Of a stretch of 64,000 nt of DNA, positions 1 to 64,000 are shown one piece after another. The DNA comes from Streptomyces sp. NBC_00461 (GTDB lineage: Bacteria; Actinomycetota; Actinomycetes; Streptomycetales; Streptomycetaceae): NCBI RefSeq assembly GCF_036013935.1, contig NZ_CP107902.1, positions 5,303,001 through 5,367,000 of the forward strand, given 5' to 3'. Under the pieces are notes generated by a model. The model did not search any database. It had not been told where the DNA came from and was given only the letters and a program-made list of their open reading frames with translations. The position numbers and the translations under genes are program-made. Each line of letters begins with the position of its first letter. Position 1 is the first letter of the stretch.

Positions 1-2
1 TC

Positions 3-878
<876 letters not shown>

Positions 879-1002
879 CGGCGCCCCTGCGCCCGGATCA
901 GCCCACGCGCCTGGACTTCGCGGGGGGACTGACGCCCCGGCGAAGTTCCTGGCCCGTCACACCCGACCAACCTGCATCCACTCACACTCACCCGTTTCAC
1001 TG

Positions 1003-1434
1003 ATCACTGGCACCGACCCCGACTTCCGGACAGACGTCGCCGCCGAGCAGGCACGGCTCGCTGAACACGACGTGATCGTCTTCCAGCACCCGGTGTTCTG
1101 GTACAACACCACCCCGCTCTTCAAGCAGTGGCAGGACAAGGTCTTCACCCTTGGCTGGGCCTTCACCATGGACGGCTCCGCCTCGCGGCTGGCCGGCAAG
1201 AAGGCCGTTGTCGCCGTCACCACCGGCGTCCCCGCCGACCACTACACCCCTGAAGGCGCCAACGAGGCCACCATCGAGACGCTCCTCAGCAACGGGCACG
1301 CCACCCTGCGGCTCTGCCAGTTCGACATCCAGCCGATGGTCAAGCTCTACGGCACGGCATTCGGCCTCTCCGACGAAGACCTGGCCACCGCCGCCAAGCA
1401 GTACAACGAGCTGCTCGCCTCCTTCGCGGCCTGA
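1003..1434 (+). pseudogene. 5'-truncated NAD(P)H oxidoreductase (flavodoxin-like fold)
   Basis: The frame reads DPDFRTDVAAEQARLAEHDV and then QHPVFWYNTTPLFKQW. This is characteristic of the MdaB/KefF-type quinone reductase family (flavodoxin-like fold, FAD-bound, cytoplasmic). The C-terminal two thirds look intact to the stop. The first 50 or so residues, with the first strand and FAD-phosphate loop, are missing: upstream codons give unrelated sequence back to a stop near 845. A GTG at 1072 could start a 120-residue product, but it would lack the cofactor site. I read it as a relic; the 5' boundary is approximate. Confidence 0.7.
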
Positions 1435-1670
1435 TCGCACCCTCACGACGCGACGACAGCCCCCCTCGCCGATCGCGACGCAGCGGTGCCGTGCCCCACC
1501 GGTCTTCGGTCGCTCTTCGCCGTATCGCCGCCAAGCGACCGGAGATCTGTTTCGGCGGCGACCGTGTCGTGAAACAGCGACCGCTCGTCGCCGAGCGCTG
1601 TCGGCTCGGTGGATCTGGCTGGAGCACCGGACGTGACTATTGCCATCGACCCACGACTCCCGTATTGTCG

Positions 1671-1697
1671 TACGAGCGTAAGGCATACGAACGTAAG
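1671..1697 (+). promoter_or_regulatory. Direct repeat upstream of the SDR gene (candidate operator)
   Basis: Two copies of tacgaRcgtaag (1671-1682 and 1686-1697) differ at one base and have a 15-bp period, just before the Shine-Dalgarno of the SDR gene at 1718. The spacing and AT-richer context suggest a regulator site, possibly for one of the local TetR proteins. This is inference only. Confidence 0.4.
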
Positions 1698-1717
1698 TCA
1701 ATTCAAAGGAGTCCGTG

Positions 1718-2533
1718 ATGGCGACAACTCGGCCGGTGGCGCTCGTGACAGGTGCCTCATCGGGGATCGGCAAGGAGACGGCCCGCGCCTTCGTCGCGGC
1801 GGGTTTCGAGGTGATCGGAACCGGCCGCAAGACCTCCGGACTCACCCCGCCCGCCGGGGTGACATACCTCGATCTCGACGTGGCCGGCGACGACTCGGCC
1901 ACCGCCGCGGTCGGAAAGGTGATCGACCGGTTCGGACGCATCGACGTCCTGGTCAACAACGCGGGCATCGGCTCGGCGGGCGCGGTCGAGGAGAACTCCG
2001 TCGCCCAGGCCCAGAACGTCCTGAACACCAACGTCCTCGGTGTCATCCGTATGACGAAGGCCGTCCTACCGCACATGCGCGCCCAGGGTGGCGGACGCGT
2101 CATCAACATCTCGTCCGTCCTGGGCCTGATCCCCCAGCCCTACATGGCTCTCTACGTCGCCGCGAAACACGCCGTCGAGGGCTACTCCGAGTCCCTGGAC
2201 CACGAAGTCCGCGAACACGGCATCCGCGTCCTCCTCGTCGAGCCCGCCTTCACCAAGACCAGCTTCGACACCAACGCCGCACAGCCCGACACCCCGCTGC
2301 CTCTGTACGCGGAGCGACGGCGCATCTTCGACGAGGTGATCGCGGATGCGATGAAGGCCGGTGACGACCCCGCCGTCGTCGCCAAAGTGATCGTCACCGC
2401 GGCCACCGAGAAGAAGCCGAAGCTGCGCTACACCGCGGGCCCCCTCGCCGCGCGCATGAGGACACTGCGCCGCTTCGCCCCCACCGCCACCTTCGACAAA
2501 GGCATCCGCAAATTCAACCGGATGCCCGCCTGA
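1718..2533 (+). CDS. Short-chain dehydrogenase/reductase (SDR)
   Basis: Classical SDR oxidoreductase, 271 residues, cytoplasmic, acting on an unknown alcohol/carbonyl substrate with NAD(P)(H). Visible motifs: TGASSGIG (11-18, nucleotide binding), NNAG (80-83), catalytic Ser132/133 region (ISSV), and YVAAK (Tyr146, Lys150). A GTG sits directly before the ATG; the ATG at 1718 is preferred because AAGGAG lies about 8 bases upstream. An arginine after TG (TGRK, 35-38) is compatible with NADPH preference. Monocistronic; a TetR gene follows on the same strand after 180 bp. Confidence 0.92.
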   Translation: MATTRPVALVTGASSGIGKETARAFVAAGFEVIGTGRKTSGLTPPAGVTYLDLDVAGDDSATAAVGKVIDRFGRIDVLVNNAGIGSAGAVEENSVAQAQNVLNTNVLGVIRMTKAVLPHMRAQGGGRVINISSVLGLIPQPYMALYVAAKHAVEGYSESLDHEVREHGIRVLLVEPAFTKTSFDTNAAQPDTPLPLYAERRRIFDEVIADAMKAGDDPAVVAKVIVTAATEKKPKLRYTAGPLAARMRTLRRFAPTATFDKGIRKFNRMPA

Positions 2534-2715
2534 CATCCCGGTCCGGCTTCAGGGGCGCCGATTCCGCCTGGATGTCTCCGGTGTACCCGACATCACCGGT
2601 GTCTCCGAAAGTCCATTGATCAGTCACTCGTTTGCTCTCCTTGTCCACGCGGCACACTGACTCGACCAGGGCGGTATCCGGAGCGCAAGCCCCGGCTGCG
2701 ACGGAGGAACGCCTC

Positions 2716-3303
2716 GTGCGGTACACGAAAGAACACAAGCAGGAGACAAGGCGGCGGATCGTCGAGGCGGCCGGTCGTCGGCTCAAGCGGGACGGCATCG
2801 ACGGCTCCGGAGTCGCCACGCTCATGAAGGACGCGGGGCTGACCAACGGCACCTTCTACGCCTACTTCGCGTCCAAGGACGAACTCGTCGCCACCGCGGT
2901 CGCCGACCAGATGCGCGCACAGCACGAGAGCATCGTCGCGCAGGCGGCGCCCGGCCGTGCCGGACTCGAACAGTTGATTCGCTGGTACTTCTCCACCGAG
3001 CAGCGCGACAACGTCGAGGACGGCTGTCCCAACGCCGCCCTGCTCGACGAGATCGGACGCTCCACGGATTCCACCAGGCAGGCGTACACCGATGGCGCGC
3101 TGGTCCTCATCGACGGCTTCGCCGCCCGCCTGGCACCTCACGATCCGCCGTCGGCACGTCTGAAGTCACTCAGCCTCCTCGGCATGATGGCCGGGACGCT
3201 CCAGCTCTCCCGTGCCCTGACCGACCGGCAACTCGCCGACCAACTCCTCGAACAGGGCATCCACAACGCCCTCGCACTACTGGATGCGGAGCAGCACGAC
3301 TGA
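2716..3303 (+). CDS. TetR/AcrR-family repressor (paralogue 1)
   Basis: One-component DNA-binding repressor of 195 residues. The N-terminal helix-turn-helix covers about residues 8-55 (GSGVATLMKDAGLTNGTFYA, then YFASKDELV) and the ligand-binding C-terminal domain follows. GTG at 2716 is chosen because GGAGGA lies 8 bases upstream; an upstream in-frame start would add an unrelated basic tail. Strongly similar to the regulator at 5220 along its whole length (shared KEHKQ, DGIDGSG, LLDEIGR, ARLAP, LLEQGI-type motifs), so the two are duplicates. It likely controls neighbouring reductase or hydrolase genes; the ligand is unknown. Confidence 0.9.
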   Translation: MRYTKEHKQETRRRIVEAAGRRLKRDGIDGSGVATLMKDAGLTNGTFYAYFASKDELVATAVADQMRAQHESIVAQAAPGRAGLEQLIRWYFSTEQRDNVEDGCPNAALLDEIGRSTDSTRQAYTDGALVLIDGFAARLAPHDPPSARLKSLSLLGMMAGTLQLSRALTDRQLADQLLEQGIHNALALLDAEQHD

Positions 3304-3346
3304 GACGCCATCCGCGTATCGGTCACGGGGCCGGCCTGGTCGAACA

Positions 3347-3733
3347 GGGTTCGGCGGGTCCCTCGACAACCGCATCCGCTTCGCCGTCGAGATCGCCACC
3401 GCTCCGGCAGACGAGATCGGCGCCGACCGCGCCGGCTTCCGGGTCCCTCCCGGAAACCCGTTCAACGACATCGCGGAGAACGACAGCCACGAGCCGCATC
3501 CGGCACTCGCGCGAGCCCCCACCCCGCTCGACCTCGCCTACCTGCACATCGGCCACGGCGGCGACGAACTCCTGCACGCCCGCAGCAAGTTGTGGCCGAA
3601 CACCTTGGTTCTCAACCGGGCCGGCACCGACATCGCCACCCGCGCGAAGGGCATCGAAGACGCCCTGGCCGACATCGTCAACGTCGGCGTGATGGCCCTC
3701 GCCAACCCCGACCACCCCACCTACACCGCCTGA
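3347..3733 (+). pseudogene. Old Yellow Enzyme (alkene reductase) C-terminal fragment
   Basis: The frame begins FGGSLDNRIRFAVEIATA and continues through GFRVPPGNPFNDI, LAYLHIGHGGDE, LWPNTLVLNRAG and NVGVMALANPDHP. These are late strands of an FMN-dependent NemA-type ene reductase barrel. The first half, with the FMN and catalytic histidine regions, is absent, and the very C-terminus is shortened to HPTYTA before the stop. It overlaps no conventional start, directly follows the TetR stop, and is read as a deletion remnant. The ancestral TetR plus OYE arrangement is a common redox-stress pair. Confidence 0.75.
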
Positions 3734-3796
3734 CAAACCCCGGCCATACCGGTCCTTGCGGGCCGGTATGCCCACATGACCCCATGGAGGTACCAC

Positions 3797-4714
3797 ATGT
3801 CTGAGCACGCTGCGGTTGAACTGAGCCCGGAAGCAATCCAGTTCGCGGAATGGTTGGCCACAGGGGCGAATCCCCCGTCCGAGCTGGACGCGGCGCGCAT
3901 CCAGGCGGAGCAGGTCCATCTCGCGGCCCGGGAGCCGGAAGGGGTCACCTATCGGGAGGTGGACGCGGGTGGCGTGCTGGGAATCTGGTGCGAACCCGTC
4001 GACGCCAACACCGACTACGTCCTCCTGCACACTCACGCCGGGGGCTCCGTGCTGGCGTCAGCACACGTCGACCGAAAGCTCGCCGGCCATATCGCCAAGG
4101 CTGCCGGGGCCCCCGTACTGGTCCTGGACTTCCGGCGAGCGCCGGAACACAAGTACCCGGCTCAGGTGGACGACGCGGAGGCGGCCTTCAACTGGCTGCT
4201 CTCCGAAGGGTACGAGCCGGGAAACATCATCACCATCGGCCACTCGATCGGCGGGTTCATCGCTGTCGCCCTGGCACTTCGCCTCCGCGACAAGAAGCTG
4301 CCGCTGCCCGGTGCCATCGTGTCGATCTCCCCCTGGTGCGACCTCGAGATCGCCAACGAGACCATCACGGCCAACGCCGGGACGGACAAGATCCTCAGCA
4401 AGGATCTGCTGGAGTTCTTCCGTGACGCCTGGATCGGCGGCACGGGCATCGAGTTCACGGACACCCGGATCAATCTGAACCGGGCGGACCTGAGCGGTCT
4501 GCCCCCGACCCTCGTCTCCTGGGGAACGTACGAAGTCCTGGCCGGCGAGGACGAGGAGTTCGCCGCCCGCGTCAAGGACGCCGGAATCGACACGGCGACC
4601 GTGGTGGTCCCCGGAGGCCAGCACTCCTACGTCTACGGTGCCGGCCGGATTCCGGAGACCGACGCCGCCATCGCACGGATCGGCGCGTGGGTCCGGGAGA
4701 AGACGAAGATCTGA
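3797..4714 (+). CDS. Alpha/beta hydrolase, HSL (type IV esterase) family
   Basis: 305-residue cytoplasmic carboxylesterase-like hydrolase. The nucleophile elbow is GHSIGG (family consensus GDSAGG), the oxyanion segment reads HTHAGGS (family HGGG), and DFRRAPEHKYPAQVDDAEAA is the family's second conserved block. The catalytic Asp is likely in AGEDEEF and the His in GGQHSY. ATG 3797 has ATGGAGG six bases upstream. The oxyanion motif is altered (His-Ala-Gly-Gly), so activity is probable but not certain. The stop overlaps the start of a reductase fragment in another frame, evidence of a deletion junction right behind the gene. Confidence 0.88.
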   Translation: MSEHAAVELSPEAIQFAEWLATGANPPSELDAARIQAEQVHLAAREPEGVTYREVDAGGVLGIWCEPVDANTDYVLLHTHAGGSVLASAHVDRKLAGHIAKAAGAPVLVLDFRRAPEHKYPAQVDDAEAAFNWLLSEGYEPGNIITIGHSIGGFIAVALALRLRDKKLPLPGAIVSISPWCDLEIANETITANAGTDKILSKDLLEFFRDAWIGGTGIEFTDTRINLNRADLSGLPPTLVSWGTYEVLAGEDEEFAARVKDAGIDTATVVVPGGQHSYVYGAGRIPETDAAIARIGAWVREKTKI

Positions 4715-4857
4715 CCGAGCGGTACAGGCTGGGCCGGCGCAAGCTCCGCTACGTCGAAACCGTGAGGGACGGCCTCGACGACACCCTGGACGCCTTCCTC
4801 GCGTTGATGCGGGGCGAGAACGTCGGATACGTCGGAAAGGTGATCGTCAACCTCTGA
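4711..4857 (+). pseudogene. C-terminal fragment of an NADP-dependent medium-chain reductase
   Basis: The frame reads RYRLGRRKLRYVETVRDGLD and ends GENVGYVGKVIVNL before a TGA at 4855. This matches the last 45 or so residues of quinone-reductase-like NADP-dependent oxidoreductases (GKLKYRETVxxGLEN...GKxVV). No start, cofactor site or N-terminal domain is present. It begins inside the hydrolase stop region, so the rest was deleted. Confidence 0.65.
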
Positions 4858-4875
4858 GTCCGCCTCGGCTGACCG

Positions 4876-4913
4876 CGCGAGGGGCCTGCCGTACGCACGG
4901 CAGGCCCCTCGCG
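4876..4913 (+). terminator. Strong hairpin terminator
   Basis: Perfect 17-bp inverted repeat (4876-4892 and 4897-4913) with a 4-base loop and no T-tract on either side, typical of Streptomyces. It would end transcripts of the hydrolase and the reductase relic. Confidence 0.8.
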
Positions 4914-4974
4914 TGTCGCTTGCGGCACGACCGGTGCGCGGCATGTGTCAGTGGGGAACGCACCGGGGCTACCG

Positions 4975-5128
4975 CGGCCTTCACCTTCCTGATCAACAAC
5001 GCGGGGTCGCCCCATGGCCGACCAGTTCGCAGCCGAACTGGACGACGTCCGCCTGGAGATGAACCCCACTGCTTCGGCGCCCTCTCGGCGGTCCGGAGCT
5101 TCGCGCCTCGGTGGCAGGGCAGCCGCTA
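4975..5128 (+). pseudogene. Frameshifted SDR fragment
   Basis: Two frames carry pieces of one short-chain dehydrogenase. One has FTFLINNAGSPHG and later FGALSAVRSFAPRWQG; the other has QFAAELDDVRLEMN. In intact SDRs these segments are contiguous (LVNNAG...EELDDVRxEM..NxFGALxVTRAFAP). The Rossmann start and the YxxxK active site are absent. About 50 codons remain. Confidence 0.6.
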
Positions 5129-5141
5129 ATGATCTGCCGAC

Positions 5142-5153
5142 CGTAATATTATG
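5142..5153 (+). promoter_or_regulatory. AT-rich imperfect palindrome upstream of TetR paralogue 2
   Basis: cgtaatattatg holds a perfect 8-bp palindrome (taatatta, 5144-5151) in an otherwise G/C-rich setting, 67 bp before the GTG of the regulator at 5220. Possible operator or promoter -10 region; assignment is inference. Confidence 0.35.
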
Positions 5154-5219
5154 TTCGTCAGGCCATAGATTAAGATGGAGTGCGTCGCAATGGCCCCGCG
5201 GAGCGAATGGAGGAACCCT

Positions 5220-5792
5220 GTGGCGCGCTACGCCAAGGAGCACAAGCAGGTGACGCGGCAACGGATCATCGAGACGGCCGGCCATCGGTTCAAGCAGGAC
5301 GGCATCGACGGCTCGGGCATCTCCACTCTCATGTCGGACGCCGGGCTCACCAACGGGGCCTTCTACGCTCACTTCGCGTCCAAGGACGACCTCGTCGCCC
5401 ATGTCGTGGCCGACGAGCTGCGCACGCAGATCGCGAGGTACGGCACTCTGCGGCCCGGCCGACCGGGACTTGAGGACCTCGTTCGCGAATATCTGTCGGC
5501 TGAGCACCGGGACCACCCCGGCGCCGGATGCCCCTCCGCCGCCCTGCTCGACGAGATCGGCCGCTGCGGAGACGGGACCAAGCAGGTCTACACCGACGGC
5601 GCGCGGGACATCCTGGAAGAGGTCGCCGCCCGCCTGGCACCTGAGGACCCGCAGTCCGCCCGCGGCAAGGCCATCGGGCTCTTCGCCATGTTGGTGGGGG
5701 CGTTGCAACTGTCCCGCGCCCTCTCCGACCGCAAGTTCGCCGATGAGGTCCTTGAGCAGGGAATCGAGAACGCCCTCGCCTTCATGCGCTGA
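5220..5792 (+). CDS. TetR/AcrR-family repressor (paralogue 2)
   Basis: 190-residue repressor, duplicate of the one at 2716: the HTH segment ISTLMSDAGLTNGAFYAHFA differs from its paralogue at only a few positions, and the C-terminal domain keeps GCPSAALLDEIGR and VGALQLSRALSDR. GTG 5220 follows GGAGG by 6 bases. The nearby AT-rich palindrome (5142-5153) may be its own operator. Its original targets, the SDR and medium-chain reductase next to it, are now fragments, so it may be a regulator without local clients. Confidence 0.9.
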   Translation: MARYAKEHKQVTRQRIIETAGHRFKQDGIDGSGISTLMSDAGLTNGAFYAHFASKDDLVAHVVADELRTQIARYGTLRPGRPGLEDLVREYLSAEHRDHPGAGCPSAALLDEIGRCGDGTKQVYTDGARDILEEVAARLAPEDPQSARGKAIGLFAMLVGALQLSRALSDRKFADEVLEQGIENALAFMR

Positions 5793-5929
5793 GGGGGACG
5801 GCCCACGGCCGCCCAAGAGTCGCCGGAAGTCTTCTCCCAGCTTGCCTCGCGCCGACCAGCGGGGAGGCAGGCATGGCCGACGGCAGCGACTCCAGGGCGT
5901 GGGAGTCGTCCGATGCGAAGGACGCCGTC

Positions 5930-6165
5930 AGCAGAACCACGATCAACACGGGTGGCGGCTACCTGGACACCGGCCTGGTCATCGCGCACCGTCGCGAGCG
6001 CGGCCAGGCCGAACGGTCGGCTCGGAGTGACGACCGCCGCTCACGCCGCAAAGCCCGTTCTCGCGCCAAGCACGCCTTCGCCTGGCTGGACGTCTGGAAG
6101 ATCAGCCGAGACTGCCGCCTACCTCAATGATGGGGCGTCCATCACGCCAAGCATGCCTTCGCCGG
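5930..6165 (+). pseudogene. IS5-type transposase C-terminal remnant
   Basis: GGYLDTGLVIAHRRERGQ, then RKARSRAKHAFAWLDVWKIS and RDCR, match the end of Streptomyces IS5-family DDE transposases (GTGLVIPHRRERGQ...RVRARVEHAFARMKxWKILRDCR). A TGA at 6127 interrupts the frame, after which WGVHHA resumes the family's GVHHA motif. Everything upstream of this segment is missing. A dead insertion sequence, consistent with rearrangement of this region. Confidence 0.65.
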
Positions 6166-6281
6166 GCGACCGGGAAGGACTCAGGTCAGCAACTCCGATG
6201 AGGTGGTTCGAGCCGCTCGCCCAAAGTGCGTCACGGCTCTGAGGCGGCGTCCTCGGCTCAACGGACGACGATGCTTCGCGC

Positions 6282-6623
6282 CTACTGCCGTTCGAGGAAC
6301 GCGAGAGCCGTCTCCACGAACTCCCGGTGGCCTCCTCGCGCAGGGCATCGGCAACGCCCTCGCGCCGCTGGCTGCCTGGCGCGTGCACGCCGGGACCTCG
6401 AACCGGCGTGCCCGTAGAACGCACCGGCCGGCATCGCGGGGCGCCCGCTCGCGCCCGGGCGGCGCACCAGTCGGCCCCGTGCTGCGTCAGCTCCTCGCCG
6501 CACGACGAGTGCCTCCGCGAGGCTTCGAAGGCAATGGCTCGGCGGCGGTCGGGCCTCGCCGATAGGTCCCGCGTCCGCCGCGAGTGCGGCGCCCTTGTGG
6601 GGGCGGGTCCACTTGCGGCCCAC
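6282..6623 (-). pseudogene. Decayed TetR regulator
   Basis: The minus strand reads PAGAFYGHAGS, a damaged TetR recognition-helix/helix-4 motif (consensus LTNGAFYGHFGSK). It then jumps almost directly to REFVETALAFLERQ, the terminal helix of the TetR C-domain, so the ligand domain is deleted. Residues before the motif are frameshifted. A perfect 14-bp palindrome (6640-6653) lies just upstream, as expected for an autoregulated TetR gene. Moderate confidence because similarity is confined to short motifs. Confidence 0.5.
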
Positions 6624-6639
6624 CGGTCGACCACTTACG

Positions 6640-6653
6640 ATTACGATCGTAAT
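6640..6653. promoter_or_regulatory. Perfect 14-bp palindrome (TetR-type operator)
   Basis: attacgatcgtaat is fully self-complementary and sits in a locally AT-rich spot just upstream of the decayed TetR gene. It is preserved although the gene is not. Confidence 0.55.
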
Positions 6654-7027
6654 TTAATTGGCGGGGCGGCCCGGAAGGTTCTGTCGACGGAGGCAAACGT
6701 CGGGCGCCATGCCCGGCGCGCCCCATGCGTGATCGTCACCCAGGGTGCTCGACCCTTCACCTGTTTCTTGCGAGGAGGCCCCGGCGTTCACGCCGGGGAG
6801 GAATCGCATCCGGGTGTCGCGACGCAGAGCGTCGCCGCATCCGGTTAGGGGCGCGGAGCGCCCGCCGCTGTCGGCACCGCCGAGGTGATGCGAACGCGTG
6901 TACCCGTGATCGCTGGTCGGGGTGATGGCCGGGGAATCATGGTCCGTGTGTGCGGCTGTCGTACGTATGGTCCTTCGGAGGGTTCGGGACGGCGCGATGT
7001 CCCGGCCCAGGGCCATGAGGGGGCGAG

Positions 7028-8248
7028 ATGGCGCAGGTGGAGGCGACTGCGGAGGCCGGGCATGCCCGGTACACCTTTCGGCTGCGCCTGTCGTCCGCCG
7101 CCCGTACCGCCCTGGCGGCGGAGTGGGACCGATGCCGTTGGGTGTGGAACGAATGCGCCGCCAAGTCCAGGGCCATACACCTGCACAACAAGGCCACCGG
7201 GCAGAAGGCCACGTGCGGTCCGGCTCAGCTCGACAGGATGCTGACCGAAGCCCGCGCCCGTACGCCATGGCTGCGGGAGGGCTCGTCGGTTGTCCAGCAG
7301 CAGGTCATCCGCGACTTCGGCCGCTCCCGCACCAAGGCACAGAAGGACATCAAGGCGCGCCTGCCCATGGCGCGTCAGGCCGGGATGCCGAAGTGGAAGA
7401 CGAAACGCGAGGCGCTGCCGTCCCTCAACTACACCCGGCGCGGGTTCCGGTTGAAGGACGGCCGGCTGCACCTGGCGGGTGGCATCGTCGTGACGGTGGT
7501 GTGGTCGCGGGAACTGCCGGCCGAACCGTCCTCGGTACGCGTCTACCAGGACAGTCTCGGACACTGGCATGGCTCGTTCGTCGTCCCCGCCCAGGTCCAG
7601 CCCCTGCCTCGGACCGGCCGTGTACTCGGCGTCGACTGGGGCGTGAAGGAGACCGCGACCACCACATCCGACGCGCACGACCTGCCGCACGCCGGGCACG
7701 GCAAGAAGGCCAGGACGAAGCTGACCCGGTATGACCGGATGATGGCCCGCCGCAGGCCGAAGAAGGGCCGGCCCGGGTCGAAGGGCTACCGCGAGGCGAA
7801 GAAACTGCGGGCGAAGGCGCACAAGAAGGTTGCGAGACAGCGTCAGGACACCGGCCGCAAGTGGGCCAAAAAGGCTGTCCGCGACCACGATGCCATCGCT
7901 GTCGAGGACTTCCGTCCGAAGTTCCTCGCCAAGACCACGATGGCCCGCAAGGCCGCTGACGCCGCCATCGGCGCCACCAAGGCCGCGCTGATCGAGATGG
8001 GCCGCAAGCACGGGCGGGACATCCGCCTCGTCCACCCCGCGCACACCACGATGGACTGCGCGCACTGCGATGCGAGAGCCAAGCATCGCCTGCCGCTGGG
8101 TGAGCGCACCTACACCTGCACCGTATGCGGAAACGTGTCCCCACGGGACAAGAACTCCGCACACGTCATGCTCGTCCGGGCTGGTCTCAACCCGGCTGGC
8201 GCTGATGGCGGAAGACCTCCTGGAGCGCTGCTCCAGGAGGCAGCCTGA
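7028..8248 (+). CDS. tnpB: TnpB, RNA-guided endonuclease of IS200/IS605 elements
   Basis: 406-residue TnpB, ancestor-like relative of Cas12 that cuts DNA with a guide (omega) RNA made from the element's right end. The N-terminal helical/WED part ends near 190. RuvC motif I is GVDWGVKE (Asp203), motif II IAVEDFRPK (Glu293), and motif III SPRDKNSAHVM (Asp374). The zinc ribbon is CAHC (344-347) and CTVC (364-367). All three acidic residues and four cysteines are present, so the nuclease looks intact. ATG 7028 is in a GGGCGAG context. The C-terminal coding sequence folds into the 8216-8240 hairpin, presumably part of the guide scaffold. Confidence 0.93.
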   Translation: MAQVEATAEAGHARYTFRLRLSSAARTALAAEWDRCRWVWNECAAKSRAIHLHNKATGQKATCGPAQLDRMLTEARARTPWLREGSSVVQQQVIRDFGRSRTKAQKDIKARLPMARQAGMPKWKTKREALPSLNYTRRGFRLKDGRLHLAGGIVVTVVWSRELPAEPSSVRVYQDSLGHWHGSFVVPAQVQPLPRTGRVLGVDWGVKETATTTSDAHDLPHAGHGKKARTKLTRYDRMMARRRPKKGRPGSKGYREAKKLRAKAHKKVARQRQDTGRKWAKKAVRDHDAIAVEDFRPKFLAKTTMARKAADAAIGATKAALIEMGRKHGRDIRLVHPAHTTMDCAHCDARAKHRLPLGERTYTCTVCGNVSPRDKNSAHVMLVRAGLNPAGADGGRPPGALLQEAA

Positions 8249-8285
8249 GCCAGGAATCCCCTTCCCTTCAGGCAGGGGAGGATTC
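8140..8285 (+). ncRNA. Candidate omega (reRNA) guide scaffold at the tnpB 3' end
   Basis: In this family the guide RNA overlaps the tnpB 3' end and runs past the right end of the element. Here two consecutive hairpins (8216-8240, perfect 11-bp stem; 8254-8285) lie exactly there. The guide would then come from bases after about 8286. Location follows from family knowledge; the limits are not determined. Confidence 0.4.
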
Positions 8286-8525
8286 AACGGTCTTATGGGC
8301 ACGCTATGGGCACGCCGTCGGCTCGGAGGCGCTGGGAGGTCCTCTGGGCGGTTGAAGAGCAGGCGACTTCTGGAAGCGAGAGCTGGCCGGAAGGGCGCGA
8401 TTGCAGGAGCGCATGGAAAGCGGTTGAGCGGCGGCCGAAGTATTCGGGGCGGAGGCGGGGTTGGACGGACTTGCGCAATCCGGGCCTGCTTCGGCGACAC
8501 AACAGACCCAGTTTGCGCGCCGTGC

Positions 8526-8742
8526 CTACGGACTGCTCTGGCGTTTCGACGGGCGGCGCCGGTACAGGCCATGCAGGCTGAGGACGACCATCACGCCTGC
8601 CGCCTGCCGCCAGCAGCCACCACCACGAGCTCCCGTTCTGGGCCATCTGTATGCCCTTCCACAAGAGAGCGATCGAGAACAGCAGACCGAGCAGTCCCAT
8701 TGCGATGTCGAGCGGACCGCCATCCCTGAACGGATTCTGCAT
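8526..8742 (-). pseudogene. Small two-helix membrane protein, frameshifted by a 7-bp duplication
   Basis: Starts MQNPFRDGG with GAGGAA upstream of the ATG at 8742. The first membrane helix is IAMGLLGLLFSIALLWKG and a second begins at WWWLLAAG. At 8594-8607 (plus strand) the heptamer cgcctgc is tandemly duplicated. Removing one copy restores one frame through VMVVLSLHGLYRRR to a stop at 8526, giving about 70 residues with two helices. As it stands the frame runs on into unrelated proline-rich sequence to 8293. Function unknown. Confidence 0.6.
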
Positions 8743-8970
8743 CTTCGTGTTCCTCTACTCTGCGGGCTCGCGCGATCACGGCGCCGGCGAGTGTGGTCAC
8801 TACCCGCTTGAAGCCATCGCCCTGGCGGCAGGTCGAAGAAACGAAAAATCTTGGCAGACCTGAAGACCGTACAGACCTCGCGTGGCAAAACCGCGCGGCC
8901 GGTGGGGTGCGGCGGCGGATTCGCCTTACCGGCACGATGCCCACCGACCGCGGCACCGACGTGAACGGCG

Positions 8971-9000
8971 TCGGCCCGCCGGACTGTGCCGGCGGGCCGA
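8971..9000 (-). terminator. Terminator of the carbohydrate operon
   Basis: Perfect 12-bp stem (8971-8982 with 8989-9000) and 6-base loop, 35 bp past the stop of the last gene of the leftward operon. Confidence 0.75.
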
Positions 9001-9035
9001 TGCCCCGTCATGTGATGTTGTGGTGGTGGGTCAGG

Positions 9036-12000
9036 TCAGTCCTTGCCGGAGAGGCGCCAGATCTGGTTCTTCTTGGTGGTCAGGGCGCCGACGGCGTCGC
9101 ATGTCCACTGGTGGACGAGTGCGCCGGGTGCGGTGGAGATGGTGCTGACGTCGACGCACTTGCCGCTGTGTACGGCGACGAGCTGGTAGTCGTGGCTGTT
9201 GCCGAGTGCGGTCACCGCCCGCAGCTTGTACTGCTGGTTGGTGCCGCCGGTGCAGGTCCACTGCTGGACGGCGGCCCCGTCGGCCGTGGAGAGGGCGGAG
9301 ACGTCCAGGCACTTGCCGCTGGAGTGGTTGACGAGGGTGTAGGTGTCGGTCGTGCCGGTGACGGGGTGGAAGTCGAAGCGCTGTTCCTGGCCGGTGCCGC
9401 AGGTGTTCTGCTGGTACTGGGTGCCGTTGGCAGTGGACTGGCCGGGGTCTTCCAGGCAGAGCCCGCTGTGCTGGGCGACGGCCGTGGAGGAGAAGCCGGA
9501 CGAGGAGCCGATGTGCAGGCTCGCGGGGGCGAAGGAGACCTGGTCGAGGTGGGGGGCGGAGCTGGAGCGCATCGGCTGTCCGATGTCGCTGCCGCCGCCG
9601 GAGTAGACCACGCCGATCGTGGTGCCGTCCCAGTTGTAGAGCTGAGAGGCCGTGAACTTGACGGTGTTGGCGCCCTTGGTGAGCGTCACGGGGACCGTGT
9701 AGTCCTGGAACTGGTTCCAGTGCAGGGTGCTGGCGAAGTTGACGCGGGTGGCGGTACCGCCGTTGATGCTGACGTCGGCGTGCTCGGCGTACAGGTCGGG
9801 GTTGTAGTGGTTGGAGGGCAGTTCCTCGGCGTTGGCGTAGCGCATGGTCATGGCGTAGGTGCCGGCCGTGGGCGCGTTGACGTTGAGGGTGAGGGAGTTG
9901 GCGGTTCCGTTGCCGATGCCGGTGACGACACCGCCGTGGGCCTGGCTGTAGCTGGTGTCGGCGGCCGCGGTGCCAGCGAGGGTGCCGTCCTCGGCCTGGT
10001 AGGTGACGACGTTGCCGGTGGTGACCGCGTCGGTGGCGCTGAACGGGGTGACGGCCAGGTTGTCCAGGGCGAGGGTGCCGCCGGTGCCGGTCACCTTGAC
10101 CTTGTTGATGCCGCCGTTGAGGTACACCCGGTTGGTGGAGGTGGACCAGGCGCCGGTCGTCGCGCCGGAGAGCGTCTGGTCGTCGGTGGCCTTGCCGTTG
10201 ACGGTGAGGTCGGCCTGGCCGGTGTTGCGGTAGCGGGCCGTCAGGTCGGCGTAGCCGTCCCGCGCGGAGTAGACCCAGAACGTGGCGGACTTGCCGGAGG
10301 TGAGGTTCACCGCGCCGGCGCCGGACTGGCCCTGGGCGGTGTAGGTGGCGGTGCCGCTGTCGGAGAGGTTGGCCTGCTCGGCCTCGTACAGCGTGGTGCC
10401 CTGGACGGCGGCGTCCTTGTACCGGAGGTCGATCTTGTCGACGAGGGCGTCGCCGACGGTCTTCGCGCCGTTGTCACCGGTGGTGGCCAGGGAGATGGTG
10501 TGGCTGCCCGCGGTCAGGTGCACGGTCGTGTCGCCGTGCCCCCACACCACCCACTGGAAGCCCACCGGTATGTCGACTCTGGTCGAGGCGCCGCCGTCGA
10601 CCCGCCCGTACACGTTCGTCGGGCCCTTGACGTCGGCGTCCTTGGCGTAGCTGTTGCCGAACACCGACAGGTCGTAGTCGCCGGTGGTGGGGACGGAGAC
10701 GGGGAAGGAGATCACCGTGGTCGAGCCGGTGCGCAGGCCACCGACGTCCCTGGTGCCGGAGGTGGCGAACTTGTCGACATGTCCGGTGGTGCCCTCGGTG
10801 TTGATGTTGTAGCCGCTGCCGCTGAGCGTGGCGTTCTCGGCCTCGTACGTGCCCGTCCAGGTGCTGTCGGAGGCGGTGGCGCTGCCGGTGCCGCCAGGGG
10901 AGACGATCACCTGGTACGCGGACATCGCGTCGAGGGTGATGGGGACGGTGATCGAGCTGTCGGAGCCCACGGCGACGTCGGCGTCGGAGAGCCGGGTCGG
11001 GGTGGCCGCCGCGCCGATGTAGCCGCTGTAGCGGTCCTGGAACACGCTGACGTGCACGGTGCTGCCGAAGACCGCGGGGTCGATGTTCTTGATGACCGTG
11101 TTCGAGTCACCGCTGGTGCCGCCCCCGGCGAGGATGACGCGGGCCTGCTTCTTGGCCGTGTCCAGACTTGCGACGCCCTGGAGGGTGTACGCGGCGTTGT
11201 TGGCGGCGCCGGTGACCTTGACGGTGTTGCCGCTCATGGAGCTGTACCAGTTGTAGAGCCACCACTGGGCGTTGGGCGTGTTCTGGGCGGCGGCGGAGTC
11301 GCCGAGGTTGCCGTTGATGTTCCAGTACGGCAGGTTGCCGTCGACCTTCTCGTCCTCGATGGCCGCGATCCACTGGACCATCTGGCCGGGGTCGGTCAGG
11401 TGGTAGCGGTGGGCGTACTCGTTGAGGTTGACGGGGATCGGGGAGGTGATCCCCGCGGCGGTCTCCGCCGCGCGGTAGGTGTCGACGGTGCTGCGGACGT
11501 CCGCCGGGCTGCCCAGGGTGTGCCAGGTCGCGACGTCGGGCAGGCAGTTGTTGGCCTTGCAGTAGCTGAGGAAGCCGTTGAAGGCGAACGAGTTGTAGCC
11601 GGAGAGGTTCGGCCCTGCCAGCCGTGCCGCGGGCCAGATGCCCTTGATGAAGTTGTAGGTCTGGCGCCACTCGGAGTTGAAGTTGGCCAGCGTTCCCGAG
11701 TTGCTGCGCATGCCGCTGAACCAGTTCAGGTCGGGCTCGTTGTAGGGGATGAAGACGATGTGGTCCTTGTAGGGGCTGGCCATCGCTTGCTCGACCTGCG
11801 TCTTCATGGTCGCCTGGTAGGCCGAGTAGCTCGTGCGTTCGTAGCCGGCGCGGTACACGTCCGTCATGTAGATGAAGACGTCCCCGCCACCGCTGTCCAC
11901 GAAGGGCTTGGCGATCTCCAAGGCGTCCGAGCCGGGGTGCTGCTGTCCGTCCTGGTACTTGGTGTTGGTGGTCGTCAGCCCCATCCCCTCGATGAGGTTG

Positions 12001-12227
12001 TTCGTCGGCACGTCCTGGCCGTACAGGCCGTACAGCGCCCCGGAGGCGCCGCCGTGGAAGGCTCCAGTGGTGGTGCCGAGGTCGACGGTGAGGGTGGAGG
12101 TGGCGGCGGAGGCCGACGTTGCTGCCAGGGTGCTGACACCGGCGACAAGGGTCAGCGGGAGCAGCGTCGTGGCGACGCCGCGCAGGAGGCGTCTCGCGGT
12201 CGAGCGTCTTTGCCCGATTCCTGACAT
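9036..12227 (-). CDS. Secreted multidomain glycoside hydrolase with CBM35/CBM6-like and ricin-B modules
   Basis: 1063-residue exported enzyme. The signal peptide covers about 1-42 (RR, hydrophobic core, ASAA). Residues 45-440 form a clan-A-type TIM barrel related to GH39/GH30-like enzymes: FIPYNEPDLN carries the likely acid/base Glu164 and PVNLNEYAHR the likely nucleophile Glu270. Three beta-sandwich carbohydrate-binding modules follow, starting YEAENATL, YEAEQANL and YQAEDGTL (CBM35/CBM6 style). The C-terminus is a CBM13 ricin-B trefoil (SGKCLDVS, SGKCVDVS, QWTC repeats). It probably cleaves a plant or microbial polysaccharide outside the cell; the substrate is undetermined. Last gene of the LacI operon, with its own terminator. 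Confidence 0.85.
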   Translation of the reverse strand: MSGIGQRRSTARRLLRGVATTLLPLTLVAGVSTLAATSASAATSTLTVDLGTTTGAFHGGASGALYGLYGQDVPTNNLIEGMGLTTTNTKYQDGQQHPGSDALEIAKPFVDSGGGDVFIYMTDVYRAGYERTSYSAYQATMKTQVEQAMASPYKDHIVFIPYNEPDLNWFSGMRSNSGTLANFNSEWRQTYNFIKGIWPAARLAGPNLSGYNSFAFNGFLSYCKANNCLPDVATWHTLGSPADVRSTVDTYRAAETAAGITSPIPVNLNEYAHRYHLTDPGQMVQWIAAIEDEKVDGNLPYWNINGNLGDSAAAQNTPNAQWWLYNWYSSMSGNTVKVTGAANNAAYTLQGVASLDTAKKQARVILAGGGTSGDSNTVIKNIDPAVFGSTVHVSVFQDRYSGYIGAAATPTRLSDADVAVGSDSSITVPITLDAMSAYQVIVSPGGTGSATASDSTWTGTYEAENATLSGSGYNINTEGTTGHVDKFATSGTRDVGGLRTGSTTVISFPVSVPTTGDYDLSVFGNSYAKDADVKGPTNVYGRVDGGASTRVDIPVGFQWVVWGHGDTTVHLTAGSHTISLATTGDNGAKTVGDALVDKIDLRYKDAAVQGTTLYEAEQANLSDSGTATYTAQGQSGAGAVNLTSGKSATFWVYSARDGYADLTARYRNTGQADLTVNGKATDDQTLSGATTGAWSTSTNRVYLNGGINKVKVTGTGGTLALDNLAVTPFSATDAVTTGNVVTYQAEDGTLAGTAAADTSYSQAHGGVVTGIGNGTANSLTLNVNAPTAGTYAMTMRYANAEELPSNHYNPDLYAEHADVSINGGTATRVNFASTLHWNQFQDYTVPVTLTKGANTVKFTASQLYNWDGTTIGVVYSGGGSDIGQPMRSSSAPHLDQVSFAPASLHIGSSSGFSSTAVAQHSGLCLEDPGQSTANGTQYQQNTCGTGQEQRFDFHPVTGTTDTYTLVNHSSGKCLDVSALSTADGAAVQQWTCTGGTNQQYKLRAVTALGNSHDYQLVAVHSGKCVDVSTISTAPGALVHQWTCDAVGALTTKKNQIWRLSGKD

Positions 12228-12264
12228 GTGCTTACGTCCCTTCTGGGATGGGGCTGTTGTTGCT

Positions 12265-12295
12265 GTGCCGGCCCCCGTGCCGGCCCCCGTGCCGG
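12265..12295 (-). repeat. 12-bp tandem repeat in the leader of the large glycosidase
   Basis: gtgccggccccc occurs twice in tandem followed by gtgccgg, 38-68 bp upstream of the start at 12227. Confidence 0.7.
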
Positions 12296-12322
12296 ACGTG
12301 TGGGTGGGTCGTCGCTGACGTT

Positions 12323-12477
12323 TCAGGTGACGGTGGCCTCGCTCCCGCCGTCCGCGCGGCGGTGGTGGCTGCGGGCGAGCAGCAGGTAGCCGTCGGCGGT
12401 CCTGGTGTGGCCCGGTCGCGGAGTCCCTGACCGGTCGGCGCGTAGAAGTTCTCGGCGAGGCCGGAGCTGTCGTTCAT
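12323..12477 (-). pseudogene. C-terminal remnant of a second (alpha/alpha)6 glycosidase gene
   Basis: The minus strand gives SGLAENFYAPTGQGLRDR and, one frame over, GHTRTADGYLLLARSHHRR before a stop. This lines up with the end of the glycosidase at 14476 (NGFAENFDALTGTGLRDR, AYTWTASSYLLLAEAHAHR). Only about 45 codons remain, with a single-base frameshift near the GLRDR motif. The 330-bp gap between the two secreted hydrolase genes is therefore not empty: it holds the tail of a divergent paralogue. Confidence 0.7.
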
Positions 12478-12514
12478 GAAGTCCGTCCGGGCGCGTCAGC
12501 CAGGCGGCCCAGGT

Positions 12515-12543
12515 GGGTGCTCCCAGCCATGTTGGGAGCACCC
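12515..12543 (-). terminator. Hairpin after the GH39-like gene
   Basis: Perfect 11-bp stem (12515-12525 with 12533-12543) and 7-base loop, 16 bp past the stop at 12559. It could attenuate read-through into the downstream glycosidase gene. Confidence 0.7.
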
Positions 12544-12558
12544 GTGCTCAAGGACAGG

Positions 12559-14403
12559 TCAGCTCTTGCCCTGCAGGCGCCAGATCTGGTTCTTCTTGGT
12601 GCTCAGTGCGCTCGCGGGGTCGCAGGTCCACTGATGGATCACGGCTCCGGCTGTTTTCGAGACATTGCTGACGTCGACGCACTTGCCGCTGTGGACGGCG
12701 ACGAGCTGGTAGTCCTGGCTGTTGCCGAGTGCGGTGACGGGGTTGAGGGTGAACTGCTGGTTGGTGGCGCCGTTGCAGGTGTACTGGATGACGGCGGCGT
12801 CGTCGGCGGTGGAGGCGCCGGAGACGTCGAGGCACTTGCCGCTGAGTTCGTTGACCACCGTGTAGGTGTTGGTCTTGCCGCTGACCGGCTTGAGGTCGAG
12901 CATCTGCTGGTAGCCGCCCTCGCAGTAGTACTGCTGGTACTGGGTGCCGTTGGCGGTGCTGAGGTTGGTGTCGTCCAGGCACTGGCCGCTGTTCTCGCTG
13001 ACCGCGACCGTGGAGACGGTGGTGTTGGACGGCGGGAGGAGGGTGACGGTGTAGCCGTCCGCGGCGTTGGTGTAGGGGACGGTCAACGAGGCGGCGTTGC
13101 TGCTGACGGTCAGGTTGGTGTCGGAGACGGTGGTGGGTCCGGCGACGCCGTTGCCGTTGGAGACGCGCTGGACGACGGCGCGGACCTTGCCGTTCTCCAC
13201 GACCGAGGTGGTGTCGAGCCGGTTGAGGTTGACGGTGACGTTGCCGGTGTTGCCGTTGCTGCCGATGAGGATCTTGGCGTTCCTGGCGGTGTTGTCCTTG
13301 GTGGCGAAGCCGTCGGTGTTGGTGCCCGGGACGAGGTTGACGATGTTGCCCGTCTGGGAGCCGTAGTAGCGGTACATGAACCACTCGCCGCGCGGCAGGT
13401 ACTGGCCGGCGCTGTTCTTGGTGAGCAGGTTGGCCTCGTCGTCGTGCAGGTTGGTGCCTGAGGCCCAGTTGCCGCGCAGGCCGTCGGCGCCGGCCCGTTC
13501 CAGGCGGCTGATGTACCAGCCGCCGCCGCCGGAGTTCTGCTGGGCGAGCGTGGCGTATTCGTTGATCTGGTAGGGGCGGGTGTTGGTGAGGCCGTAGGAG
13601 GAGAGCAGGCCGTCCATGACGCCGGCGTCGGCGACGGGGTCACCGGCCTCGGCATGCCAGCTCCAGATGTCGGGGACGGTGTTGTCGGCCTTGACGTGGC
13701 TCAGGTACGCCGACCACCAGGTGTTGTTTTCGGGGTGCTGGGAGTAGCTGGGGCCGACGATGAGCTGGCCGGGGAAGTTGGCGCGGACGGCGGCGTAGAA
13801 GCGCGACCACATCTGGAGGTACTGGCTCTCCGGCCCGGGCCAGAATCCCCGGCCGTTGGGCTCGTTCCAGAGGTCCCACTGGACCGTCATGTGGTTGGCC
13901 TTGACGTCGGAGAAGAGCTGGTTGACGAAGTTGTCGAACTGGGTCCAGTCGCCGTTGTCGCCGGGGAAGGGCTGGGTGGTGGTGCTGTCGGCGCCCCACA
14001 GGTCGTGCGGGAGGAGGATGAAGGTGCCGCCGAGGGCGGCGGTGCGCTTGTACTGGGCGAGGGTGGCGTTCCAGCGGGTCTGGTAGGCCGCGCGGCTGGT
14101 GGCGTAGCCGCCGTTGTTGAGCTGGGCGCCGCCGGCCCGCTCGAAGTGCCACTTGATGTCCTTGTAGAAGTGGTCCTGCGGCAGCGAGCCGTCGGGGCTC
14201 ATCCCGTACAGGGTTCCCGAGGCGCGGTAGGTGGGCGCGCCTCCGGCGGTGGCGAAGTCGACGGTGACGCTGGTGTCCGCGGCCTGCGACGGACCGGCGG
14301 GCACCAGGGTCGTGGCCAGCGCGGCCAGGAGGACGACTGCGGACGAGGCCGCTCGGCGCCGGGTGCGGGTTGTGGGTCTGGGAAGTGTCCAGGGCGATTT
14401 CAT
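12559..14403 (-). CDS. Secreted GH39-like glycoside hydrolase with ricin-B module
   Basis: 614 residues. Signal peptide 1-41 (RTRRRAA, leucine-rich core, PSQAA). Catalytic barrel about 45-440, with the acid/base Glu181 in WDLWNEPNG and the nucleophile Glu282 in YQINEYA, the two motifs that place it in clan GH-A near GH39. A CBM13 beta-trefoil fills about 475-614 (GQCLDD, GKCLDVS, GKCVDVS, three QW/QY-containing repeats). Its trefoil closely resembles that of the 1063-residue enzyme. It probably works outside the cell on the same polysaccharide, releasing oligosaccharides for the ABC transporter of the operon. Confidence 0.87.
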   Translation of the reverse strand: MKSPWTLPRPTTRTRRRAASSAVVLLAALATTLVPAGPSQAADTSVTVDFATAGGAPTYRASGTLYGMSPDGSLPQDHFYKDIKWHFERAGGAQLNNGGYATSRAAYQTRWNATLAQYKRTAALGGTFILLPHDLWGADSTTTQPFPGDNGDWTQFDNFVNQLFSDVKANHMTVQWDLWNEPNGRGFWPGPESQYLQMWSRFYAAVRANFPGQLIVGPSYSQHPENNTWWSAYLSHVKADNTVPDIWSWHAEAGDPVADAGVMDGLLSSYGLTNTRPYQINEYATLAQQNSGGGGWYISRLERAGADGLRGNWASGTNLHDDEANLLTKNSAGQYLPRGEWFMYRYYGSQTGNIVNLVPGTNTDGFATKDNTARNAKILIGSNGNTGNVTVNLNRLDTTSVVENGKVRAVVQRVSNGNGVAGPTTVSDTNLTVSSNAASLTVPYTNAADGYTVTLLPPSNTTVSTVAVSENSGQCLDDTNLSTANGTQYQQYYCEGGYQQMLDLKPVSGKTNTYTVVNELSGKCLDVSGASTADDAAVIQYTCNGATNQQFTLNPVTALGNSQDYQLVAVHSGKCVDVSNVSKTAGAVIHQWTCDPASALSTKKNQIWRLQGKS

Positions 14404-14475
14404 GGTGCGGCTCCTGTGTGAGCGGGGAGGGGTTCCGGGACCGGAAAGGTCCCGGGGCTGTGGGGAGACGGCCGG

Positions 14476-16212
14476 TCAGCGGCTGTCCCGGTGGGCGTGT
14501 GCTTCGGCGAGGAGGAGGTAGCTGCTGGCGGTCCAGGTGTAGGCGCGGTCGCGCAGACCCGTTCCGGTGAGGGCGTCGAAGTTCTCGGCGAAGCCGTTGG
14601 TCTCGCACAGCGCGCGGAAGCGGGCGCTGATGTCGTCCGCGAGGCGCTGATGGCCGGCGCGGCGCAGACCGTCTTCGATGAGGACGGTGGAGGGTGCCCA
14701 TATCGGGCCGCGCCAGTAGCCGTCGGCGAGGTAGTGCGGTGAGGCGGGCTGTTCGGTGGCCAGTCCGTAGGGGGTCAGGTGGGTCTCTATCCGGGCGGCC
14801 AGGGTTTTGCCGATGTTCTCGGGCAGGTGCTCGCCCAGTGCCATCGGCATCAGGTCCAGCAGGCTGGAGCTGTCCCAGGTCGCGGTGCTGTCGACGCCGC
14901 GGGCCACGAACCGCTCTCCCGTCCACAGCTCGTCGAGCATCGCGGCCTGGGTCGCGTCGGCGGTACGGGTCCAGCGCCGGGCCTCGTCGGACAGGTCCAG
15001 TTCGGTGGCCAGCCGGGCGAGTTCGCGGAGCTGGAGTATGAGGAAGGCGGCCAGGTCAGCGGTGACGACCACGCGCTCGGGGTCGAAGGTGGTGGCGTTG
15101 TCCCAGCCACTGTCGTTGCCGTGCTGGTAGTGGGGCAGGGCTGCGCCAGGCGCGCGGCGGGCGGTCAGCCAGAAGTCCGTCCACCGTGCCAGCCTGCCGT
15201 AGATCTCGGCCAGTTCGGTCCGGCTGAGGGGCTCGGGAAGCCGTCTGCGCAGGTGGGACAGGGTCCAGCCGTGGATGGGCGGTTTGACGAAGTTGTAGAG
15301 GACCTCGGAGTGGGTGACCGAGTCGGGAAGGGCTCCGGTCTCGTCCTGGTGGTCGAAGGGCAGGGAGAACTGGTCCCGCGCCAGGGCGGGGGCACCGGGC
15401 GCCAGGGCGAGGGCGTTGAAGCAGTGGTCCCAGCTCCAGACCTTGTCCATCCAGTGCTTGGACATCAGCACCGCGGGCCGGGTGACCAGGCCGGCCGGGC
15501 GGACCGTCGCCGACCACATGACGTAGGCGGCGAGTTCGGCGGCCGGCGTGGCGGACGAGCGCCAGGGGGCCACCGCGTCGACGAACGTGGCGAAGGCGTG
15601 CTCCGCGGTCGCCACGACGGCGTCGAACGTCTCCGAGGACGTGTAGGGGAGGCGTGCGCTGTCCAGTTCCTCGATGGCCGCTTCCCAGACTCCGCCGGGG
15701 TCTGCGGTGACGGTGACGCCTCGTTCACCTGTACCGAGGGCCTGACTGCCGGACCCCTCGGCGACGGAACCCGACAGCACGGTGACCCGGTAACGGCGCC
15801 CGGTCTCGTACGAGGTGAACACGTACGCTCCGTCCACCGGGTCGCGGTAGAAGTAGGTGCCCGTGAAGGGGGTCAGGGCGTCCGCCGCCGCGTCGATGCG
15901 CAGGCCGAGTCCTTCGCCGCGGAGGCGGACGGTGTCCGGTGAGGCGTAGGCGAGGGCTACGCGCCCTTGCTCACCGGTCCAGCTGAGCAGGCCCGGAGTC
16001 GCCTCGACGCGGGTCCCCGCGCGCTCGCCCGTCGTGGTGTCGAGGGGCGTGAAGCGCAGGATCGCGTGCATGCCGTTCTGGTGCGAGACGAGGTGGAGGT
16101 CCTCGGCTCGGGTCTTCTCCGCGAGCACGGGTGATATGCCGAACCAGGAGCCGTGCGTGCTGAACGGGACGTCATGGAGGGAGAAGGCCGGGCCGGATCG
16201 GGCGGCGGTCAT
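14476..16212 (-). CDS. Cytoplasmic (alpha/alpha)6-barrel glycosidase (GH63/GH37-like, MGH1 type)
   Basis: 578 residues, no signal peptide, so it acts on imported oligosaccharides. An N-terminal beta-sandwich (about 1-200) is followed by an (alpha/alpha)6 barrel with KVWSWDHCFNALAL, HYQHGNDSGWDNAT, YWRGPIWAPS and NGFAENFDALTGTG. These are blocks typical of clan GH-G glucosidases and mannosylglycerate-hydrolase-like enzymes; likely catalytic acids lie in WSWD and AENFD. ATG 16212 begins MTAARSG; longer upstream frame belongs to the permease gene. Lies 47 bp after the permease and 72 bp before the GH39-like gene, clearly in the operon. A second, broken copy of its tail lies at 12323-12477. Confidence 0.82.
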   Translation of the reverse strand: MTAARSGPAFSLHDVPFSTHGSWFGISPVLAEKTRAEDLHLVSHQNGMHAILRFTPLDTTTGERAGTRVEATPGLLSWTGEQGRVALAYASPDTVRLRGEGLGLRIDAAADALTPFTGTYFYRDPVDGAYVFTSYETGRRYRVTVLSGSVAEGSGSQALGTGERGVTVTADPGGVWEAAIEELDSARLPYTSSETFDAVVATAEHAFATFVDAVAPWRSSATPAAELAAYVMWSATVRPAGLVTRPAVLMSKHWMDKVWSWDHCFNALALAPGAPALARDQFSLPFDHQDETGALPDSVTHSEVLYNFVKPPIHGWTLSHLRRRLPEPLSRTELAEIYGRLARWTDFWLTARRAPGAALPHYQHGNDSGWDNATTFDPERVVVTADLAAFLILQLRELARLATELDLSDEARRWTRTADATQAAMLDELWTGERFVARGVDSTATWDSSSLLDLMPMALGEHLPENIGKTLAARIETHLTPYGLATEQPASPHYLADGYWRGPIWAPSTVLIEDGLRRAGHQRLADDISARFRALCETNGFAENFDALTGTGLRDRAYTWTASSYLLLAEAHAHRDSR

Positions 16213-16259
16213 GGGGCGTGACTCGTTTCTTCTGCAGGGGTGACCGACGGTGGTCTTGG

Positions 16260-17084
16260 TCAGTCCTTGACGGCGCCGGCGGTCACGCCGGCGGCGACGT
16301 AGCGCTGGGCGAGGACGAGGATCACCGTGGCGGGCAGGGAGGCGACGACGGCGGTGGCCATGATGGCGTTCCACTGTTGGTTGTTGTTGCCGATGTAGTG
16401 GTAGATGCCGAGGGTGATCGGCTCGTGCGTGCCGCCGTTGACCAGGGTGTTGGCGAAGACGAAGTCGGACCAGGACCACAGGAAGGCGAACAGCGACACC
16501 GTGACGACGGCGTTGCGGCTCGTCGGCAGGACGATGGACCAGAAGGTGCGCAGGATGCCGGCTCCGTCCATCTGCGCGGCCTGGAGCAGTTCGCCGGGGA
16601 TGCCGGACATGAACGCGGTGAAGATCAGCACCGCGAAGGGGACGGCCAGGGTGGAGTCGGCGACGATCAGGCCGGGCACGGACTGGAGCAGGCCCAGCTG
16701 GAGGTAGATGGCGTAGAAGCCCATCGCCATGATGATGCCGGGGATCATCTGCGCGGCCAGCAGGACGAAGGTCAGCAGGCCGCCGCCGCGCGGGCGGAGT
16801 TTCGCTAGTGCATAGCCGGCGGGGGCGGCCAGGACCACGGTCAGGACGACGGTGCCCAGGGCGACGACGAGGCTGGTGCCCAGATACGGCAGCTGCTCGT
16901 CCAGGACGGCGCGGTAGCCGGCCAGGGTGCCGTGCAGCGGCAGCAGGTCCGGCGGGGACTTGCGCATGTCCTGGTCCCGGGTGAAGGACACGTTGAGCAT
17001 CCAGTAGACCGGGAAGAGCATTGCTGCGGTCAGCAGCAGGCCGACGGCCGTCTTCCAACCTGTGCGGCTGGTGCCTGTGTTCAT
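16260..17084 (-). CDS. Sugar ABC transporter permease (MalG/AraQ type)
   Basis: 274-residue inner-membrane subunit of a CUT1 carbohydrate importer, six predicted helices (first WKTAVGLLLTAAMLFPVYWM). The cytoplasmic EAA loop reads LLQAAQMDGAGILRTFWSIV (EAA...G). The ATG overlaps the stop of the upstream permease by 4 bp (tcat on the plus strand at 17081-17084), giving translational coupling. No ATPase gene is present; Streptomyces CUT1 importers commonly share the MsiK ATPase encoded elsewhere. Confidence 0.93.
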   Translation of the reverse strand: MNTGTSRTGWKTAVGLLLTAAMLFPVYWMLNVSFTRDQDMRKSPPDLLPLHGTLAGYRAVLDEQLPYLGTSLVVALGTVVLTVVLAAPAGYALAKLRPRGGGLLTFVLLAAQMIPGIIMAMGFYAIYLQLGLLQSVPGLIVADSTLAVPFAVLIFTAFMSGIPGELLQAAQMDGAGILRTFWSIVLPTSRNAVVTVSLFAFLWSWSDFVFANTLVNGGTHEPITLGIYHYIGNNNQQWNAIMATAVVASLPATVILVLAQRYVAAGVTAGAVKD

Positions 17085-18067
17085 GACAGCGTCTGCTTTC
17101 GCTGGACCTTCAGATAGACCAGGCCGAAGACGAGGGCGGCGACGACGAGCAGGTTGCCGACGGCCGCGCCGGGGCCGAAGGCGGGCAGCAGGTTGCCGAA
17201 GCCGAGCTGGTAGGACCAGGTGGCGAAGGTGGTGGACGAGTCGGCCGGACCACCCTTGGTCATGATCCAGATGATGTCGAAGACCTTGAGCGTGTAGACC
17301 AGCCCAAGGAGCAGGGTGATCGCCGACACCGGGCGCAGCAGCGGGAAGGTGATGCTCCAGAACCGGCGCCAGGCACCCGCCCCGTCGAGGGCGGCGGCCT
17401 CGTACAGGCTGGCGGGGATGGACTGCAGGCCGCTGTAGAGGACGACCAGGTTGAAGGGGACGCCGATCCAGATGTTCGCGATGATCACCGAGGTCAGCGA
17501 CCAGGACGGCGAGGTCAGCCAGTTCACCGGCCCGATGCCGACGGCGTGCAGGACGGCGTTGACGATTCCTGAGTCGCTGTTGAGCATCCACGACCAGGTG
17601 GAGGCGGAGACGATCAGCGGCAGCAGCCAGGGCACCAGGAACAGGGCGCGCAGGGTGGCCGACAGCCGGAAGTGCTGGTGGAAGAAGACCGCGAGGGCCA
17701 GCCCGATGGCGTACTGGAAGACCAGACAGACGGCGGTGAAGACCGCGGTGTGCAGCAGGGCCGGGGCGAAGGTCGGGTTGTCGAACACGGTGCGGTAGTT
17801 CGCGAGGCCCGTGAACGGCGCGTCGCCCTGGACGAACGAGCGGACGGTGTAGTTCCGCAGGCTCAGGTCGATGTTGCGGTAGAGCGGATAGGCGTAGAAG
17901 AGGGCCAGGTAGACGGTGACCGGGGCGAGGAATCCCCAGGCGGCCCACTGGGTGGAGGTGGGGCGACGGCGCCGGTGGGCAGCGCGGGCCGGGGGCGGGG
18001 CGGCGCTGGCCGCCCCGCTCCGGTCGCGCACCGGCCGCCGCTCCGGCAGCTGTGTGGTGCGGTTCAT
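17081..18067 (-). CDS. Sugar ABC transporter permease (MalF type)
   Basis: 328 residues with a basic, proline-rich cytoplasmic N-terminus and then six helices (WGFLAPVTVYLALFYAYPLY first). The EAA motif is YEAAALDGAGAWRRFWSITF. It forms the heterodimeric channel with the next gene's product. ATG 18067 lies 20 bp after the binding-protein stop. Confidence 0.93.
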   Translation of the reverse strand: MNRTTQLPERRPVRDRSGAASAAPPPARAAHRRRRPTSTQWAAWGFLAPVTVYLALFYAYPLYRNIDLSLRNYTVRSFVQGDAPFTGLANYRTVFDNPTFAPALLHTAVFTAVCLVFQYAIGLALAVFFHQHFRLSATLRALFLVPWLLPLIVSASTWSWMLNSDSGIVNAVLHAVGIGPVNWLTSPSWSLTSVIIANIWIGVPFNLVVLYSGLQSIPASLYEAAALDGAGAWRRFWSITFPLLRPVSAITLLLGLVYTLKVFDIIWIMTKGGPADSSTTFATWSYQLGFGNLLPAFGPGAAVGNLLVVAALVFGLVYLKVQRKQTLS

Positions 18068-18087
18068 CTGAGGTCCGGGAGTCCTTG

Positions 18088-19338
18088 CTACTTGGCGGCG
18101 GCGGCCTGGGCCGCGACCATCGCGTCCTTGGGTGACTGGGACCCGCTGAGGGCGGACTGGACGGCCTTCCACATCTGCTCGGAGATCTTGGGGTACTTGG
18201 TGCCGAGGTCGTCGCTGGTGCGTCCCTTGGCCGCCTTGACCGCCTCGATCCACGGCGTCAGCTCCGCGTTGGCCGCCTTCTGCTTGGCCTGGACGGTGCC
18301 GGTGGGGGCCACGTAGGACAGCGTTTTGTCGGTGAAGTTCAGGTTCTCGTCGCCGGTCAGGCAGGAGACCAGCTTCTGCGAGGTGGTGTAGCGGCCGGTG
18401 TCCTTCTGGACCGGGACGGTGACGAACTCGCCGCCGGTGGGGGCGGAGGCGTTGCCTCCCGCGGCGGCAGGGATGGGCAGGACGCCGTAGTCGAGGCCGC
18501 CCTTGTCGGCGGCTGCGAGCTGCCAGGTGCCATTCTCGGCGAACGCGTAGTCGCCGCTCGCGAACTCCTGCCAGCTGGTGGTCTGGGTGTTGTTGATGAC
18601 CGAGTTGGGCGCGTAGCCCTGCTTCAGCCAGTTCTTCCACAGCGACAGCGCCGAGACGCCCTGAGGCGAGTCGAGCTTGGTCAGCTTCGCGCCCGAGCCC
18701 CAGAACCAGGGCAGGAACTGGAAGCTGCCCTCCTCCGTGCCGATCGCCGAGAACGTAATGCCCTTCTTCCCCGCCTGCTTGACCTTGGCGAGCGCTGCGG
18801 TCAGCGACTTCCAGTCCTTGACCGAGGCGATGTCCACGCCGGCCGCCTTCAGGACCTTCTTGTTGTAGTAGAGGGCGAGGGTGTTGGCGCCGATCGGTGT
18901 GCCGTAGGTCTTGCCGCCCGACTGGCCGGCGGCGAGCAGGTTGGGGTCGACCTTGGAGGTGTCGATCTTGTTGTCGTCGGTCGTGGTGAGCACGCCCGCC
19001 TCCGCCAGCGTCGACACCACGGGGTTGTCGACGATCAGTACGTCCGGGGAGTTGCCCTGCTGCGCCGCGAGCAGCGTCTTGTTCGTCAGGTCACTGGTGT
19101 CGAACGCAGTCCGCTTGATCTTCACGGCGGCGCCCTTGCCGCAGGTGTCCAGCACCTGGGCCCAGGACGAGGTCTTGTCGAACTGCGGGTAGGGGTCCCA
19201 GATGGTGTACGTGCCGCTGCCGGCGCCCTTGGTGTCCGCGCTGCCAGAGCCGGAGGAGCAGGCGGTGGCACCGGCGGCCACGGCCAGAGCGGTCAGGGCC
19301 GCGACGGTCAGACGGCGCTGTCTGGAAGAGCTGTGCAT
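18088..19338 (-). CDS. Extracellular sugar-binding lipoprotein of the ABC importer
   Basis: 416 residues. Lipoprotein signal: RRLTVAALTALAVAAG then ATACSSG, lipidated Cys at about 31. The mature part has the cluster-1 solute-binding fold (LLAAQQGNSPDVLIVD, YYNKKVLKAAGV, WQEFASGDYAFAENG). ATG 19338 is preferred over a far upstream ATG because AGGAA lies 8 bases before it. It captures the oligosaccharide freed by the secreted hydrolases and delivers it to the permease pair. Confidence 0.92.
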   Translation of the reverse strand: MHSSSRQRRLTVAALTALAVAAGATACSSGSGSADTKGAGSGTYTIWDPYPQFDKTSSWAQVLDTCGKGAAVKIKRTAFDTSDLTNKTLLAAQQGNSPDVLIVDNPVVSTLAEAGVLTTTDDNKIDTSKVDPNLLAAGQSGGKTYGTPIGANTLALYYNKKVLKAAGVDIASVKDWKSLTAALAKVKQAGKKGITFSAIGTEEGSFQFLPWFWGSGAKLTKLDSPQGVSALSLWKNWLKQGYAPNSVINNTQTTSWQEFASGDYAFAENGTWQLAAADKGGLDYGVLPIPAAAGGNASAPTGGEFVTVPVQKDTGRYTTSQKLVSCLTGDENLNFTDKTLSYVAPTGTVQAKQKAANAELTPWIEAVKAAKGRTSDDLGTKYPKISEQMWKAVQSALSGSQSPKDAMVAAQAAAAK

Positions 19339-19467
19339 GGCAGGGTTCCTTTGCTTTTGGGCATGCGGGTGCCGAGGCACGGGGTGGGGAGGAGAGGCGG
19401 GCACGGAGAACGGCGCCGCTGAGCAGTTCGTCGGGTGGTGTGGGGCGGTGGGCGTGGATGGGGTAGG

Positions 19468-20514
19468 TCAGAGGGTGGTGGCGGGCCCGTCGCCCGCGGT
19501 GGGCGTGGCTTGCGCGGGCCCTGTACTCGCCCGCAGGGAGATCGGCGGCGCCAGGAGATGGTGCCGGGGTGGAGCGCCGGGATGGCCGAGCCGCTCCACC
19601 AGCAGGTCGACGGCGCGCCGGCCCATCTCCTCCGCCGGTACGTCCGCCGCGGTGAGCTGCGGGGTCACCGTCTCCGCCCACCGGCCGGCGACGACCCCGG
19701 TGACGGAGAAGTCGCGCGGGACATGCCGGCCGGCCTGGGCGAGACCCCGGTAGAGGCCGCCCAGCGCGGCCTCGTTCAGCGTGACCAGGCCGGTGGTGGC
19801 CGGATCGTCATGCAGGATCTGTTCCAGGCATGCCTGGCCGGAGGCGGCGTCGTCCCCGCAACAGTACGTCCGCACCGTCAGCCCGCGCTCGGCCGCGGCC
19901 TTGGTGAAGCCCTCCAGCCCGCGGTGCGCGGACTCGTACCCGGCCCGCAGCAGCTGCTCGGGCCGGTTGACGAGGGCGATCCGGCTGTGGCCGAGGTCCG
20001 CCAGGTGGTGCACGCACGCCGCGGCGAGTGCGGTGTGGTCCAGGCCGACCCACCAGCCGCTTTCCGGATGGGCGGTGCGGCCGATGGCGATGGAGGGGAA
20101 GTCCAGGTCGGCCAGATGATCGATCCGGTCGTCCTCCAGCCTGATCTCCATCAGGATCGCCCCGTCGACCCGCCGCTCCCCCAGCAGCCGCTGGAACGAG
20201 CGGTCACTGTCCACACCGCTCGGGGACAGCAGCACGTCGTAGTCGTAGGCCGCGGCGGCCTCCACCACACTGCCGATGAAGTCCAGCTGCATGCCCGTGT
20301 AGTGGTTCCCGGCCGGCGGGAAGACCAGACCGATCGTGCTGGTCCGGCCGTTGGCCAGGGCTCGCGCACTGGCGTTGGGCCGGTAGCCCAGCTCGTCGAT
20401 GACTTCCTGGATCTTCTGGCGGGTGTCGTCCGACACGGGACGCTTGCCGCTCAGCGCGTACGAGACGGTGGAGCGCGAGACACCGGCTCGCCGGGCGATC
20501 TCACCGATGTTCAC
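19468..20514 (-). CDS. LacI/GalR-family repressor of the carbohydrate operon
   Basis: 348 residues. Helix-turn-helix and hinge at 1-56 (IGEIARRAGVSRSTVSYALS, NASARALANGR), then a periplasmic-binding-protein-like effector domain (TIGLVFPPAGNHYTG onward). GTG 20514 is chosen because AAGGAG lies 5 bases upstream; the extra upstream frame has no RBS. First gene of the leftward operon. Three copies of the palindrome cgaaccggttcg (or one variant) lie between its start and the divergent kinase gene, indicating autoregulation and control of everything downstream. The inducer is presumably the imported oligosaccharide. Confidence 0.93.
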   Translation of the reverse strand: MNIGEIARRAGVSRSTVSYALSGKRPVSDDTRQKIQEVIDELGYRPNASARALANGRTSTIGLVFPPAGNHYTGMQLDFIGSVVEAAAAYDYDVLLSPSGVDSDRSFQRLLGERRVDGAILMEIRLEDDRIDHLADLDFPSIAIGRTAHPESGWWVGLDHTALAAACVHHLADLGHSRIALVNRPEQLLRAGYESAHRGLEGFTKAAAERGLTVRTYCCGDDAASGQACLEQILHDDPATTGLVTLNEAALGGLYRGLAQAGRHVPRDFSVTGVVAGRWAETVTPQLTAADVPAEEMGRRAVDLLVERLGHPGAPPRHHLLAPPISLRASTGPAQATPTAGDGPATTL

Positions 20515-20528
20515 GGCGACTCCTTGCT

Positions 20529-20540
20529 CGAACCGATTCG
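20529..20540. promoter_or_regulatory. LacI operator O1
   Basis: cgaaccgattcg, one base off the perfect palindrome, placed in the leader right before the ribosome-binding site of the lacI-type gene. Confidence 0.7.
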
Positions 20541-20620
20541 ATGTTCCGTGAAACGGAAGGTCCGGCCGTGTAGGTGCTGGGAGTGGGTACTGCGGTGAAA
20601 AGTCAACGACCACCGGTCGT

Positions 20621-20632
20621 CGAACCGGTTCG
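20621..20632. promoter_or_regulatory. LacI operator O2
   Basis: Perfect 12-bp palindrome cgaaccggttcg with the central CG step typical of LacI-family sites. The flank (tgaagcg) is shared with O3. Confidence 0.82.
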
Positions 20633-20774
20633 GTGAAGCGAAGATAAGAACGCCCCAGAGGGTTGTCAACGCCTGCGGCGAAACTTCTCGAAACAATCCT
20701 GTAACCCGGATGATCTGCGGACTCCGCTTGCGTCAGAGATATTGCTGAGGGTTTTCCTCGCTGCTAGGTTCCTG

Positions 20775-20786
20775 CGAACCGGTTCG
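20775..20786. promoter_or_regulatory. LacI operator O3
   Basis: Second perfect copy of cgaaccggttcg. With its 3' flank it matches O2 over 20 bp with one or two differences. The 154-bp spacing from O2 would allow looping; it could also control a rightward promoter. Confidence 0.8.
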
Positions 20787-20943
20787 ATGAAGCGATCCGT
20801 CCGGTGACGGGGGACCGTTCCGGACAGCCCTGTTCAGGGAGACTTGTGGACGACTTACCGCCGTCACCTCAGATGGGATGAGGCGCACGATCCTCATGTC
20901 TGGGTGTGCTGTGCCCATGTTGTGCCCACGTATCGTCTTCCGG

Positions 20944-21987
20944 GTGACTGATGCGACCCGGGCCGACCGGACTGACATGCCCGGCAGCGTCCTCGCCGAG
21001 CTGGCAGACGCCTTCGGGATCGAAGAAGTGAGGGAGCGCCGCTACCTCGCCGACGGGCTGATGAACGTGAACTGGAAGGTCGACACTCCGGTCGGGCCAT
21101 TCGCTCTCAAGCGGGTCACCGACGTGTCACTTGACCGGCTGAGCCGAAACCTCGGCGTGCTTGCTGCGCTCGCCGGCGACGGCATCCCGGTCAGTGCTCC
21201 TGTCACCACCTCTGCCGGTTCACTGGTCGCGGAGGTGGGTGGCGGCGTCTGGTGCCTGTTCCCGTGGGCGGCCGGTGCTCATGTCCGGGGTATTGATCTC
21301 AGCCTGTCCCAGGCGGCATCACTGGGCGTTCAGCTGGGTCGTCTGCATGTGAGCCTGGGCCGGGCCTGTGGCCGAGGCTTGCTGCCCGTCGTGCCCGATG
21401 CGGTCACTGCGGAGGTCACGTCGCCGGAGCAGGCTGTTGAGAAGTCGCACCGCCTCACCGCGGCAGTGGCCGACAAGGGGACCGGCAGCGCCTTCGACGT
21501 GGCGGCCGTCGCCGCTCTTGATCAACGTCGGGAGCTGATCGCCGAGCACGCCGACCGCTGCCCGCGGCAGGCGACCCCTGAAGGTGCGCACGGGTGGACG
21601 CATGGTGACGTCCAGTACCGGAACCTGCTGTGGGAGGGCGAGAAGCTTGCCGCCGTCCTGGACTGGGACCGGGTCGGAGTGCGCCCGTACGCGGAAGAGG
21701 TCGTGCGGACCGCGCAGGTGCAGTTCGGGGTGGACGGGGTGTTCGACCTCGCGCGCGTCTCGGCGTTCGTCGGCGGGTACCGGTCCGTGATGCCGCTGGA
21801 GGACACTGCGCTCGCGGATGGTGTTCGCCGGCTGTGGTGGAAGCGGATGACGGACTTCTGGCAGCTGGAGTTCCACTACGACCGCGGTGACTTCTCCTGC
21901 GATGAGCTGTTCACCGCGGACGAGGCGTTGTTGCACTGGTGGTCGGACCGGCTGGATCAGGTCGAGGACGTGTTCGTCGCCGGATAG
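20944..21987 (+). CDS. APH-family phosphotransferase (aminoglycoside/homoserine-kinase-like)
   Basis: 347-residue ATP-dependent small-molecule kinase of the APH fold. The N-lobe has YLADGLMNVNWKVDT and PFALKRV (Lys for ATP). The catalytic loop is HGDVQYRNLLW (Asp and Asn) and the metal-binding motif is VLDWDRVG. The substrate cannot be named; resistance and metabolic kinases share these motifs. GTG 20944 is favoured; ATG 20977 is possible; no good Shine-Dalgarno is seen before either, so a leaderless message is possible. It converges with, and overlaps by 31 bp, the glycosyltransferase gene. Confidence 0.85.
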   Translation: MTDATRADRTDMPGSVLAELADAFGIEEVRERRYLADGLMNVNWKVDTPVGPFALKRVTDVSLDRLSRNLGVLAALAGDGIPVSAPVTTSAGSLVAEVGGGVWCLFPWAAGAHVRGIDLSLSQAASLGVQLGRLHVSLGRACGRGLLPVVPDAVTAEVTSPEQAVEKSHRLTAAVADKGTGSAFDVAAVAALDQRRELIAEHADRCPRQATPEGAHGWTHGDVQYRNLLWEGEKLAAVLDWDRVGVRPYAEEVVRTAQVQFGVDGVFDLARVSAFVGGYRSVMPLEDTALADGVRRLWWKRMTDFWQLEFHYDRGDFSCDELFTADEALLHWWSDRLDQVEDVFVAG

Positions 21988-23123
21988 ATCCCGAGGGTTT
22001 CGAGGTCCGGCAGACGCGGCCGGGTGAAGCTTGCCGCGTGCTGCCGGGCCTGTTCTCCCAAGGCGTGGTCGGCGGTGCGGATGGCGTCCGCCCACGCCTG
22101 TGGTCCTGCCGTGTGAGGCAGGACGATTCCGGCCGGGCCGATGGCTTCGGGGATGCCGCCCCGGTCGGTGCCGATGCTTGGCGTCCCGTGCAGCGCGGCT
22201 TCGATGATCACCCGGGGGAATGCGTCCTCCACCGTGGAGGGCACCAGCAGAAGGCGGTGGCTGCGGTAGAGGGGGTTCATGTCGTAGACCCGCGCGACGA
22301 AGGTCGTGTTGGGGTAGGCGGTGAACTGGTCCGCGGTGTTCCACCAGCCTTCGACCAGGGTGAAGTGCTGTTCCGGCATGGCGCGGATGAGCTGGTGCAT
22401 GAGGTCGGAGCCCTTCGCGGGGATCGGGTTGACCATGAGCACTGACCTGGTTCGCGTCATGGGGTGGCTCGGCTGGGGTGGTGCGAACGGCGGGTGCAGG
22501 ACGGCGAGATGTGTTCCGTCGGTCTGTGGTGCTCGTCGGCGGACGAATTCGGAGACGGCCAGACCATGGTGCGGGTGGCCGGCGAGGACTCCGAGTCCGG
22601 TCTTCGACACGGAGTGCAGGATGCCCGCGATGAGTGCGGTGGGTCGGGCCTGGCGTACGCGCAGGTCGTCCAGGATCGCGACCGGGGCTGCGGTGGCACG
22701 GCCGTGGGCGGTCAGGCGGGCGAAGAAGTCGACGTCCTCGCTCATGAACAGGTCGTCTTGATACCCGCCCACCTCCTTGAAGGCGGTGGCGAATTGGGCG
22801 ACGCCCTGCGCGCCGCCGTGGGCAGTGCGGTAGTGGTCCCAGTAAGCGCACAGGAGGCGTGCCCCGAGCCGCTTGGGTGTGTAGAGGGGCGGGATGGCAC
22901 CGCCGACGGCCCCGGTGTCCATCGCGGCCGCTGCCGCGGTGATCGCTTCCATGGGCAGCGCGACATCGGCATCCGTGAAGAACAGCCGCCGGCCGTGGGC
23001 GGCGGCCGCAGCACTGTTGCGGACCCGGCCGATGCTGCGGACGCTCTCGCTGATCACCCGGACGCCGAAGGTGGCGGCCATGTGGGCGGTGGCGTCGGTG
23101 GAGGCGTTGTCGACCACGATCAC
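21957..23123 (-). CDS. Glycosyltransferase: GT2 domain joined to a GT4-type C-terminal half, N-terminus damaged
   Basis: 388-residue frame. Residues 1-200 are a GT2 (GT-A) domain: VVDNASTDATA, FFTDADVAL (DXD), EVGGYQDDLFMSEDVDFFAR. From about residue 220 a second segment, VLMVNPIPAKGSDL through VPSTVEDAFPRVIIEAALHG and TPSIGTDRGGIPEAIG, is the C-terminal (nucleotide-sugar) lobe of a GT-B enzyme. The GT-B acceptor lobe is missing. The GTG start lies in the middle of the normal GT2 N-terminus: the upstream codons continue the domain but contain an amber stop (see 23124-23258). The product is thus likely inactive unless the stop is read through. Confidence 0.65.
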   Translation of the reverse strand: MIVVDNASTDATAHMAATFGVRVISESVRSIGRVRNSAAAAAHGRRLFFTDADVALPMEAITAAAAAMDTGAVGGAIPPLYTPKRLGARLLCAYWDHYRTAHGGAQGVAQFATAFKEVGGYQDDLFMSEDVDFFARLTAHGRATAAPVAILDDLRVRQARPTALIAGILHSVSKTGLGVLAGHPHHGLAVSEFVRRRAPQTDGTHLAVLHPPFAPPQPSHPMTRTRSVLMVNPIPAKGSDLMHQLIRAMPEQHFTLVEGWWNTADQFTAYPNTTFVARVYDMNPLYRSHRLLLVPSTVEDAFPRVIIEAALHGTPSIGTDRGGIPEAIGPAGIVLPHTAGPQAWADAIRTADHALGEQARQHAASFTRPRLPDLETLGIYPATNTSST

Positions 23124-23258
23124 CTCCCCCTGCTCACCGCTGGTCTCCTCCTACCGTGAGAGGGAGGCGAGGACGGTGGGGAGGTAGCGGGGCAGGTAGG
23201 CGGCTTCGGGCTGGGGAGAGCCGTCGCTCCGGGTCGATTCCAGCCGGTACGGGGTCAC
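23124..23258 (-). pseudogene. Cut-off N-terminal part of the glycosyltransferase, with in-frame TAG
   Basis: Reading upstream in the same frame gives EAAYLPRYLPTVLASLSR, then TAG (23151-23153), then EETSGEQGEVIVVDNASTD. In GT2 enzymes AAYLPRxLxxLxxQ runs straight into EVIVVDNxSTD, so the TAG has probably replaced a sense codon (CAG to TAG is one step). The usual first strand (VVIPAxN) is not evident before it. Confidence 0.6.
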
Positions 23259-23266
23259 TTACGGTG

Positions 23267-24211
23267 TCACTGCCTGCGGCGGGCGGATGGCACGGGCACC
23301 GGGGCGACGCCCTCGATGACGGTGTTGCTGATGGTGCCGATGCCCTCGACCGTCATGGTGACGATGTCGCCGGGGACGAGCGGCGGGGGTTCGAAGGTGC
23401 CGCCGCGGCCCCAGAGTTCGGCCAGGCAGCCGCCGTTGCCGCAGGTGCCGGAGCCCAGGACGTCGCCGGGGCGGATCCAGGTGCCGCGGGAGGCGTACGC
23501 CGCCATCTCCTCGAACGTCCAGGCCATGTTGGCCAGTTGGTCCTGGCCGACGGTCTCGCCGTTGACCTGGACGGTCAGGGCGAGGTCGAGGAAGCCTTCC
23601 GGGTTGCGGTGGGGTTCGAGTTCGTCGGCGGTGACGAGCCAGGGGCCGAGGGTGGTTGCGGTGTCCTTGGCCTTGGCCGGGCCGAGCTTGACCTTCATCT
23701 CGCGGCCCTGCAGGTCGCGGGCGGACCAGTCGTTGAGGATCGTGTAGCCGAGGATGTGTTCGCGTGCCTTCTCGGGGGTCAGGTCCCGGCCGGGCTTGCC
23801 GATGACGGCGGCCACTTCGAGTTCGAAGTCGAAGCGTGCGCAACCCGGCGGCACCGGCACGTCGTCGTGGGCGCCGATCACCGAGTACGGGTTGGTGAAG
23901 TAGAACGCGGGGGCTTCGTACCACTCGTCGGGGACGGTGTCGCCGTATCCCTGGGCGATGCCCGCGACATGGCCCTCGAAGGTCATGTAGTCACGTACGG
24001 TCGGCGGTCGCAGCGGTGGCAGCAGCCGTACGTCGGCCAGGGGCAGCGGCAGGGAGCCGGTCAGGGCGCGTTCGCCCGCCCCGCGCAGGGACTGCTCGCC
24101 CTCCAAGACCAGATCCAGCAGTTCGCCGGGGTGTTCGAACGGGTGGACCTGGTCGCCGGCGACAACTCCCGGCTGCCGTTTCCCGTCGTGCACGAAGGTC
24201 GCGAACCTCAT
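23267..24211 (-). CDS. Fumarylacetoacetate hydrolase family protein
   Basis: 314 residues, metal-dependent C-C bond hydrolase/decarboxylase of the FAH superfamily, active in catabolism of acylpyruvates and aromatic ring-cleavage products. Landmarks: YMTFEGHVAGI, the metal ligands in FDFELEVAAVIGKPGRDL (ExE), ILNDWSARDLQ, KDTATTLGPWLV and GSGTCGNGGCL. ATG 24211 overlaps the MFS stop by 4 bp, so it is translationally coupled to the transporter. Together with the MBL hydrolase it suggests uptake or export and hydrolysis of one aromatic or lactone-type compound. Confidence 0.9.
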   Translation of the reverse strand: MRFATFVHDGKRQPGVVAGDQVHPFEHPGELLDLVLEGEQSLRGAGERALTGSLPLPLADVRLLPPLRPPTVRDYMTFEGHVAGIAQGYGDTVPDEWYEAPAFYFTNPYSVIGAHDDVPVPPGCARFDFELEVAAVIGKPGRDLTPEKAREHILGYTILNDWSARDLQGREMKVKLGPAKAKDTATTLGPWLVTADELEPHRNPEGFLDLALTVQVNGETVGQDQLANMAWTFEEMAAYASRGTWIRPGDVLGSGTCGNGGCLAELWGRGGTFEPPPLVPGDIVTMTVEGIGTISNTVIEGVAPVPVPSARRRQ

Positions 24212-25812
24212 GCCGCGCTCCCCTCGGTCTCGACCGACAGCGTGCCGCTGCGCCCGAAGCCGACGAAGACGGCGGCGATCACGGCGGCGGAGATACAGGC
24301 GACGGCGGTGAGGATCAGTCCGTTGTTGTAGCCGTGGGCGAGTGCGTCCGTGGTGTACGGGGCGAGCTTGGCGCTGAGCGGACCGAGGTCGGCGCTGTGC
24401 AGGGCGAGCGGGCCGCCCTCGTGCAGGACGGCGGAGGCGATGCCGTGCTCCTTGGGGGTCAGGCCCGCGTCGGCGAGGCTGCCGGTGATCTGACGTGCGG
24501 CCATGCCGAGGGCGACGGCGCCGACGATGGCGGGGCCGAGGGTCTGGCCGAGGTCGCGGACCAGGCTGGTGGTGGCGCCCGCCATGCCGGTCAGGGTGGG
24601 CGGTACGACGTTGACGGCGGCGGCGGTGAGGGCGGCGACGACCAGACCGAAGCCGACACCGTTGAGCACCAGCGGTCCGAGCAGGGGTATCAGGCCGCTT
24701 TCGTGGATCGGCACCGCCCACAGCCACAGTTGGGCGCCGGCCAGCGAGACGAACCCGGTGACGAGCATGGGGCCGGGGCCCACCCGGTGCAGCAGCCGGA
24801 CGAGCAGCGGCCAGATGAGCGGGGTGACGCCCTGGATGATCAGGAAGGGCACCGCGGCCTGGAAGGGGCCCTGGTGCTGGATGACGCCGAGGCGGATGCT
24901 CAGGTCGTACGCGCCGCCGAGGAAGCCGAACATGCCGATCACCGCCATCGCGGCCGACGCGGCGAAGGCCGGGATGCGGAACAGCTCCAGACGCAGCATC
25001 GGGGCCGCGCTGCGCCTCTCCACCAGCACGAACGCGGCGATGAACACGGCGAAGGCGACGAAGGACGCGACGACGGGCGCTGAGCTCCAGCCGTCGGAGG
25101 GGCCTTGGATGATGCCGTACAGCAGGGCGAGCATAGCCACGGCGATGGCGATCTGGCCCGGCCAGTCGAGGGAGCGGCCCTCGGGGGCGCTGGACTCGGC
25201 GGCCAGCAGCCAGGCACCCACCGCGGTGATCACGGCGAGCACGCCGATCACGCCGAACGCCCACTGGAAGGAGGCGTGTTCGACGATCCCGCCGGACATC
25301 AGCGGGGCGAGGAAGGCGCCGAGCGACAGGGCCGTGGTCCAGGAGGCCAGCCCCTTGGCTCGCGCGGCCGGGGTGGTCGTGATCGCGGTGATCATGGACA
25401 GGGAGGCGGGGAAGAGCGCGGCGGCTCCGATGCCGGAGATCGCCTGCCCGGTGATCAACTGGGCTGCCGAGTGGGAGGTGGCGGACACCAGGTAGCCGAT
25501 GGCGGACAGCAGCGCCGCGCCCACCACCAGTTTCTTACGGCCGTACAGGTCGCCCACGACGCCGAAGGTCAGCGCGAGGACGGCGGCGGGCACCAGGAAG
25601 GCGTCACTGATCCAGGTCAGTTCTCCGCCGGAGGCATGGAGGGTGCGCTGCATGACGCCGTTGATCGCGGCGGGCAGGACCAGTCCGATCTGGGCCAGGC
25701 AGACGGCCAGACAGCCGGCAATGATCGTGCGGGTGTGGCGTGCCGTGGCGGCCGGTGGGGTGTCGGACGACGTCAGGGCGGTGGATGGGTCGTAGGCGGG
25801 GACGGAGACCAT
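24208..25812 (-). CDS. MFS transporter, DHA2 (14-helix) family
   Basis: 534-residue membrane transporter with the proton-driven drug-efflux layout. The first helix is about IIAGCLAVCLAQIGLVLPAA; the loop 2-3 motif A appears as GVVGDLYGRKKLVV, and motif C-like GISGIGAAALFPAS lies in helix 5. The ATG is preceded by GGAGGAGAC, a very strong ribosome-binding site. It probably moves the compound metabolised by the coupled FAH hydrolase. Confidence 0.9.
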   Translation of the reverse strand: MVSVPAYDPSTALTSSDTPPAATARHTRTIIAGCLAVCLAQIGLVLPAAINGVMQRTLHASGGELTWISDAFLVPAAVLALTFGVVGDLYGRKKLVVGAALLSAIGYLVSATSHSAAQLITGQAISGIGAAALFPASLSMITAITTTPAARAKGLASWTTALSLGAFLAPLMSGGIVEHASFQWAFGVIGVLAVITAVGAWLLAAESSAPEGRSLDWPGQIAIAVAMLALLYGIIQGPSDGWSSAPVVASFVAFAVFIAAFVLVERRSAAPMLRLELFRIPAFAASAAMAVIGMFGFLGGAYDLSIRLGVIQHQGPFQAAVPFLIIQGVTPLIWPLLVRLLHRVGPGPMLVTGFVSLAGAQLWLWAVPIHESGLIPLLGPLVLNGVGFGLVVAALTAAAVNVVPPTLTGMAGATTSLVRDLGQTLGPAIVGAVALGMAARQITGSLADAGLTPKEHGIASAVLHEGGPLALHSADLGPLSAKLAPYTTDALAHGYNNGLILTAVACISAAVIAAVFVGFGRSGTLSVETEGSAA

Positions 25813-25941
25813 GTCTCCTCCTTGGAGGGGTTGGCGGGACGTGCGGCCCGAAGGGGGAATGCGGGGAGTTGGGCGCGCCGGAGGGGGCGGTGCGCCGGTC
25901 GCGGAGGGCGGGGCCTCGTCAGGGCGAGCGGGGGAGCGTCG

Positions 25942-26880
25942 TCAGACGCGGGTACAGAGCTCGGCCATGCAGCCGAAAAGCCCGGGGCCGTCGAGCGGGG
26001 GCAGGGTGGGGTCGAGCTCCCGGTAGACGGTGTGCACGTTGACGGCGAGGCGTTCGCTCTCGTGCAGGTCCGCGAAGCGGCCGAGGCGGATGTCGCGGGC
26101 CGCGTCCATGGCCGGCATGCCGGCGGTGAACCGGGCGGTGGCTTGCTCATGGACGTGTTCGAGGTAGTCGCGGATCTCGCGGACGGCCTGTTTGGTGGTG
26201 ACGGGACCGTGGCCGGGTACGACGATGTCCGCGTCGAGGCCGAGCAGCAGGTCGCAGGCGGCGAGCCAGCGGGTGAAGGGGCCGTGCCAGACGACCGGTG
26301 CCGCCCCGGCGAAGACGATGTCGCCGGTGTAGACCGTCCGGGCCCGCGGCACGTGCACGATCGTGTCGCCGGCGCTGTGCGCGGGGCCCACGTCGATGAG
26401 GCGGACCTCGGTGCCGCCGATGTCCAGGACGGTCTCGCCGTCGAAGACCCGGTTCGGCAGGGCGGGTTCGATGCCGGTGTAGTCGAAGCGGCCGAAGATT
26501 CGTCGCGCGAAGTGTCCGGCGGGGCTGTCCATACCGGTCAGTGCCAGCATCTCGGCCGGACCCACCTGCCGCATGTCGGCCACGGACCCGCGGGCCGCGA
26601 TGATCTCGGCGTGGGCCACGAGCTGGTTGCCGAACCAGTGGTCGCCGTTGCCGTGGGTGTTGACCACGGTGGCGATCGGCGCGGTGGCGGTCAGCGGCGT
26701 GAGCGCGTCGAGCATGGTCCTGGTCAGCCGCAGGTCGTAGAGGGTGTCGACGAGCAGTGACTCGCCCCGGCCGGTGATCAGCCCGGCGTTGCTCATGCCC
26801 CATCCGACAGTGTCCGCGATCCAGGCGTAACAGCCGTGTCCGAGCTCGACACAGCCTGTTCGGGATGCCACGGAAGCCAC
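25942..26880 (-). CDS. MBL-fold metallohydrolase
   Basis: 312 residues. The metal motif reads THGNGDHWFGN, i.e. HxNxDH in place of HxHxDH, a variant known in a subgroup of the fold; further ligands are in GPAHSAGDT, VYTGDIVFAG and VPGHGPVT. GTG 26880 (MASVASRTG) has AGGAGG directly upstream; a longer frame to 27000 would cross the operator and is rejected. Divergent from a TetR gene with a palindrome between them, so it is likely that regulator's target. The substrate may be a lactone or thioester. Confidence 0.87.
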   Translation of the reverse strand: MASVASRTGCVELGHGCYAWIADTVGWGMSNAGLITGRGESLLVDTLYDLRLTRTMLDALTPLTATAPIATVVNTHGNGDHWFGNQLVAHAEIIAARGSVADMRQVGPAEMLALTGMDSPAGHFARRIFGRFDYTGIEPALPNRVFDGETVLDIGGTEVRLIDVGPAHSAGDTIVHVPRARTVYTGDIVFAGAAPVVWHGPFTRWLAACDLLLGLDADIVVPGHGPVTTKQAVREIRDYLEHVHEQATARFTAGMPAMDAARDIRLGRFADLHESERLAVNVHTVYRELDPTLPPLDGPGLFGCMAELCTRV

Positions 26881-26925
26881 GTTGCCTCCTGTTTCGCCCC
26901 GCAACAGATAGCGAGACCTAAGTAT

Positions 26926-26949
26926 ATTGTTGGACTGGAGTCCATCAAT
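26926..26949. promoter_or_regulatory. 24-bp palindromic operator between MBL and TetR genes
   Basis: attgttggact, two central bases, then agtccatcaat: complementary except for one symmetric T/T position. It lies 27 bp from the TetR start and 46 bp from the MBL start and overlaps a TATATT-like element, as expected for a shared TetR operator. Confidence 0.7.
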
Positions 26950-26975
26950 GGAGGACAATCTAAGAAGGTCGTGTG

Positions 26976-27668
26976 ATGGCGTCAATACCTGTGCAGCCAT
27001 GTGCTGTACTGGAGGCCATGAAGATCCCGGAGGCCGGAGTGGAAGTCGTGCCCGCAGCGCCGCCCACCGGACGCCGGGAACGCAAGCGACAGCAGGCGCG
27101 CGACCAGCTCTACGCCGCGGCGCTGCACTTGTTCGTCACCCAGGGGTACGAGGCGACGACCATGGACCAGATCGCCGAAACCGCCGACGTCGCCCGGGCC
27201 ACCGTCTTCAACCACTTCTCACAGAAGGTCGGGTTCCTTGAAGAATGGGGAGCCCGCCGCCGCGCCCGCGTCAACGAGATCCTCGGATCCCAGCACGCCG
27301 AGGACCTGCCGGTCGGCGACCGGCTGCGCCGTTACCTGAAGGCGATGGCCGACCTCAACGTCGCCTCCCGCGCCGAGACCACTGTCCTGATGGACGCCTC
27401 CGCGCGGTACGGCAACCTTCTGCAGGACCGATCTCTGGAAATCGAACTCGCCAGGATCGTCGAGCAAGGGCGGCAGAGCGGGGAGATCAGGGCCGGCGTC
27501 GACTGCGATCAGGCCGGCCAATTGCTGGCCGCCTGCTACTTCTCGACGATCCTGCGCTGGATCCGCGAGGAACCGGCCCCCTTCGACCTGCACGAGCGCC
27601 TTGCCGGGGCGCTCGACATCATCCTGCTGGGCCTTCTTGCCGACGAAACGCATGCCGGGGAACCCTGA
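26976..27668 (+). CDS. TetR-family repressor
   Basis: 230 residues. HTH at about 45-75 (MDQIAETADVARATVFNHFS), followed by an all-helical ligand domain (LLAACYFSTILRWIREEPA). ATG 26976 has AGAAGG 7 bases before it; a GTG three bases earlier and an ATG at 27018 are alternatives. Divergent from the MBL hydrolase, MFS and FAH genes, which it probably represses through the palindrome at 26926-26949. Confidence 0.9.
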   Translation: MASIPVQPCAVLEAMKIPEAGVEVVPAAPPTGRRERKRQQARDQLYAAALHLFVTQGYEATTMDQIAETADVARATVFNHFSQKVGFLEEWGARRRARVNEILGSQHAEDLPVGDRLRRYLKAMADLNVASRAETTVLMDASARYGNLLQDRSLEIELARIVEQGRQSGEIRAGVDCDQAGQLLAACYFSTILRWIREEPAPFDLHERLAGALDIILLGLLADETHAGEP

Positions 27669-27734
27669 CGGTTCTCCTCACCGCCGCCTTGAGGCAGAAG
27701 GCCGGTGGGCCCGTCGATCAAGCAAGCTTATGGC

Positions 27735-27780
27735 TCCTGCGTGATCGTTCTGCGGAGAGAACAGAAATGATCACGCAGGA
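27735..27780 (+). terminator. Long inverted repeat downstream of the TetR gene
   Basis: Outer arms tcctgcgtgatc (27735-27746) and gatcacgcagga (27769-27780) are perfectly complementary, with an inner gttct/agaac pair. It can act as terminator; the rest of the 27669-27999 gap shows no gene I can support. The arms are also long enough to be the scar of a small insertion. Confidence 0.5.
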
Positions 27781-27999
27781 CCCGTGCATCTTGCATCCAG
27801 GGTCAGGCCCCCGGCCCAACACGAACTGTGACGTCCCGTCCGCAGACCGAGCCAGCGCACCGCTCAACTTCGAAGACCCGTCATCGCCTGCCTCGACACC
27901 ATGGCCGAAATGCCGCTCTTGCGAAGACTCGCGTGCATATCGGTACACGGTTGGCGGGCAGAGTCGCCCAATACACCAGCCGTTGTGGGGGGAAGCTGG

Positions 28000-28527
28000 A
28001 TGTCACTGGACTGGGCAACAACCATCACCACTCTGGGCGGGGTGGCCACTGCCTTGATCGGTGTGGTGGCCGGCTCATTGCTCACAAGCCGCAGCGAACG
28101 CACTCATTGGGCACGTGACAAGCAGATCGCCGCCTGCTCGGCGATCGTTGCCGAGTCCACCCGAATCCAACTTGCTCTGCGTCGCGCCTGGAAACACGGT
28201 GATCCCGTGGACTGGGTGCCTTGGAACGTGGCCTTGGGAACGGTCTGGCTGGTCGGCAGTCCCGCAGTCGTCGACGCCGCAGCCCGGGTCGACGAAGTGT
28301 TCTGGGAGTGCAGCGATCAGTTCATCCGGCAAGTCGCACTCGATGAGCAGTCCTGGGGCGAGGCGCGCGACCGAATGGAAACCGCGCGGCTCCACTTCAT
28401 CAACATCGCCCGCCTTCATATCGATCCCACGCGGTCACGGCTCACCCAGGTGCCCGTCAGTCGGCCGCCCCAGCCGCGCCTTGCCGGCCCGGGACCAGGA
28501 GGGGCCAGGGCACCCGACGCCGCATGA
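28000..28527 (+). CDS. Hypothetical membrane-anchored protein
   Basis: 175 residues, family not recognised. One N-terminal membrane helix (TTLGGVATALIGVVAGSLLT) is followed by a soluble, mostly helical part (RDKQIAACSAIVAESTRIQL) and a proline-rich tail. ATG 28000 follows a GGGGGGAAG stretch; an earlier in-frame ATG lacks a ribosome-binding site. Similar short proteins with one helix and an RDKQ-type segment are common in Streptomyces accessory DNA. No partner is evident. Confidence 0.65.
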   Translation: MSLDWATTITTLGGVATALIGVVAGSLLTSRSERTHWARDKQIAACSAIVAESTRIQLALRRAWKHGDPVDWVPWNVALGTVWLVGSPAVVDAAARVDEVFWECSDQFIRQVALDEQSWGEARDRMETARLHFINIARLHIDPTRSRLTQVPVSRPPQPRLAGPGPGGARAPDAA

Positions 28528-28868
28528 CACCGAACCCTCAGACCAGCACACCCCAAGATCAATGGCGGACATTCCGTAAGGGGTGACGTGTACGGCTGCT
28601 GCCTGCCTCAGCCGAGCCTGCGCGCCTTTTCCGTTGCGAATTCGTCCCGCTCCTGAAGTCATCCGACTGATCGGTCCCTGCGTCCAGGTGCCGTTACCGC
28701 TCGCCCGGCCGAGTTGGCCGTCGTCAGGGCGCCCCCGCAACCGTCGATGCCGTGTTGCCGCACATCAACTGGTGTATTGCGTAAGCGACTTGTTCGGTGA
28801 TGGAAGCATCGGATGGCCCATACTGCGACTCCGCACGACGTGAGGCATAGCTGAGGTGGGGGATTCGT

Positions 28869-29921
28869 GTGGCGTCGGACGACTTACGTCTGGAGCGTTG
28901 GGTGGTGCGTCTGTGGGCTCGCCACAGGCTCTGGCTCAGGCGATCCAGCCAGCGGCATGGCTGGGCAGGATTACGGAGAAGCGAACTGGACGCAGCCTTG
29001 GGAAAGCTGGGTATCCCGTTGGAGGAAGCTTCGAGAGGCCGCGGTGTTCTCGGGTCATGGCATCCGAGCTGGGCAGCCTGCGGGCTCGGCGTCGTTGGGG
29101 GCTGGCTTGGTGCCTGGGTGAGCTGGCGTGTCTCGGTCGTATTGGCGGAGGTCGGCGTTTCGCGCCTGCACTGGGCCTGGGGCATGCGGGCGATGGCGCA
29201 CTGGCGATGGATGGGCAAGGACGGGAATGATGTGGCCTTCAGCCTTCTCGACTGGACGGTTCTGTTCGTCGTGATGTCCGGCGTAGTCCTGTGGCCCCTG
29301 TTCTGGGCTATGCGGTGGAGTTCGACGGCTCGGTACCGGCTAGTCCTGGGAGTAATCGACGCGGTCGTGGCCGGCGGTAAGGTCCGCACGGCGCCTCGTG
29401 GCCGGGGGCGGTCCAAGGCCCTGCGGCATCTAGATCAGAGTTGTCGTCAGGTGGAGAAGCGCCTTTTCAAAGTGCACAGCATCGCGGGTTCGGTTCCGCG
29501 ACGCTCCTCCAGGCTCCGGCTGATCAAGCGGCACGCCGCGCTGGTCGCTGGAGCCCAGCGCGTGGCGCTGCATCAGGTGGACATTGACCCGGCGCGGGCT
29601 CTGACGGAGCTGGCTCGGCTGCAGCTCATCATCGCGGAGAATCATTTGTGCGGACGGCAGGCAGCGCTCCTGCCTGCCGAGTTGCTCCAGGACATCCGGC
29701 CCGTGTCGCGGCTGCGGAACACGTGGCTTGAGTCGGCCCATGTCGCTATGACGATCATCGCGGCCATGGCGGCGGCTGCGGGCGCCGCACACGTGCTGCC
29801 CTCGATGGGTGTGAGTCAGGACCTGCGTCCGTGGTTGACCCTGGGGGCGGCGGTTCTTGCCGCGACGCTGGTGGCTGGCTGGGGGCGAGTCACCCGCATC
29901 TTCGAACTGCTGCCTGTCTGA
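28869..29921 (+). CDS. Hypothetical multi-helix membrane protein
   Basis: 350 residues, family not recognised. Membrane helices near 70-90 (WAACGLGVVGGWLGAWVSW), 128-148 (WTVLFVVMSGVVLWPLFWAM) and two at the C-terminus (AMTIIAAMAAAAGAAHVLP, LTLGAAVLAATLVAGW). Between them is a long basic cytoplasmic section (RSKALRHLDQSCRQVEKRLF). GTG 28869 has a purine-rich GAGGTGGGGG upstream. The 340 bp before it (28528-28868) hold nothing I can support. It may belong with the gene at 28000 to an accessory insert left of tRNA-Gly. Confidence 0.65.
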   Translation: MASDDLRLERWVVRLWARHRLWLRRSSQRHGWAGLRRSELDAALGKLGIPLEEASRGRGVLGSWHPSWAACGLGVVGGWLGAWVSWRVSVVLAEVGVSRLHWAWGMRAMAHWRWMGKDGNDVAFSLLDWTVLFVVMSGVVLWPLFWAMRWSSTARYRLVLGVIDAVVAGGKVRTAPRGRGRSKALRHLDQSCRQVEKRLFKVHSIAGSVPRRSSRLRLIKRHAALVAGAQRVALHQVDIDPARALTELARLQLIIAENHLCGRQAALLPAELLQDIRPVSRLRNTWLESAHVAMTIIAAMAAAAGAAHVLPSMGVSQDLRPWLTLGAAVLAATLVAGWGRVTRIFELLPV

Positions 29922-30165
29922 AGCAGACCGCCCGGCTCGGCACGTCCCAGCGAAAGCCCTACCCAACTGCACCTTTGCACTGGCGACTTCACATAGCACA
30001 GGCAAGTGAGTGACCCAGGTCACCCAAAACGCGTCTCGCGATTTGAGACGATTGGTCGTCGCGGGGATCGATTGCCCGCCTGTAATCCCTCCAATTGGGC
30101 CCCTCGCCTCGACTTAGGGCACGCGGAGGGCACGCCACCCTCGAATTGGACTAGACAACAAACAA

Positions 30166-30188
30166 CCCCCAGGTCGCTGACCTGGGGG
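30166..30188 (-). terminator. Intrinsic terminator of tRNA-Gly
   Basis: Perfect 10-bp stem (cccccaggtc / gacctggggg), loop of three, followed in the minus direction by ttgtttgttg; lies 11 bp past the tRNA 3' end. Confidence 0.85.
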
Positions 30189-30198
30189 CAAATTCTGG

Positions 30199-30269
30199 AG
30201 CGGGTGACGAGAATCGAACTCGCACTCTCAGCTTGGGAAGCTGATGTTCTACCACTAAACTACACCCGC
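30199..30269 (-). tRNA. tRNA-Gly(CCC)
   Basis: Folds as a 71-nt cloverleaf: acceptor gcgggtg/cacccgc, D-arm with agtggtagaac, anticodon stem tcagc/gctga around ttcccaa (anticodon CCC), T-arm gcgag-ttcgatt-ctcgt. CCA is genome-encoded at 30196-30198. Usual hot spot for integration; no duplicated 3' segment is visible in the window. Confidence 0.97.
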
Positions 30270-30388
30270 CTGTCAGACGCCGACCGAGTCGGTGTCTAAG
30301 TGCTCGGCTACTGTACCCCATCCGCACAGCACGAGGCCTGGATCCATGCGCTCCACGCGCTCCAGGCCTCGTCGTCGGCGGCGGGTCG

Positions 30389-31414
30389 TCACCCGTTGTC
30401 GGTGGTGCCCGGCGGCGTCCCGGGCTGGATCGCCTTTGCCGCCGCCCGGGCGACCAGCACCACCCCTGTGACCGTGGCCACGGCGTACAGCGTTGCCAGC
30501 ACGGAGAGCAGGGCGATCTTCCAGACGTCCAGGTCGGAGAGCTTGTCGACCAGGTCGCCGAGCATCACGAGCACGATTCCCAGCAGGGTGGTCGCGATCA
30601 GGAACACGCCGAACACGACGATCATGTTGCTCGTGTTGGTGACTCGGTCCACGGCGGTCTGGGCGTCGGTCACGCGGTTCTTCATCTCCGCGTGGTTGGT
30701 CTCGACAGCGCGCCCCATGTCCTCGATCTCGCGGTCGACCTTTTGGCGCTGAATGTCGATTTCGGCGCGCAGGTCCTTGACGTTGCGGAAGTAGGAGAGC
30801 CCGCCGTCCTCCCCGTGCTCGCCCGCCCCGAACAGGGTGCTCAAGTAGTCGAATCCCACGTTGGCCACGGGATTCTCGGGCGCCCGCTCAATGTCGAAGA
30901 ACTGCAGATAGGCGATCGCATCGCCCTTCCGCATGGTGATGTTCTTCGGGCCGACATTTGCCACGATGAAATAGAGGCGCTCGTTGGTCTTCAGTCGCCA
31001 GCCATCGTGTTCTGGGTCCAATTCACGCCCGTAGCCCGGGTGAACCGTCGAGCCGTGCAGGACGAGGAGTCCCTTGGCGGCGAGGCCGAACCTGTCGCCG
31101 ATGGTCGCTGTGACGTCGAAGTCGAACGAGAACTTCTCGATCGTGGATATCAGCGCGGTGTCGCCCGGAGCCAGGGTGAACTCGGGCATCACCTGGTCGC
31201 CCTTGATTGCCGTGTACCTGGCTTCCCCGGGATTGTCCGGAATTACCAGCAGGTCGTCACCGAGTCGAACCGAGTAGCCTGCGCCCAGCAACTGTTCGGG
31301 CTTCCATGACCCCGACCGGAAGATGCGTTCGGAGGTCTGAAGCTCTGTGAGTAGATCTTGTGGGGAGAGGAGGCAGCCTGGACGGTGCGGACGCCGATCG
31401 CTTTCAGCAACCAT
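30389..31414 (-). CDS. Membrane-anchored dCTP-deaminase/dUTPase-like protein
   Basis: 341 residues. Residues 15-200 resemble the trimeric dCTP deaminase/dUTPase fold: LLGAGYSVRLGDD, LAPGDTALIST, GLLVLHGSTVHPGYG, MRKGDAIAYLQFF. The catalytic Glu of Dcd (in TLELSN) aligns with hydrophobic IVAN, and the RSSLAR motif is altered to DRFGLAAK, so it may bind but not deaminate nucleotides. A coiled coil (about 213-260) leads to two membrane helices (264-286, 298-324) and a short cytoplasmic tail. ATG 31414 has GAAGG upstream. It reads toward tRNA-Gly and is divergent from the nucleotidyltransferase gene. It could be a membrane-tethered nucleotide sensor or effector of the adjacent gene set. Confidence 0.75.
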   Translation of the reverse strand: MVAESDRRPHRPGCLLSPQDLLTELQTSERIFRSGSWKPEQLLGAGYSVRLGDDLLVIPDNPGEARYTAIKGDQVMPEFTLAPGDTALISTIEKFSFDFDVTATIGDRFGLAAKGLLVLHGSTVHPGYGRELDPEHDGWRLKTNERLYFIVANVGPKNITMRKGDAIAYLQFFDIERAPENPVANVGFDYLSTLFGAGEHGEDGGLSYFRNVKDLRAEIDIQRQKVDREIEDMGRAVETNHAEMKNRVTDAQTAVDRVTNTSNMIVVFGVFLIATTLLGIVLVMLGDLVDKLSDLDVWKIALLSVLATLYAVATVTGVVLVARAAAKAIQPGTPPGTTDNG

Positions 31415-31699
31415 TACCTGACCTTCTCTGGTGGTCCGGAGCGGAGCCAACCTTACGGTGAACTCGCTTGCCACGGAAGGAGTTTGCGGCGCTTTGCCTG
31501 ACCATGCGGGTCAGGGCGGACCGAGGCAACGGGCCGTGCGGGCATGCCGCACCCTCACAGGGAGGCACCACGGTAAGATGCGCGACTACCATTGAGGCGT
31601 TACCGCGGAGTCGGAGGGGGTAGGGTGACCTCGAGATTCGACAAGAATGCGTGATTAACGAGCCTTCCCCCAGACAGATCCCGATGAGGCCAAGAGGAA

Positions 31700-32338
31700 A
31701 TGACGAGCAGGTCAGTAAAAGCCCAATGGGTCAATGGCTTGATTCGCGAGGATCCCATGTTCGGTAAAGACCTATTCGCAGACGAATCCCACTTCGACTT
31801 GCGGTTCGTGGAGAATTACGAAAAAATCACGGAAATCGTCAAGGCGCTTCGCGTTCTGGGTATGCGGGTCGTGTTGACGAGTGGTTCTTTCGATATTATC
31901 CACGAGGGCCACTCGATGTATCTCGAGGCTGCCCGTAAATATGGCGAATTCCTTATCGTCGGGCTCGACAGCGATGAGAAGATCCGGCGGCGGAAGGGTC
32001 CCAACCGTCCGGCCGTACCAGAAATGGAACGGCTGCGGATGGTGACACATCAGCGCGGCGTGGGCCTCGTCACCCTGAAGCAGGTCGACCATCCCCGCTG
32101 GGCCCTCATCGACGCCGTCCGCCCCGATGTGCTGGTTGCCACGGCGGACACCTACACCGCCGAGGAGATCGCCGATCTTGAGGCGAAGTACTGCGTCCGC
32201 GTCGAGGTCCTCGACCGCATGGCGACCGTGAGCACCTCGGCCCGCCTGCGCCGCCTCCAACTGGGTCTCACCGAACAGGGCGACGACGAAGGCAGTGGTC
32301 AGAGGCCTGCAAACCCCTCACCCGGCAGCCCCGCGTAG
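31700..32338 (+). CDS. Cytidylyltransferase-like nucleotidyltransferase (HldE/RfaE C-domain type)
   Basis: 212 residues, HIGH-type nucleotidyltransferase fold: LTSGSFDIIHEGH (60-72) binds the triphosphate, RRRKGPNRPAVPEMERL and VSTSARLRRL (ISTTxLI-like) complete the site. Such enzymes join a nucleotide (CMP, AMP) to a phosphorylated small molecule with pyrophosphate release. ATG 31700 has AAGAGG very close; ATG 31757, with GAGG 5 bases before it, may be the real start (193 residues). First gene of a rightward pair with the deaminase (15-bp gap). Codon use is visibly more A/T-rich at the 5' end than in neighbours, suggesting acquisition. The 31415-31699 gap holds divergent promoters. Confidence 0.8.
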   Translation: MTSRSVKAQWVNGLIREDPMFGKDLFADESHFDLRFVENYEKITEIVKALRVLGMRVVLTSGSFDIIHEGHSMYLEAARKYGEFLIVGLDSDEKIRRRKGPNRPAVPEMERLRMVTHQRGVGLVTLKQVDHPRWALIDAVRPDVLVATADTYTAEEIADLEAKYCVRVEVLDRMATVSTSARLRRLQLGLTEQGDDEGSGQRPANPSPGSPA

Positions 32339-32353
32339 AGGTCCGGCACGCCA

Positions 32354-33241
32354 GTGAAGCAGACGATCCTGTACCTGCCGGTGGTGCACGCCGGCTACGA
32401 GGCATTCCTGAACCGGCATGCGGACTCCGACGAGATCCTGATTCTCGGCCGGGAGTTCAGCGAGGTCTTCCCGAAGCTCGCGAAGGACATCCGGAGCCTG
32501 AGCCCGGAGCGCGCGGCGCAGCATGCCCGCCTGATCGTTCCGGACACTCGTGTACGGGTGATCGAGCCGACTGATCTGGCCGGCGCCGTGGTCGCCGAAC
32601 TCGTCGTACTGCCCGACGAGGAAATGATGCACCGGCTCGTCGAGCTCCCGGCCTTCCCGGGCAAGGCCGAGCTTCGATTCGAGTCGACGTTCCTGCGCTG
32701 GGACCGCGACTGGAGCCGTGCGACGAAGCCCGCCCGATTCGACTACCGGATCTCACGGTCGAATCTGGACCGGCGGTTCATGACCCGGGCGGAGCGGGAG
32801 GCGCAGCGCAGTTCGGACTGGTGGCGGCAGGTGGGCGCGGTGGCCGCGCGCGACGGCCACGTCCTGCGGGCCGCTCACAACCACCACCACCCGACCGAGT
32901 ACACGCCGTACATCGACGGAGACCCGCGCAACGACTTCAGCAGAGGCGTCCGGCCGGATCTGTCCACCGCCATCCACGCGGAGGCATCCCTGGTGGCCCG
33001 CGCCGCACGGGACGGACTGAGCCTGGCGGGCTCCGACCTCTACGTCAGCACGTTCCCCTGTCCTGCCTGTGCACGGCTCGTGGTCGAGACGGGGTTCCAG
33101 AAGTGCTTCTTCGCCGGTCCGTACTCGATGCTGGACGGGGAGGAGATCCTGCGTGCGGGCGGCGTCGAGCTGATCTGGGTCGACATGACACCCGGGCATG
33201 GTGATGCTGCCGGCGCCGCTAGCGGCCCGGAGACGAACTGA
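32354..33241 (+). CDS. CMP/dCMP-deaminase-like zinc enzyme with an extra N-terminal domain
   Basis: 295 residues. From about 130 on it is a cytidine/deoxycytidylate deaminase fold: zinc ligands in HAE (208-210) and PCPAC (Cys236, Cys239), with the proton-shuttling Glu210. The first 125 residues (MKQTILYLPVVHAGYEAFLN onward) are not part of a standard deaminase and I do not recognise them. GTG 32354. It may deaminate a cytosine nucleotide; combined with the thymidylate-synthase-like gene across the way, it could supply the uridylate form. It converges with the HIT gene and overlaps its end by 23 bp. Confidence 0.82.
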   Translation: MKQTILYLPVVHAGYEAFLNRHADSDEILILGREFSEVFPKLAKDIRSLSPERAAQHARLIVPDTRVRVIEPTDLAGAVVAELVVLPDEEMMHRLVELPAFPGKAELRFESTFLRWDRDWSRATKPARFDYRISRSNLDRRFMTRAEREAQRSSDWWRQVGAVAARDGHVLRAAHNHHHPTEYTPYIDGDPRNDFSRGVRPDLSTAIHAEASLVARAARDGLSLAGSDLYVSTFPCPACARLVVETGFQKCFFAGPYSMLDGEEILRAGGVELIWVDMTPGHGDAAGAASGPETN

Positions 33242-33677
33242 ATCTCATCCGCACCGGGGTGAAGTCCTCATCGGCCGCGACCTCGCCCTCGCCGACGAGC
33301 ACATGCACGTGCAGATGCCTTATGGTCCCGCCCGTGTACCGGCAGTCGCCGTTGCGGGCGCCCAGGCCGTAGTGGTCCATGCCGTACTTCTCCTTCGTGT
33401 ACGCGAGGACTTCCCAGAAGTCGGCGCGGGCGTCGGAGGAGAGGTCGAGCAGATCGGTGACGTGCTCCTTGGGGATGAGCAGAAGATGCAACCGGGTCCC
33501 GGCATACGGGAATTCATTGGGCGTGACCATCCAGTGGGCGGTCTCCCTCAGGATCTGCTGTTTCTCATGGCTGCGGATGACGTCCGGGCAGAAGAGACAG
33601 ATGCCCTCTCCGTCCAGCCGCTCCATCTCCGCCCGTTGCTCTTCGGTCCGGCAATTGCCGAAGTAGTACAGGGTCAC
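33219..33677 (-). CDS. HIT-family (histidine triad) nucleotide hydrolase/transferase
   Basis: 152 residues. The catalytic triad motif is HLHVHVL (121-127), preceded by a Zn-type cysteine pair CLFC (27-30). HIT proteins cleave or transfer nucleoside monophosphates from phosphoanhydrides, phosphoramidates or nucleotidylated intermediates. GTG 33677 overlaps the DHFR stop (GTGA), so it is the third, translationally coupled gene of thyA-like/folA-like/HIT. The frame upstream to 33773 belongs to the DHFR gene. Its role with a nucleotidyltransferase nearby suggests turnover of a nucleotidylated compound. Confidence 0.87.
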   Translation of the reverse strand: MTLYYFGNCRTEEQRAEMERLDGEGICLFCPDVIRSHEKQQILRETAHWMVTPNEFPYAGTRLHLLLIPKEHVTDLLDLSSDARADFWEVLAYTKEKYGMDHYGLGARNGDCRYTGGTIRHLHVHVLVGEGEVAADEDFTPVRMRFSSSPGR

Positions 33678-34192
33678 ACGGGCACCCTTTCGAAACGCAG
33701 GAACGAGTGGGGCCACGTCGTTGCCCCGGCGGCGACGTCGACGCGCGACGTCGGTGCGAAGCCCTCCAGCCACCCCGACGGCATCCGGGAATCGCCTTCC
33801 ACCTGCGCGTGCACACGCGTCAGATAGATCCTGTCGATGCTGGGAAGCGCCTGCTGGTAGACGGAGGCCCCGCCGATCACGAAGACCTCGTCGTCTCCGG
33901 ACGCCTGCTCCAGCTCCTCCGCCCTGGCCAGGGCGGACGTGACCGAGGACTGCCAGTGGACGTCCGCCGAGGCCGGGCGCGGGGTCGCGCTCACCACCAC
34001 GCTGGTGCGGCCGGGAAGAGGCCGACCCAGGCGCGCGACGATCGACTCATGCGTGAGACGTCCGAGTACCACCGCATGCCCCCGGGTGACTTCCTTGAAG
34101 TACCGCAGATCTCCCGGTATGTGCCACGGCAGATCTCCGTCCTGACCGATGACGTCGTTCTCCGAGGCGGCGACGATCAAGGACTTTCTCAT
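33674..34192 (-). CDS. folA: Dihydrofolate reductase
   Basis: 172 residues. LIVAASENDVIGQDGDLPWH holds the Met20-like loop, IPGDLRYFKEVT carries the catalytic Asp, GRLTHESI stands for GRKTYESI, and VFVIGGASVYQQAL is the NADPH-binding GG motif. It reduces the dihydrofolate that thymidylate synthase makes. ATG 34192 overlaps the stop of the thymidylate-synthase gene by 4 bp, giving fixed stoichiometry with it. Probably dedicated to this operon rather than the cell's main folate supply. Confidence 0.92.
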   Translation of the reverse strand: MRKSLIVAASENDVIGQDGDLPWHIPGDLRYFKEVTRGHAVVLGRLTHESIVARLGRPLPGRTSVVVSATPRPASADVHWQSSVTSALARAEELEQASGDDEVFVIGGASVYQQALPSIDRIYLTRVHAQVEGDSRMPSGWLEGFAPTSRVDVAAGATTWPHSFLRFERVPV

Positions 34193-35085
34193 GTCGCCAC
34201 CGGAATGGAACCGATGGCCGGATGCGGGTCGTAGTCCGACAGGTCGAAATGCTCACCGCGGAAGTCATGGATATCGGTCACCCGGCGTCCGCTTTCGTTG
34301 AGCGTCACCGTCGGCAACCGTCGCGGTTCCCGGTCCAGCATGGCCTTCACGCTGTCGACCTGGTCCTCGTAGACATGGGCGTCCGAAATGGTGTGGTAGT
34401 AGCGCGCGGCGGGAATGCCCGTGAGGTGTTCGAGCATCAACAGCAGGGCCGCGTACTGAATCATGTTGGACGGGACACCGACGGGAACGTCCCCGGAGCG
34501 CTGGAACATGTGCAGATGGAGTTGGCCGGCGAGGACCCTGACATGGACCCAGCCGTGACACGGGGAAATGGTCGTCTGCGGAATCTTCCCCGCCCCGCGG
34601 ATCTGGTACTGCGGAATCCACGGACTGACGAAGTGAGTACGGTCGTTCGGAAGCTCCGTCAGCTGCTCCACCAGGTGCTTGAACTGGTCGAAGCCCTCGC
34701 CTTCCACGGTCGGGAAATCGTGGAACGCCCCACCGTACGAGCCCGGCCCCAGATCGCCCGGCGGCAGACCGCGGCGCGACGTCTTCGCGTCACTGGCCCA
34801 CGGCCCCCACCAGTCGCACCCGAACTCGGCCAGTTCATCGAGGGTTGTCGCCCCGTTGATGAATGCGCAGAGTTCTCCGATGGGTTTGCGCCAGAACCTG
34901 GAGATGCTTCTGTCGGTGATGATCGGAAACCCATTTGCCAATTCGAAGCTCATGGTCTGCTGCATAAGGGTCAGAGCATCGGGGCCTTGTCGCGTGGGTG
35001 ACGTGAGGCCGTGTTCCAGGATGGCACCCAGGATCGTACGATATTGCGAATCCGGTGCACGGTCCGCATACGCGACATACTTCAC
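34189..35085 (-). CDS. Thymidylate synthase-like enzyme (ThyA fold), divergent
   Basis: 298 residues. It keeps the nucleophile Cys176 (ISPCHGWVH), the phosphate-binding QRSGD (195-199), Asn207 in GVPSNMIQYA, and HVY (237-239). It departs from housekeeping ThyA elsewhere: LGPGSYGGAFHDF instead of LGPVYGKQWR, RTHFVSPWIPQ instead of SRRxIVSAWN, SN instead of FN, and HVRV instead of FFQFYV after the active Cys. The fold methylates or hydroxymethylates C5 of a pyrimidine nucleotide with methylene-tetrahydrofolate. Substrate may be dUMP or another pyrimidine nucleotide. GTG 35085 has a GAAGGGA-type RBS; heads the operon with DHFR and HIT. Confidence 0.85.
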   Translation of the reverse strand: MKYVAYADRAPDSQYRTILGAILEHGLTSPTRQGPDALTLMQQTMSFELANGFPIITDRSISRFWRKPIGELCAFINGATTLDELAEFGCDWWGPWASDAKTSRRGLPPGDLGPGSYGGAFHDFPTVEGEGFDQFKHLVEQLTELPNDRTHFVSPWIPQYQIRGAGKIPQTTISPCHGWVHVRVLAGQLHLHMFQRSGDVPVGVPSNMIQYAALLLMLEHLTGIPAARYYHTISDAHVYEDQVDSVKAMLDREPRRLPTVTLNESGRRVTDIHDFRGEHFDLSDYDPHPAIGSIPVAT

Positions 35086-35231
35086 GAGGTTCCCTTCACT
35101 TGGCCCGGTTCCATTCTCTGCGCCAGGGCTAGGTCATGCTAGCAGCCGCCGTGCTTACCGACTCTCCGCACGGGTATTTTCCTCGTCATCCCAAAGGTCA
35201 ACCCGAGGTCATTCCAAAGGCATGCGAAGAC

Positions 35232-36017
35232 CTACATGAGATCCTTGATGCTTACACTCAGGGCGGAGGCGATCTCCTGCAGATAAGTCAGGCTGAGGTT
35301 GTTCACCCTGTCGCTGTTCTGCTCCCAGTCCCTGAGCTGATCAGCGCTGAAGGCATCCGGGATCCTGGTGGATTCCGCAACCTGTCGACGGGTCATGTTC
35401 CGCAGCTCGCGCAACTCCTTGATGCGGGCGCCCACTCGATGTTGTTCGAGGTCCGCAAGGGCAAGCCTGCGCTGCAGCAATTTGGGTCGCAATTCAGCGA
35501 TCTCCAGATTCAGCTGCTCATCCAGCCGCGAAATCGAGTCGTACCGTACAAGGGCGAGGGGTCCCGGGATTCCGGTCACCATGCGACTGATCCTGGTGTC
35601 GATATGTGCGACCACCACAATCGGGATGATGGCTTCCTGGGCGAAAACGAGTTCCTGCCCCGCCCCCGTGCTCGGATGGTGCGCGAGATAAATGAGAAAG
35701 TCGGAGTTGATGACCCGGTGGCGGTCCGTCCTGAAGACTTCCACGTCCGGCACGGTGGTGTGGTGGACCGGGTCCGTGACTTTTCTGGGCTCATAGAGCC
35801 GAACGTTGTTGTGTGCGCAGACGTCGGCCACCGTGTCGGAAATCTCGAACAGGTACTTGCGCTCGTCGGCGTCCAGTCCGGTCAGGGCGGACGCCAGGTA
35901 GGCGTCGAGGTGACTGTGCGGGGCCTGGGGAGTCTGGACGCTCGGCTCTCGCGCCGCCGAGGACAGGCGGTCGGGAAGGGTCATCGCTCGAATTCCGTCC
36001 TGCCGTCCAGATGCCAT
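35232..36017 (-). CDS. Nucleoside 2-deoxyribosyltransferase-like domain fused to XRE helix-turn-helix
   Basis: 261 residues. Residues 36-165 form a Rossmann-like nucleoside deoxyribosyltransferase domain: AYLASALTGLDADERK at the start and STGAGQELVFA with the candidate nucleophile Glu122. A helical linker (LDEQLNLEIAELRPKLLQRR) leads to an XRE-type HTH at about 185-245 (MTRRQVAESTRIPDAFSADQ). ATG 36017 follows GGGAG by 5 bases. It may cleave or sense a (deoxy)nucleotide and regulate the adjacent operon, 146 bp downstream on the same strand. The fusion of a nucleotide-processing domain to a DNA-binding domain is the oddest gene of the set. Confidence 0.8.
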   Translation of the reverse strand: MASGRQDGIRAMTLPDRLSSAAREPSVQTPQAPHSHLDAYLASALTGLDADERKYLFEISDTVADVCAHNNVRLYEPRKVTDPVHHTTVPDVEVFRTDRHRVINSDFLIYLAHHPSTGAGQELVFAQEAIIPIVVVAHIDTRISRMVTGIPGPLALVRYDSISRLDEQLNLEIAELRPKLLQRRLALADLEQHRVGARIKELRELRNMTRRQVAESTRIPDAFSADQLRDWEQNSDRVNNLSLTYLQEIASALSVSIKDLM

Positions 36018-36322
36018 GTGCGCTCCCAGACTACTCTGACGCCCCACCGCTCCCGGGGCGGACTGGAGCGGTTGGCGCCCGCGAAGGGCCGAAGCGGCAG
36101 GCGTCTGAGTGCATGTCAGGAGTGGGACATGCCCGCGCGGAACGGAAGTTGGGGCGTACGGTGGAGACGCGGCGGAAGGCTCCGGCAGGTTGGGGTGCCG
36201 CCGGAAGTGCCATCCCTTTGATGCCGTAACGTGGCTTTTGTCGGCCGGTAGGTAGGTAGCCGGCAGGTCGGCGGGTAGCCGACAGCCGGACGCCGCTCTT
36301 GGGGAAGGGACTCTGGGACTTG

Positions 36323-36481
36323 ATGGAACGCACTGTCGTCCGTTGTGCCGAGGGGCACGTGTTCACCACCGCCTCGCTTCCGATGCAGCAGGCCGAGCGA
36401 CTCGGCCCCGTCCGGCTCATCAGGTGCCCGGGATGTGCCAGGTTGCGCAGTGTGGTGCCGGTTGCGCTGGAGAGGCACTAG
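36323..36481 (+). CDS. Small zinc-ribbon-like protein
   Basis: 52 residues, MERTVVRCAEGHVFTTASLP onward, with two half-ribbons CAEGH and CPGC; length and spacing fit a one-zinc ribbon. Function unknown. ATG 36323 is preferred over an upstream TTG at 36299. The preceding 305 bp (36018-36322) contain only short ggtag/gccgg repeats and presumably the promoter. Confidence 0.65.
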   Translation: MERTVVRCAEGHVFTTASLPMQQAERLGPVRLIRCPGCARLRSVVPVALERH

Positions 36482-36626
36482 CGGCAGGCGCCGGTGTCGT
36501 GTCTGCGGCCTCTGCGTATCCTCGGGACGTGCCTTTCTCCGACATCGAAGTGCGTCCCGAGCGCGGCCTCACCCGCCTCCCGCTCCAACCCGGAATTCCA
36601 TCGGGCGCAGGTGTGAGGGCGGCGGC

Positions 36627-37136
36627 ATGACCGGTGTGCGGGAGAACCTGACCTACGAGGCGTTCGGCGTCGCCGTACGCGAGCTCGCGCAGGCCGTCGC
36701 CGACGACGGGTTCGAGCCGGATGTCGTGCTGAGCATCGCGCGCGGGGGCGTCTTCGTCGCCGGCGGGCTCGCCTACGCCCTCGACTGCAAGAACATCCAC
36801 CTTGTGAACGTGGAGTTCTACACGGGCGTGGGGACCACCCTGGAGATGCCCGTCATGCTCGCCCCCGTCCCCAACGTCATCGACTTCTCCGACAAGAAGG
36901 TACTGATCACCGACGACGTCGCAGACACCGGCAAGACGCTGAAGCTCGTACGCGACTTCTGCCTCGACACCGTCGCCGAGGTCCGCTCCGCCGTCATCTA
37001 CGAGAAGTCGCAGTCCCTGGTGAAGTGCGAGTACGTGTGGAAGCGGACCGACGACTGGATCAACTTTCCGTGGAGTGTTCTGCCCGTAGTGCGTAAGTCG
37101 GGGCAGCCGGTCACTCCGTCGAGAGAAGCACTCTGA
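36627..37136 (+). CDS. Purine-type phosphoribosyltransferase
   Basis: 169 residues, type I PRTase. The PRPP-binding motif VLITDDVADTGKTL is near the middle; the flexible-loop region and SIARGGVFVAGGLAY (early PRPP loop) are present. It transfers phosphoribosyl from PRPP to a purine base (hypoxanthine/xanthine/guanine type likely) in salvage. ATG 36627; earlier in-frame starts extend into unrelated sequence. It fits the nucleotide theme of the genes to its left, but it is a widespread Streptomyces gene and may belong to the core chromosome. Confidence 0.87.
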   Translation: MTGVRENLTYEAFGVAVRELAQAVADDGFEPDVVLSIARGGVFVAGGLAYALDCKNIHLVNVEFYTGVGTTLEMPVMLAPVPNVIDFSDKKVLITDDVADTGKTLKLVRDFCLDTVAEVRSAVIYEKSQSLVKCEYVWKRTDDWINFPWSVLPVVRKSGQPVTPSREAL

Positions 37137-37154
37137 GTTCACTCCCGGGCCGGG

Positions 37155-37589
37155 TCAGCAGTCGAACGGGGCGTCTTCCTGGTTGGCCCAGAAGGAGAGG
37201 AACGACCACGTCTGCGCTCCGATGCGTCCGTCGACCGTGATGTCGGCGCATTCCTGGAAGAACCTCGTCGCGTTCCGCGTAGCCCGGCCGAAGTCTCCGT
37301 CCTGCGCCAGGTTGGTGCCTATGGCCTGGTTCAGGTAGCACTGCGCCTGGCGGACGGCCCTGCCTTCTGAGCCGCGCTGAAGGTTCGGCCGACGATTGGT
37401 GTAGCCGCAGATATCGTCGGGCCCTTGGGCCACGAGCGTCCCGGGATGTCTGGCGGCCTGCGCGGCCTGCGCGCTGGTCGCTTGGGCGATGACGGACGGT
37501 GGAGTGTCCTGTGATGTCGCCGCGGCCGGCCCGCCCGAAAGGGCGAGCGGAAGAACCAGGGTCGCGGCGGCGATGAATGCTCGTCGCAT
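37155..37589 (-). CDS. Secreted peptidoglycan-binding-like protein
   Basis: 144 residues. The signal peptide MRRAFIAAATLVLPLALSGG ends near GPAAA; the mature part has a PG_binding_1 three-helix domain (RQAQCYLNQAIGTNLAQDGD, FGRATRNATRFFQ, DGRIGAQTW). Two cysteine pairs probably form disulfides. The Shine-Dalgarno GGAGG sets ATG 37589 as start (8-base spacing) rather than the earlier GTG/ATG. No catalytic domain, so binding only, in the cell wall. Convergent with the phosphoribosyltransferase gene. Confidence 0.83.
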   Translation of the reverse strand: MRRAFIAAATLVLPLALSGGPAAATSQDTPPSVIAQATSAQAAQAARHPGTLVAQGPDDICGYTNRRPNLQRGSEGRAVRQAQCYLNQAIGTNLAQDGDFGRATRNATRFFQECADITVDGRIGAQTWSFLSFWANQEDAPFDC

Positions 37590-37708
37590 CCTCATCACCT
37601 CCAGAAGGTGCGCGTCGTCCCATCGTGCGCCTGCGTATCTCCCGTTGCATCTCGCACTCTGTGCTCACAAACCCCACCGTCACCGTCGCTCCCGTCAGGG
37701 TGATGTGG

Positions 37709-37745
37709 GAAAGGGGCTCCCCGCTGGTGCGGGGGGCCCCTTTTC
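37709..37745 (-). terminator. Terminator of the Yip1-like gene
   Basis: Arms aaaggggc and gcccctttt enclose an inner ccccgc/gcgggg stem; A/T runs on both outer sides make it usable in both directions. Confidence 0.8.
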
Positions 37746-37759
37746 GGTGGTGGTGGGGG

Positions 37760-38662
37760 CTAGAAGGTGCCCAGTTTCACGATCGACAGCAGGGCGATCA
37801 GTTGGATCGCCGAGGCGCCCAGGGCCTTGGGCCAGGGCAGGTCGTGGGAGCGGCTGACCATCATGGTCAGCAGGGCGCCTGCGGCCACCCAGGTCGCCCA
37901 GCCCAGGGCCTGGACGAAGGTCGCGTTGCCGCCGAAGAACATGGCGAAGACCAGGCGGGGGGCGTCCGTGAGGGACATGATCAGCATGGAGAGGCCGACC
38001 GTGGGCTGCCAGGCGCCGTCGCCGCCGAGCTGGCGGGCCAGGGTGTGGGTGACCACGCCCAACACGAAGGACGAGATCACCAGGGCCACGGCCGTGGTGA
38101 GGACGATCGGGACCGCGTTCGCCAAGGTGGCGGTGATCGCGTCGTGCCGCGCCCCGTCGAAGCCGAAGACCGCGAGCAGGCCGTAGAGGAACGTCACGAT
38201 GAGGGCCGGGCCCCACATCGTGTAGTCCCGCATCTGGAGGAAGGTCTGGGCGGGGGACAGGACGATGCCCCGGAGCAGGTCCTTCCAGTGCAGGCGGGGC
38301 CCCGCCGGGGCCGCCGTGGTCGAGCCCGCGCGGTAGGTGCCGCCCTGGCTGTACGGGTCCTCGCCCACCGAGAACGCCGCGGTGTGGCCAGGGTTGTTCG
38401 CCGCGTACGGGTCAGGGGTGCCCTGTGGTGTGTAACCGCCGCCGTCCCCGAAGTACTCCGGCTCGCCGTACCCGCCGCCGCTGCCCTGCGGCCACTGGCC
38501 GCCGCCGTTCCCGTGCCGCTGCTGCCCGGGGTGGGGCTGGGGCGCGGGGGGATAGCCGTACGACGGGCCCTGCGGTGCCTGCTGTCCGTACGGGCGTTGT
38601 TGCGGTCGCGTTTGCGGAGCTCCGTTGTTCCGGGCGCCCCGTCCGATCCTGAATCCAGCCAC
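37760..38662 (-). CDS. Yip1-family membrane protein
   Basis: 300 residues. A long disordered Gln/Pro/Gly/Tyr-rich cytoplasmic N-terminus (1-120) precedes a Yip1-type domain with about five helices ([59 protein letters not shown]). Role in Streptomyces is not established. GTG 38662 (MAGFRIGRG) is chosen as start; the frame upstream to 38743 is low-complexity and lacks an RBS. Confidence 0.8.
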   Translation of the reverse strand: MAGFRIGRGARNNGAPQTRPQQRPYGQQAPQGPSYGYPPAPQPHPGQQRHGNGGGQWPQGSGGGYGEPEYFGDGGGYTPQGTPDPYAANNPGHTAAFSVGEDPYSQGGTYRAGSTTAAPAGPRLHWKDLLRGIVLSPAQTFLQMRDYTMWGPALIVTFLYGLLAVFGFDGARHDAITATLANAVPIVLTTAVALVISSFVLGVVTHTLARQLGGDGAWQPTVGLSMLIMSLTDAPRLVFAMFFGGNATFVQALGWATWVAAGALLTMMVSRSHDLPWPKALGASAIQLIALLSIVKLGTF

Positions 38663-38770
38663 GCCTTCGAACGTACCTGGTCCCGCAGAGTGACGGGCTG
38701 GGCCCGGCGGTTCGGGCCCGGCTTTGCGGCCGAGCTGTGACATCCCCTAAGGGGACCCGCACCTGACCCC

Positions 38771-39235
38771 TTAGGGAAGCACCGAGCCGTAGTTGGGGGC
38801 GCCCGCGGTGGGGACGCCGGTGGCCGAAGGACCGAAGCTCGTGGCGCCGGAGGCGGTCGCACCGCGCAGGGACCAGACCGCGCCGTCGCCGGAGTTCTCG
38901 CCCGGCGCCGAGACCGTGAGCCCCGTTCCCCGGGTGAGCGTGACGCGGGCGCCGAAGCGGTCGCCCTTCTCCGAACTGCCGGGTATGCCCGGGGTGTTCG
39001 GCGTGATGGTCCTGGCGCCGGCCGTCCTGAGTCCGGAGGCCGACCCGTACAGGACGGTGAGCGCGCCGGCTCCCGCGTTCTCGCCGGAGGCGCCGATCGC
39101 GAGGTCGGCGTAGCCGTCGCCGTTGAGGTCGCCGGACAGACCGGAGGGGGCGGCGGAGGCGGTGGTGCCCGGGAGGGCGGCGGTGAGCAGGCCGGTGGTG
39201 AGTGCGGTGGCCAGCAGGAGGGTGCGCTTGCGTAA
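38771..39235 (-). pseudogene. FG-GAP repeat protein relic without a start codon
   Basis: Translation yields LRKRTLLLATALTTGLLTAA (a signal peptide), then DLNGDGYADLAIGASGENAG (one FG-GAP calcium-binding repeat), a second degenerate repeat, and the same type of tail as the intact neighbour, ending at TAA 38771. Where a start is expected the codon is TTA, and no ATG, GTG, TTG or CTG occurs upstream before the neighbour's stop, which is in the same frame. At 154 codons it is a third of the usual length. It lies behind a strong terminator. Most likely an internally deleted duplicate. Confidence 0.7.
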
Positions 39236-39259
39236 GGCGGAGGCTCCGGGAAGAGAAGA

Positions 39260-39291
39260 GGAGCCGGGCCCGAGGGTGAGGGCCCGGCTCC
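39260..39291 (-). terminator. Terminator after the FG-GAP gene
   Basis: Perfect 12-bp stem ggagccgggccc (39260-39271) with gggcccggctcc (39280-39291), followed in the minus direction by tcttctctt. Confidence 0.85.
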
Positions 39292-39304
39292 GGTACGGGG
39301 ACGG

Positions 39305-40783
39305 TCAGTCGGCGAAGTTGGCGCCGAAGAACGGCGTTCCCGTCGTCGAGACGCCCGAGGTGCTCGGGGAGAGCGTGCGCGAGCCCGACGTGACGATCTT
39401 CGTGCCGTCGGAGGGGAGGTAGGTCACGGCGCCGTTGTCGGCGTTCTCGCGGGAGCCGACGAGGAGGTCGGCCCTGCCGTCGCCGGTGACGTCGTCGAGC
39501 TTGACGTCCTGGCCGAAGTAGTCGTCCTTCTCGTCGTTGCCGGGCACGCCCGCGGTGGACTGGGCGAAGGACTGGGCGCCGGAGGCGGTGTTCAGACCGC
39601 TCGCGGTGCCGTAGAGGACGGTGACCGCGCCGGTGTTGGCGGCGCTGCCGATGTTCTCGCCGGCCACGCCGATCGCCAGGTCGAGGAAGCCGTCGCCGTT
39701 GACGTCGCCGAGGTCGAGCTCGTAACCGAAGAAGTCGTTGCCCTCGGCGGTGCCGGGGACGTTGCCGGTGTCCTGGGTGATGCCGGTGGCGTTGGTGGTG
39801 ATCGGGCCGCCGTCGGAGCCGTAGGTGACCCAGACCTTGCCGCCCTTGCCGGCGTCGGGGACCGTCGTGCCGTCCTCGGTGGTGGGGTTCCAGTAGGCGC
39901 CGCTGACGATGTCGCCGTAGCCGTCGTGGTCGATGTCGCCGATCGCGGTGATCACACCGGGCTTGAGCGTCTCCGACCAGGACATGTTCAGGCCGCCGGA
40001 GGAGCCGGGAACGTAGTAGTTCTTGTTCCAGCCGTAGTCGGTGTCGGTCTCGAAGCCGTCGATGACCAGGTCCGTCTCCGGGCCGCCGTTGATGTTTCCG
40101 GCGGTCAGGTTCAGCGGGCCGTTCGCGTCGGAGCCCATGATCGGGGGCTTGATCGTGTACTTGCCGCCGGGCACGCCGGAGGCGTTGATGCCGCCCTTGA
40201 GCACGTAGACGGTGGCGGCGGAGCTGCCGACGGCCAGGTCGGCCTTGCCGTCGCCGTCGAAGTCGCCGGCGGCGAGGTTCTTGCCCCAGTAGTCGTGCGC
40301 GGTGGGCGCCGGGTCGGCGACCGAGACGCCCTTGCCGGTGATGCCGGAGGCCGAGCCCCACAGGATGGCGAGACCGCCGCCGTCCTTGTCGCTGCCGACG
40401 TCCTCACCGGGGGAGCCGACGGCGATGTCGTCGTAGCCGTCGCCGTTGAAGTCGGCGTACGCGGTGTCACCGCCGAAGCGGTCGCCGGCCTCGGCTGTGC
40501 CGGGGCTGCCGGCGGTGTTCTGGCTGATGGTGGAGCGCTTGGCGGACGAGACGCCGGTCTTGGTGCCGTAGAGGACGACCACCTGTCCGGCGCCGTTCCT
40601 GCCGTTCACGTAGGCGCCGTCGGCGGAGAAGGCGGTGTCGCCGATCCCGTCGCCGTTGAAGTCGGCCTGCGGGACGGAGGTGGAGTCCGCGGCCGTGGCG
40701 GACACGGCCGTGAACGTGAGCAATCCGCCCGTCAGAGCGACGGCGGCGGCCGTCGCGAGGGCGAGTCGCAGAGGCTTGTGCAT
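39305..40783 (-). CDS. Secreted FG-GAP (integrin alpha-like) repeat protein
   Basis: 492 residues. Signal peptide MHKPLRLALATAAAVALTGG to about 32. At least six FG-GAP blades with the Ca-binding loop DxNxDGxxD are seen (ADFNGDGIGDTAF, ADFNGDGYDDIAV, GDFDGDGKADLAV, GDIDHDGYGDIVS, GDVNGDGFLDLAI, DDVTGDGRADLLV), giving a seven-bladed propeller. No enzymatic residues; probably an extracellular binding protein. ATG 40783 has GGAG upstream. Paired with another FG-GAP lipoprotein and followed by a relic copy, a small duplicated family. Confidence 0.9.
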   Translation of the reverse strand: MHKPLRLALATAAAVALTGGLLTFTAVSATAADSTSVPQADFNGDGIGDTAFSADGAYVNGRNGAGQVVVLYGTKTGVSSAKRSTISQNTAGSPGTAEAGDRFGGDTAYADFNGDGYDDIAVGSPGEDVGSDKDGGGLAILWGSASGITGKGVSVADPAPTAHDYWGKNLAAGDFDGDGKADLAVGSSAATVYVLKGGINASGVPGGKYTIKPPIMGSDANGPLNLTAGNINGGPETDLVIDGFETDTDYGWNKNYYVPGSSGGLNMSWSETLKPGVITAIGDIDHDGYGDIVSGAYWNPTTEDGTTVPDAGKGGKVWVTYGSDGGPITTNATGITQDTGNVPGTAEGNDFFGYELDLGDVNGDGFLDLAIGVAGENIGSAANTGAVTVLYGTASGLNTASGAQSFAQSTAGVPGNDEKDDYFGQDVKLDDVTGDGRADLLVGSRENADNGAVTYLPSDGTKIVTSGSRTLSPSTSGVSTTGTPFFGANFAD

Positions 40784-40978
40784 GCGGGTTTCTCCTGCGG
40801 CATGCGGGGATGCCTGGCGGGCATCCACAGTCGATGGGGTGCACGCCGGCCCGTGTTCGCCGGGAGTTGTCCGCGGGTTAACCGGCCGGTCGGCGATCAG
40901 GAGACCTGCGGTGGGGCGTAAGGGTTGTACGTGAGTTCGGTAAATTTTCGAGGCTGTCGTGGCACGAGAAGCGAGCCC

Positions 40979-42283
40979 TCAGCCGTCAGCGCCCGCCAGG
41001 AACTCCGAGCTGGAGAAGGTGACCGCGGGGTCGGCCGCCACCAGCCCCTTCTTCACGCCGCGGTAGACCGCGACCGTGTCCTTGGTCTCGCCCCGGTACG
41101 TGCGCACCGCGAGGTCCGCCCGGCCGTCGCCGTCGAAGTCGCCGACTGCCAGTACCCGGGTGGTGCCGTGGGCCGGTGGCGCGACGGTCACCATGCCCGC
41201 CGTGGACAGGCCCGTCGTACGACCCCGGAACACCCGGAGCTGTGAGCCGCTGGAGACGAGTTCGCTGAGGCCGTCGCCGTCGAAGTCGGCGGCGTCGAGC
41301 ATGGAGCCCGGGGAGGCGAGGGTGGCACGGGTGGCGGCCGGGAGGTCGTAGCGCAGGGCGGTCTCCCCCATCGCGCCGACCGCCGCGTCCAGGCCGGCGC
41401 CTCTGCCGAAGCGGCCGAGGGCGATGTCGATGCCCTCGGGCAGGGCGGCGCCGGTGCGGGTCGGGCCGTCGGGGCCGCCGAGGACGACGGACGCCTTGCT
41501 CGTGTCCTCCGCCGCACGGACCACCAGGTCGTCGTAGCCGTCCCGGTTGACGTCGGCCGCCGGGCCCGTGGGGAACTCGCCCGGCGAGGGCACGGGCGCC
41601 CCGGCCGCGCGGGGAGCGGCGGCCTTACGGCTGAACGGGCCGCGCAGATAGCTGAGTCGCTCCCCGGACGCGTGCAGCACGAGATCCTCGGCGCCGTCGC
41701 CGTCGAAGTCGCCGCACACCGGCTGGTCGGGCCAGTCGTTGCCGAAGCGGGCGGCGGCGGGGACGGTGAGCGTGACGGCGTGGGTCAGCCCGCCGGGCGA
41801 ACCGAAGAGGACCTGGAGGGGGACCGGGGGGCGCCCCTGGCCGTCGTAGGGCGGGTCCGTCGAGACGATCAGGTCCGTGAAGCCGTCCTTGTCCAGGTCG
41901 CAGCTCGCCTCCGCGTCGAAGACGGCGGGCAGTTGGCCCTTGGTGCGGGCCGCGTACCTGACGGGACTGATCAACTGCCGTGCGTCCGGGGCGAGTCCGC
42001 GCGCGCTGCCGTAGACGACACCGATGCCCGCGTCGTCGGTATGGCTCTGCGCCTTCACGAGCGCGTCGAGCACGAGGTCGCGGTGTCCGTCACCGTTGAA
42101 GTCGTCGGGGGTTTTGCTGCCCTTGCCGTGTGGGACGGGGAGTTCGGCGGGGGCGTCGGCGATCTGTACGGGGGTGGGGTGGGCGGCTCCCGCTCCGGCG
42201 TCCCCGCCGGGTCCGCAGGCGGCAAGGAGGAGAGTGCTGCCGATGGCGGCCGCCGTACACATCCCGCCTCTTCGCACGCGCAC
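40979..42283 (-). CDS. FG-GAP repeat lipoprotein
   Basis: 434 residues. The lipobox LAAC (Cys at about 23) follows a short hydrophobic segment (AAAIGSTLLLAACGPGG). The mature protein has FG-GAP-type loops (DDFNGDGHRDLVL, CDLDKDGFTDLIV, GDFDGDGAEDLVL, ADVNRDGYDDLVV, ADFDGDGLSELVS, GDFDGDGRADLAV). Probably a surface-anchored propeller. GTG 42283 or ATG 42262 may be the start. Same strand as, and 195 bp upstream of, the secreted FG-GAP gene. Confidence 0.87.
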   Translation of the reverse strand: MRVRRGGMCTAAAIGSTLLLAACGPGGDAGAGAAHPTPVQIADAPAELPVPHGKGSKTPDDFNGDGHRDLVLDALVKAQSHTDDAGIGVVYGSARGLAPDARQLISPVRYAARTKGQLPAVFDAEASCDLDKDGFTDLIVSTDPPYDGQGRPPVPLQVLFGSPGGLTHAVTLTVPAAARFGNDWPDQPVCGDFDGDGAEDLVLHASGERLSYLRGPFSRKAAAPRAAGAPVPSPGEFPTGPAADVNRDGYDDLVVRAAEDTSKASVVLGGPDGPTRTGAALPEGIDIALGRFGRGAGLDAAVGAMGETALRYDLPAATRATLASPGSMLDAADFDGDGLSELVSSGSQLRVFRGRTTGLSTAGMVTVAPPAHGTTRVLAVGDFDGDGRADLAVRTYRGETKDTVAVYRGVKKGLVAADPAVTFSSSEFLAGADG

Positions 42284-42424
42284 CGTTCACCTCGTCAGCA
42301 CCGTCGACAACGCCTGGGCAATGATGCACGTGTTCGAGGTGGGGCGACAGCCCCGGGATCGGCCAACCGACTGCTCCGGCCCTGGGCCGCACGATCGCGG
42401 ATGCGGTTGCGGCAGGATGGCTCC

Positions 42425-42751
42425 ATGAGCGTAGTCAAGATCAACGTGTTGACCGTGCCGGCCGAGCAGCGGGAGGTCCTGGAGAAGCGGTTCGCCGCGC
42501 GGGCCGACGCCGTGGGGGACTCCGACGGTTTCGAGTGGTTCGAGTTGCTGCGGCCCGTCGAGGGCACTGACCAGTACCTGGTGTACACGCGGTGGCGTGA
42601 CGAGGAGTCCTTCAAGGCCTGGATGGAGGGGACGATGAAGTCGGCCCACCAGGGCGGCACCGAGGGTGGCGAGCGCCCGAAGCCGGCCGCCTCCGGCTCG
42701 ACTCTCTGGTCCTTCGACGTGGTGCAGTCGGCGGGTCCGAAGAACGGCTAG
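42425..42751 (+). CDS. Antibiotic biosynthesis monooxygenase (ABM)-fold protein
   Basis: 108 residues, dimeric ferredoxin-like ABM fold: KINVLTVPAEQREVLEKRFA, GFEWFELLRP, YLVYTRWRDEESFKAWM. Members include heme-degrading and cofactor-free monooxygenases. Here no His/Asn heme-oxygenase pair is obvious, so the reaction is open. ATG 42425. Confidence 0.85.
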   Translation: MSVVKINVLTVPAEQREVLEKRFAARADAVGDSDGFEWFELLRPVEGTDQYLVYTRWRDEESFKAWMEGTMKSAHQGGTEGGERPKPAASGSTLWSFDVVQSAGPKNG

Positions 42752-42770
42752 CAGGCTGCCTTGGGCACGG

Positions 42771-43313
42771 TCATCCGATCCTGAGCTCGTAACGCAACCG
42801 CTGTCGCAGGGCGGGCATCACCATACGGTCGAGCTGGATCGGCCGATCGTCGCGGTCGAGCGTGAGCCGGGTGAGGCGCAGGACGGGGTCTCCCTGCGCG
42901 GTCCGCAGTGCGCGTCGCTCATCCTCGTCGGGCATGTCGGCCGTCACGTCCTCCCGGACGAGGACACCGGCATGGCCCAGGCTCGCCAGCAGGGTGACGG
43001 CTCCGCCGGGGATCTTGGCCGTCCCGGCAAGGCCCGTACCCCGGGCGATGTCGGCGGGGTAATAGGTGTCCGTCAGTTCGTTCGGCTCGTCGTCGAGAAG
43101 GATCAGACGCCGTCGTACGACGACGGGCTCGCCCTCCGCAATCCCGAACTGCCTCGCCACCTCGGCCGGGGCGGGCACCTCTCCGGCATGGACGATGCGC
43201 TGGGTTCCACGCCGGCCCTGTGCCGCCGCATCGGCACTCCAGGCGTCGCCCTGCCCCTTCTCGCGCGGCGTCAGATACGGCATCGAGGTGCTGACCCACT
43301 TACCCGCACTCAT
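42771..43313 (-). CDS. UTRA ligand-binding protein, second half of a split GntR regulator
   Basis: 180 residues, almost entirely a UTRA/HutC-type effector domain (RRLILLDDEPNELTDTYYPA, RQRLRYELRIG at the end), without an HTH of its own. ATG 43313 overlaps the stop of the upstream HTH gene (ATGA). In ordinary HutC regulators the same two domains are one chain, so the two products probably assemble. Confidence 0.83.
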   Translation of the reverse strand: MSAGKWVSTSMPYLTPREKGQGDAWSADAAAQGRRGTQRIVHAGEVPAPAEVARQFGIAEGEPVVVRRRLILLDDEPNELTDTYYPADIARGTGLAGTAKIPGGAVTLLASLGHAGVLVREDVTADMPDEDERRALRTAQGDPVLRLTRLTLDRDDRPIQLDRMVMPALRQRLRYELRIG

Positions 43314-43570
43314 GCGGGCGGTTCGGCCTCTGCGACGGGTCGCTTCGCCACGAAGGAGCCGAGGCCGGGTTCCGTGTACGTCAGCCCTTCTTCGCGGAGT
43401 GCGCGCAGCACCTTGTGGGCGGTTGCGTTGGCAATCCCGAACTCCGACGTGAGTTGTACGACGGACGGCACGCGGGTCCGCGGCGCGTAGGTCCCGTCCT
43501 TTATGCGACCGCGGATCACTTCGGCCACCTGGCGCCAGCGGGGGATGTCGGGCACGAATTCGATCACCAC
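43310..43570 (-). CDS. GntR-type winged-helix DNA-binding protein, first half of a split regulator
   Basis: 86 residues: EFVPDIPRWRQVAEVIRGRI, then RVPSVVQLTSEFGIANATAH and KVLRALREEGLTYTEPGLG, a complete GntR winged helix ending where a UTRA domain would begin. GTG 43570 is the start (MVIEFVPD); longer frame to 43621 lacks an RBS. Coupled by 4-bp overlap to the UTRA gene. Confidence 0.87.
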   Translation of the reverse strand: MVIEFVPDIPRWRQVAEVIRGRIKDGTYAPRTRVPSVVQLTSEFGIANATAHKVLRALREEGLTYTEPGLGSFVAKRPVAEAEPPA

Positions 43571-43717
43571 CCCATCATGCGTATGCCTGCACTTCCGTGC
43601 GATGCAGAGAATCCCTAGCATGCCTAGACTGCTTCAGCTACGGTGAGGGCACGGAAGACCCCCGCGACGGTTGGCGCCGTCCGGGGGCGTGGACACCAGC
43701 TAACCGGAGCTGATGAC

Positions 43718-44011
43718 GTGACCGACCTTATCCACCGTCTCCTCGCCTGGATGGGCCTCCTGCTCATCCCGCGCCGACCCGAAGACGTACCGCCGTCCCC
43801 TGCCGCACCACTGGAACCGTCGCTTCACCTCCTCCCGCCCCACCGCAGCCCGTACGGCCTCCACACCTCCCTCGACGGCACCGCCACCATCGCCGTACGC
43901 CCGTACCTCACCGCCCATGAACAGCGGCAACGGCGTCGCGAACTCGCTCTCGCCACGCTGGGGTTGGACATGCCCGGCCCGTACTGGATTCACGGTGTGG
44001 AGGTCGCCTGA
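43718..44011 (+). CDS. Hypothetical protein
   Basis: 97 residues, not recognised. Starts with an amphipathic or membrane-like stretch (LIHRLLAWMGLLLIPRRP), then proline-rich, with PHRSPYGLHTSLDGTATIAV near the middle. GTG 43718 has GGAG 9 bases upstream. Its stop overlaps the next ATG by 1 base (TGATG). Divergent from the split GntR pair, which may regulate it. Confidence 0.75.
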   Translation: MTDLIHRLLAWMGLLLIPRRPEDVPPSPAAPLEPSLHLLPPHRSPYGLHTSLDGTATIAVRPYLTAHEQRQRRRELALATLGLDMPGPYWIHGVEVA

Positions 44012-44298
44012 TGGAGTCGGAGTCACCTCGCCTGCTGCCCTGGCCCGGCCCCGAGGGCAAGCCCTGCTACCTGATCACCGACGACCTCGGCGGTCCCGTC
44101 TCCCGTCTCGCCGACGCCACCGAGTCGATCCAGCTCGGCATGGGGACCGAACTCCTCGCACACGCCCGCGACCTGCTCCCCGACACGCACATGCCGGCCG
44201 GTGAACTCCGTTTCCTCGCCGAGCGGTTGACCGAGGCTCTCCAGGACGCCCTCCGCGTCGCCGAGAGCCGCGGCCTGAGGTTGGGCCGCCTGAACTGA
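44011..44298 (+). CDS. Hypothetical protein
   Basis: 95 residues, not recognised: LPWPGPEGKPCYLITDDLGG, then two predicted helices (TELLAHARDLL, ELRFLAERLTEALQDALRVA). Translationally coupled to the gene before it. Small pairs like this next to a GntR regulator are frequent in Streptomyces. Confidence 0.75.
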   Translation: MESESPRLLPWPGPEGKPCYLITDDLGGPVSRLADATESIQLGMGTELLAHARDLLPDTHMPAGELRFLAERLTEALQDALRVAESRGLRLGRLN

Positions 44299-44320
44299 CC
44301 GCCCCTGGGCGGGAAACGCC

Positions 44321-44355
44321 GACGCCCCCACGTCCACGTAGGACATGGGGGCGTC
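44321..44355. terminator. Bidirectional terminator between convergent genes
   Basis: 15-bp stem (44321-44335 with 44341-44355, one C/A mismatch) and 5-base loop, between the hypothetical gene pair and the Fe-S protein gene. Confidence 0.8.
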
Positions 44356-44379
44356 GCTGCGGCCGTAGCGGCCGTGGAA

Positions 44380-46662
44380 CTACTTCACCGGCTCGGGCTC
44401 CGGTGCGCTCTCCGTCTCCTCGGCGTCCGTCGGGTCGGCCGGCGTCCTGACCGAGTCCAGGAGGAGCTGGGCGACGTCGACGACCTGGATGGACTCCTTG
44501 GCCTTGCCGTCGTTCTTCTTGCCGTTCACGGAGTCCGTGAGCATGACGAGGCAGAACGGGCAGGCCGTCGAGACGATGTCGGGGTTCACGGACAGGGCCT
44601 CATCAACACGCTCGTTGTTGATGCGCTTGCCGATCCGCTCCTCCATCCACATCCGCGCGCCGCCGGCGCCGCAGCAGAAGCCGCGCTCCTTGTGGCGGTG
44701 CATCTCCTCGTTACGGAGGCCCGGGACGCTCGCGATGATCTCGCGCGGGGGCGTGTAGATCTTGTTGTGGCGGCCCAGGTAGCACGGGTCGTGGTACGTG
44801 ATGATGCCCTCGACCGGGGTGACCGGGACCAGCTTGCCCTCGTCCACCAGATGCTGCAGCAGCTGCGTGTGGTGGATGACCTCGTAGTCGCCGCCGAGCT
44901 GCGGGTACTCGTTGCCGATCGTGTTCAGGCAGTGCGGGCAGGTGGCGACGATCTTCTTGGCCGACTTGGGCTTGGCGGACTCCGGGACCACCTTGCCGTC
45001 GTCGTCCAGCTCCTCGCCGAACGCCATGTTCAGAGCCATGACGTTCTCCATGCCGAGCTCCTGGAACAGGGGCTCGTTGCCCAGGCGGCGGGCGGAGTCG
45101 CCGGTGCACTTCTCGTCGCCGCCCATGATCGCGAACTTGACGCCCGCGATGTGGAGGAGTTCGGCGAAGGCCTTCGTGGTCTTCTTGGCGCGGTCCTCCA
45201 GGGAGCCCGCGCAGCCGACCCAGTACAGGTACTCGACCTCGGTGAGGTCCTCGATGTCCTGGCCGACGACCGGGACCTCGAACTCGACCTCCTTGAGCCA
45301 CTCCAGGCGCTGCTTCTTCGCCAGGCCCCAGGGGTTGCCCTTCTTCTCCAGGTTCTTGAGCATCGTGCCCGCCTCGGACGGGAACGCCGACTCGATCATG
45401 ACCTGGTAGCGGCGCATGTCGACGATGTGGTCGATGTGCTCGATGTCCACCGGGCACTGCTCGACGCAGGCGCCGCAGGTGGTGCAGGACCACAGGACGT
45501 CCGGGTCGATGACGCCGTTCTCCTCGGCGGTGCCGATGAGGGGGCGCTCGGCCTCCGCGAGAGCCGCGGCGGGCACGCCGGCCAGCTGCTCCTCGGACGC
45601 CTTCTCCTCGCCCTCCATGGTCTTGCCGCCGCCGGCCAGCAGGTACGGGGCCTTGGCGTGCGCGTTGTCGCGCAGCGACATGATCAGGAGCTTCGGGGAG
45701 AGCGGCTTGCCCGTGTTCCAGGCAGGGCACTGCGACTGGCAGCGGCCGCACTCGGTGCAGGTGGAGAAGTCGAGGAGGCCCTTCCAGGAGAACTGCTCGA
45801 CCTGGGACACGCCGAACACGTCGTCGTCACCGGGGTCGGTGAAGTCGATCGGCTTGCCGCCCGAGGTCATCGGCAGCAGGGCGCCCAGGGAGGTCTCACC
45901 GTTGGCGTTGCGCTTGAACCAGATGTTCGGGAAGGCGAGGAAGCGGTGCCAGGCCACGCCCATGTCGGTCTTCAGGGCGACCGTGATCATCCAGATGAAG
46001 GAGGTCGCGATCTTCAGGCCGGCGAAGAAGTAGGTGAGGTTCTGGAGCGTGGAGACGTCCAGGCCCTTCAGCCACGACACCACCGGGTACGAGATGAAGA
46101 ACGAGGCCTCGTACGAGTCCACGTGGTGCTGGGCGCCCTCCAGCGCGTGCAGCATGAAGATGCAGACGCCGACGATGAGGATGACGGCCTCGACGAAGTA
46201 CGCCTGGCCGAAGTTGGAGCCGGCGAAGCGGGACTTGCGGCCCGGCCTGTTCGGCTTGCTCAGCTGGCGGATCACGATCAGGACCGCGATGCCGAGCACC
46301 GTCATCGTGCCGATGAACTCGACGAACACGTTGTACGGAGCCCACTCGCCGATGACCGGGAGCAGCCAGTCGGCCTGGAACAGCTGGCCGATGGCGTTGA
46401 CGATCGTCAGTAGCAGCGAGAAGAAGCCGACCGCCACGAACCAGTGCGCCACACCGACGATGCCCCAGCGGTTCATCCGGGTGTGGCCGAGGAACTCCCT
46501 GGCCACGGTGACGGTGCGCTGGACCGGTTCGTCGGTGCGGGTGCCCGCGGGCACGTTCTGGCCGAGCCGCATGAAGTTGTAGATCTGCACGATCGCGCGG
46601 CCGAACAGGGCCACACCGACCACGATCAGAACCAGCGACACGATGATCGCGGCGAGTTGCAT
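44380..46662 (-). CDS. Membrane Fe-S oxidoreductase, heterodisulfide-reductase-like
   Basis: 760 residues. An N-terminal part with about six helices (AAIIVSLVLIVVGVALFGRA first; nitrate-reductase-gamma/HdrE-like) is followed by two 4Fe-4S motifs (CTECGRCQSQCP and CTTCGACVEQCP) and two CCG domains (HDPCYLGRHN, RGFCCGAGGARMW) as in HdrB/D and glycolate-oxidase GlcF. It probably passes electrons from a soluble dehydrogenase, often acyl-CoA oxidation, to the quinone pool at the membrane. The C-terminus is acidic (DPTDAEETESAPEPEPV). ATG 46662 has GAGGAG upstream. The TTAC-N6-GTAA site at 46717 may control it. Confidence 0.9.
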   Translation of the reverse strand: MQLAAIIVSLVLIVVGVALFGRAIVQIYNFMRLGQNVPAGTRTDEPVQRTVTVAREFLGHTRMNRWGIVGVAHWFVAVGFFSLLLTIVNAIGQLFQADWLLPVIGEWAPYNVFVEFIGTMTVLGIAVLIVIRQLSKPNRPGRKSRFAGSNFGQAYFVEAVILIVGVCIFMLHALEGAQHHVDSYEASFFISYPVVSWLKGLDVSTLQNLTYFFAGLKIATSFIWMITVALKTDMGVAWHRFLAFPNIWFKRNANGETSLGALLPMTSGGKPIDFTDPGDDDVFGVSQVEQFSWKGLLDFSTCTECGRCQSQCPAWNTGKPLSPKLLIMSLRDNAHAKAPYLLAGGGKTMEGEEKASEEQLAGVPAAALAEAERPLIGTAEENGVIDPDVLWSCTTCGACVEQCPVDIEHIDHIVDMRRYQVMIESAFPSEAGTMLKNLEKKGNPWGLAKKQRLEWLKEVEFEVPVVGQDIEDLTEVEYLYWVGCAGSLEDRAKKTTKAFAELLHIAGVKFAIMGGDEKCTGDSARRLGNEPLFQELGMENVMALNMAFGEELDDDGKVVPESAKPKSAKKIVATCPHCLNTIGNEYPQLGGDYEVIHHTQLLQHLVDEGKLVPVTPVEGIITYHDPCYLGRHNKIYTPPREIIASVPGLRNEEMHRHKERGFCCGAGGARMWMEERIGKRINNERVDEALSVNPDIVSTACPFCLVMLTDSVNGKKNDGKAKESIQVVDVAQLLLDSVRTPADPTDAEETESAPEPEPVK

Positions 46663-46716
46663 TTGGGGGCTCCTCGGGCCTGCGAGGGGATTTCGTTCGA
46701 GGGCGGGGCCTCGACA

Positions 46717-46734
46717 TTACTAAGCGGTAACTTA
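46717..46734. promoter_or_regulatory. TetR-type inverted repeat upstream of the Fe-S oxidoreductase
   Basis: TTAC-N6-GTAA (46717-46730), overlapping taag...ctta (46721-46734), 55 bp upstream of the start. The form is like operators of fatty-acid-degradation TetR regulators; the assignment is inference. Confidence 0.4.
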
Positions 46735-46920
46735 TGCAGTCCGTCTGAGACTACCCCCATCTTCCATCGCACTGTAGCCAGCCGTTTGGTGATCTGCGTC
46801 GCTGAGGGTTGCCTTAAGGGTCGGCTGTAAAGGTCGGCCTCAAGGGTCCGCTTCAAGGTCTGTGACGATCCGATCGTGTTATTCATGCCAAATTGGTACA
46901 TTCGCCCCTAACTTAGATCC

Positions 46921-48036
46921 GTGCTCTACGGGATCGCCGCCGCCACCACCGCCCTTCTGCTCGCCGCCGTGCTCACCGCACTGCTCCGGGTGCCTGCCCT
47001 GCGCCTCGGGGTCGTCGAGCGCAGACGGCAGCGGCAGCGGCCCCTTCCGCTGTTCGGGGGTGTGGCGGTGGTGCTCGCGACCTGCGCGGTGGCGGTGGCC
47101 GGGGACCGGTCCGGCGTCGCGCCGCTCGGATCCGGGGTGGGCCGACTGCTCGCCGCGGGGGGCGCCGTCGCGGCGCTCGGGCTCATCGCCGACCTGCGGC
47201 GGGTCAAGGCCCGTGTGCTCGTCGCCGGTACGGCGGTGGCGGCGGCCTGGGTGGTGCCGTACGACGAGATCGGGGTGCCCGCGGGTGTGCTCGCCGTCTG
47301 CTGGATCGTCTTCGTCGCCGTCGGGTTCAAGGCGCTCGACCACGCCGACGCGCTCGCGGGGACCGTCGGGGTCGTGACCGCCTTCGGGGTCGGCGCCTGT
47401 GCGGCGGCCGAGGTGATGGACGGGCTCGCGGTGCTGCTGAGCGTGCTGGCGGCCGCACTGACGGGGTTCCTCATGCACAACTGGCCTCCCGCGCGCGTGG
47501 GACTCGGTGCGTGCGGGTCGCTGTTCGCCGGGTTCGTGCTCGCCGCGTCGGCCGTGTTCACCCAGGCCGGTTACGGGCTGGCGTCCAGTGCGGGAGTGCT
47601 GTTCCCGCTCACCGCGGTGGCGAGCGCCGACGTACTCCTCGTGGTCCTGTCGCGGCGGCTGGCCGGGCGGCCGCTGCTGCGGGGCGGGCCCGACCATATC
47701 GCCCACCGGCTGCGGCGGTTGGGGCTCACCCCGCAGGGGGCGACCGTGCTCCCCGGCATCGGCGCGTTCGCCGGGGTGCTCGTCGGAGTGCTCATGCACA
47801 TCGGGTGGACCGCCGAGTCCGGGGTGTTCTGGGTGGGGGCGGGGGCACTCATCGTCGTACTCCTGCTGCTTCGGGTGCCGGTGTACGGAGTCCGCAGACC
47901 CGTCCCCGCACAGGCCGAAGGATCCACGCGGGCCGGGAGAACGATGGCCACGCAGACCGGGAGAGTGGTGTCCACGCAGACCGGGAGGCCGGTGTCCACG
48001 CAGGTCAGCGGCCACTTGCGTGTAAGGAACGGATAA
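46921..48036 (+). CDS. MraY/WecA-like glycosyl-1-phosphate transferase family membrane protein
   Basis: 371 residues, about ten helices. KALDHADALAGTVGVVTAFG is a reduced version of the family's (N/D)xxDGxDGLA motif, and HIAHRLRRLGLTP near 260 is the HxxR-like loop. It would move a sugar-1-phosphate from UDP-sugar to undecaprenyl phosphate; but the first aspartate pair (DDxxD) is not seen, so activity is uncertain. The C-terminal cytoplasmic tail repeats TQTGR(V/P)VSTQ, encoded by 24-bp tandem repeats at about 47949-48007. GTG 46921 is preceded by taacttagatcc with no Shine-Dalgarno, possibly leaderless. Confidence 0.78.
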   Translation: MLYGIAAATTALLLAAVLTALLRVPALRLGVVERRRQRQRPLPLFGGVAVVLATCAVAVAGDRSGVAPLGSGVGRLLAAGGAVAALGLIADLRRVKARVLVAGTAVAAAWVVPYDEIGVPAGVLAVCWIVFVAVGFKALDHADALAGTVGVVTAFGVGACAAAEVMDGLAVLLSVLAAALTGFLMHNWPPARVGLGACGSLFAGFVLAASAVFTQAGYGLASSAGVLFPLTAVASADVLLVVLSRRLAGRPLLRGGPDHIAHRLRRLGLTPQGATVLPGIGAFAGVLVGVLMHIGWTAESGVFWVGAGALIVVLLLLRVPVYGVRRPVPAQAEGSTRAGRTMATQTGRVVSTQTGRPVSTQVSGHLRVRNG

Positions 48037-48067
48037 GAGTTGAGCCCCCGCGACTCAGGTCTGTTGA

Positions 48068-50634
<2,567 letters not shown>

Positions 50635-50667
50635 GCTTGAACCGATGAGAAAGGAGGGGCGTCGAGG

Positions 50668-51846
50668 ATGAGCACCAAGGACTTCATCGAGAAGGACTAC
50701 TACAAGGTCCTCGGCGTCCCCAAGGACGCCACCGAGGCCGAGATCAAGAAGGCGTACCGGAAGCTCGCCCGCGAGTTCCACCCGGACGCCAACAAGGGCA
50801 ACGCCAAGGCCGAGGAGCGCTTCAAGGAGATCTCCGAGGCCAACGACATCCTCGGAGACCCCAAGAAGCGCAAGGAGTACGACGAGGCCCGCACCCTCTT
50901 CGGCAACGGCGGCTACCGCCCGGGGCCGGGCGGCGCGGGCGGCTCGTTCAACTTCGACCTGGGCGACCTCTTCGGAGGCAACCCCCAGGGCGCCGGGGGT
51001 TCCGGGGGCTTCGGCGGCGGAATCGGTGACGTCTTCGGGGGCCTGTTCAACCGCGGCAGCTCCGGCACCACGCGGGTGCAGCCCAGGCGCGGCCAGGACA
51101 TCGACACCGAGGTCAGCCTCAGCTTCACCGAGGCGATCGAGGGGGCGACGGTCCCGCTGCGCATGTCCTCGCAGTCACCCTGCAAGGCCTGCTCCGGCAC
51201 CGGCGACGCGAACGGCAACCCGCGGGTGTGCCCGACGTGCGTCGGCACCGGCCAGGTGGCGCGGGGCTCCGGCGGCGGCTTCTCGCTGACCGACCCCTGC
51301 CCGGACTGCAAGGGCCGCGGCCTGATCGCGGAGAACCCCTGCGAGGTCTGCAAGGGCAGCGGCCGCGCCAAGTCGTCCAGGACCATGCAGGTCCGCATCC
51401 CGGCCGGGGTGTCGGACGGCCAGCGCATCCGCCTGCGCGGCAAGGGCGCCCCGGGCGAACGGGGCGGCCCGGCGGGCGACTTGTACGTCACCGTGCACGT
51501 CGAAGCGCACCCGGTGTTCGGCCGCAGGGACGACAACCTCACCGTCACCGTCCCGGTGACGTTCGCGGAGGCGGCCCTCGGCGGCGAGGTCAGGGTTCCC
51601 ACCCTGGGCGGCCCTCCCGTCACCCTGAAGCTGCCTCCGGGCACGCCCAACGGCCGCACCATGCGTGCCCGGGGCAAGGGCGCGGTCCGCAAGGACGGCA
51701 CCCGCGGCGACCTCCTGGTCACCGTCGAGGTGAGTGTTCCGGTGGACCTGACGGGGAAGGCTCGTGACGCGCTGGAGGCGTATCGCGAGGCGACCGCGGG
51801 CGAGGACCCGCGGGCGGAGCTGTTCCAGGCCGCGAAGGGAGCTTGA
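50668..51846 (+). CDS. dnaJ: Co-chaperone DnaJ (Hsp40)
   Basis: 392 residues. J-domain at 9-75 with HPD (REFHPDANKG), a Gly/Phe-rich region, four CxxCxGxG-type zinc repeats (CKACSGTG, CPTCVGTG, CPDCKGRG, CEVCKGSG) and the two C-terminal substrate-binding domains. Stimulates DnaK ATP hydrolysis and holds substrates. ATG 50668 has AAAGGAGGGG upstream. Next gene follows after 5 bp. Confidence 0.98.
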   Translation: MSTKDFIEKDYYKVLGVPKDATEAEIKKAYRKLAREFHPDANKGNAKAEERFKEISEANDILGDPKKRKEYDEARTLFGNGGYRPGPGGAGGSFNFDLGDLFGGNPQGAGGSGGFGGGIGDVFGGLFNRGSSGTTRVQPRRGQDIDTEVSLSFTEAIEGATVPLRMSSQSPCKACSGTGDANGNPRVCPTCVGTGQVARGSGGGFSLTDPCPDCKGRGLIAENPCEVCKGSGRAKSSRTMQVRIPAGVSDGQRIRLRGKGAPGERGGPAGDLYVTVHVEAHPVFGRRDDNLTVTVPVTFAEAALGGEVRVPTLGGPPVTLKLPPGTPNGRTMRARGKGAVRKDGTRGDLLVTVEVSVPVDLTGKARDALEAYREATAGEDPRAELFQAAKGA

Positions 51847-51851
51847 CAGAG

Positions 51852-52301
51852 ATGGACGGCCGTCGACGCAACCCGTACGAACTGACCGAGGAAACCCCGG
51901 TCTACGTCATTTCGGTGGCGGCCCAGCTCTCCGGCCTGCACCCGCAGACCCTGCGCCAGTACGACCGCCTCGGCCTGGTCTCCCCGGACCGCACGCCCGG
52001 CCGCGGCCGCCGCTACTCGGCCCGCGACATCGAACTGCTGCGCACCGTGCAGCAGTTGTCGCAGGACGAGGGCATCAACCTGGCCGGCATCAAGCGGATC
52101 ATCGAACTGGAGAACCAGGTCGCCGCGCTCCAGCAGCGCGTCGCCGAACTCCAGTCGGCGGTCGAGGGCGCGGCGGCGGCGATGCAGCAGCGTGAGGCGG
52201 CGGTGCACGCGTCGTACCGCCGCGATCTGGTCCCGTACCAGGAGGTGCAGCAGACCAGTGCGTTGGTGGTGTGGCGGCCGAAGCGGCAGCAGTCCGACTG
52301 A
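51852..52301 (+). CDS. hspR: HspR, MerR-type heat-shock repressor
   Basis: 149 residues. Winged-helix MerR DNA-binding domain (VYVISVAAQLSGLHPQTLRQ, YDRLGLVSPDRTPGRGRRYS) and a coiled-coil dimer helix (IIELENQVAALQQRVAELQS). It binds HAIR sites, two of which are in this window (dnaK, clpB), and needs DnaK as co-repressor. ATG 51852 (MDGRRRNPYE) is used; a TTG at 51843 overlapping the dnaJ stop is an alternative. Confidence 0.97.
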   Translation: MDGRRRNPYELTEETPVYVISVAAQLSGLHPQTLRQYDRLGLVSPDRTPGRGRRYSARDIELLRTVQQLSQDEGINLAGIKRIIELENQVAALQQRVAELQSAVEGAAAAMQQREAAVHASYRRDLVPYQEVQQTSALVVWRPKRQQSD

Positions 52302-52321
52302 CGTCCTCGCGGCAGGTCGTG

Positions 52322-52352
52322 GAAGGGGCTCGGAGACATTCCGGGCCCCTTC
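52322..52352 (+). terminator. Terminator of the dnaK operon
   Basis: Arms gaaggggc (52322-52329) and gccccttc (52345-52352) with a tcgga/ttccg inner stem. Confidence 0.75.
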
Positions 52353-52519
52353 GCCATGTTCGGGCCTTCGGGTGACAGACCGACACGTAGTGGCCTGACT
52401 CTAACGTTGACGTCTCATTACCCGGTTATTCCTTGACGATCGTGTGAAGAAAGCGTTGGCTTCCTTCACCTGGGCCGCGTGAAGCACCCTGGTTCGGAAG
52501 GTGTCGGAAGGTAAGCGCA

Positions 52520-53638
52520 GTGAACACCCGTAGCCGTCGTATCGCCCTGTGCGTGGCAGTCGCCACGACCGCCCTCTCGCTCTCCTCCTGCGGGGTGCTG
52601 AACGTGTCGGGGGACGGCAAGTCGGCGAGCCCCACGAAGGGCAACGACGTCACCATCGGGCTGCTGCTGCCGGAGACGGCCAACACCCGGTACGAGAACT
52701 TCGACTACCCGATCATCAAGGAGCAGGTCGCCTCGCTCACCAAGAACCAGGGCAAGGTCGACTACGTCAACGCCGGCCAGAGCGCGGACAAGCAGGCGTC
52801 CCAGATGCAGAAGATGATCGATGACGGGGTCGACACCATCCTGCTGGACGCGGTGGACGCGCACGCCATCGCCGGTGAGGTGAAGAAGGCGAAGGACGCC
52901 GGTATCCCGGTCATCGCCTACGACCGGCTGGCCGAGGGCCCCATCGACGCGTACATCTCCTTCGACAACGAACTCGTCGGCGAGGTCCAGGCCCGCTCCC
53001 TGCTCGACGCGCTGGGCAGCGGCGTCGACACCTCCGACAAGATCGTCATGATGAACGGCTCGCCCACCGACCCGAACGCCAAGCAGTTCAAGGCGGGCGC
53101 CCTGTCCGAACTCAACGGCAAGGTGACGATCGCCGAGTCGTACGACACCAAGGACTGGGACCCGAAGAACGCCGAGTCCAACATGACCGAGGCGATCAAC
53201 GCGATCGGCAAGGACAACATCGCGGGCGTCTACTCCGCCAACGACGGCATGGCCGGCGGCATCGTCAAGGCCATGGAGGACGCCGGCATCACCAGCCTGC
53301 CGCCGCTCACCGGTCAGGACGCGGAACTGGCTGCCGTGCAGCGGATCGTGGCAGGCCAGCAGTACATGAGCGTGTACAAGTCGTACCCGCAGGAGGCCCA
53401 GGCCGCCGCGCAGATGGCCGTGGCCAAGGTGCAGGGCAAGGACATCGAGTTCGACGCCCTCACCCAGGACACGGTCGACAGCCCCACGGACAAGGGCATC
53501 CCCGCGCAGCTCGTCACCGTGACCGCCCTGACGAAGAAGAACATCAAGGCGACGGTCGTCGCCGACGGCATCTACAAGATCTCCCAGATCTGCACGTCGA
53601 AGTACGCCTCGAAGTGCGCGGCGATCGGCCTCAAGTAG
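52520..53638 (+). CDS. Sugar-binding lipoprotein, XylF/RbsB type
   Basis: 372 residues. Lipobox LSSC (Cys at about 24) after IALCVAVATTALS; periplasmic-binding-protein type I fold (DVTIGLLLPETANTRYENFD, MIDDGVDTILLDAVDAHAIA, VYSANDGMAGGIVKAMEDAG). Likely a xylose- or ribose-class ligand. GTG 52520. No permease or ATPase gene is next to it, unlike the usual xylFGH operons, so it is an orphan receptor or works with a distant transporter. Confidence 0.87.
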   Translation: MNTRSRRIALCVAVATTALSLSSCGVLNVSGDGKSASPTKGNDVTIGLLLPETANTRYENFDYPIIKEQVASLTKNQGKVDYVNAGQSADKQASQMQKMIDDGVDTILLDAVDAHAIAGEVKKAKDAGIPVIAYDRLAEGPIDAYISFDNELVGEVQARSLLDALGSGVDTSDKIVMMNGSPTDPNAKQFKAGALSELNGKVTIAESYDTKDWDPKNAESNMTEAINAIGKDNIAGVYSANDGMAGGIVKAMEDAGITSLPPLTGQDAELAAVQRIVAGQQYMSVYKSYPQEAQAAAQMAVAKVQGKDIEFDALTQDTVDSPTDKGIPAQLVTVTALTKKNIKATVVADGIYKISQICTSKYASKCAAIGLK

Positions 53639-53737
53639 GCCGGTTGTCGACCGTCTCCCTCGTGTGCCGCGCGGACGACGCGAACCCGGTGCCGGCCAGG
53701 TTCGCGTCGTACGTGGAGCAGCCGCCCGAGCCTGGGT

Positions 53738-54580
53738 TCACGCCACCCGGGTGAACTCCACCGACACCTCCGGCGGCCCGCCGGCCACACCCCGGTAGAT
53801 GCCCTTGTGCGGGGTGACGTCGTCGTAGTCGCGGCCTCGGGCCACCACGACGTGGGACTCGTCGGCCCGGGTGCTGTTGGTGGGGTCGTAGCCGCACCAG
53901 TCGCCCGCCCAGTACTCGATCCAGGCGTGGCTCTGCCCGGCGACGGGACGGTGGAGTTCGGCCTCGCGGTCGGGGTGGAGGTAGCCGGAGACATAGCGGG
54001 CCGGCAGTCCCACGCCCCGCAGCAGGGCGACGGTGAGGTGGGTGATGTCCTGGCAGACGCCCGCGCCCTGCTCCCAGGCCTCCGCGGGGGACGTGTTCAC
54101 GCTGGTGGCGCCGGGCAGGTAGGACACCCGGCCGGCGACCAGCGCGGACACGGCCGTCGCCGTGTCGTGCGGGTCGAGGCCGGCCGCCGCCTTGCGCGCC
54201 TTCTTGACGAGCTTCGCCGGGACCGTCGTACGGACCGTCGGGCTCGTGAACTCCAACAGGCGTGAGTTGACCGTGAGTTCGGCCAGTTTCGCCCAAGTGG
54301 GCGCCGCCGGGAGCGCGTCGGCAGGTGACGTCTCGACCAGGCTGGAGGCGGTGATGGTGAGGTTGCCGTGCGGGTCCATCAGGTCGAAGCCGGTGACCTG
54401 GGTGCCCCAGTAATCCCAGTACGACCAGGTGGCCGTCGCGGGGCTCACGGTGACGCGGGCGTCCAGGGTGGTCTGGCCGGGCAGCGTCAGCGGGGTCATA
54501 CGGACCTCGTTGTGCGAGGAGGCCGCGGGCTGGGCGTAGGAGACCCGGGTGGTGTGCTTGATACGAAGGCGACGAGCCAT
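53738..54580 (-). CDS. Transglutaminase-like cysteine protease/peptidase
   Basis: 280 residues. An N-terminal bacterial transglutaminase-like beta domain (RIKHTTRVSYAQPAASSHNE) precedes the papain-like core with Cys in AGVCQDITHL, His in SHAWIEYW and Asp in GYDPTNS, the full triad. Third gene of a conserved triad with an alpha-E protein (1-bp gap) and a circularly permuted ATP-grasp enzyme. The set is thought to make and process a peptide or amide bond; the substrate is unknown. Confidence 0.9.
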   Translation of the reverse strand: MARRLRIKHTTRVSYAQPAASSHNEVRMTPLTLPGQTTLDARVTVSPATATWSYWDYWGTQVTGFDLMDPHGNLTITASSLVETSPADALPAAPTWAKLAELTVNSRLLEFTSPTVRTTVPAKLVKKARKAAAGLDPHDTATAVSALVAGRVSYLPGATSVNTSPAEAWEQGAGVCQDITHLTVALLRGVGLPARYVSGYLHPDREAELHRPVAGQSHAWIEYWAGDWCGYDPTNSTRADESHVVVARGRDYDDVTPHKGIYRGVAGGPPEVSVEFTRVA

Positions 54581-54581
54581 C

Positions 54582-55514
54582 TCAGGCTCCTTCCTGGGCC
54601 CACTCGACGGGCCCCTGGTACGGGAAGAACCGCTCCGCCACCGCGTCCGCGGACGCCAGACAGGCCTGCTGCAGATCCCGCAGCAGGACCGGGAGCTGGT
54701 CTTCGAGGGCGTGCCTGTCCAGGTATTCGAGACGGGTGCGCAGCCGGCCGATGGGGCGGCGCGCCGGGTCCTGGCGGGGGCGGCCGAGCGCGGTGAGGCA
54801 CTCCTCCGCCGTGGTCAGCGCGTGCAGCGCCGAGCGCGGGAAGTCCCGGTCCAGGAGCAGGAATTCGGCCACCCGAGGGGTGTCGCCGAAACCGCCGTAC
54901 ACGCGCGCGTACGCCTCGTCGGCGCCGGACGCGCTCAGCAGCGTCGGCCAGTCGGGCGCGTGCGCGGCGTCCAGCACCCGCACCGACAGCAGCCGTACGG
55001 TCATGTCGACCCGCTCCAGGCTGCGGCCCAGGACGACGAACCGCCAGCTGTCGTCCCGGCTCATGGTCGAGTCCGCGAGGCCGAAGAAGAGGGCGGCCCG
55101 GCGCCGTACCAGTTCCAGATAGGCGTACGGGCCCGTACGCCGCGCCGCGAGCCGCTGGTCGGCGAGCGCGTGCCATGTCGAGTTGAGGCACTCCCACATC
55201 TCGGAGGAGACGGCCTCACGGGCACTGCGCGCGTTCAACCGGGCGGCGCCCAGCGCCCCTTCGATGGAGCCCGTGGAGCGGGCGTCGAAGGCCAGCTGGT
55301 CCAGGACCTGCTGCATGTCCACGCGCTCGTCCCCGGCGTCCATGCCGAGGATCGCGTACAGCGACCGGCAGGCGGCGTCCTCGTCGCGCCAGGGGTCCTC
55401 CAGCATGCGGTGCAGATACGCGTCGAGGATGCGGCCGGTGGCGTCCGCCCGCTCGACGTAGCGGCCGGTCCAGCTCAGGGCCTCGGCTATCCGGGAGAGG
55501 ATCACGTCGTTCAC
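54582..55514 (-). CDS. Alpha-E domain protein
   Basis: 310 residues, all-helical alpha-E (DUF403) domain: SRIAEALSWTGRYVERADAT at the start, then ARSAREAVSSEMWECLNSTW. Conserved partner of ATP-grasp and transglutaminase-like genes. GTG 55514 overlaps the ATP-grasp stop by 4 bp. Confidence 0.9.
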   Translation of the reverse strand: MNDVILSRIAEALSWTGRYVERADATGRILDAYLHRMLEDPWRDEDAACRSLYAILGMDAGDERVDMQQVLDQLAFDARSTGSIEGALGAARLNARSAREAVSSEMWECLNSTWHALADQRLAARRTGPYAYLELVRRRAALFFGLADSTMSRDDSWRFVVLGRSLERVDMTVRLLSVRVLDAAHAPDWPTLLSASGADEAYARVYGGFGDTPRVAEFLLLDRDFPRSALHALTTAEECLTALGRPRQDPARRPIGRLRTRLEYLDRHALEDQLPVLLRDLQQACLASADAVAERFFPYQGPVEWAQEGA

Positions 55515-57055
55515 TGCTGCTGGGCCCCTTCCTGTACGACGGCACGGGTGCCGTCGGGTCCGAGCCGGCGCGGGGCGACGGCGGGGATCGCGGCGGCCGG
55601 CTCGGGCGCCGGCTGCTCGGACTGGCCCTCGGCGAGCACCCAGGTGTCCTTGGAGCCGCCGCCCTGGCTGGAGTTGACGATCAGGTTGCCCTCCTGGAGG
55701 GCGACGCGGGTCAGCCCGCCGGGCAGCACCCAGACGTCGTTGCCGTCGTTCACCGCGAACGGCCTGAGGTCGATGTGGCGCGGTGCCATCCGCTCGCCCG
55801 CGAGGGTGGGGGAGGTGGACAGGGCGACGGGCCGCTGCGCGATGTAGCCGCGCGGGTCGGCGATGACGGCTTTGCGAGTGCGTTCGAGAGTGTCCTTGTC
55901 GGCCTTCGGGCCGATGACGATGCCCTGGCCGCCCGCGCCGTCCACGGGTTTGATGACGAGCTGGTCGATCTGGTCGAGGACGGCCTCCAACTGTCCTGGC
56001 TCGTCGGGCCGGTAGGACTCCACATTGGGGAGAATCGGTTCCTCGGAGAGGTAGTAGCGGATCAGGTCCGGGACGTAGGTGTAAAGCAGCTTGTCGTCCG
56101 CGATCCCGTTGCCGACGGCGTTCGCGAGTGTGACGTTGCCCGCCATGGCCGCGCCCATGATGCCGGGGCAGCCGATCACCGAGTCGGGGCGGCAGTGGAG
56201 CGGGTCGAGGAAGTCGTCGTCCAGGCGCCGGTATACGACGTGGACGGGCACCTCGCCGCGCGTGGTGCGCATCCACACCCGGTTGCCGCGGCAGACCAGG
56301 TCGTGCCCCTCGACCAGCTGCACACCCATCAGGCGGGCGAGCAGGGCGTGTTCGAAGTAGGCGGCGTTGCTGGGGCCGGGGGTCAGGACGACGACCCTCG
56401 GGTCCTGCACCCCGTCGGGCGCGGCGGCGCGCAGGGCGGCCAGGAGCCGGTGGCAGTAGCCGTCGACGGGCAGGACGTGCTGTTCGGTGAAGAGGGACGG
56501 GAAGATCCGGGTCATGGCCCGGCGGTTCTCGATGACGTACGAAACCCCGCTGGGCACCCGCACGTTGTCCTCAAGCACCCGGAAGTCCCCGGCCTCGTCG
56601 CGTACGAGGTCGATGCCGGCGACGTGGATGCGTACGCCGCCCGGTGGTTCGACCCCCTGCGCGGATCGGTGGAAGTGGGGGGAGTTGAGCAGCAGCCGCC
56701 AGGGCACGACACCGTCCTCGAAGGCGCGGCAGTGCCCGTAGGCGTCGGCGAGATAGGCCTCCAGGGCTCTGACCCGCTGGCTCACCCCGCGTTGTATGAG
56801 ATCCCATTCGAGGGCGTCGAGGATGCGGGGCACGAGGTCCAGCGGCCAGGGCCGCTCCTCGCCCGCGAAGGCGTACGTCACGCCGCGGTCCGTGAAGGCA
56901 CGGGCCATCTGATCCGCCCGGAACCTGAGTTCACTCGGTTCGATCGGCTGCAGCGCCGCCAGCACCGGCTCATAGGCGGTCCTGACCTCACCCGGCCGCT
57001 CAAACATCTCGTCCCACGCATCGGCCAACGCGTATGCGTCAAATATGTCCGCCAT
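55511..57055 (-). CDS. Circularly permuted ATP-grasp protein (DUF404/DUF407 type)
   Basis: 514 residues. FRVLEDNVRVPSGVSYVIEN and DQLVIKPVDGAGGQGIVIGP are ATP-binding elements in permuted order; YIAQRPVALS and HIDLRPFAVN follow. By analogy with ATP-grasp ligases it would form a carboxylate-amine bond via an acyl-phosphate. First gene of the triad ATP-grasp/alpha-E/transglutaminase; a proline-rich C-terminal tail (about 475-514) is probably disordered. Confidence 0.9.
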   Translation of the reverse strand: MADIFDAYALADAWDEMFERPGEVRTAYEPVLAALQPIEPSELRFRADQMARAFTDRGVTYAFAGEERPWPLDLVPRILDALEWDLIQRGVSQRVRALEAYLADAYGHCRAFEDGVVPWRLLLNSPHFHRSAQGVEPPGGVRIHVAGIDLVRDEAGDFRVLEDNVRVPSGVSYVIENRRAMTRIFPSLFTEQHVLPVDGYCHRLLAALRAAAPDGVQDPRVVVLTPGPSNAAYFEHALLARLMGVQLVEGHDLVCRGNRVWMRTTRGEVPVHVVYRRLDDDFLDPLHCRPDSVIGCPGIMGAAMAGNVTLANAVGNGIADDKLLYTYVPDLIRYYLSEEPILPNVESYRPDEPGQLEAVLDQIDQLVIKPVDGAGGQGIVIGPKADKDTLERTRKAVIADPRGYIAQRPVALSTSPTLAGERMAPRHIDLRPFAVNDGNDVWVLPGGLTRVALQEGNLIVNSSQGGGSKDTWVLAEGQSEQPAPEPAAAIPAVAPRRLGPDGTRAVVQEGAQQQ

Positions 57056-57308
57056 GAGGGGACGTTAGAGGCGGGGTGTAACGCGACGATCACTCCGGTA
57101 TTTCCGGGAGCTTGCGTGCCCGGACGGGGCGGGCGGGGTGCCCGGGACCACCCCCAGCTTGTTGCAGGACGACGGCAGGAGGACGGTAGGAAACGGGAGT
57201 TATAGGTGGTTAACCACCGGGACCTTTGGTCGAGCCGTGTTGCGGAGCCGGTCGCGTCCGCGCATAGTTGCGCTGCGGAAGGCGGCGAAACCGGGGGTGG
57301 GATGGGCG

Positions 57309-58352
57309 ATGGCCGGGCACGGGACGGATGAGCATCCACACGGTGCTGACCGACTGTGCGAGGCCGGGGATCGCGTGTATTCCCGGGCCGTACGGCGGGG
57401 CCGCGTGCCGCGCCTGGACGCCGGACCGGTGCCGTGTCTGCTGGAGTTGGCCCTGCTGCACCCGGACCCCGACGACATGGACTGGCTGGTCCCGACGTCC
57501 CCGCAGGAGGTCATGACCCGGCTGCTGCGCGGGGTGTACGACGAGGTCAGCGCGAGCCAGCGGAAGGTGGGCGCGGCGGTCACCGCCGTCGAGCGGTACG
57601 CCGGCCTCGGGCCCGCCACACAGGCGGCCTCCGGCCCGGCGGAGGGTGCCGCGATCCGTGTCCTGGACGGGCTGTCCCGTATCCAGGCCGCGATGGACGC
57701 GGCGACCCAGGCGTGCACGACGGAGGTCCTGACGGTGCAGCCGGGCGGCATCCGCCCCGAGCACGAGCTGACGGAGGGGCTGCACCGGGCGCTGGCCCTG
57801 CGAGGGCGCGGCGTGCGCATGCGCGACCTGTACACGCATGTGGCCCGGCACGGGCAGGGCCTGCTCAACTACCTGGAGCTGATGGGCGGTTCGGTCGAGG
57901 CGCGCACCCTCGACGAGGTGATCGACCGCCTCATCCTCTTCGACCGCACGGTGGCCTTCATCCCCGCGAACGCGGACCGCACCCTCGCGCTGGAGCTGCG
58001 CCACCCCGCCCTGGTCGAGTATCTGGTCACCGTCTTCGACCGGCTGTGGCGGCTGGCGATCCCACTGACCGCGCCGCTGCCCGACACCGGCATCGAGGGC
58101 ATCTCCCACCGCGAGCAGTCCATCGCGGCGCTGCTGGCGGAGGGCCACCAGGACGCGGTGATCGCGGAGCGGCTCGGCATAAGCGTCCGCACCTGCCGCG
58201 CCCACATCGCCCGGCTCTCCGAGACCCTCGGCGCGGCCAGCCGCACCCAACTCGGCGTCCGCATCGCCCAGGTGGGCCTCGACGGCCCGCGTCATTCCGC
58301 CGACGTCGCCCCGGTCACTCTTCCCGGTCAAGAATCCCCGACCGTCCGATGA
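57309..58352 (+). CDS. LuxR-type regulator, paralogue 1
   Basis: 347 residues. C-terminal LuxR helix-turn-helix (AERLGISVRTCRAHIARLSE) after a long N-terminal domain with VLDGLSRIQAAMDAATQACT and VAFIPANADRTLALELRHPA, a fold related to phospholipase-D-like/TrmB sensor modules. The same blocks occur in the two regulators that follow on the opposite strand. ATG 57309 is preferred; ATG 57302 is out of frame. Convergent with paralogue 2, overlapping by 38 bp. No receiver domain, so control by a ligand or protein partner is likely. Confidence 0.85.
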   Translation: MAGHGTDEHPHGADRLCEAGDRVYSRAVRRGRVPRLDAGPVPCLLELALLHPDPDDMDWLVPTSPQEVMTRLLRGVYDEVSASQRKVGAAVTAVERYAGLGPATQAASGPAEGAAIRVLDGLSRIQAAMDAATQACTTEVLTVQPGGIRPEHELTEGLHRALALRGRGVRMRDLYTHVARHGQGLLNYLELMGGSVEARTLDEVIDRLILFDRTVAFIPANADRTLALELRHPALVEYLVTVFDRLWRLAIPLTAPLPDTGIEGISHREQSIAALLAEGHQDAVIAERLGISVRTCRAHIARLSETLGAASRTQLGVRIAQVGLDGPRHSADVAPVTLPGQESPTVR

Positions 58353-59292
58353 GATAGCCGAGCTGGGCCCGGCTCTCGCTGCCCAGGGTGGCCGCCAGCT
58401 TGGCGATGTGCACCCGGGCGGTGCGGACGTTCATGCCGAGGCGCTCGGCGATGACGGTGTCGGTGTGGCCCTCGACGAGGAGGGCGGCTATGGCGTGTTG
58501 GCGGGGGGTGATGCCGTTGAAGGCGACGCGGGTGGGGGCCATGGGGTGCATGGGCGTGGCCATGTGCCACAGGCGGTCGAAGGTGATGGCGAAGTATTCG
58601 ATCAGGACCGGGTGCCGGACTTCGAGGGCGAGCGTGCGGTCCGCGTTCGCGGGGATGAAGGCCACCGCATGGTCGATCACGATGAGGCGCTCGGTGATCT
58701 GGTCGAGGGTGCGCGCCTCGGCGTCACCGGTCAGCTGCTCGTAGCGGGCGATCACGGCGGGGGAGTGGCGCTGCGTGTGCTGGTAGAGCGTGCGGATACG
58801 GCCGCCGCGGTCCAGCAGGTCCTGGTCGCGGCCCAGGCTCTTGGCCAGGCGGGCGGCCGGACTGCGGCCGTCGTAGGGCTGGATGGCGAGCAGTTCGCGG
58901 GAGGCGTCGGCCATGGCCGCGGCGATGGCCTCGTTGATCCGGTCGAGTCCGCCGAGGACGCTGATGGTCGGCGGGCCGGGTGCCGCGGTGAGCTGCCCGT
59001 CGATGTGCATGAGAGGCGCGAACGTCTCGGCGAGCCGCTGCTCGCGCCGGCGTTCGGCGGCGATGCGGTCCGCCGACGTACGCAGCAGGCGGTGGAGTGC
59101 GAGGGCCGGGGCGACGGGCTCCAGACGGCCCGGGTCGGTGACGGCGGGGTGCAGCAGGCCGGAGTCGGTGAGGCAGGGGGCCGCTTCGGCCTCCGTGCCG
59201 CTCAGACGGCCTTCGCGCAGAGCGCGGCCGTACAGTTCCAGGCCCGCTTCGCACAGCTCCTCCGGGCCGTGCGGGTGCGCCTGCGTCGTCAC
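58315..59292 (-). CDS. LuxR-type regulator, paralogue 2
   Basis: 325 residues, HTH at the C-terminus (IAERLGMNVRTARVHIAKLA), sensor domain with ISVLGGLDRINEAIAAAMAD and VAFIPANADRTLALEVRHPV. N-terminus TQAHPHGPEELCEAGLELYG matches paralogue 1 and 3. GTG 59292. Downstream of and co-oriented with paralogue 3. Confidence 0.88.
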   Translation of the reverse strand: MTTQAHPHGPEELCEAGLELYGRALREGRLSGTEAEAAPCLTDSGLLHPAVTDPGRLEPVAPALALHRLLRTSADRIAAERRREQRLAETFAPLMHIDGQLTAAPGPPTISVLGGLDRINEAIAAAMADASRELLAIQPYDGRSPAARLAKSLGRDQDLLDRGGRIRTLYQHTQRHSPAVIARYEQLTGDAEARTLDQITERLIVIDHAVAFIPANADRTLALEVRHPVLIEYFAITFDRLWHMATPMHPMAPTRVAFNGITPRQHAIAALLVEGHTDTVIAERLGMNVRTARVHIAKLAATLGSESRAQLGYLIGRSGILDREE

Positions 59293-59319
59293 GAATGACC
59301 CTTTTCTTCCGGGTGGGTT

Positions 59320-59389
59320 CAGCGTTTCTGCCTCAGCGTTCCTGCTTCAGGACTCCTGCCTCAGCGTTCCTGCCTCAGGGTTCCTGTTT
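59320..59389 (-). repeat. Five tandem 14-bp repeats at the end of LuxR paralogue 3
   Basis: Units at 59320, 59334, 59348, 59362 and 59376, consensus cagcgttcctgcct (plus strand). On the coding strand each unit carries CTGA; the stop of paralogue 3 (59375-59377) lies at a unit junction, so a gain or loss of units leaves its C-terminus in place or moves it by one unit. Confidence 0.85.
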
Positions 59390-60355
59390 CAGGATCCCCG
59401 ACTGCGCGATGAGGAAGCCGAGCTGGGCGCGGCTGCCGCTGCCCAGGGACGTGGCGAGCTTGGCGATGTGGGCGCGGCAGGTGCGGACGTTCATGCCCAG
59501 GCGCCGGGCGATCGCCTCGTCGACGTGCCCCTCGATGAGGAGCTTGGCGATGGAGTGCTGGATCTCCGTGATGCCGTCGGGGGCGGTCTCGTAGGGGGCG
59601 CCGGCGCTCAGCGGGACCGCACGCGTCCACATGAACTCGAAGACCTTGATCAGATAGCGCACGAGCCCCGGATGGCGGAGTTCCAGGGCCACCGCCCCGT
59701 CGTCGCGCGTCGGGATGAAGGCCACGGTCTCGTCGCAGATGATCAGCCGCTCGACGAGTTCGTCGATGGTGCGGTACTCCACCTTGCCGTCGGTGAACTG
59801 AGCCACGTAGGCGAGCGTTTCCGGGCTGTAGCGGGCCGGGTGCTGGTAGAGCGTCCGGATGCGGCAGCCCCGTTCGATCAGGGGCCGGTCGCGGTTGAGT
59901 CCCTGGGCGAGGGTGTGCTCCAGGCGGCGGCGGCTCGGCTGGACGGTGAGCATCTCCGTCCGGCACTGGGTGGTGGCCAGATCGAGTGCCGAGTTGATCC
60001 GGTCGAGGCCCTCCAGCACGGTGATCGAGTGGGTGTTCGCCGTCGACTGGGCGCTGAGGGTCATGAACGGCTCGAAAGCGTCGGCGAGTTCGATGGACTG
60101 CCGTCGGCGCTGGGTGATCTCGTTCTCGATCGGGTTGAGCCGCTGGGCCAGAGCGATCGAAGGGGGTACGGGACGCAGCCAGGTCGGGTCGTCGGGATCG
60201 GGATGAAGGAGGGCGAACTCCATCAAGCAGGGCGCGGGCTCGACATCCGCACGGGCGATGCGGCCCGTCCGGAGAGCGTTGCCGTAGAGGCGGCGTCCGT
60301 CCTCGCACAGGTCGGTCAACCCATGGGGATGTGTCCGCTTAGTCTCATTTATCAC
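59375..60355 (-). CDS. LuxR-type regulator, paralogue 3
   Basis: 326 residues. HTH IARRLGMNVRTCRAHIAKLA; sensor domain with ITVLEGLDRINSALDLATTQ and VAFIPTRDDGAVALELRHPG. Divergent from the exported DSTW-repeat peptide gene, with only 116 bp between, which makes that gene its most likely target. The terminal helix (LGFLIAQSGILKQEP) is shared with paralogue 2. Confidence 0.88.
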   Translation of the reverse strand: MINETKRTHPHGLTDLCEDGRRLYGNALRTGRIARADVEPAPCLMEFALLHPDPDDPTWLRPVPPSIALAQRLNPIENEITQRRRQSIELADAFEPFMTLSAQSTANTHSITVLEGLDRINSALDLATTQCRTEMLTVQPSRRRLEHTLAQGLNRDRPLIERGCRIRTLYQHPARYSPETLAYVAQFTDGKVEYRTIDELVERLIICDETVAFIPTRDDGAVALELRHPGLVRYLIKVFEFMWTRAVPLSAGAPYETAPDGITEIQHSIAKLLIEGHVDEAIARRLGMNVRTCRAHIAKLATSLGSGSRAQLGFLIAQSGILKQEP

Positions 60356-60471
60356 CAGATCTCCACCCCCCAGGGTCCTGAACGTGCAGGAACATGATGC
60401 ATCGTTTGTGTGGCCATGACGTGCCGGAATGGGCCATCGTCGTATTCGGACGGGGGAGAGGTGACCTTCAA

Positions 60472-60747
60472 ATGAGGACGAAGCCGACTATGCATAAGAG
60501 AATGCTTCGCTCGGCGCTTGTCGCCGCCTTCTCCGCGGCCTTGGCTTTCGGAGCGCTGGGCGGCCTCGCGGGGGCCAAGGGCGATGCCGCGCAGGACAGC
60601 ACCTGGAACAAGACGACTTCCGTGTCTGCCGCCGGCGCCGGTGACAGTACGTGGATCGTCACGGCGTCCGGCGTCACGGCGTCCGGCGTCCCGGGTGACA
60701 GCACATGGCTTGCTCCGACCGACAGCACGTGGGTCGCCGAGTCATGA
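60472..60747 (+). CDS. Small exported peptide with four DSTW repeats
   Basis: 91 residues, family not known to me. Basic N-terminus and hydrophobic core (MLRSALVAAFSAALAFGALG) form a signal peptide likely cleaved near GLAGA (about 35). The mature part carries DSTW four times (42-45, 58-61, 76-79, 84-87), separated by Thr/Ser/Val/Ala/Gly-rich linkers, with VTASG duplicated. The repeats use different codons, pointing to selection on the protein. ATG 60472 follows a GGGGGAGAGG purine run. Divergent from LuxR paralogue 3 and coupled by ATGA overlap to the Rieske-like gene. Could be a signal peptide-type pheromone, a ribosomal peptide precursor or a wall peptide. Confidence 0.75.
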   Translation: MRTKPTMHKRMLRSALVAAFSAALAFGALGGLAGAKGDAAQDSTWNKTTSVSAAGAGDSTWIVTASGVTASGVPGDSTWLAPTDSTWVAES

Positions 60748-61079
60748 CCACCCCACCCGACGACCGCTCCTTCCGCCGCGAAATGGCCACCGCCTACCGC
60801 TCCGGCTGGCACTTCATCGATCTGGTCACCGCGATCCCCCACACCGGTGACTCGTTGATGGTGACTGTCTTCGGTGAGCCGGTCGTCGTCACGCGCGACG
60901 AGGACGAGGACGTACGGGCGTACCGGTGTCTGCGGCGGCCTCGGGGGGCGCCGCAGCCCGTGCGATGTGCCATCCGGTACGGAATGATCTTTGTGAACCT
61001 TGACCAGCGAGACCATCGGCTGGTGGAACCGGAAACCCCCCAAGTTCGGACCATCTCAGCCACCCCCCGCAGTGCCTGA
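60744..61079 (+). CDS. Rieske-fold-like small protein lacking cluster ligands
   Basis: 111 residues. YRSGWHFIDLVTAIPHTGDS, then FGEPVVVTRDEDEDV and VNLDQ, follow the N-terminal Rieske domain of ring-hydroxylating oxygenases (YxxGW...PGD...GEPxVxxRDEDG...). Where Rieske proteins have CxH and CxxH, this one has CLRR and CAIR: both histidines are gone, so no [2Fe-2S] centre of that type can form. The catalytic mononuclear-iron domain is absent too. ATG 60744 overlaps the DSTW peptide stop (ATGA); the two are made together. Perhaps a binding or maturation partner of the peptide. Confidence 0.65.
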   Translation: MTTPPDDRSFRREMATAYRSGWHFIDLVTAIPHTGDSLMVTVFGEPVVVTRDEDEDVRAYRCLRRPRGAPQPVRCAIRYGMIFVNLDQRDHRLVEPETPQVRTISATPRSA

Positions 61080-61122
61080 CGCGATTCCCCCGTCGCAACA
61101 GATCGCTCAGGTGCTTCCCCCC

Positions 61123-61163
61123 GCAGCGGCGTCACCGTGACCTGAACACGGTGACGCCGCTGC
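61123..61163 (+). terminator. Terminator of the DSTW-peptide operon
   Basis: Perfect 17-bp stem (61123-61139 with 61147-61163), 7-base loop, followed by agtttta. Confidence 0.9.
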
Positions 61164-61236
61164 AGTTTTACGGGACATTTCCGGGTATCGGCCTATTCGG
61201 CCACAGTCGAGCACTGGCCGAAAATCATCGGTGCCG

Positions 61237-61650
61237 TCATCCGAGCCCCATCGCCCGCGTCAGCTCGATCTCGATCACCACGCGTGACGGGTTCGGCGCC
61301 GGCGTCCGCTCGTAACGCTCGGCATAGCGCCGCTCCGCCTCCGCGACCCGCTCCCGGTCGGTCCGTACGAAGGCCCGGCCCTCCAACGTCGCCCAGCGCC
61401 GGCCGTCCACCTGGCACACCGCCACGCGGGCGCCCTCCGGCCCGGCGGCCAGCACGTTCGCCACCTTCGTGCTCGTCTTGTTCGTGATGACCCGGGCCAG
61501 TCGGGCGCCGGGATCGTAGGTCACCCCGACGGGCACGACGTGCGGGCTGCCGTCCGGGCGCGGGGTCGTCAGCGTGCACAGGTGCCGCTCCCGCCAGAAG
61601 CTGAGGTACGTGGCGTCGGGGGCGCCGGGATCCTGCGAATAGGTCGCCAT
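61237..61650 (-). CDS. PPOX-class (F420/FMN-binding split-barrel) oxidoreductase
   Basis: 137 residues: YLSFWRERHLCTLTTPRPDG, VVPVGVTYDPGARLARVITN, KTSTKVANVLAAGPEG, CQVDGRRWATLEGRAFV. Split beta-barrel of the pyridoxamine-phosphate-oxidase superfamily; the KxxNV segment and actinobacterial setting favour an F420-dependent member. Reduces or binds an unknown small molecule. ATG 61650; a GTG six bases upstream is possible. Confidence 0.85.
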   Translation of the reverse strand: MATYSQDPGAPDATYLSFWRERHLCTLTTPRPDGSPHVVPVGVTYDPGARLARVITNKTSTKVANVLAAGPEGARVAVCQVDGRRWATLEGRAFVRTDRERVAEAERRYAERYERTPAPNPSRVVIEIELTRAMGLG

Positions 61651-61690
61651 ACCCACGGGAACTTAGCCGCCGGACCGCCCCCGCTCCCGC

Positions 61691-61711
61691 CTTGAGTGGA
61701 ATAGACTCAAC
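61691..61711. promoter_or_regulatory. HAIR element (HspR operator) of clpB
   Basis: CTTGAGT-N7-ACTCAAC, one base from the perfect repeat at dnaK, followed by a further half-site TTGAGT at 61726-61731. Lies 70 bp upstream of clpB. Confidence 0.9.
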
Positions 61712-61781
61712 TTTGTGTACGCTGATTGAGTCAGCAATGGGAGACGTGGCGGAGAGCTGACATCAGGAGGAGAAAGCGAAC

Positions 61782-64000
61782 GTGGACGCCGAGCTGACCA
61801 ACCGGAGCCGGGACGCGATCAGGGCGGCCGAGCAGCGGGCCGTGACCGACGGGCACGCCGACCTGACCCCCGCGCACCTGCTGCTGGCCCTGCTCCAGGG
61901 CCGGGGCCAACAAGGGAACGAGAACATCACCGACCTGCTGGCCGCGGTCGACGCCGACCAGGCGGCCGTGCGCGCCGGTGCGGAGAAGATCCTCGCCGGG
62001 CTGCCCAGCGTGACCGGCTCGACCGTCGCGCCCCCGCAGCCCAGCCGCGAGCTGCTCGCCGTGATCGCGGACGCCGGCGAGCGTGCCGCGGCCCTGGGCG
62101 ACGAGTACCTCTCCACCGAGCACCTGCTCATCGGCATCGCCGCGAAGGGCGGCGCCGCCGGTGACGTACTGTCCGGGCAGGGGGCCGGTGCGAAGAAGCT
62201 GCAGGACGCGTTCCAGCAGGCGAGGGGAGGACGCCGGGTGACCACACCCGACCCGGAGGGTCAGTACAAGGCACTGGAGAAGTTCGGCACGGACTTCACG
62301 GCCGCGGCGCGCGAGGGCCGGCTCGACCCGGTCATCGGCCGGGACCAGGAGATCCGCCGCGTCGTACAGGTGCTGTCGCGCCGTACGAAGAACAACCCCG
62401 TCCTCATCGGCGAGCCCGGCGTCGGCAAGACCGCCGTCGTCGAGGGACTCGCCCAGCGCATCGTCAAGGGCGACGTGCCGGAGTCCCTCAAGAACAAGCG
62501 GCTGGTCGCGCTGGACCTGGGTGCGATGGTCGCGGGTGCGAAGTACCGCGGCGAGTTCGAGGAGCGGCTCAAGACCGTCCTGGCCGAGATCAAGGACTCC
62601 GACGGCCAGATCATCACCTTCATCGACGAACTGCACACCGTCGTGGGCGCGGGCGCCGGCGGCGACTCCGCGATGGACGCCGGCAACATGCTGAAGCCGA
62701 TGCTCGCCCGCGGCGAGCTGCGCATGGTCGGTGCGACGACGCTGGACGAGTACCGCGAGCGGATCGAGAAGGACCCGGCGCTGGAGCGCCGCTTCCAGCA
62801 GGTGCTGGTGGCGGAGCCCACGGTCGAGGACTCGATCGCGATCCTGCGCGGGCTCAAGGGCCGCTACGAGGCCCACCACAAGGTCCAGATCGCCGACAGC
62901 GCGCTGGTGGCGGCCGCGACCCTCTCCGACCGCTACATCACCTCCCGCTTCCTGCCCGACAAGGCCATCGACCTCGTCGACGAGGCGGCCTCCCGCCTGC
63001 GCATGGAGATCGACTCGTCCCCCGTCGAGATCGACGAACTCCAGCGCGCCGTCGACCGGTTCAAGATGGAGGAGCTGGCGCTGGAGAAGGAGACGGACCC
63101 CGCCTCCCGGCAGCGCCTGGAGAAGCTGCGCCGCGACCTCGCCGACCGGGAGGAGGAGCTGCGGGGCCTGACCGCCCGCTGGGAGAAGGAGAAGCAGTCC
63201 CTCAACCGCGTCGGTGAGCTCAAGGAGAAGCTGGACGAGCTGCGCGGCACGGCCGAACGCGCGCAGCGCGACGGCGACTTCGACACCGCCTCCAAGCTTC
63301 TCTACGCCGAGATCCCGGAGCTGGAGAAGGAGTTGGAGGCCGCCTCGGAGGCCGAGGAGGAGGTCTCCAAGGACACCATGGTCAAGGACGAGGTCGGCTC
63401 CGACGACATCGCGGACGTCGTCGCCGCCTGGACCGGCATCCCCGCCGGCCGCCTGCTGGAGGGCGAGACGCAGAAACTCCTGCGCATGGAGGACGAGTTG
63501 GGCAAGCGCCTGATCGGCCAGCAGGAGGCCGTGCAGGCGGTGTCCGACGCGGTACGGCGCACCCGCGCCGGCATCGCCGACCCGGACCGCCCCACCGGCT
63601 CCTTCCTCTTCCTCGGCCCGACGGGCGTCGGCAAGACCGAACTAGCCAAGGCCCTGGCCGACTTCCTCTTCGACGACGAGCGGGCGATGGTCCGCATCGA
63701 CATGTCGGAGTACGGCGAGAAGCACAGCGTGTCCCGCCTGGTCGGCGCCCCGCCCGGCTACGTCGGCTACGAGGAGGGCGGCCAGCTCACGGAGGCGGTG
63801 CGCAGGCGCCCGTACAGCGTGGTCCTGCTGGACGAGGTGGAGAAGGCACACCCCGAGGTCTTCGACGTCCTCCTCCAGGTGCTGGACGACGGCCGCCTGA
63901 CGGACGGTCAGGGTCGTACCGTCGACTTCCGCAACACGATCCTGGTGCTGACGTCGAACCTGGGCAGCCAGTTCCTGGTGGACCCGCTGACCGGCGAGGA
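61782..64000 (+). CDS. clpB: ClpB disaggregase (3' end outside window)
   Basis: About 739 residues visible. Clp-N double repeat (residues 1-150: [27 protein letters not shown]), first AAA+ module with Walker A GEPGVGKT and Walker [10 protein letters not shown], the long ClpB-specific coiled-coil middle domain ([20 protein letters not shown] through [13 protein letters not shown]), and second module with GPTGVGKT and [16 protein letters not shown]-driven rescue of protein aggregates together with DnaK/DnaJ/GrpE. GTG 61782 has AGGAGG 11 bases upstream. Member of the HspR regulon through the HAIR site. Confidence 0.98.

What the first reader, a model, noticed from the sequence alone, without database searches (positions are those of the whole stretch)
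30389..36017. Compact nucleotide-modification gene set beside tRNA-Gly, possibly an undescribed pathway or defence system
Seen: seven adjacent genes encode a membrane-anchored Dcd/dUTPase-like protein, a HIGH-type nucleotidyltransferase, a zinc CMP/dCMP-type deaminase, a HIT protein, DHFR, a divergent thymidylate synthase and a deoxyribosyltransferase-XRE fusion. The ThyA-like, DHFR and HIT genes overlap by 4 bp each. Known: ThyA-type enzymes alkylate C5 of pyrimidine nucleotides and leave dihydrofolate for DHFR; MilA (ThyA fold) with MilB (deoxyribosyltransferase fold) hydroxymethylate CMP and release the base in mildiomycin synthesis. Inference: the locus makes a modified pyrimidine nucleotide or its base, conjugates it (nucleotidyltransferase), and turns it over or senses it (HIT, Dcd-like), either as a small metabolite, a signalling molecule or an anti-phage nucleotide-depletion device.
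Basis: partly seen in the sequence, partly recalled or inferred. Interest (0 to 1): 0.9.

Follow-up and report, generated by a model that had tools for sequence, protein, structure and literature searches.

The report
Cassette replacing normal thymidylate-synthesis genes
Next to a tRNA gene in a Streptomyces chromosome lies a gene set, kept together from Actinobacteria to tiny Patescibacteria, that seems to make the DNA letter T by an undescribed route using two enzymes that have no place in the textbook pathway.

Summary
In detail: seven genes (A-G) lie at 30389-35984. Four of them, nucleotidyltransferase B, deaminase C, HIT protein D and ThyA-like F (usually with DHFR E), form a cassette shared by Actinobacteria and Patescibacteria. 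All four are in 31 of 31 loci whose contig reaches far enough. In 379 Patescibacteria genomes, 21 hold C, and all 21 hold B, D and a ThyA beside it; in three, DHFR and D are one fused protein.

This does not look like defence. Twelve of 30 cassette genomes, and 20 of the 21 Patescibacteria, have no detectable ThyX, so the cassette ThyA is their only clear thymidylate synthase. In the one cassette-free Streptomyces examined, the same site, between tRNA-Gly(CCC) and a phosphoribosyltransferase gene, holds dcd (dCTP deaminase). In the window the cassette sits there instead; S. phyllanthi keeps only a broken dcd remnant. I read it as an alternative dCTP-to-dTMP pathway.

B and D have no role in the known pathway. 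My mechanism, inferred and untested: B couples dCMP to a phosphorylated carrier, C deaminates it, F methylates it, D releases dTMP. The remodelled 5'-phosphate site of F fits but does not prove this. A and G are accessory.

The parts
30196..30269 (-). tRNA-Gly(CCC), edge of the site; the same tRNA borders dcd in cassette-free Streptomyces G196
   Evidence: ARAGORN; same tRNA within about 200 bp of the cassette in L029, L030, L031, L033, L036, L039, L047, L054
30389..31474 (-). A: degenerate dCTP-deaminase-like domain plus coiled region and membrane segments (read by eye); accessory, perhaps a sensor
   Evidence: PF22769 34.2 bits; below the TIGR02274 cut-off (31.3 vs 92.8); the Glu of Dcd's TLELSN is I or V in all 8 rows
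31700..32338 (+). B: HIGH-type nucleotidyltransferase (HldC / CTP:phosphocholine cytidylyltransferase fold)
   Evidence: PF01467; PDB sequence matches; AF2 model pLDDT 79 and Foldseek; HxGH and STS motifs conserved
32354..33241 (+). C: zinc dCMP-type deaminase with a conserved N-terminal domain of about 130 aa without a family match
   Evidence: PF00383; zinc ligands H208, E210, C236, C239 kept; AF2 (pLDDT 72) and Foldseek match dCMP deaminases
33219..33677 (-). D: HIT-superfamily protein, C59/C62 and HxHx(H/Q) (numbered on the 33219-33773 ORF)
   Evidence: PF01230; conserved residues; start at GTG; fused to DHFR in three Patescibacteria
33674..34192 (-). E: dihydrofolate reductase, the only PF00186 match in the genome
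34189..35085 (-). F: ThyA-type enzyme of a distinct subfamily, the only PF00303 match in the genome
35232..35984 (-). G: deoxyribosyltransferase-like domain plus XRE helix-turn-helix, probable regulator of the cassette
36627..37136 (+). phosphoribosyltransferase gene that marks the other edge of the site; not part of the cassette
   Evidence: PF00156; follows dcd in G196

Best explanation
The locus is an alternative de novo thymidylate pathway that in this Streptomyces occupies the site of the usual dCTP deaminase gene (dcd), and in many organisms it also stands in for ThyX. SHOWN: B, C, D and F (mostly with E) are a conserved unit; their catalytic residues are intact; F is the only clear thymidylate synthase detected in many carriers; dcd is missing or broken at the site. 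INFERRED: the unit converts dCTP to dTMP. MOST LIKELY MECHANISM (inferred): B transfers dCMP from dCTP to a small phosphorylated carrier X-P, giving dCDP-X; C deaminates it to dUDP-X; F methylates it to dTDP-X with methylene-tetrahydrofolate; E recycles dihydrofolate; D, a HIT nucleotidyl hydrolase or transferase, releases dTMP and X-P. Free dUMP and dUTP would then never build up. A variant puts D before F, so that F uses free dUMP. A and G would sense nucleotides and control the unit.
For: (1) Linkage: B, C, D, F in 31 of 31 loci whose contig reaches far enough, a DHFR-like gene in 29 of 31, with several gene orders. All 21 Patescibacteria with C have B, D and ThyA with it; DHFR and D are fused in L144, L152 and L199. 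Conventional ThyA loci: no B, no D and no full-length C in 2 of 2 fetched Patescibacteria and 18 of 18 fetched Streptomyces loci. (2) Context: tmk, dUTPase and DHFR-like genes beside the unit in L059 and L060, a Tmk-ThyX-ThyX fusion in L058; a tmk or dUTPase relative in 10 of 20 further Patescibacteria stretches. (3) Replacement: no ThyX found in 12 of 30 and in 20 of 21 cassette genomes, while ThyX is over cut-off in 231 of 246 Streptomyces. (4) Site: tRNA-Gly - dcd - phosphoribosyltransferase in cassette-free G196; cassette instead of dcd in the window; frameshifted dcd remnant (about the first 76 of 191 residues) in S. phyllanthi L035. (5) F keeps C146, N177, R166, S167, D169, H207, E58, W80, but T22 is Q in 47 of 50 and R127 is T in 49 of 52 aligned cassette rows, against T and R in 20 of 20 conventional rows. 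The two cassette ThyAs nearest the conventional kind (G958, G750) keep R127 but have P-Q for R21-T22.
Against: No biochemistry. One empty site in one genome was examined. 18 of 30 cassette genomes also have ThyX, and so has this genome, where ThyX carries an intein-like insert. A natural ThyA with R127 to Gly and K48 to Arg still makes dTMP from free dUMP with weaker binding (PMC6005164, passages), so those two changes do not prove a new substrate; R21 itself is kept in 32 of 50 cassette rows, the window's included. A viral-labelled contig, L077, has B and C without D, E or F in the 16.8 kb held. dUTPase genes still lie beside some units; 10 of 20 further Patescibacteria stretches show neither tmk nor dUTPase. 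Patescibacteria can scavenge nucleotides (recalled), and many of the genomes are drafts or MAGs.
Confidence: 0.55

Rival explanations
1. Ordinary thymidylate synthesis: C deaminates free dCMP, F methylates free dUMP, E recycles folate. B and D do something auxiliary (nucleotide housekeeping, a regulatory dinucleotide, cofactor supply) and are only co-regulated.
For: C, F and E alone suffice for dCMP to dTMP; C matches dCMP deaminases in sequence and fold; a natural ThyA with the R127 and K48 changes still works on dUMP (PMC6005164).
Against: B and D are present in all 31 adequate loci and in 21 of 21 Patescibacteria units, as strictly as C and F, while DHFR is missing beside some; D is fused to DHFR three times; the R21-T22 loop is remodelled even in the two most conventional cassette ThyAs.
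Confidence: 0.3
2. The set makes a modified pyrimidine (for DNA hypermodification or as a small metabolite); dTMP comes from elsewhere.
For: ThyA-fold enzymes can hydroxymethylate (recalled: MilA, phage hydroxymethylases); this genome also has ThyX; the ThyA subfamily is distinct.
Against: F is the only clear thymidylate synthase detected in 12 of 30 and 20 of 21 carriers; the Patescibacteria context is dTTP synthesis where it can be read. In the neighbour clustering no further gene was seen to recur as widely as the core; clusters shared by 3 to 7 loci were not all identified.
Confidence: 0.1
3. Anti-phage nucleotide-depletion system.
For: C is distantly like the anti-phage dCTP deaminase (NF041025, 60.5 bits of a 400 cut-off); D is weakly like ThsC2; distribution in the window's phylum is sporadic (2 of 396 genomes with full-length C, the window's own included).
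Against: NCBIfam match far below its cut-off, PADLOC matches short or weak; housekeeping-type neighbours; F and E would build thymidylate rather than deplete it; the unit stands in the dcd site and in genomes without detected ThyX.
Confidence: 0.03

Closest known systems
ThyA-type thymidylate synthase plus FolA (PF00303 / PF00186)
   Same: Fold, catalytic residues, uracil-recognising Asn177, DHFR partner gene
   Different: Separate group in a quick tree (SH-aLRT 100); R127T, K48R, RTGTGT loop replaced, 7-residue longer RGxGK loop before PCH in the window and most rows shown; B-C-D neighbours
Dcd (dCTP deaminase, in some bacteria bifunctional Dcd:Dut; PMC5519681, start of abstract in the search listing) plus ThyX
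   Same: Same metabolic place, from cytosine deoxynucleotide to dTMP (inferred); the same chromosomal site as dcd in Streptomyces
   Different: Unrelated enzymes; comes with a nucleotidyltransferase and a HIT protein
dCMP deaminase / ThyA / DHFR route of phages and Gram-positives (recalled)
   Same: Catalytic domain of C, and F and E
   Different: C has an extra conserved N-terminal domain; B and D present
HldC and CTP:glycerol-3-phosphate / phosphocholine / phosphoethanolamine cytidylyltransferases
   Same: Fold and HxGH, ST-S motifs of B
   Different: Below the HldE-domain cut-off (99.3 vs 181.5 bits); acceptor and nucleotide unknown
MilA/MilB of mildiomycin synthesis (recalled)
   Same: ThyA-fold and deoxyribosyltransferase-like proteins in one locus
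   Different: G is fused to XRE and found in only 7 of 34 loci; not compared by sequence

Membership tests
ThyA thymidylate synthase | Match over the curated cut-off | tested here: met
   PF00303 212.4 bits vs 24.3; TIGR03284 162.3 vs 108.35
ThyA thymidylate synthase | Catalytic and base-recognising residues (C146, N177, H207, E58, W80) | tested here: met
   (C146 52/52, N177 53/53, H207 53/53, E58 51/51, W80 51/51 aligned rows)
ThyA thymidylate synthase | Four phosphate-binding arginines (R21, R126, R127, R166) | tested here: not met
   R127 is T in 49/52, R21 kept in 32/50, R126 47/52, R166 53/53; the window protein lacks R127 only. An active natural exception exists.
ThyA thymidylate synthase | Turns dUMP into dTMP | not testable with these tools
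   no assay; only clear synthase detected in many carriers
Anti-phage dCTP deaminase (NF041025 / PADLOC dCTPase) | Full-length match over the curated cut-off | tested here: not met
   60.5 of 400 bits, residues 205-267 only; PADLOC 57.4 bits, residues 204-271 only, no cut-off given
dCTP deaminase Dcd (protein A) | TIGR02274 cut-off and catalytic Glu | tested here: not met
   31.3 of 92.8 bits; Glu replaced in 8 of 8 rows (catalytic role of this Glu recalled)
HldE/HldC heptose-phosphate nucleotidyltransferase (protein B) | TIGR02199 cut-off | tested here: not met
   99.3 of 181.5 bits
HIT superfamily (protein D) | PF01230 cut-off and HxHx(H/Q) motif | tested here: met
   38.0 vs 21.5 bits; H153 and H155 in every row (53 rows, of which L039 was a wrongly cut fragment)
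MilA/MilB hydroxymethyl-CMP pathway | CMP hydroxymethylase activity of the ThyA-fold protein | not tested
   no sequence comparison with MilA made

The most novel reading that the evidence does not exclude
Carrier-tethered thymidylate synthesis: cytosine deoxynucleotide is loaded on a small phosphate carrier by a nucleotidyltransferase, deaminated and methylated while attached, and released as dTMP by a HIT enzyme, so that a cell makes T without free dUMP or dUTP.
Probability: 0.35. Interest if true: 0.92.

Novelty: new variant of a known kind. Interest (0 to 1): 0.78.

Why it matters
Thymidylate synthesis is essential and is taught as complete with ThyA or ThyX fed by Dcd, Dut or dCMP deaminase. 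Here is a cross-phylum cassette that sits in place of those genes and brings two enzymes with no known role in the pathway. If the reading holds, it adds a new way to make a DNA precursor, explains how many Patescibacteria and some actinomycetes make T, and offers direct tests. Six searches for it in print (open-licence PubMed Central papers only; only the first 12 and 20 titles and abstract starts were seen) showed no description.

Tried and rejected
Defence reading: the NCBIfam match is far below its cut-off and PADLOC matches are short or weak. Phage origin: phage ThyA matches are all under 60% identity (30-33% in the 20 rows listed) and no phage record covers 80% of C; one IMG/VR contig (L077) holds B and C. 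A shared origin of the N-terminal domain of C with B (H-x-G-Y against H-x-G-H) was tested by profile comparison and not supported (probability 3%). The first genome-contig scan, with G, found nothing. Neighbour clustering for further partners showed the core and its antisense frames in most loci; clusters in 3 to 7 loci were not all identified. The extra PF00303 matches in G638, G643 and G981 are short or weak. Altered-substrate evidence from R127 and K48 alone was downgraded after reading passages of PMC6005164.
Full report
WHAT IS THERE. The window is part of a complete 10.37 Mb Streptomyces-type chromosome (the genus is inferred from named relatives). Genes at 30389-35984: A degenerate DCD-like protein with membrane segments read by eye (-), B nucleotidyltransferase (+), C deaminase (+), D HIT (-), E DHFR (-), F ThyA-like (-), G deoxyribosyltransferase-like/XRE (-). 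E and F are the only PF00186 and PF00303 matches in the genome; ThyX lies elsewhere.

THE CORE TRAVELS. A pattern-based scan of one genome for each of 84,980 species with a deaminase profile gave 34 loci. In three (L056, L057, L062) the contig ends inside or before a core gene, and a fourth, L038, begins inside B. In the 31 loci other than L056, L057 and L062, B, C, D and F are all present (31 of 31), and a DHFR-like gene in 29 of 31, missing beside L037 and L061. Orders vary: B-C then D-E-F convergent (most), F-B-C-D (L037), D-E-F then B-C (L036, L039, L047). A and G are each in 7 of the 34. Hosts: Streptomyces, Trebonia, Thermomonospora, Actinocorallia, Planosporangium, Spirilliplanes, Actinokineospora, Klenkia, several MAGs, and four Patescibacteria (Saccharibacteria counted here). 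In the phylum sample of the window the full-length deaminase is rare: 2 of 396 genomes, the window's own included; 12 further matches cover only the catalytic part. In the protein database 1,220 proteins match C at E <= 0.001 (only the 7,999 candidates sharing most words were scored) and 3,625 match the F profile at E <= 1e-80.

CONTROLLED TEST IN PATESCIBACTERIA (the phylum of G657, named from L058). The F profile found 27 matches at E <= 1e-60 in 379 genomes. Of the 19 with 235 bits or more, one is G657 (L058) and I fetched the other 18: 18 of 18 have B, C and D with F (D of L152 shows as a DHFR-HIT fusion). Of the eight lower-scoring genomes I fetched three: G880 and G905 have DHFR and no B, D or full-length C (G905 has a 36-bit match to the catalytic part of C nearby); G958 has the whole unit. 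The reciprocal search found C in 21 of 379: the 19, G958 and G1026; the ThyA of G1026 lies beside B and C. So 21 of 21 genomes with C have B, D and a ThyA with it. In L144, L152 and L199 DHFR and HIT form one open frame of 348, 316 and 338 codons. Conventional Streptomyces ThyA loci: 18 fetched of the 20 found outside G000 and G222; 0 of 18 have B, C or D, and 17 of 18 have DHFR.

A PHYLOGENETIC UNIT. In a quick tree of 73 rows the 21 conventional rows are split from the 52 cassette rows by a branch with SH-aLRT 100; the 32 actinobacterial rows are one group (97) nested among Patescibacteria rows. One genome is present twice (L064, L175); the rows of G750 (cut), G1035, G958 and G1026 were not in the tree; several rows are long, so finer branching is unsure.

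THYMIDYLATE CONTEXT. In L059 and L060 the unit is flanked by thymidylate kinase, dUTPase and a DHFR/RibD-like gene and by topA; in L058 by a 771-aa fusion of thymidylate kinase with two ThyX domains, among ribosomal-protein genes (the kinase of L060 by similarity; ribosomal and topA names read by eye). Of 20 further Patescibacteria stretches (L137-L154, L198, L199), 9 hold a dUTPase relative and 6 a thymidylate-kinase relative (one weak), 10 neither. Of 30 cassette genomes (30 of the 34 loci were given), ThyX is found in 18 and not in 12 (L032-L037, L039, L043, L047, L059-L061); the cassette ThyA is the only clear PF00303 match, with a short extra in G638 and a weak one in G643. Of 21 Patescibacteria carriers, 20 have no ThyX match; G981 has a weak second PF00303 match. 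In 246 Streptomyces genomes ThyX is over cut-off in 231; 14 have no match at all, and 13 of these 14 have a ThyA (12 conventional, one the cassette of G222). Some genomes are drafts, so absences are less firm there.

THE SITE. The unit borders tRNA-Gly(CCC) within about 200 bp in the window and in L029, L030, L031, L033, L036, L039, L047 and L054; in L032 and L035 the tRNA is 2 to 4 kb away; in the other scanned loci (Klenkia, Planosporangium, Trebonia, the Patescibacteria and others) no tRNA-Gly was found (L057, L061, L062 and most of L137-L154 not scanned). In cassette-free Streptomyces G196 the corresponding interval, tRNA-Gly to the phosphoribosyltransferase gene, in the dnaK region, holds a 191-aa dcd (TIGR02274, 212.7 bits); tblastn of A and F found nothing in the 400 kb taken. 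With that Dcd as query, no dcd was found in the window or in the held stretches of the cassette loci (55 loci searched), except in S. phyllanthi L035, where matches to residues 1-41 and 42-76 in two frames remain beside the phosphoribosyltransferase; in distant hosts this test is weak. So in Streptomyces the cassette sits where dCTP deaminase normally sits. Whether the genome keeps a dcd elsewhere was not tested.

ENZYMES. B: model pLDDT 79; best Foldseek matches are HldC and CTP-dependent choline/glycerol-phosphate transferases. C: dCMP-deaminase fold; zinc ligands kept; N-terminal domain with conserved P9, H12, G14, R47 and FLRW, model of medium confidence. D: C59, C62, H104, H153, H155 kept; third triad position H, Q or N in the rows shown (its L039 row was a wrongly cut fragment). 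F (53 cassette against 20 conventional rows; E. coli numbering on the sequence; residue roles from the table in PMC6005164, passages seen): catalytic and base contacts kept; T22 to Q 47 of 50, R127 to T 49 of 52, K48 to R 51 of 51, R21 kept in 32 of 50; conventional rows keep R21, T22, K48, R126, R127 in 20 of 20. G958 and G750, which are 40-47% identical to three conventional rows and 31-41% to five cassette rows, keep R127 but have P-Q for R21-T22 (49% to each other). Loss of the phosphate-lid motif even there is what makes me prefer a substrate with something on its 5' phosphate. Against this: an active natural ThyA with R127 and K48 changes is known, and the window's own F keeps R21.

MECHANISM. 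Shown: gene linkage, DHFR-HIT fusions, intact catalytic motifs, replacement pattern. Inferred from families: B transfers a nucleotidyl group to a phosphate, C deaminates a cytosine deoxynucleotide, F methylates a uracil deoxynucleotide, E recycles folate, D cleaves or transfers a nucleotidyl group. The simplest scheme that gives every gene a job is dCTP + X-P to dCDP-X to dUDP-X to dTDP-X to dTMP + X-P. It is a proposal; the carrier, the nucleotide of B and the place of D are unknown. I give 0.8 to 'thymidylate-pathway cassette' and about 0.35 to 'tethered'.

NOVELTY. Literature searches in open PubMed Central papers showed no description; for only the top of a longer list was seen; subscription papers and preprints were not covered. 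I saw passages of PMC6005164 and PMC5954106 and the start of the abstract of PMC5519681; the other papers were seen as listings only.

Noticed in passing
L028:6915-8171 (own genome C1 near 7.127 Mb): The genome's ThyX is one 418-aa frame split between RHRVGW and SYNEESGRY by an insert that begins CLPGD and ends HN: it looks like a mini-intein in the ThyX motif (recalled features). Several other Streptomyces (e.g. G028, G032, G108, G177, G201) have two weaker matches that may be the same; those were not read.
   Followed up: partly
L144:7642-8688, L152:8199-9149, L199:5499-6515: DHFR-HIT fusion proteins in three Patescibacteria cassettes.
   Followed up: partly
L147:4273-5727 and L150:3900-5522: Here B is the C-terminal part of a longer open frame (484 and 540 codons); the N-terminal part has no clear Pfam match.
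   Followed up: partly
L035:9446-9672: Broken remnant of dcd between tRNA-Gly and the phosphoribosyltransferase gene in S. phyllanthi, next to the cassette.
   Followed up: partly
L058:6993-9308: Saccharibacteria protein fusing thymidylate kinase with two ThyX domains, directly upstream of the cassette.
   Followed up: partly
L077:7261-8840: A 158-kb contig in the viral collection carries B and C of the cassette without D, E or F in the 16.8 kb held; origin of the contig not checked.
   Followed up: partly
window:35232-35984: G belongs to a wider family (198 proteins at E <= 0.001), many 330-350 aa with extra ends, with an invariant Glu in STGxGxEL in 28 aligned rows; contexts outside the cassette are unknown.
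   Followed up: no
Streptomyces sample: Conventional ThyA-DHFR pairs appear to have replaced ThyX in a number of Streptomyces: 13 of 14 genomes without any ThyX match carry a ThyA (one of them the cassette).
   Followed up: partly
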